DNA of 20,564 bases from positions 1 to 20,564 of the IMG/VR virus record IMGVR_UViG_3300044568_002737, one strand, 5' to 3'. The notes beneath the pieces were generated by a model, which was not told the origin of the DNA, ran no database searches, and saw only the letters and a list, made by a program, of their open reading frames with translations. Source of the DNA: a virus. Made by a program: the position numbers and the translations under genes. This document shows, in pieces, positions 1 to 20,564 of this stretch (the stretch's first letter is position 1; every line of letters begins with the position of its first letter).

Positions 1-346
1 CTGTCGCCAATTCTGACAATTTATCTAATAGAATGATACGCTGCTTTGGGTGAATGTAGTGTAAATTCAGCCCTAGAAAACCGTCTGGGTATAGTTCAAT
101 TGGAAAAACCAAGGGGAACCTGTCGTAATATGGCAGCTTATCTTTCGTTTTAGGATCATAGTAGAAGAAGTACAGTTTACCAACGAGACTCTTTGGAGTG
201 TTTCTTTCCGCAGATTTCGCTAGTTTATTTGGTGTTGCTCGCAAATCACCAATCTTGGATTGCAACCAAGTCCTAGCTTGCTGAGATCGTGCTTTGTAGC
301 CCGTCTTTGCTAATTGTGCGTTTATTCTGTCTAGTAGATATGCCAT
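1..346 (-). CDS. Conserved T4-like phage protein, possible gp2 DNA-end protector (C-terminus cut off)
   Basis: An open frame reads leftward from an ATG at 344-346 to the window edge, giving 115 codons with no stop. The product starts MAYLLDRINAQLAKTGYKAR and is basic at its N-terminus. From about residue 56 it has a dense aromatic block (LYFFYYDPKTKDKLPYYDRF) followed by a YPDGFLGLNLHY motif. I associate this block with a conserved T4-like virion protein. The gp2 DNA-end protector, which shields packaged DNA ends from host exonuclease, is my best guess, partly because genes 2 and 4 are neighbours in T4. That name is inference from memory and context. The gene begins 11 bases after the gp4 stop and is probably co-transcribed with it. 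Its start is preceded by AATAAATA with a 4-base gap and no clear Shine-Dalgarno. Confidence 0.55.
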   Translation of the reverse strand, partial: MAYLLDRINAQLAKTGYKARSQQARTWLQSKIGDLRATPNKLAKSAERNTPKSLVGKLYFFYYDPKTKDKLPYYDRFPLVFPIELYPDGFLGLNLHYIHPKQRIILLDKLSELAT

Positions 347-350
347 GGTC

Positions 351-358
351 TATTTATT
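351..358 (-). promoter_or_regulatory. Late-promoter-like octamer AATAAATA before the leftward gene
   Basis: Read on the minus strand, AATAAATA lies four bases before the ATG at 346. Its first A is the last base of the gp4 stop codon. It differs from the T4 late consensus TATAAATA at one position. If used, transcription would start at or beside the ATG, giving an almost leaderless message. Function is inferred only from resemblance. Confidence 0.35.
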
Positions 359-807
359 CACGAAATACCTAATTCTTTTTCCGTCAGTATCTGAAATTTC
401 CATCCGTGTGTATGGCAGAATTCGTCCGCGGCTTTCCACTTCATTTGATTTATAGCGTATGTTGCTGCTTCCTGAAGAAATCGCCTGGTTTTCTTTTTCT
501 GAACAGGGCGCTGAGTTTGTGCAAATGGCTTGACCTCAATTACATGAGTCATGACTGTTCCGTCTTTTCTCTGCACCTTTATGATGAAATCTGGAAAATA
601 CCTGTGTCTTCTACCATCAACTGGCGACACATATGGAATAGCCAACTCCTCGGATGACCACCAAATGATATCTGGATGATCGTCAAACCATTTCATACAT
701 CGCAGTTCCCATGAAGACCGATAAACGATATTCTCCGAATTGCCGTTGTATTTTTTAGGATTCTGTGGGGTGAATCGACCCTTATAAGTATTCTTACCGT
801 AGGACAT
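358..807 (-). CDS. gp4: Head completion nuclease gp4
   Basis: A 149-residue protein, about the length of T4 gp4 (about 150). The N-terminal KGRFTPQNPKKY followed by IVYRSSWE is typical of gp4. The layout fits a PD-(D/E)xK nuclease: Glu34 in the SSWE segment, Pro72-Asp73 in YFPDF, then Glu91-Val92-Lys93 in VIEVKP. In T4, gp4 acts late in head maturation, after DNA packaging, before tail joining. The nuclease fold is known for the family, but its exact substrate is not evident here. The ATG at 805-807 is chosen because it yields the family N-terminus. No Shine-Dalgarno is obvious upstream, and the start codon overlaps the first base of the rightward late-promoter octamer. The gene is transcribed away from the baseplate cluster. 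Confidence 0.92.
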   Translation of the reverse strand: MSYGKNTYKGRFTPQNPKKYNGNSENIVYRSSWELRCMKWFDDHPDIIWWSSEELAIPYVSPVDGRRHRYFPDFIIKVQRKDGTVMTHVIEVKPFAQTQRPVQKKKTRRFLQEAATYAINQMKWKAADEFCHTHGWKFQILTEKELGIS

Positions 808-814
808 ATAAATA
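807..814 (+). promoter_or_regulatory. Exact T4-type late promoter octamer TATAAATA
   Basis: TATAAATA matches the T4 late promoter -10 consensus at all eight positions. It sits 23 bases before the gp48 ATG, leaving room for a transcript start near 820, a short leader and the AGGA ribosome site. It is placed to drive the whole rightward baseplate operon. It also overlaps the start of leftward gp4 (ATG at 805-807). Promoter activity is inferred from the motif and position. Confidence 0.75.
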
Positions 815-828
815 TGTAGTCAAACTAT

Positions 829-832
829 AGGA
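829..832 (+). promoter_or_regulatory. Ribosome binding site AGGA for gp48
   Basis: AGGA lies five bases before the ATG at 838, a normal Shine-Dalgarno spacing. It supports this start for the first gene of the rightward operon. Confidence 0.65.
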
Positions 833-837
833 TAAAC

Positions 838-2034
838 ATGGCACTTTTCAATCTAACTGATATCGCATATAAAAAGTTGCAAACGGATAATAGATCGTTT
901 GCTGGCTTCTCTAATGGCCTGAGTAATTACAATCCAAATTTAATGAGATATCCGTCCGACCTTGGCAACACAGACAAAGGTCATTACATGTTGATTCATG
1001 TAAACGCTCAAGACAAAACAGCTTATCCGGTCAATGCCGCACCTGATCGTAGATCACAAATACAGAAAAATCGTGAGGGACTTCGCGCACGAACAGGAGC
1101 AGTAAATATTGGCGGCGGTGCAAAAACCATCATTGATGCACTGAAATCGCTCACTGGCGGTCTTTCAGCACCGACAGGTCCAATTGGAGAATCATCTGAC
1201 ACTGAAATGAGTTTGATCGGATATGGCTCTACTGGCGGGTTTCTGCAGGCAGCACAAACCACATTCAATAAAGCAATTGGAACACTGGATGACGCCAAGT
1301 TTTTGAGGACTACGACACGAACGATGGATACGATTGCACTATACATGCCCGATACGTTAGCATTTACCGATAATCAATACTATTCAAAACTAGAACTAGG
1401 TAAAGAAAATGCAGCCAAAGCCGCAGCTGGAGTTTCAATTTTGAGTGATTCAATAACAGGAAAAGAGTTTGATCCTAGTAAATTGGGTAAAAATGCAACT
1501 CCATTTTTGGGAGCAATCGCAGCAAAATTGTCTAGTGGTATATTGGGTGAAAGCTCCGCAACTGCACTTTTCGCATCAGCGTTTGGATTAGTCAAGAATC
1601 CTCAGTTGGAATTGCTATACACATCTCCTGATTTTAGGCAGTTTGCTTTTGAATTTATGTTCTATCCTCGTAGCGAAAAAGAAGCAAACGAAGTTCAATC
1701 AATTATACAAAGACTAAGATTTCATCAAGCCCCTGAAATATTATCGGGTAGTGGAGGTTACTTCATGGTGCCGCCGTCTGAATTTGATATAGAATTTCAC
1801 TATAATGGTGAAGTGAATCCAAACATTCCTGCAATATCAACATGTGCATTGACTTCAATTAGTGTGGACTATGCGCCTAATGGATTCAGAGCGTATGAAG
1901 TTCCTGGCGAAAATACACCGACACTAGGATCAACGGGTATGCCTGTCGGTATACGAGTGAATCTAACTTTCCAAGAATTGGAAATTATGACAAAATTCAA
2001 CTATGAAAATAAAACAAATCGTGGGAAAGTATAA
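838..2034 (+). CDS. gp48: Baseplate tail-tube cap protein gp48
   Basis: A 398-residue protein, slightly longer than T4 gp48 (about 364). In T4, gp48 sits on the central hub, caps the baseplate and, with gp54, nucleates tail-tube polymerisation. The C-terminal half carries the recognisable part: LLYTSPDFRQFAFEFMFYPR, then EANEVQSIIQRLRFHQAPE, a FMVPPSEFDIEFHY strand and a final VNLTFQELEIMTKF. This is the tube-protein-like fold shared by gp48, gp54 and tail tube proteins. The Gly/Ala-rich middle (roughly residues 95-270) is less conserved and may be an insertion. The stop overlaps the gp53 start (TAATG). gp54 is the main alternative, but the adjacency to gp53 and the hub genes and the sequence favour gp48. 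Confidence 0.82.
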   Translation: MALFNLTDIAYKKLQTDNRSFAGFSNGLSNYNPNLMRYPSDLGNTDKGHYMLIHVNAQDKTAYPVNAAPDRRSQIQKNREGLRARTGAVNIGGGAKTIIDALKSLTGGLSAPTGPIGESSDTEMSLIGYGSTGGFLQAAQTTFNKAIGTLDDAKFLRTTTRTMDTIALYMPDTLAFTDNQYYSKLELGKENAAKAAAGVSILSDSITGKEFDPSKLGKNATPFLGAIAAKLSSGILGESSATALFASAFGLVKNPQLELLYTSPDFRQFAFEFMFYPRSEKEANEVQSIIQRLRFHQAPEILSGSGGYFMVPPSEFDIEFHYNGEVNPNIPAISTCALTSISVDYAPNGFRAYEVPGENTPTLGSTGMPVGIRVNLTFQELEIMTKFNYENKTNRGKV

Positions 2035-2675
2035 TGGCCAAGTTTTTCTCATATTTTCCAAAGACAGTGTATAATCTAGGTGATCCCAAAGCACTAGACA
2101 CCATAACGAATCTGACAACCACATTCTCTTTGGACGAGAGTACATTGAATAATACTATTCTGTACTATGAATACACAGTTCCTGAGGGTGAAACGCCGGA
2201 GATTATCGCTCATAAATTTTATGGCGATGTTGAACAACACTGGCTAATTATGAAAATGAATAACATTGTTGATCCTAAAGCTGATTGGCCAATGGACAGC
2301 AGAACATTTGCGACATACATTGAAGAGAAGTATGCAAACAATGGCATATCTCAAAGTACGACAGGATATCAGTGGGCCAAGTCAAATAACCATTCATACT
2401 ATAAAATTGAAACACGCACATTGACACTCACCGGACAAAAGACAGTGGACAAGATTGAAATTGATGCGAACACATATACGAACGTCCAAACGTCTACGTC
2501 AACATACACACTTGCTGATGGATACCAATTACGTGTGGATATAGACAAGACTGTTCTTTCATACTATGATTATGAGTTGGAATTGAACGATGATAGGCGA
2601 AACATTAAGATCATGAAGCCTGAATATGTTTCAACAATACAAGATGAATTTGTAAGGGTTATGAGTAATGGCTGA
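2034..2675 (+). CDS. gp53: Baseplate wedge protein gp53
   Basis: A 213-residue protein (T4 gp53 is about 196). It starts MAKFFSYFPKTVYNL, a typical gp53 opening. Residues about 44-80 form a LysM-like segment: YYEYTVPEGETPEIIAHKFY, then a WLIMKMNNIVDP motif. In T4, gp53 joins late in wedge assembly, clamps neighbouring wedges together and contacts the central hub. Its role here is inferred from family and synteny. The start codon overlaps the gp48 stop by one base, and its 3' end overlaps the next gene by eight bases, so translation is probably coupled on both sides. Confidence 0.9.
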   Translation: MAKFFSYFPKTVYNLGDPKALDTITNLTTTFSLDESTLNNTILYYEYTVPEGETPEIIAHKFYGDVEQHWLIMKMNNIVDPKADWPMDSRTFATYIEEKYANNGISQSTTGYQWAKSNNHSYYKIETRTLTLTGQKTVDKIEIDANTYTNVQTSTSTYTLADGYQLRVDIDKTVLSYYDYELELNDDRRNIKIMKPEYVSTIQDEFVRVMSNG

Positions 2676-3981
2676 TAATAATATCACACAGAGTTCGCAG
2701 TATGTAATCAGTAAGCTGGAAATAATTTCAAAATTAGGTCCTATAGACATTACGGACATGTTTGAGGAACTAAACATATTTGATAGCATCTTCAATCCAG
2801 CAATGACTGGCACAATTTTGATCAATGATGCATTTGGATTATCCAATAGGCTGTCATTTGATGGTTCCGAAATTCTTCTTATTGATATGGGCAAAACATC
2901 GGATGCTGCACGAATCAATAAGTCGTTTCGCATCTATAAGCAAAGCTCAAGAAAGTCTGTGAATCTGAACTCGGAGGCATATCTTCTCCATTTCGTTTCG
3001 GATGAATTTATTCTATCACAGCAGATTAGAATATCACAAGCATTCAAAGACACTTATGCAAACATCACCAAAAAAATACTGAACAATTATCTAGGAGTTA
3101 CGGATAAAGAGATTGCTCTTCTTGAAGTCTCCGACGGGATTAGAAGTGTTGTGATTCCAAACAAGACGCCGTTTGAGGCCATAGATTTTTGTACGAAACG
3201 AGCAGTCAATGATAAAATGTCGCCCACTTTCTTGTTTTTTGAAAACAAACTAGGGTATAATTTCGTAACAACATCCACTCTATTAGCTAGACCTGTGATT
3301 CATAATATAAACTTTCAGCCAAAAAACTTAGCTGATTCCAGTGGTGAACTTATGGGTGCGATGCACTATGAAGTTGTTACCCAGTTTGATATGAATAAAA
3401 ACATTAGAGCTGGTGTCTATGCAGGAACATTCACTGGTTTTGATATCAACACCAGAACAGTTGCAAATAAGATCGTTGATTTTGACTCACTGTACAAGAA
3501 ATCAAATCATGCAAATAAAACAGCAAACATAGGATCAATAACAAACAAGCAGGGATTCAAAAATACTGAGATGTTTGGTTCAAAGAAGATTTTATATCCG
3601 ATCACAGCATTCTCTTCAAACAGTCCTTACATTACAGAGAATGATCCTACATTGGCTAATTTGGAAGATGATACATATAACTATCTACTGCAACGTGAAG
3701 CCATGATGCAAAATTTGATGAATATGAGAATGAAGATAGTCATGCCAGGCAACTTTGATTTGACTTCCGGGTTGATGGCAAATTTGAAATTGCCAGTAAG
3801 ATCGGAAAAAGCAAAAGGTGCGGATAACACAGATCATTCTCTTGATGGAAAATATCTAATCGTTGCGACTAGACACATCATAACATATCAGAAACATGAA
3901 ACTGTTATGGAAGTCGTGACAGATTCCACAAACAGAGGTAGAATTTATCAAAATACTCAAGAACAGGTGAGCGCAGCATAA
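2668..3981 (+). CDS. gp27: Baseplate central hub protein, gp27-like
   Basis: A 437-residue protein (T4 gp27 is about 391). The N-terminal part (SKLEIISKLGPIDITDMFEE, then IFDSIFNPAMTGTILIND) resembles the first barrel domain of gp27-type hub proteins. The segment at residues 167-205 (TPFEAIDFCTKRAV, then SPTFLFFENKLGYNF) is the classic signature of tail hub proteins of the gp27/Mu gp44/VgrG N-terminal class. In T4 a gp27 trimer forms the torus that joins the sixfold tube to the threefold gp5 needle. The position directly before a gp5-like OB-fold gene supports this. It overlaps the gp53 stop by eight bases and ends two bases before the gp5-like ATG. Whether it should carry the T4 gene number rests on fold-level similarity, not close identity. 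Confidence 0.75.
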   Translation: MADNNITQSSQYVISKLEIISKLGPIDITDMFEELNIFDSIFNPAMTGTILINDAFGLSNRLSFDGSEILLIDMGKTSDAARINKSFRIYKQSSRKSVNLNSEAYLLHFVSDEFILSQQIRISQAFKDTYANITKKILNNYLGVTDKEIALLEVSDGIRSVVIPNKTPFEAIDFCTKRAVNDKMSPTFLFFENKLGYNFVTTSTLLARPVIHNINFQPKNLADSSGELMGAMHYEVVTQFDMNKNIRAGVYAGTFTGFDINTRTVANKIVDFDSLYKKSNHANKTANIGSITNKQGFKNTEMFGSKKILYPITAFSSNSPYITENDPTLANLEDDTYNYLLQREAMMQNLMNMRMKIVMPGNFDLTSGLMANLKLPVRSEKAKGADNTDHSLDGKYLIVATRHIITYQKHETVMEVVTDSTNRGRIYQNTQEQVSAA

Positions 3982-3982
3982 T

Positions 3983-4996
3983 ATGGAAAACAATTACGCA
4001 GGAATGAATGGTTATGTTTGGTGGGTAGGCGTTGTTGAAAACGTCTTTGATCCACTCAAACTCGGTCGTTTGCAGGTTCGCATCATCGGATGGCACACAG
4101 ATGACTTGAATGCTATTCCATCAGATTCTTTACCTTGGGCACAAACAGTACTTCCACTTTCAGACACAAATAGAAGCATTGACGCCATGCCTGGCGACTG
4201 GGTTACAGGTTTCTTTCTTGATGGCACAAACGGACAAAATCCTGTTGTCACTGGTTCACTAAATGGGATAACACCACCAACGAATAATACAACAGGATTT
4301 TCACCACAACTGACACCGGCGCAACAACAATTGATGCCACAAAAAGCCGCTGTTGTTGCGCTGGATGTACCTGGTCAACCAACAACAGCACCGAATCTCC
4401 GTGGTGATATGAATGGAACAACTACCAATATTGCAAACAATAACAGAGCACATGTTTGTGATATTTCAGCAGAAATGAGTCGCGCCGCAGCCTGGGTAAA
4501 AATGCAGTATGGTGTTATTGTTGAGGCTATCAGAAAAACAATTCGTGCAGTTTTACTAGCATTGGGTTTCACACCAGATGGAGTGAGTTCACGATTAACT
4601 GAACTAGCGAAGGCGATTAAAGCTGAAGCTAAGAAAATCAAAAAAATATTGGATGAAGTCAATAATGTGATTGAGGTCTTTAGTAGATTTGTAACACAAG
4701 TTCAGCAAATGATTCAGTGGATATTGTCGTTGCCAGCAAAAGCACTTGCTTTATTGAAAGATTGTTTGACGGAATTGCAACAATCATTAACAAAATCATT
4801 CACAGATTTATTCACACCTACAGGCACATCATCAATTGTATCCGACATACAAGATATTGCAAGTACAGTAAAAGATGTTGCATCGTCAGCACTGACTACA
4901 GTAAACAACGCGGTAGCAGCAGCAACAGAAGCAGCAGCAACAGTGACAGTGATTACGTCATTGAAAGATCCCATAGCCGGACTAAAATTGAATTGA
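3983..4996 (+). CDS. gp5: Baseplate hub protein gp5-like: OB-fold plus helical domain, no lysozyme
   Basis: A 337-residue protein. Residues 10-96 match the gp5 N-terminal OB-fold: YVWWVGVVENVFDPLKLGRL, QVRIIGWHTDD, LPWAQTVLPLS, GDWVTGFFLDG and VVTGSLNG. In T4 this domain sits on the gp27 torus, followed by a lysozyme domain and the C-terminal needle. Here a Pro/Thr/Gln linker (about 97-150) leads into a largely helical region (about 155-310) with charged heptads (LAKAIKAEAKKIKKILDEV) and hydrophobic stretches (about 176-195 and 243-258), ending in an Ala/Thr-rich tail. I see no lysozyme motif and no needle repeats in this frame. The needle is the next gene, one base downstream. The helical domain's function is unknown. 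A structural spacer or tail-lumen contact is possible. Confidence 0.82.
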   Translation: MENNYAGMNGYVWWVGVVENVFDPLKLGRLQVRIIGWHTDDLNAIPSDSLPWAQTVLPLSDTNRSIDAMPGDWVTGFFLDGTNGQNPVVTGSLNGITPPTNNTTGFSPQLTPAQQQLMPQKAAVVALDVPGQPTTAPNLRGDMNGTTTNIANNNRAHVCDISAEMSRAAAWVKMQYGVIVEAIRKTIRAVLLALGFTPDGVSSRLTELAKAIKAEAKKIKKILDEVNNVIEVFSRFVTQVQQMIQWILSLPAKALALLKDCLTELQQSLTKSFTDLFTPTGTSSIVSDIQDIASTVKDVASSALTTVNNAVAAATEAAATVTVITSLKDPIAGLKLN

Positions 4997-4997
4997 T

Positions 4998-5846
4998 ATG
5001 ACAACAAAACCAGCATCAGATAACTCCTGGACAGAACCGGAATCGGAAGCGAGTGTGGAAAATCCGCCCGTTTATCCATTCAATCGCGCAACAGTAACTA
5101 CATCAGGTCATTCATTTGAAATGGATGATACCAAGAATCGTGAGCGCATTCGCATACAACACGGCGGCGCAAAAACAGGCGGTGTCGGAACATTCTTTGA
5201 AATGCAGTCCAATGGCGACTTGGTGACAAAAGTTATTGGTGATAACTATGAGATTGTCGCAGGTAAAAACAATGTTTTGATAAAAGGTGTGTGTAACATT
5301 ACGATTGACGGCGATTCAATCGTGCATGTCAAGGGTGATAAGTATGAGAGAATAGACGGCAATCTTATTCAAGAAGTGCGTGGCAATTACACACAAACAG
5401 TTGTTGGTAATAGTGTTCGCCAATCATATGAAGATATGTCGTTCAACTGTGGCAATCCAGCTGATCCATTACCCTCGGGTTCCATATATTTCAACTTACC
5501 CGATGAAGTTTACATTTCCGGAGATCTAAACGTGGCTGGATCAGCATATGCTGATATTATTTCAGCACTGACTAAAGTTCAAGCGGGCACGCAGGTCACA
5601 GCAGGTCCGCTTGGATTTGTTTCGGAGTTGGGTGGACTAGCTATTGGATTTCCTGTGGCAACTGCATTGTCTGCGACGGTCGCAACAAATATCACTGCAG
5701 GAGTATCTGTGAAAGCTCCGCTGATACATGGTGGTATGGTAAGAGATGCAACAGGCACAATGATGACCATGCGAACACAATATAATTCACACATACATAA
5801 AGCGCCAAAGGGACCAACGTCCACACCTTTGCGTAAAATGTTATAA
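4998..5846 (+). CDS. Baseplate needle/spike protein: gp5 C-terminal-like octad helix with HxH tip
   Basis: A 282-residue protein equivalent to the membrane-piercing C-terminal part of T4 gp5. Residues 37-78 (GHSFEMDDTKNRERIRIQHG onwards) match the VgrG/gp5 region before the needle. Residues 79-142 contain eight consecutive octads of the form (V/I)xGxxxxx, starting at 79, 87, 95, 103, 111, 119, 127 and 135, as in the intertwined triple-stranded beta-helix. The C-terminus has NSHIHKAP, with His265 and His267 resembling the iron-binding HxH apex of P2 gpV-type spikes. The start is well fixed, because an in-frame TGA lies at 4989-4991, nine bases before the ATG. The gp5-like stop ends at 4996, so expression is probably coupled. 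The protein probably trimerises under the OB-fold protein. Confidence 0.85.
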   Translation: MTTKPASDNSWTEPESEASVENPPVYPFNRATVTTSGHSFEMDDTKNRERIRIQHGGAKTGGVGTFFEMQSNGDLVTKVIGDNYEIVAGKNNVLIKGVCNITIDGDSIVHVKGDKYERIDGNLIQEVRGNYTQTVVGNSVRQSYEDMSFNCGNPADPLPSGSIYFNLPDEVYISGDLNVAGSAYADIISALTKVQAGTQVTAGPLGFVSELGGLAIGFPVATALSATVATNITAGVSVKAPLIHGGMVRDATGTMMTMRTQYNSHIHKAPKGPTSTPLRKML

Positions 5847-5847
5847 T

Positions 5848-5851
5848 GGAG
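5848..5851 (+). promoter_or_regulatory. Ribosome binding site GGAG
   Basis: GGAG lies six bases before the ATG at 5858 and one base after the spike stop codon. It is one of the clearer Shine-Dalgarno sites in the window and supports independent initiation of the next gene. Confidence 0.6.
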
Positions 5852-5857
5852 ATTTGA

Positions 5858-6706
5858 ATGGCAGGCGCAAACGTATTCAACAGATTGAGTTTCAGTTTTG
5901 ACACAGGTAAGTTTGGTGACGCAATTTTTTTGAGCGACAATACAAAAGACTTTTTAAACACACAACCTGTATCATTGGAGACATGGCAAAAAAATGATCT
6001 CGCCAACGGCACAATTATTGTAACAAATTATTACAAAAATCCAGTTCTGAATGTGTGTAATCAACTACAGTCTAGCACGCAAAATTTGTATAATGTTATG
6101 CTGACTATTACTGCATATGATACAGCAAATGGAGAAGCACTATCATCATCAGCAAACACACTTTTGACGGAAATATTCTTATTCAAACAACACACATCAA
6201 ATGTTGCTGGTGTGACTAAAGCTGAAGCTACCGTACCCGAAGATGGTTCTCCAGTCATTGAATACCCAGATTATGATTCTGCTGTGCAATTGGGACAAGA
6301 TTTGTTGATGCTGCTGAATAACACAGATGGTATTCAAGACTCATCACCTGTATTGGGCAATATGACAAGTTTGTTCATTGGTGATGAAATTGCAGCGAAT
6401 CTGACAATTATTACAGGCGACTATCCTACACTAAATGCATCATTGTATCTGGACGCAAATAGTAACGTAGTGTCAAATATCACAGCCACCGCTGCAAATT
6501 TGATAGTTTCACACATACAAACTGCTAGTGGAATGTTAAGTACACGTAGACTCCATGATTGGAATTTCTTCAGGCAAGGATCAATCTTACTTGAAGATTA
6601 CAGTCGTATTGATAAGTTGGAGAACGTAGGAAATACACAATCCTTTTTGATCAATACTTTGATAGGAACAGATGAATATAAGCAAAAAATCTCAGCAAAC
6701 ACCTGA
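5858..6706 (+). CDS. Unrecognised protein between the spike and gp25, probably structural
   Basis: A 282-residue protein that I cannot assign to a T4 gene. It has no signal peptide, membrane segment or catalytic motif that I can see. The N-terminus (NRLSFSFDTGKFGDAIF) looks like a short beta segment. The middle is rich in Asn, Thr, Ser and Ala, with probable helices around LLTEIFLFKQHTS and VQLGQDLLMLLNN. The C-terminus is more conserved-looking: HDWNFFRQGSILLEDYSRID, then VGNTQSFLINTLIG. Its place inside an uninterrupted baseplate operon implies a virion or assembly role, perhaps at the hub-wedge interface. A chaperone is also possible. The start is supported by GGAG six bases upstream. The stop codon forms part of the octamer before gp25. 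Confidence 0.8.
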   Translation: MAGANVFNRLSFSFDTGKFGDAIFLSDNTKDFLNTQPVSLETWQKNDLANGTIIVTNYYKNPVLNVCNQLQSSTQNLYNVMLTITAYDTANGEALSSSANTLLTEIFLFKQHTSNVAGVTKAEATVPEDGSPVIEYPDYDSAVQLGQDLLMLLNNTDGIQDSSPVLGNMTSLFIGDEIAANLTIITGDYPTLNASLYLDANSNVVSNITATAANLIVSHIQTASGMLSTRRLHDWNFFRQGSILLEDYSRIDKLENVGNTQSFLINTLIGTDEYKQKISANT

Positions 6707-6712
6707 TAAATA
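6705..6712 (+). promoter_or_regulatory. Late-promoter-like octamer GATAAATA before gp25
   Basis: GATAAATA matches seven of eight positions of the T4 late consensus. Its GA comes from the TGA stop of the preceding gene, and it ends four bases before the gp25 ATG. No Shine-Dalgarno is visible. If it is a promoter, the transcript would begin about at the ATG. It could instead be part of an AT-rich translation start. Confidence 0.4.
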
Positions 6713-6716
6713 AGCC

Positions 6717-7121
6717 ATGGCAACATTAGTCGCAAAAACAACAAGACAGTACAAAGACCTGGATTTGGCATTCACCAAACATCCTATAAAAAAGGACGTC
6801 AACAAACATGTTGATGATATGGCGGTTATCAACTCAGTGAAAAATTTAATTTCAACCTCTCGGTATGAGAGGCTGTTTCAACCGGAGATTGGTTCAAGTG
6901 TGAGAAGTCTGTTGTTTGAACCAATGGACACTATCACTGCATCAGCACTCAAACGAGCTATCGTAGAGACATTGAGAAACTATGAGCCGAGAGTTACAGT
7001 TGATGAAGTATCTGTGTCTCCAAATTATGATAATAACACATACAGTGTCGGCATGACGTTCACAATAATCAACAGAACAGAACCGATAACAATACAATTC
7101 TTCCTACAGCGAGACAGGTAA
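6717..7121 (+). CDS. gp25: Baseplate wedge protein gp25
   Basis: A 134-residue protein, almost identical in length to T4 gp25 (132). It has the GPW/gp25 family pattern: helical N-terminus, SRYERLFQPEIGSSVRSLLF at about residues 48-67, and the conserved Glu90-Pro91-Arg92 (EPR) motif in NYEPRV, followed by beta strands. gp25-type proteins form the inner core of the wedge with gp6 and gp53 and connect to the first ring of the tail sheath, helping trigger contraction. It lies directly before gp6, as in many contractile systems. The stop is one base before the gp6 ATG. A GATAAATA octamer precedes the start. Confidence 0.95.
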   Translation: MATLVAKTTRQYKDLDLAFTKHPIKKDVNKHVDDMAVINSVKNLISTSRYERLFQPEIGSSVRSLLFEPMDTITASALKRAIVETLRNYEPRVTVDEVSVSPNYDNNTYSVGMTFTIINRTEPITIQFFLQRDR

Positions 7122-7122
7122 A

Positions 7123-9195
7123 ATGGCTGATCGTCTAAACGTAACAGAGTTAGATTTTGACTCTATAAAAAATAATCTTAGAAACTTTCTAAGACAGCAA
7201 TCCGAATTCCAAGACTATGATTTTGAGGGTTCAGGGCTGAATGTTCTATTGGATGTTTTGGCATATAACACCCACTACAATGCATACTATCTGAATATGA
7301 TTGCTAATGAATCATTTCTAGACAGCGCATCACTCAGAAATTCTGTAGTATCCCACGCAAAGAGAGTCGGCTATACACCAAGATCAGTAAAAGCTCCTAT
7401 GGCGATAGTCAACATCACTGTACAGACAGACAATGCCACACCAGGAAGTTTGACAATTCCTAAAGGCTATGTTCTGCTTTCATCACAGTTGGATGGCGTT
7501 TCGTATCGTTTTGTTACACTAACATCACATACGGCGACTAAGACGGGGCAAAATTTCATATTCAGTAATATTCCTGTTTATGAAGGACAGTATGTTCAGT
7601 ATTCATATACGAACAGTTATTCAAGTAATCCAAGACAAATTTTTAGTATTCCTGACAGCAATGTTGACACATCAACTTTGACTGTAAGTGTGAGACAGTC
7701 ATCAGCAAACTCAGACAGTACAGTATATACAATTGCAACAGACGCACTCGGTTTATCTGCTAATTCCACTGTGTATTATCTGCAAGAGGGAAACAACGCC
7801 CAGTACCAAATTTATTTTGGTGACAACGTTTTGAGTAAAAAGTTACCCGATGGTGGTGTAGTTGATGTTCAGTATTTGTTAACTAATGGTGAAGCGGCAA
7901 ATAAATCTAACAATTTTATCTCAACAACTCCGATCAGTGGATTGAGTTCCATCATAGTGAATTCCCAGTTAGCTGCTTCAGGTGGTAACAACAGGGAGAC
8001 TGTGGACCAGATAAAGTTTGCTGCACCACTAAGTCTTCTATCACAGAATCGCGCTGTCACCAAGAATGATTACATTAGAATCATTCAACAAAAATATCCA
8101 GCTTTTGAAGCAGTGAACGTATGGGGTGGAGAAGAGAATGAGCCACCAGTTTTTGGTAAAGTTTTTATTGCAGCAAAGCCAAAATTAGGCTTTGAGGTAA
8201 CGCAAACCGAAAAAGACTTTGTAACACAAAATATCATACGTCCGATTAGTATATTGACAGTCGATCCAGAGATCGTTGATGTGAACTACAACTATCTCAA
8301 ACTTGAAGCTGTTGTTTACTACGACAAAACAAAAACCACAAAATCAGACTCAGAATTGATTGTTGGAACAAAAACAGTAATGCAAAATTACTGCAATATA
8401 AACTTGAATCAATTCAACAGCTATTTTAGATATTCAGGTCTTGAGACTGCAATTGATGCATATGATAAAGCCATTATTTCAAATGATGTTGAAGCGTTTG
8501 TTGCTAAGAAGTTTAGACCAAGTCTGACACAGACCAACAACTATGTTCTGGATTTTGGATTAGAATTGGCCAGAGGAACAACCGATGACAATTTCTATTC
8601 CTCACCCGACTTCACTTTATTAGATGAAACGAACGTACAGAGACAGTGTTTCTTTGAGGAAGTGCCATCATCTTTCTCAGGACTAGAATCAGTAACAATT
8701 ACCAACACGGGTTTTGGATACACATCAACACCAACAGTAACAATTATTGGTGATGGCACAGGAGCCAAAGCTGTTGCGGTTGTCGTGAACGGTAAAGTTA
8801 CTGAGATTAATGTTACGAATCCTGGTATCGGATACACATCCGTTGCTGTCCAAATAACAGGTGGTGGTGGAAGACTAGCATCAGCATTGGGTGTCTTACA
8901 GGGACGATATGGACAAGTGAGAATTGCTTATTATAGAACGGATGCAACAAGTAGCCAGAGCACCAAAATTGTGCTGAATGTGAACAAAAATAATGGAGTT
9001 GTCGGTACAATTGACTATCAATTGGGTAAAATAACAATTGAGTCGTTTAATCCCATTGCAGTTAACAACAGTTTTGGTGACATTATGGTACACATTAGAC
9101 CAGGAATAAAGATCATCCAATCTAAGCTAGATAAGATGTTGGTTCTGGATGCGGATGATCCAACAAGTATTACAGTCAAAACTGTCGCAATATAA
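7123..9195 (+). CDS. gp6: Baseplate wedge protein gp6
   Basis: A 690-residue protein (T4 gp6 is about 660). The N-terminus (LDFDSIKNNLRNFLRQQSEF, FEGSGLNVLLDVLAYNTHYN, YYLNMIANESFLDSA) is typical of the gp6/baseplate J-like family. A middle segment (LSLLSQNRAVTKNDYIRIIQ) is also characteristic. gp6 dimers form the ring that holds the six wedges together and rearranges on sheath contraction. Residues about 519-590 hold a Gly/Tyr repeat module: VTITNTGFGYTSTPTVTI, then INVTNPGIGYTSVAVQITGG. I do not recall this in T4 gp6, and it recurs in gp7, gp8 and the DUF4815-type protein. The start follows AGG at 7115-7117, overlapping the end of gp25. The stop is two bases before the gp7 ATG. Confidence 0.93.
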   Translation: MADRLNVTELDFDSIKNNLRNFLRQQSEFQDYDFEGSGLNVLLDVLAYNTHYNAYYLNMIANESFLDSASLRNSVVSHAKRVGYTPRSVKAPMAIVNITVQTDNATPGSLTIPKGYVLLSSQLDGVSYRFVTLTSHTATKTGQNFIFSNIPVYEGQYVQYSYTNSYSSNPRQIFSIPDSNVDTSTLTVSVRQSSANSDSTVYTIATDALGLSANSTVYYLQEGNNAQYQIYFGDNVLSKKLPDGGVVDVQYLLTNGEAANKSNNFISTTPISGLSSIIVNSQLAASGGNNRETVDQIKFAAPLSLLSQNRAVTKNDYIRIIQQKYPAFEAVNVWGGEENEPPVFGKVFIAAKPKLGFEVTQTEKDFVTQNIIRPISILTVDPEIVDVNYNYLKLEAVVYYDKTKTTKSDSELIVGTKTVMQNYCNINLNQFNSYFRYSGLETAIDAYDKAIISNDVEAFVAKKFRPSLTQTNNYVLDFGLELARGTTDDNFYSSPDFTLLDETNVQRQCFFEEVPSSFSGLESVTITNTGFGYTSTPTVTIIGDGTGAKAVAVVVNGKVTEINVTNPGIGYTSVAVQITGGGGRLASALGVLQGRYGQVRIAYYRTDATSSQSTKIVLNVNKNNGVVGTIDYQLGKITIESFNPIAVNNSFGDIMVHIRPGIKIIQSKLDKMLVLDADDPTSITVKTVAI
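8680..8890 (+). repeat. GxGY repeat module inside gp6
   Basis: This encodes two related beta-rich units, each with a Gly-x-Gly-Tyr-Thr turn (GFGYTSTPTVTI and GIGYTSVAVQIT), separated by an Ala/Val-rich strand. The same design appears in gp7, gp8 and the protein at 13383-19544. It is protein-level similarity, not a DNA repeat. Confidence 0.65.
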
Positions 9196-9197
9196 CA

Positions 9198-12041
9198 ATG
9201 ACAAACGTAAAAACATCAACAATTGTCGGAACACAATTACCCGACTTTGTTAGAAATGACTATCCTGTATTCATAACATTCCTTGAGAAATATTATGAAT
9301 GGTTGGAGACACAGCAAAATGTTTCTAGTGGTATAAATCAACTTCAACTATCTAAAGACATTGATGAAGCGAATGAGTACTATCTAGATAAGTTAAAAAA
9401 TGATTTGTTGCCATATTTTCCACAAGAAGTAGTCTCAGATAAAAGACTGTTTCTGAAGTTGGTCACGCAATTTTATAAGTCAAGTGGTACACAAGACTCT
9501 ATAAAATTTTTGTTTAGGGCGTTGTTCAACGAAAACATCGACATTTATTATCCTAAAGATGACATTTTAATTGCATCTGATGGTAAATGGGTTCTTCCAC
9601 TTGCGCTCCGCGTGGACACAAACGACTTGAACATTTTCAATATAGAAAATACTCTAATTATTGGACAAACATCAAAAGCCACTGCCGTAGTTGAAAAAGT
9701 AATACAGTCTGTTGATAGACAGTTAGGCATCACATATATTGAGTTGTATGTATCAAACGTCAAAAGATTGTTTGATACAGGTGAAGATATAATTGCAAAC
9801 TATATCGATCCGATAACAAATTTAAATGTTACTGTTATTGCCAAACTTATTGGATCACTATCTGAAATAAGAATTAATCCTAGATTTCGTGGCGCTTTCT
9901 ATAACGGCGGCACATTTACACCAACAGGATTTGTTGAGGGTGATCCAGTAACTATTGTTGGTGGATTGAATCCGACCGCAAACAATCCAATTGGCGCGAT
10001 TGCATATGTTGGAGAGACAACCAGTGGTGGCGTAGAAAGTATTTTTATCACAGATGGTGGATTCGGATTTAGAAATCCTGTAGATGATTTGTATGCAGAT
10101 ACACCAACATCAATTGTGGATTTCAGAGGTGGTTTTGTAGACGCACCATCTCTTGGCCAAGAAGCAAAAGCAACTGTAAGTTTAATTGACACAGCAAATA
10201 CGCGAAATGTAAATGTGTCAACTATGACAGTATCATTGTTGGACGGTGCAACAATAACCATAGCAGCAATAGAAACATCCACTATTCAAAACGTATCGAC
10301 ATATTCTGAATTTTCGGTTCATCCAATATCGTTTGTTCTATTGGACACAGGTGGTGGCGGTTATAGACAGAGACCAACAATTAAAACATATAGTTTGTAT
10401 AATGAAGATTTTCCGGACTCACTAATTATTCCTTCCGCAATTGCACTAAAGGGTGCTAGAACCATAGTTGATAACACACCAGGTCAAGACTTTACAGTAG
10501 ATGTTGAGCGTGGTGATTATGTTAGACTTTTTATACAAAATAAATTTGAGGAAGTACTAGAGTTATCTGACGTTACCGCAAACACATTATTTTTTAATGA
10601 AACATTTCCTGTGGATATTGGATTTGGTGGTGCGCAAGGAATTCTGGAAGTATATAAGATCAATAGAAATGATCTCTATAAAATAGGATCATTGGGCAGA
10701 ATACAAGTTGTCAATGGTGGCACAGGCTATCAGAATGGTGATAGCATTATATTTACAGGTGGCTCCGGATATGGCGCAAATGGTTATGTGAATGTTACTG
10801 GTGGAATCATAACATCAGCAACAATAAATGCACATTCAGCTGAGGCATATGTTATAGGCGGTGAGGGTTATACAAATGAAACTTTACCAACACTCTCCGT
10901 ACAGTCAACCTCGGGTCAAGGTGCTGTTTTAGTTGTGTCCGAAGTTACTGGTTCCGGAGATGAGTATCAGTTGTCCACGTCAAGAATTGGCGCAATTACT
11001 TCATTGAAGATTAACAGCTTTGGTTACGATTATGTTTCCGCACCGATAATCTCACTGAGAAATGCTGATTTGTTACTATCAAATGTGACCGAAGGACAAT
11101 TGTTTGTTTCAAACACGGTAGTATACCAAGGAACATCAAACACAAACTTTACGTTTAGGGCATTCGTTGACAAATATGATGACGCAACATCTACCCTCAG
11201 AATTTTCAATTACATTGGAACACTCAATCGTGATCTAATCATCAAGTATGATTCTGAGTCTATGGTTGAGTCGGTGACAGCAAACGTGGTAACATCTGTG
11301 TTCTATGGCGACGGTAATGCAAGAGCAACAGCTAAATTTGAAAATGGTCTAATCAGATATCCTGGCATTTATTTGAATACTGATGGCCAACCAAGTGCGG
11401 ATAAGAGACTTCAGGATGGTTTCAAATATCACAATTTCTCTTATGTGATCAAGTCATCAACAGACTATGCTAAATTCAAAAAGCCATTGAATGATATTGT
11501 TCATCCATTGGGCACAAAAACATTTACATATAGAATGATTGATAATACGGAGAACATTGCTATAGCCAATACACTAAACTATGTGACAGTTGATGACTTA
11601 CCAAACACATACAATGTACTGTTCAATACGACAAAAATCATCAGTGCAAGCGGAACCGATAATTTGGTGTCGATTGTCAACATTGGTGATGTTATTATTA
11701 TTGATTCTGTCCGTAGAGGAATACCAAACACAGTAAATGTGGTTTCCGGCTCCAATGTTATGTTTGGAGATGCGAACAGCGTAAACTTCATTAACGATCT
11801 CCAAGACGGAGACACTATACTTTTGTCCACTGGTAACACAGCAACTGTTAGGGAAGTTGTCAACGTTTCACATGCTATCCTATCAACAACAATAAATGTA
11901 ACATCAACAACAGCTACGATAAACGTGATTTATCCCGAAGTTGTTAGAGTGAATACAGTGAATGCGAATACCATCTTTACGACAACACAAATACGCGGCA
12001 ACGGAAATAATTTGCTCGCTAGAATAGAAAAAGTGAGATAA
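9198..12041 (+). CDS. gp7: Baseplate wedge protein gp7-like
   Basis: A 947-residue protein (T4 gp7 is about 1032). The N-terminus (LPDFVRNDYPVFITFLEKYY, EWLETQQN, then LVTQFYKSSGTQDSIKFLFR) is a conserved opening of the gp7-type wedge proteins of marine T4-like phages, as far as I recall. In T4, gp7 links gp10, gp8 and gp6 in the wedge. Much of the remainder is beta-rich and low in Cys. It contains several GxGY units: about residues 276-295 (GGFGFRNP), 498-580 (GGTGYQNGDSIIFTGGSGYG, then GGEGYTNE) and 594-623 (SFGYDYVSAPII). A conserved-looking segment near 730-780 (DGFKYHNFSYVIKSS, then FKKPLNDIVHPLGTKTF) follows. Position between gp6 and gp8 is the strongest argument for the name. Its stop lies within the octamer before gp8. 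Confidence 0.8.
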   Translation: MTNVKTSTIVGTQLPDFVRNDYPVFITFLEKYYEWLETQQNVSSGINQLQLSKDIDEANEYYLDKLKNDLLPYFPQEVVSDKRLFLKLVTQFYKSSGTQDSIKFLFRALFNENIDIYYPKDDILIASDGKWVLPLALRVDTNDLNIFNIENTLIIGQTSKATAVVEKVIQSVDRQLGITYIELYVSNVKRLFDTGEDIIANYIDPITNLNVTVIAKLIGSLSEIRINPRFRGAFYNGGTFTPTGFVEGDPVTIVGGLNPTANNPIGAIAYVGETTSGGVESIFITDGGFGFRNPVDDLYADTPTSIVDFRGGFVDAPSLGQEAKATVSLIDTANTRNVNVSTMTVSLLDGATITIAAIETSTIQNVSTYSEFSVHPISFVLLDTGGGGYRQRPTIKTYSLYNEDFPDSLIIPSAIALKGARTIVDNTPGQDFTVDVERGDYVRLFIQNKFEEVLELSDVTANTLFFNETFPVDIGFGGAQGILEVYKINRNDLYKIGSLGRIQVVNGGTGYQNGDSIIFTGGSGYGANGYVNVTGGIITSATINAHSAEAYVIGGEGYTNETLPTLSVQSTSGQGAVLVVSEVTGSGDEYQLSTSRIGAITSLKINSFGYDYVSAPIISLRNADLLLSNVTEGQLFVSNTVVYQGTSNTNFTFRAFVDKYDDATSTLRIFNYIGTLNRDLIIKYDSESMVESVTANVVTSVFYGDGNARATAKFENGLIRYPGIYLNTDGQPSADKRLQDGFKYHNFSYVIKSSTDYAKFKKPLNDIVHPLGTKTFTYRMIDNTENIAIANTLNYVTVDDLPNTYNVLFNTTKIISASGTDNLVSIVNIGDVIIIDSVRRGIPNTVNVVSGSNVMFGDANSVNFINDLQDGDTILLSTGNTATVREVVNVSHAILSTTINVTSTTATINVIYPEVVRVNTVNANTIFTTTQIRGNGNNLLARIEKVR
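10026..11065 (+). repeat. Scattered GxGY repeat modules inside gp7
   Basis: Three clusters of Gly/Tyr units are encoded at about 10026-10080, 10693-10935 and 10981-11065. The middle cluster holds the clearest units (GGTGYQNGD, GGSGYGANG, GGEGYTNE). They resemble those in gp6 and gp8 at protein level. Confidence 0.55.
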
Positions 12042-12044
12042 ATA
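12037..12044 (+). promoter_or_regulatory. Late-promoter-like octamer GATAAATA before gp8
   Basis: GATAAATA matches seven of eight late-consensus positions. It contains the TAA stop of gp7 (12039-12041) and ends five bases before the gp8 ATG. It is the same octamer as before gp25, with nearly the same spacing. Promoter function is inferred. Confidence 0.4.
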
Positions 12045-12049
12045 GAACT

Positions 12050-13372
12050 ATGTCATCACTAATTACCAAAAATTTTAGAACTCTATTAGCCAAGCAAATA
12101 TTTAACTTGCTTGATATAGCAGCAAATGCATATCTGCCTGCTGGCAGAAAATCATACGTATACGCATTTATAGGAAAGCAATTACGATGGAATGCAGGAA
12201 CTGAGATTCCATTAGTTCCTGGAGAATCAATCACAGATATTAATGATTACTATAAGCGTGGCATCTTAGCCAAACAAATTTCAATTGAAAATGCATCGTT
12301 TGTTGTTGATAGGAATGATTGGACAGCCAACACAATTTACAATACATATGAAGCGAATACTAACTTTTATGTGTTGAACTCAAAAGATCAGGTGTTTAAG
12401 TGCTTAGCCAATACAGCTAACGTTGCATCAACAAATGAACCGGAACTAACACTGTCCACAACATCATTGGAGGAACCATTCATTTCGACTGGTGATGGAT
12501 ATAAGTGGAAGTACATGTACACGTTAACTTCAACGCAAAAACAAAAATATCTATCCGACGAATGGATGCCAATATCTACAAATAGATTCGTTACAGGCGC
12601 TGCTCAAGCTGGATCAATTGATATTGTTTCAATTACTAATGCAGGAAATAACTACACCGATGGAACAACCCAAGCCATCATTTCCATAGATGGTGATGGT
12701 AGGAATGCAGTATTGAGAGCTAATGTATCGGGTGGCCAAATACAAGATGTTATCATACAAAACAGAGGTAATTTTTACACATATGCCGATCTAACATTCA
12801 CTGATGTTGCAGGTGGAACGGGTGCTGGAGCAAGTGCAGTGGTAGCTATTGCACCAACAGAAGGTCACGGCTTTGATCCGGAAGTTGAATTGGATGCAAC
12901 AACACTTATGTTCAACGTTGAGTTTGCGGAGAATGAAGCTGGAGTTCTTCCAACAGATAATGATTTCCGCGAGATCGTTTTAGTACAAAATCCATCAACA
13001 TCCCTCAACACTGTAGCGACTGCAAATTTATATACATTATATAAAAATATCAAAGTTTCACCTGGTGTTGGTGACTACACCACAGACGAGGTTGTATTTC
13101 AGGGTTCAACTTTTGGCGAAGCAACTTTCACTGCGGATGTCATATCTTTTGATATTGTTAAAAACGAACTTTTTGTAAACAACGCTAGAGGAACACTGGC
13201 CACAAACTCAGCGATCAAAGGATTCAATAGTGGCGCAATCCGAATCGTCAACAATGTGACGGAGCCGACAATGCAATTGTACTCTGGAAAAATATTATAC
13301 ATATCAGATAAATTACCAATCACGCGAGATCCCTCACAGACGGAAAGAATCCGTTTCATACTGAGTTTCTAA
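12050..13372 (+). CDS. gp8: Baseplate wedge protein gp8
   Basis: A 440-residue protein, longer than T4 gp8 (334). The N-terminal half carries gp8 signatures: SYVYAFIGKQLRW, VVDRNDWTANTIYNTYE, FYVLNSKDQVFKCLAN, and DGYKWKYMYTLT followed by LSDEWMPIST. gp8 forms a dimer in each wedge and interacts with gp7, gp10 and gp6 in T4. The extra length is partly explained by a GxGY-type module at about residues 187-267 (ITNAGNNYTDGTTQAIISI, IIQNRGNFYTYADLTF). The C-terminal half (NVEFAENEAGVLPTDNDFRE, then LYSGKILYISDKLPITRDPS) again looks like gp8. The gene starts eight bases after the gp7 stop with no strong Shine-Dalgarno, only a weak GTGAG and the GATAAATA octamer. Confidence 0.92.
   Translation: MSSLITKNFRTLLAKQIFNLLDIAANAYLPAGRKSYVYAFIGKQLRWNAGTEIPLVPGESITDINDYYKRGILAKQISIENASFVVDRNDWTANTIYNTYEANTNFYVLNSKDQVFKCLANTANVASTNEPELTLSTTSLEEPFISTGDGYKWKYMYTLTSTQKQKYLSDEWMPISTNRFVTGAAQAGSIDIVSITNAGNNYTDGTTQAIISIDGDGRNAVLRANVSGGQIQDVIIQNRGNFYTYADLTFTDVAGGTGAGASAVVAIAPTEGHGFDPEVELDATTLMFNVEFAENEAGVLPTDNDFREIVLVQNPSTSLNTVATANLYTLYKNIKVSPGVGDYTTDEVVFQGSTFGEATFTADVISFDIVKNELFVNNARGTLATNSAIKGFNSGAIRIVNNVTEPTMQLYSGKILYISDKLPITRDPSQTERIRFILSF
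12610..12850 (+). repeat. GxGY-type repeat module inside gp8
   Basis: Two beta-rich units (NAGNNYTDGTT and NRGNFYTYADL, each followed by a Gly/Ala-rich strand) sit between the conserved N- and C-terminal halves of gp8. They match the module in gp6 in order and spacing, although the Gly of GxGY is replaced by Asn in places. Confidence 0.5.
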
Positions 13373-13373
13373 C

Positions 13374-13378
13374 GAGGA
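13374..13378 (+). promoter_or_regulatory. Ribosome binding site GAGGA
   Basis: GAGGA lies four bases before the ATG at 13383 and one base after the gp8 stop. It is the strongest Shine-Dalgarno in the window, in front of its largest gene. Confidence 0.7.
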
Positions 13379-13382
13379 ATAA

Positions 13383-16300
13383 ATGACAACTCTATTCAAT
13401 TACGATCCATATTATGACGACTTTGATGAAGATAAAAACTTCATGCGCGTTCTTTTCCGTCCAGGATATTCTGTTCAGGCAAGAGAACTAACACAACTAC
13501 AAACAATTCTTTCAAATCAAATTGAAAAATTTGGTAATCACATCTTCAAAAGTGGTAGTCCAATAACTGGTGGAAAAATTTCAATCGATAGAAAAACAAA
13601 CTATGTTGTGCTACAAACACAGTATAGTGGTATTGATATTGATCCTAACGAATTTTTGGATAAGACAATTGTTAGTTTTGAAAATAACAAACTTGTTCGA
13701 GCTAAAGTTATTGCGATAGATACGACAACAACTAATCCTATACTGATTATTAAGTATTTAAGCGGAGATCGTTTTGCTGCAGGTGAAAGTTTACGGGTGT
13801 TTGGACAAAACATTTTTGCTACATTGACTCAAACAAATGCAGTTGGTGGTTCAATCGTTGCAAGCATTCAGGACGGCATATATTATTTCAAAGGTCAATT
13901 TGTCAAAGTTGTCCCACAATTCTTAGTACTGGAAACATTCTATAGAATTGGTGAAAATATATCTGCAATTAACATAAAGCCATCGTGCAAGATTGGTATT
14001 GAGTTTGATGAAAATATCCTAGATGAAATTGATGACACTTCATTATTGGATCCAGCACAAGGTGCATTCAACTACCAAGCTCCAGGAGCAAATCGTTTTC
14101 AAATTGCAACAAGGCTTGCAAAACGCACATTGGATTCAGTGGACACTTCCACATTTTTCGAAATCATTCGTTTAGTTGATGATGTAAAGACAAAAGAAAT
14201 TGATTATCCGATATACAGCGAAATCGAAAAAATGTTGGCGCGCAGAACATACGATGAATCTGGAAACTATACAATTGATCCGTTTGTAATTTCTTTAGAT
14301 GAGGGTGACTCAGCTAATGGTAAATTCAATGTGGTTTTGGATCCAGGTAAAGCATATGTTGGTGGATATGAATTTCAAACAATATCACCAACAATAATTG
14401 AGATTCCTCGCGCAAGAGAAACTGTTTCAGTAACAGATTATGATATTTCTACAAACTATGAAAGTTCATTAGTTATTGATGGTGTTGCTGGCACATTGGA
14501 TATAACATCTTATCCTTTGTTGGATATACATTGTGTGCCATTACAAAACGTTAATACATCATCAGCCACAGCATATACTTCGACCAAGATTGGAACACTG
14601 AATGCATCGATGATGCGTTATAACGATGCGGTAAATAGTAATCTGGGCGATACACATTCATTCAAAGTGAATGTTTTCAATGCTAATACTTCACCCATCA
14701 CAGGTACTATTCCATCAAGTGGTTCAACAACACTACGAGTGATATTGCCAACAACATTGGCACCAAACGTAGCTAATGCATATGCAAACATGTATTTTCA
14801 AATTACAAATGGATTAGGTGCTTCTTTAACTCCGATTCTTATCGTTAGCTCAAACGCAACAACTATCAATTTGGCATCAGCATTGAGCTTTATTCCAGAA
14901 TCGAATACAATTCAAATTCAATCTGATATTAGAACAACAAAATCCATTGTAGCAAACACAGGCAGTTTCATTTCTTTTGCAGGAAATATAAATTCAGATT
15001 CGATTGATCCTGTAACAGGATTCACATACATCAACGAACCTAAACGAACAAGTCGTATTTTTGAAGTTCCTTATCCTGCGATAAAAGAAGGCACAATTAA
15101 TAACACAGATTTCTTCGCTAAAAAACTTTATGCGAACAGAACATCCGATGCTGGCACCAACAAGTTTACCATCACGGCTGAGGGCACAGATACATTCACA
15201 TTCTCAACAACACCGGGAACTATTTCTGATGAGTTGATTCTAAACAACATCATCTGCTTCATCAGATCAGATTCTGTTACTAATGCACAATTTGGAATCA
15301 CACCAAACACTGTAGTTAGCTTGGCTAATAATCAATATACAGTAACATCATTGAGCGCAAGCAGTTTTGAGATTGATATCCGTGTGCCTGGAGTTAAAGT
15401 AGATTTATTGATAACATCAAAAATCAATAATGCGGAAAACTCATCAACAGGAACAATACGTGGCAAACAACAGATTCCTCTAGTAACCGGAGCAAATCTA
15501 CATGCAAAAGTTCCATTTGAAATGGGCGGTGCAAATACATTAGAAGATGCAAATACTGCAACAAACACATCGTTTGCGGGCGGAATCATATTTGAAGATA
15601 TCGGAGCAACCAATTTCACAGACACCACAGTGTTGCAGCAACTTAGAACACCAGGTGCAGTTGTTAGTTTGCAAGTTCCTGATGTTATAGAAATTGTTAG
15701 AATTACAGACTCATTAAGTATATCTTCAAACGTAACAACAGCAATGTTAACATTGACTGCACATAATGTTACACAAAACTATGAGTTCGATAATGGTCAG
15801 AGAAAGACACATTATGATCACGCAACGATTAAATTGAAACGAGGATTCAGTGCGCCACGTGGCAGAATCTTTGTTCAATATCGTTATCTGAAACATTTAT
15901 CTGCGCCATCTCCACAGAACGACGGTATGTTTACAGTTGACTCATATCTTAAAGATGGATCAAACTTTACATATGATGATATTTTTGCATTCAATAATGC
16001 AGAAGATGGTAAACTGACTTCCATGCGCTCGGCCTTCGATTTTCGACCAACTAGAGCTATCGGCGGAACAGCATTATCTGGCGCAATAAATCTTGAACCA
16101 CTACAAACAATTGAAACAGGATTTGAATATTATTTGTCACGCATCGATCAAATCGTTGTAAAACCATCCAAAGAATTCTCTATTGTGACAGGTAAAGCAT
16201 CATTGACTCCAGTTGCGTCGGATGTTTCGCCAGACGATATGTTGATTTACACAATATCGATTCCAGCATATACAGATAGTGTCAAGGACATTCGCGCAGA

Positions 16301-19300
16301 TTTTAAGAATCATCGCAGATATACTATGCGCGATATCGGCAACTTTGATGATCGTATCAAAAATCTAGAATACTACGTCACACTGACCGCACTAGAAAAA
16401 GATACATCAGCATTGAAGATTCTAGACAACAATGGTCTAGAAAGATCCAAATATGGTATTCTTGTGGATAACTTCACAACAAAAGATGTGCAAGCATCGA
16501 AAGAAGAAGTTGGAACAGACAACAGCAATTTGGTAGATAACGGTGAGTTGCAAGCAGCATCTTTGATGAGAACTGTCAAGATGATTGCAAATACAGCATT
16601 GACTACAGCGACTGCAAAGTTCAATGGCGCGGGTGACAAGAAAATATTGACATTGCCATACACATCAACAGAGTTGGCAAAACAACCCTACGCAACAAAA
16701 TCTATTCCTATTGCAAACGCATTGTTTGCGGCATTTAGAGGCACAACTAGATTGTGGCCAGAGTTTGTTGGCAATGTTGATACAGGAACAACAGCTAAAG
16801 TTACATTGAATTCAACACAAGGTATTGAAAATGCATTCAGCTTTGTGAACAGTGCATTTAAGTATTTGGCTGACACCAATCCACAATTTGCAGATGATAA
16901 GAACAGCCCATTTGCACAGATTGCGGACTCAAAATGGTATCAGACAAGAACTTCAGAAGCAACAACTACAGAATTTCTTGGTGGAAGAACTTGGGGTAAT
17001 GTTTTAACTACAACCGATACTAAAGTTCTGGCCGCGGGCACAGAATTAAAACAAAAACAGATTGGAACATCAGCATCTCAAGTTGATGTTGGAACTTTTG
17101 TGACTGATTTGGCTATTCAGCCGTACATGAAGTCTGGACGAGTGTTGTTCTCATCAGATGCAATGCGTCCTAGTGCATCATTTTATACTTATTTTGATGG
17201 TGTTGATGTTAACAAATATGTAGTTGTTCCAAACCGCGTTCAAATGAACACCAACTTTAGTATCACTACGTTGGTAACAGGCGAAACAATCTTTATTGCA
17301 AACACTGTTGGTGAATTGGCATTAAATGTGGCTAGCTTCTTGTCAGGTGGCAGTTCATATAGTGCGGCGCAAGTTGTGATAAATGAACCAAATTCTGCAA
17401 ATGTGTCGATCATAAATGAAACCGGTAAAACTCTAGCAGGCAAGTACGTTCGTGGGCTTGATAGTGGAACAACATCACAAATACTCTCGGTTGTTGATCA
17501 TCGTTCGGGTATTACGAGAGGTGTAACATCAACCACAATTACGTTAGCTGAAGATGCGCCATCTGTGGATATTTCAGGAAATACAATTTATCTTGTACAT
17601 TCTACACAAAATGAAAATGGACTTGGTGCATCCTTTGTCATAAGCAGTTATAACACAACAACAAAAGTTGCGACAATATCTGGCGCAGACAGCTATGTTG
17701 GTGGAACATATTCATATAGTTTTGGCACTAATCGCTCGAATAGTCTTGGTCAAGTCGGTGGCGCATTCTTTATTCCACCAGCAACATTCAGATCCGGTCA
17801 GAGAACATTACGTGTGACGGAATCATTCAACAACACATATGATGCTGACGCAATTTCATATTCTGAAAAAGTTTTCACGGCATCAGGATTGATCCTGAAC
17901 AAAACAACTCTTGTAGACACGGTTCTTAATGTTGATGTGAACTCAACAATTGTTAATGTATTGACGAGTGATCGTGTTTTATCCTCAAGCACACAAAGAA
18001 CTGTAGTTTCATCATGGGCAGTTGATCCACTAGCACAAACATTCTTTGTTGATGAACAAGTATATCCAAATGGCATTTTCTTGGAAAGCATGAACTTATT
18101 TTTCAGAAGTAAGGATGTCAATTTACCTGTTTCTGTACAAATTCGCCCAACAATAAATGGCTCACCAAGTTCAGATTTTTGGTATCCAGAATCTGTGGCA
18201 ACATTGTATCCTAGTCAAGTCAATGTTTCTGAAAATCCTTCTGTGACTACATCAGCTACTGCAACAAAATTTACATTTAGTTCGCCAGTCTTTTTGCGTC
18301 CTGGGTTGTATGCTCTTGTTGCATTAACAGAATCACCTGATTACACTCTTTGGGCCGCTGAGAAGGGTGGAACAACAAGAAACAATGAGTTTATTGGCAC
18401 TAATCCATATGTAGGAACACTATACAAATCTCAAAATACGATGGAATATGTTCCGTATTTGAATGAAGATTTGATGTTTACATTGAATCGTTGTTCGTTC
18501 AGCACAACAGGAAGCGTAAGTTTTGTGTTTGATAATGAAGTGATCACACAAATCAATGCAGACAAATTCAGATTACTAGAAAATTCGATTTCGCCATTGA
18601 CAAATGGTGTGATCACGGCAAACTACAAGCTAGTAACTAAGTTGGCGAGTGGCACAAAAGAGACTGTATATAGAAATATTGTTCCACATCAAGTGTATTC
18701 ATTTGGCACAGATGAATCACAAATCATCGGAAATCGTAGAAGAGTTGTTGGTGCTAGAGGCGATGTAAAAATCAGTCTTGACATGGCAACAACATCCGAT
18801 CACATTTCACCAATGGTGTCTCTAGAGAGCTTATACATCAACGTATGGGAAAACTTTATCGATAATGGTGCAATTTCAGCCGATGATTTTACAATCATAG
18901 ATGGTGGCGCAGGATACGCAAATGCAAATTCTGTCATTATAACAAGTTCATCTGGACTAGGCGCAACAGCCAATGTCACTGTGAATTCTCAGGGTAACGT
19001 TATTGCAGTTTATGTATCATCTGAAGGTTCAGGATACCTTGACGATTTTACTATATCATATCCTAGAGTTGGTGATGCAGGAACAACAGTGACTGCTAAC
19101 GCAAATATTGTATTGAACAGTGAGTTTGATGAATCTGCAGGGCCATGTGAAGCCAAATATATTACTAAACCTATTATCTTGGCTGATGGATTTGACGCAG
19201 GCGATCTAAGAGTATTCTTAGCTGGTAACAAACAAGGAAACTCCGAGATTAGTGTATTCTATAAAGTGTTGAATTCTTCAGATACTACAATATTCAAAGA

Positions 19301-19544
19301 TCGACCATACCAAAAAATGGTATGTATAAATCCTTCTCCAGCGGCATCTAAAACTCCGTTCGAGTTTACTGAATATGAGTTCCGTCCATCAGCAACATCT
19401 AATGAAGTATTGTACACATCAGCAAACGGTGTAACGTATGACAACTTCAAAACTTTTGCAATCAAGATCGTGATGACTTCAAGTGATGCTACGATTGTTC
19501 CAAAAGTAAAAGATTTGAGAATCATCGCTCTGCCGGCGGACTAA
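13383..19544 (+). CDS. Giant DUF4815-type virion structural protein
   Basis: A 2053-residue protein with the N-terminal signature of DUF4815 proteins: FNYDPYYDDFDEDKNFMRVL, then FRPGYSVQARELTQLQTILS. Other recognisable blocks are MRDIGNFDDRIKNLEYYVTL (about 981-1000, probable helix) and WAVDPLAQTFFVDE, YPNGIFLESMNLFFRS and VSVQIRPTINGSPSS (about 1543-1590). The remainder is beta-rich with Ser/Thr/Asn-rich stretches, suggesting an elongated multi-domain structural protein. Residues about 1833-1896 carry GxGY units like those in gp6-gp8. The DUF has no settled function that I know. The slot after gp8 is where T4 has gp9 and gp10, so a peripheral wedge, fibre-socket or fibre role is plausible. 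No catalytic motif or chaperone-like C-terminus is seen. It is preceded by GAGGA and ends one base before the next gene. Confidence 0.82.
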   Translation: MTTLFNYDPYYDDFDEDKNFMRVLFRPGYSVQARELTQLQTILSNQIEKFGNHIFKSGSPITGGKISIDRKTNYVVLQTQYSGIDIDPNEFLDKTIVSFENNKLVRAKVIAIDTTTTNPILIIKYLSGDRFAAGESLRVFGQNIFATLTQTNAVGGSIVASIQDGIYYFKGQFVKVVPQFLVLETFYRIGENISAINIKPSCKIGIEFDENILDEIDDTSLLDPAQGAFNYQAPGANRFQIATRLAKRTLDSVDTSTFFEIIRLVDDVKTKEIDYPIYSEIEKMLARRTYDESGNYTIDPFVISLDEGDSANGKFNVVLDPGKAYVGGYEFQTISPTIIEIPRARETVSVTDYDISTNYESSLVIDGVAGTLDITSYPLLDIHCVPLQNVNTSSATAYTSTKIGTLNASMMRYNDAVNSNLGDTHSFKVNVFNANTSPITGTIPSSGSTTLRVILPTTLAPNVANAYANMYFQITNGLGASLTPILIVSSNATTINLASALSFIPESNTIQIQSDIRTTKSIVANTGSFISFAGNINSDSIDPVTGFTYINEPKRTSRIFEVPYPAIKEGTINNTDFFAKKLYANRTSDAGTNKFTITAEGTDTFTFSTTPGTISDELILNNIICFIRSDSVTNAQFGITPNTVVSLANNQYTVTSLSASSFEIDIRVPGVKVDLLITSKINNAENSSTGTIRGKQQIPLVTGANLHAKVPFEMGGANTLEDANTATNTSFAGGIIFEDIGATNFTDTTVLQQLRTPGAVVSLQVPDVIEIVRITDSLSISSNVTTAMLTLTAHNVTQNYEFDNGQRKTHYDHATIKLKRGFSAPRGRIFVQYRYLKHLSAPSPQNDGMFTVDSYLKDGSNFTYDDIFAFNNAEDGKLTSMRSAFDFRPTRAIGGTALSGAINLEPLQTIETGFEYYLSRIDQIVVKPSKEFSIVTGKASLTPVASDVSPDDMLIYTISIPAYTDSVKDIRADFKNHRRYTMRDIGNFDDRIKNLEYYVTLTALEKDTSALKILDNNGLERSKYGILVDNFTTKDVQASKEEVGTDNSNLVDNGELQAASLMRTVKMIANTALTTATAKFNGAGDKKILTLPYTSTELAKQPYATKSIPIANALFAAFRGTTRLWPEFVGNVDTGTTAKVTLNSTQGIENAFSFVNSAFKYLADTNPQFADDKNSPFAQIADSKWYQTRTSEATTTEFLGGRTWGNVLTTTDTKVLAAGTELKQKQIGTSASQVDVGTFVTDLAIQPYMKSGRVLFSSDAMRPSASFYTYFDGVDVNKYVVVPNRVQMNTNFSITTLVTGETIFIANTVGELALNVASFLSGGSSYSAAQVVINEPNSANVSIINETGKTLAGKYVRGLDSGTTSQILSVVDHRSGITRGVTSTTITLAEDAPSVDISGNTIYLVHSTQNENGLGASFVISSYNTTTKVATISGADSYVGGTYSYSFGTNRSNSLGQVGGAFFIPPATFRSGQRTLRVTESFNNTYDADAISYSEKVFTASGLILNKTTLVDTVLNVDVNSTIVNVLTSDRVLSSSTQRTVVSSWAVDPLAQTFFVDEQVYPNGIFLESMNLFFRSKDVNLPVSVQIRPTINGSPSSDFWYPESVATLYPSQVNVSENPSVTTSATATKFTFSSPVFLRPGLYALVALTESPDYTLWAAEKGGTTRNNEFIGTNPYVGTLYKSQNTMEYVPYLNEDLMFTLNRCSFSTTGSVSFVFDNEVITQINADKFRLLENSISPLTNGVITANYKLVTKLASGTKETVYRNIVPHQVYSFGTDESQIIGNRRRVVGARGDVKISLDMATTSDHISPMVSLESLYINVWENFIDNGAISADDFTIIDGGAGYANANSVIITSSSGLGATANVTVNSQGNVIAVYVSSEGSGYLDDFTISYPRVGDAGTTVTANANIVLNSEFDESAGPCEAKYITKPIILADGFDAGDLRVFLAGNKQGNSEISVFYKVLNSSDTTIFKDRPYQKMVCINPSPAASKTPFEFTEYEFRPSATSNEVLYTSANGVTYDNFKTFAIKIVMTSSDATIVPKVKDLRIIALPAD
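18881..19070 (+). repeat. GxGY repeat module inside the DUF4815-type protein
   Basis: Two units (IDGGAGYANANSVIIT and SEGSGYLDDFTISYP), separated by a GLGATANVTV strand, lie near the C-terminus. The order (GxGY turn, Gly/Ala strand, Val-rich strand, GxGY turn) is the same as in gp6. Confidence 0.6.
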
Positions 19545-19545
19545 T

Positions 19546-19779
19546 ATGAGAGTGAAGGTTGAAGGAACTCATTTTGTGAAGGACGTCAAAACAGGAGCAT
19601 TGCTAACCACATCAAGCTCCGTTTTGATGGAAAATGAGGCCAGAAAAAAACTAGCCAGTAGACTAAATGGCAAAAATGAAGATATAAATAATCTAAAGTT
19701 ACAGGTTTCCGAAATGTCCAACGACATGAGAGAAATCAAAACCCTTTTAGCTGCACTGTTGCAACAGAGTAAAGAATAA
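19546..19779 (+). CDS. Small coiled-coil protein, function unknown
   Basis: A 77-residue protein. The first 25 residues (MRVKVEGTHFVKDVKTGALL) are probably beta strands. From about residue 30 to the end it is strongly helical, with hydrophobic heptads (INNLKLQVSEMSNDMREIKT, then LLAALLQQ), a likely coiled coil. It starts one base after the stop of the giant structural gene and its stop overlaps the fibre start (TAATG), so all three are probably translated together. A small trimeric connector, a fibre attachment factor or an assembly chaperone would fit; none is shown by the sequence. It is real rather than a shadow: it fills an otherwise empty gap and the spacing is operonic. An exact TATAAATA lies inside it. 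Confidence 0.75.
   Translation: MRVKVEGTHFVKDVKTGALLTTSSSVLMENEARKKLASRLNGKNEDINNLKLQVSEMSNDMREIKTLLAALLQQSKE
19683..19690 (+). promoter_or_regulatory. Exact T4-type late promoter octamer TATAAATA inside the small gene
   Basis: TATAAATA, a full match to the late consensus, lies within the coding region for the 77-residue protein. A transcript starting near 19696 would have a leader of about 83 bases before the fibre-like ATG at 19779. It could give the fibre gene its own late promoter. A chance match in AT-rich coding DNA cannot be excluded. Confidence 0.45.
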
Positions 19780-20564
19780 TGACAATTCCAAATATCACAA
19801 GAAATAACACCATTGATGAGTGGCGCATACAAACTAATCAGTCGGCCAGTGAACTGAATCAGCTGGAAACGGGCAACTACGACAAAATTAGTGGCATTCT
19901 TTCTGTAGAAGGCACTGCGGCAGTTGAAATTACAGCCACAGGTACAGCACTGTCTGTGGCTAATGGTGCTTTATTCTCATCTAATATTGCCGTCGGTAAA
20001 AACATAGAACTTGGTTCACAGGAACTTGCAACAGGAAATTTAACGATTGGTGCAAATACATTTATCTATGGTAAAGGAACTGCACTATTCGTTGCAAACA
20101 ATGCGGTTGTCAATACAAATCTTCAAGTAACGAGAACTATCACAACAGCAAACGTTAATGCTAACAATAATGTGTTTATTGGTAATGTTGGTACGATAAA
20201 TCAATTGGCTGTTAACACATCATCAACTGTAGGCACAACTTTAGATGTTACTGGTAATACCACAGTTGGAAACCTAGTAACATCAAATAATGTTATCACA
20301 AGCAATCTACGTGCATCCAACGCAGTTACAACAGGCACATTATCAGTTGGCACATCAGCAACTGTTGGCACAACACTAGGCGTCACAGGCACAATCACTG
20401 GCGGTAATCTAGCTACATCCAACGCAGTTACAACAGGCACATTATCAGTTGGCACATCAGCAACTGTTGGAACAACACTAGGCGTCACAGGCACAATCAC
20501 TGGCGGTAATCTAGCTACATCCAACGCAGTTACAACAGGTACTTTGGCTGTTGATACTTCAGCA
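19779..20564 (+). CDS. Repeat-rich fibre-like structural protein (3' end cut off)
   Basis: An open frame starts at the ATG at 19779, overlapping the previous stop by one base, and runs 262 codons to the window edge without a stop. The N-terminus (MTIPNITRNNTIDEWRIQTN, then QSASELNQLETGNYDKISG) looks like a virion-attachment segment with a short helix. It is followed by beta-rich sequence built from Gly/Thr/Val/Asn units such as VGTTLDVTGNTTVGNL. From residue 180 the units become almost identical 34-residue repeats. This pattern is typical of trimeric phage tail fibres with repetitive beta structure. The receptor-binding end would lie beyond the window. The name is inferred from composition and position; no specific T4 gene is assigned. 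The only ribosome-site candidate is a weak purine run before the start, so coupling to the upstream gene is likely. Confidence 0.8.
   Translation, partial: MTIPNITRNNTIDEWRIQTNQSASELNQLETGNYDKISGILSVEGTAAVEITATGTALSVANGALFSSNIAVGKNIELGSQELATGNLTIGANTFIYGKGTALFVANNAVVNTNLQVTRTITTANVNANNNVFIGNVGTINQLAVNTSSTVGTTLDVTGNTTVGNLVTSNNVITSNLRASNAVTTGTLSVGTSATVGTTLGVTGTITGGNLATSNAVTTGTLSVGTSATVGTTLGVTGTITGGNLATSNAVTTGTLAVDTSA
20314..20564 (+). repeat. 102-bp tandem repeat in the fibre gene (2.5 copies visible)
   Basis: Copies run 20314-20415 and 20416-20517, with a third beginning at 20518 and cut by the window edge. Copies 1 and 2 differ at one base (C or A in a glycine codon, GGC or GGA), and this is silent. 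The unit is 34 codons, so copy-number change keeps the frame. A degenerate relative precedes it at about 20218-20313. Near-identity at DNA level indicates recent duplication or gene conversion. Confidence 0.9.

Follow-up and report, generated by a model that had tools for sequence, protein, structure and literature searches.

Results

The window (the whole 20,564-nucleotide stretch of viral DNA analysed, IMG/VR record IMGVR_UViG_3300044568_002737, from an uncultured T4-like phage) encodes, all on the plus strand, a gp53-type wedge protein and four baseplate proteins that carry a Gly/Tyr repeat, the GxGY module. Three of the four have two clear units. In gp6 (phrog_219, 1e-152) the module spans 8671..8916 (aa 517-598), with unit 1 at 8683-8787 (aa 521-555; unit HMM E 1.6e-13) and unit 2 at 8797-8889 (aa 559-589; E 2.9e-10). 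The gp8 module (phrog_438, 3e-89) lies at 12614..12835, with units at aa 189-221 and 231-262 (E 7.5e-8 and 9.5e-9), and that of the DUF4815/VrlC protein (PF16075, 4.5e-51) at 18882..19100, with units at aa 1834-1867 and 1874-1906 (E 8.2e-7 and 4.1e-4).

The fourth carrier owes the name gp7 to its position and to a wedge-profile match (PF23786, 4.9e-14). Its module, at 10689..10934 (aa 498-579), is the least regular of the four, with one strong unit (10689-10796, aa 498-533; E 6.5e-12) and a degenerate one (10857-10934; E 0.42). Two further half-units in this protein are weak: one at 10032..10079 (aa 279-294; E 0.65), about which we make no confident claim, and one at 10995..11054 (aa 600-619; E 29, not significant). 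The protein at the gp7 position of pelagiphage HTVC008M carries the annotation 'head closure Hc2'.

The first-pass annotation had placed the repeat in these four proteins, in two or more units each. All four sites are real and lie where it had put them, and the unit count holds for gp6, gp8 and the DUF4815 protein and less firmly for gp7, with its one strong and three weak unit matches. The module is not confined to the four, however, since relatives also carry it in gp53 and in the tail sheath.

The copies have a common origin. A profile built from gp6 modules alone detects the window gp8 at 1e-9, and one built from gp8 alone detects the window gp6 at 3e-9; a gp7-only profile detects the DUF4815 protein at 2e-4 and gp8 at 1e-3. 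None of the remaining window genes falls below 0.5 with the family module profiles, and none of 5,111 reversed-ORF decoys falls below 1e-3, although the gp8 and gp7 profiles give some of them E 0.006-0.03. Profile-profile comparison (hhalign) gives probabilities of 99% for gp6-gp8, 95% for gp7-DUF4815, 94% for gp6-DUF4815, 92% for gp6-gp7 and 91% for gp8-gp7, and 91-97% for the gp7 module against those of gp8, DUF4815, gp53 and sheath. Between the gp6 and gp53 modules the direct match is weak (9%), and their connection runs via gp7 and DUF4815. Overall, each module family is tied to another at 91% or more (real pairs 91-99.95%), whereas reversed decoys score at most 2.8%. Thus gp6, gp8, the DUF4815 protein and, in more degenerate form, the gp7-position protein contain one common two-unit module of ~80 residues, and the same domain sits on otherwise unrelated virion proteins, gp53 and sheath included.

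Within the window these copies are old. They are mutually divergent (23-42% identity at profile level) and so do not reflect a recent spread from neighbour to neighbour. The sole find of a DNA repeat search was a weak 28-nt pair in the gp6 units, so they are not recent DNA duplicates.

Structure prediction with AF2 gives the gp6 module six confident strands in two sets of three (16-23, 33-38, 44-50, 53-61, 69-74 and 82-87; core pLDDT about 95). The gp8 model has the same strand order at low overall confidence (mean pLDDT 51); this poor whole-protein model was left out of the fold search, and agreement in structure is for these two proteins. A Foldseek search of the PDB with the gp6 module returned nothing significant, whatever the fold: the best E was 0.85, and a single Fab chain appeared at probability 0.28. 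A sequence search of solved structures for the module gave chance matches alone, and no Ig-like or other Pfam or NCBIfam model scored above cut-off for the gp6, gp53 or sheath modules. Among viral proteins, the gp6 module taken by itself hits 15 PHROGs, with wedge, neck, hub lysozyme and tail fibre families among them, as well as 33 BFVD models with E <= 1e-3; in these predicted viral structures the same fold appears in tail fibres, hub lysozymes, endosialidases and necks of other phages. A tblastn search of isolated phages with the gp6 module and the gp6 C-terminus gave zero matches.

The depth of the module differs by carrier. In gp6 it is present in 70 or more contigs and absent from six outgroup proteins (HTVC008M, Mosig, Melnitz, S-PM2, DLP6 and T4); at the DUF4815 site it is absent in HTVC008M, Mosig and Melnitz. 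Both modules are clade-specific insertions. The one in gp6 has become fixed in its clade and evolves under constraint, and may therefore be indispensable in that group. In gp8 it lies between two family-conserved halves and is present in all five non-T4 relatives sampled; T4 gp8 lacks it, the corresponding site being empty in the alignment near T4 aa 220, which agrees with the earlier impression of an insertion. The T4 counterparts lack the module, as the first-pass annotation had stated: T4 gp6, gp7 and gp8 have zero unit matches. The sheath copy belongs to one small group. Three contigs that were covered almost completely have copies only in the wedge proteins gp6, gp7, gp8, DUF4815 and gp53, with none in fibres.

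It is gp53 (PF11246) that catches the module in the act of coming and going. The window gp53 (2034..2675; phrog_232, baseplate wedge subunit) is 213 residues long and has an empty site near 2400-2411; in related contigs the protein has 328 residues and an in-frame 267-bp module copy, an insert whose 89 codons consist entirely of module sequence. Alleles with and without it (L048/L077 versus L055/L068) have flanks 99.5% and 94.6% identical. On the gp53 tree presence is scattered, requiring six changes, at least three of them forced by well-supported branches, and a single-clade origin of the module is rejected (p-AU 1e-4). Synonymous divergence is about four-fold lower in the module (dS 0.09) than in the flanks (0.32-0.39); a further comparison gives 0.081 for the module against 0.271 for the flanks, where no 89-codon window falls below 0.229. 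Module alleles are conserved (dN/dS 0.17). The gp53 module has spread recently.

A search for a donor of the gp53 module within the same phages found distant copies alone; the near copy lies in sheath genes of other contigs. The nearest kin outside gp53 is in the tail-sheath protein L170 (77% amino acid and 78% DNA identity), a true sheath by Pfam (PF17482/PF04984/PF22671) with the insert at T4 aa about 337. Sheaths close to L170 lack the module, and sheath and gp53 proteins have no homology besides it. These comparisons strongly support a module that can move between tail proteins of relatives, like an interchangeable accessory part. The first-pass proposal of a mobile domain spread between neighbouring genes is strongly supported by the gp6 and DUF4815 insertions, the gp53 polymorphism and the sheath copy. 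It needs amending as to recent spread among neighbours: the window copies are old, and the recent gp53/sheath transfer spans genes about 43 kb apart. The glycan-binding, stabilising or inter-wedge surface that it further suggested would be a candidate role.

Discussion

The GxGY module is very probably a mobile domain common to several proteins. We propose that it is an accessory domain, some 80-95 residues in length, that folds independently, its two tandem three-strand units forming a compact six-stranded beta domain. In T4-like (Kyanoviridae-type) phages it would sit in surface loops of virion proteins. Rare in-frame recombination events would carry it from one protein family to another. 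Inside a family, co-infecting phages would swap intact and empty alleles through ordinary homologous recombination in the flanks, uncoupling presence or absence of the module from the remainder of the gene. Its likely job would be to give the tail, in many copies per particle, an exposed surface that is dispensable and either weakly adhesive or shielding. We put the probability of this explanation as a whole at about 0.68; its surface-contact part, considered separately, is an even bet.

Could the copies instead be old domains inherited vertically within each protein family, with absences as losses and no movement between genes? The high divergence of the four window copies and the presence of the gp8 module in five of five non-T4 relatives fit that account, and it could still apply to gp8 and part of gp7. 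For gp53 and sheath it is contradicted by the 77% identity between otherwise non-homologous proteins, by synonymous sites that make the gp53 module about four-fold younger than its flanks and by the scattered presence of that module, and as a general explanation we consider it improbable. Convergence, in which Gly/Thr/Ala-rich beta repeats look alike by composition with no common origin, is very improbable: composition is indeed biased and some reversed decoys come as low as 0.006 with the gp8 and gp7 profiles, but decoys never reach 1e-3 or exceed 2.8% in profile comparison, against 91-99.95% for real pairs, and strand order agrees in gp6 and gp8. We give least credence to a DNA-level mobile element or diversity-generating cassette carrying the repeat as cargo. 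Such an element would account for the clean presence and absence at one gp53 site, but an insert that is module throughout its 89 codons cannot also encode a nuclease, recombinase or reverse transcriptase, and its alleles are conserved rather than hypervariable.

A more serious rival, though in our judgement an unlikely one, accepts a mobile common domain and gives it an internal structural role, cementing wedge or sheath subunits or tuning the contraction trigger, with no host contact. The confinement of copies to wedge proteins in the three contigs covered almost completely is in its favour, and a cementing function between sheath discs has been suggested for the extra sheath domains of phage 812 (PMC9230969). 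Against it stand the near-identical gp53 alleles without the module, an apparent dispensability that argues against an essential inter-wedge role in that protein, and the fact that other phages have the same fold in tail fibres, hub lysozymes and endosialidases.

An exposed accessory domain of this kind would have precedents. Exchange of Ig-like accessory domains of virion proteins across phages has been discussed (PMC9230969), and domain mosaicism in phages has been surveyed (PMC10684548). Ig-like domains are non-essential and occur on head, neck, baseplate, sheath and fibre proteins; like the GxGY module, they are beta domains on unrelated virion proteins, gained and lost by recombination, with weak surface contact proposed. 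The GxGY module differs in being built of two copies of a three-strand unit and in having no Ig-like profile match and no significant PDB fold match; judged by its sequence, it is a distinct domain, whose exchange resembles the known one.

A further, tentative parallel is the six-stranded beta-barrel that forms domain I of the T4 sheath protein gp18 (aa 98-188) and is set into domain II (PMC3004832). It too has about 90 residues and six strands and is inserted in a tail protein, and two weak GxGY units can be read in its sequence (TISTPGSNYAVGDKITV and KKINIPTGKNY). Against the unit profile the region scores 16.8 bits, where 1,950 shuffles reach at most 11.6; its match to the two-unit profile is not significant (E 1.1), and gp18 is absent among the 50 PDB fold matches listed by Foldseek. 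It also lies at a different place from the L170 insert. BACON tandem repeats of crAss-like phages are likewise a repeated beta domain on structural proteins, with variable copy number. They belong to another sequence family and vary in tandem within one protein, whereas the GxGY module appears to move between sheath and wedge.

In contractile tails the baseplate wedge and sheath usually count as the conserved core, and the fibres as the only place where variation occurs. Here a distinct domain family, missed by Pfam and NCBIfam, appears to be exchanged among core tail proteins and segregates as a presence/absence allele. The gp53 pair with and without the module gives a nearly intact empty-site control for testing decoration domains, and common GxGY stretches can mislead annotation and profile clustering, as the 'head closure Hc2' label of the HTVC008M protein and the 15 PHROGs hit by the gp6 module illustrate. 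More tentatively, and at somewhat less than even odds, T4-like phages of lakes and seas may keep a pool of this unnamed domain, recombining in frame among essential components of the contractile machine: wedge, sheath, neck, hub and fibres. Exchangeable surface patches on these otherwise conserved components would then sweep through populations as presence/absence alleles independent of the backbone, forming a fast adaptive layer.

A shared domain in baseplate proteins

The DNA is an IMG/VR virus record of 20.6 kb for which there is no longer contig, and its genes are arranged as in T4-like baseplate clusters: tube cap (phrog_230), a gp53 type (phrog_232), tail protein, gp5-like proteins, gp25, gp6, a wedge protein at the gp7 position, gp8, a DUF4815 protein (2,053 aa) and the start of a fibre gene. 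Among isolated phages, Methylophilales phage Melnitz and pelagiphages Mosig and HTVC008M come closest (∼40% identity in gp6); many uncultured contigs lie at 60–98% identity. We use 'gp7' for position only, because a survey of pelagimyophages found T4 gp7 absent and VrlC in its place (PMC7029224).

Three other features were observed. The 282-aa gene at 5858-6706 has no PHROG match; its relatives in three contigs (L058:251-3115, L071:5269-7914 and L074:5446-8211) are 881–954 aa long, which we read as large insertions or fusions. The fibre-like final gene (20304-20564) contains 102-bp (34-aa) tandem repeats, copies 1 and 2 being 95–96% identical, that are cut by the contig end. In related contig L048 (6964-11631) a single 1,555-aa open frame joins gp6 (690 aa) to the gp7-position gene, through either fusion or sequencing error.

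The first-pass annotation had proposed that gp6, gp7, gp8 and DUF4815 share a GxGY module (three-strand units repeated two or more times). With a unit profile derived from the repeats of the window itself, two units are detected in each of gp6, gp8 and DUF4815; in the gp7-position protein it picks up one strong unit plus weak ones. Because this profile was seeded from the same segments, we added independent tests, searching profiles from one protein family alone against the modules of other families. The gp6-only profile detects gp8 of the window at 1e-9, and the gp8-only profile detects its gp6 at 3e-9; the gp7-only profile detects DUF4815 (2e-4) and gp8 (1e-3), and the DUF4815-only profile detects gp6 (2.5e-4). 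None of the reversed decoys of all 5,111 ORFs attains 1e-3 with the family profiles, and profile-profile comparison links all module families (decoys ≤2.8% probability). The module is indeed common to the four proteins, though irregular in gp7.

From 38 gp6 orthologue segments, AlphaFold2 predicts six strands, three per unit, with core pLDDT ∼95, and this is the one good structure model. For gp8 the model as a whole is poor, although the module region within it follows the gp6 strand order at relatively high confidence. A Foldseek search of solved structures with the predicted module gave nothing significant. Among predicted viral proteins it gave 33 matches at E≤1e-3, with TM-scores as high as 0.73; they comprise, among others, baseplate wedge proteins, cyanophage tail fibres, an Achromobacter podophage tail fibre and Sylvanvirus proteins; hub lysozymes and a neck gp14 matched more weakly (E 0.001–0.004). 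The gp6 module alone matches 15 PHROG families. It lies outside all Pfam and NCBIfam models, and we found no account of it in the open literature. The gp7-position protein of HTVC008M (L001:23435-26485) carries the label 'head closure Hc2', perhaps owing to a match between the shared module and phrog_460, which points to a risk of misannotation.

Insertion at different depths

The gp8 module is carried by HTVC008M, Mosig, Melnitz and S-PM2 and is degenerate in DLP6; T4 gp8 lacks it at the equivalent site. The gp6 module occurs in every relative (45–98% identity) that spans the site, and is absent from gp6 of HTVC008M, Mosig, Melnitz, S-PM2, DLP6 and T4. The prediction that T4 counterparts lack the module thus holds for gp8 and gp6. 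In DUF4815 the module is present throughout the clade wherever the contig extends to the site, and is missing there from HTVC008M, Mosig and Melnitz. Three contigs of 92–162 kb were searched whole, the longest up to its final 2.3 kb, and their significant matches are confined to gp6, gp7, gp8, DUF4815 and, in one, gp53.

A distinct ∼70-aa module (GTANVS..S..V.G.NT.F...GS.I.I.G....V..I.SNT.L.VDS) lies between the two GxGY units of gp8 in contig L027 (11488-13029; aa 229–300). It also occurs in up to two copies in gp7-position proteins (L085, L083 and L056) and in head-tail adaptor Ad2 proteins (L153:1462-2415 and L136:10994-11947), and is possibly another mobile domain.

Movement in gp53 and the tail sheath

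The window gp53 (213 aa) is module-free. A 328-aa gp53 with a two-unit module occurs in 17 related contigs, which come from separate metagenomes; in others that share its unusual flanking peptide the protein is 239 aa long and module-free. Alleles with (L048/L077) and without (L055/L068) the module differ in frame by 267 bp between flanks 99.5% (left) and 94.6% (right) identical. Identical sequences of each type recur in several metagenomes, which argues against chimeric assembly.

In a flank tree of eight alleles with and eight without, module columns left out, the two types are intermixed, with six changes, at least three forced by well-supported branches, and a single module-bearing clade is rejected (p-AU 1e-4). 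Allele counts use distinct DNA sequences, as IMG/VR contigs are partly redundant; bootstrap values are not fully settled, and recombination breaks the single-tree assumption, though recombination is the claim. Among module-bearing alleles, synonymous divergence is 0.081 in the module (95% 0.042–0.126) and 0.271 in the flanks (0.229–0.317), with no 89-codon flank window under 0.229. Stronger protein constraint does not explain this, because the module has a dN/dS of 0.17 and the flanks have 0.12–0.14. The gp53 module is under purifying selection and has spread across older backbones.

Its closest kin outside gp53 is in a tail sheath gene, L170 (across 91 codons, 77% identical in amino acids and 78% in DNA), identified as sheath by three Pfam models; L172, L173 and L174 are more distant. 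The insert, at a position equivalent to about residue 337 of T4 gp18, is absent from the sheaths of the three long contigs and from others whose cores are ∼75–80% identical to L170. The modules of L172 and L170 are almost exactly alike in the second half and different in the first, a pattern in the sequences that suggests exchange of single units. Movement between neighbouring genes had been proposed: the gp53 polymorphism and sheath copy uphold movement, but neighbourhood is not required because the gp53 and sheath genes of contig G002 lie ∼43 kb apart.

Discussion

The GxGY module is a common domain, inserted at loops where relatives carry no insert; it has spread recently in gp53 and has a near copy in the sheath. 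Within one family it would move by flank homologous recombination during co-infection. Movement from one family to another would take rare in-frame recombination, either illegitimate or through short homology.

Extra sheath domains, mainly Ig-like, and exchange of Ig-like domains are known (PMC9230969), and in one survey recent domain mosaicism affected mostly receptor-binding and baseplate proteins, endolysins and polymerases (PMC10684548). The GxGY module works like exchanged Ig-like accessory domains, but by profile it is not Ig-like. T4 gp18 domain I (residues 98–188; L006:24536-26515), a six-stranded barrel (PMC3004832), reads as two divergent GxGY units with weak unit signal, and may be a solved member of the family.

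What does the module do? In gp53 it is unlikely to be needed for assembly, because it is present or absent in otherwise near-identical genes. Internal cementing is a somewhat less likely alternative, ranked lower because the module recurs on outward parts of other phages. That recurrence favours, at a probability of about 0.5, a surface role, in which the module would provide weak adhesion or shielding.
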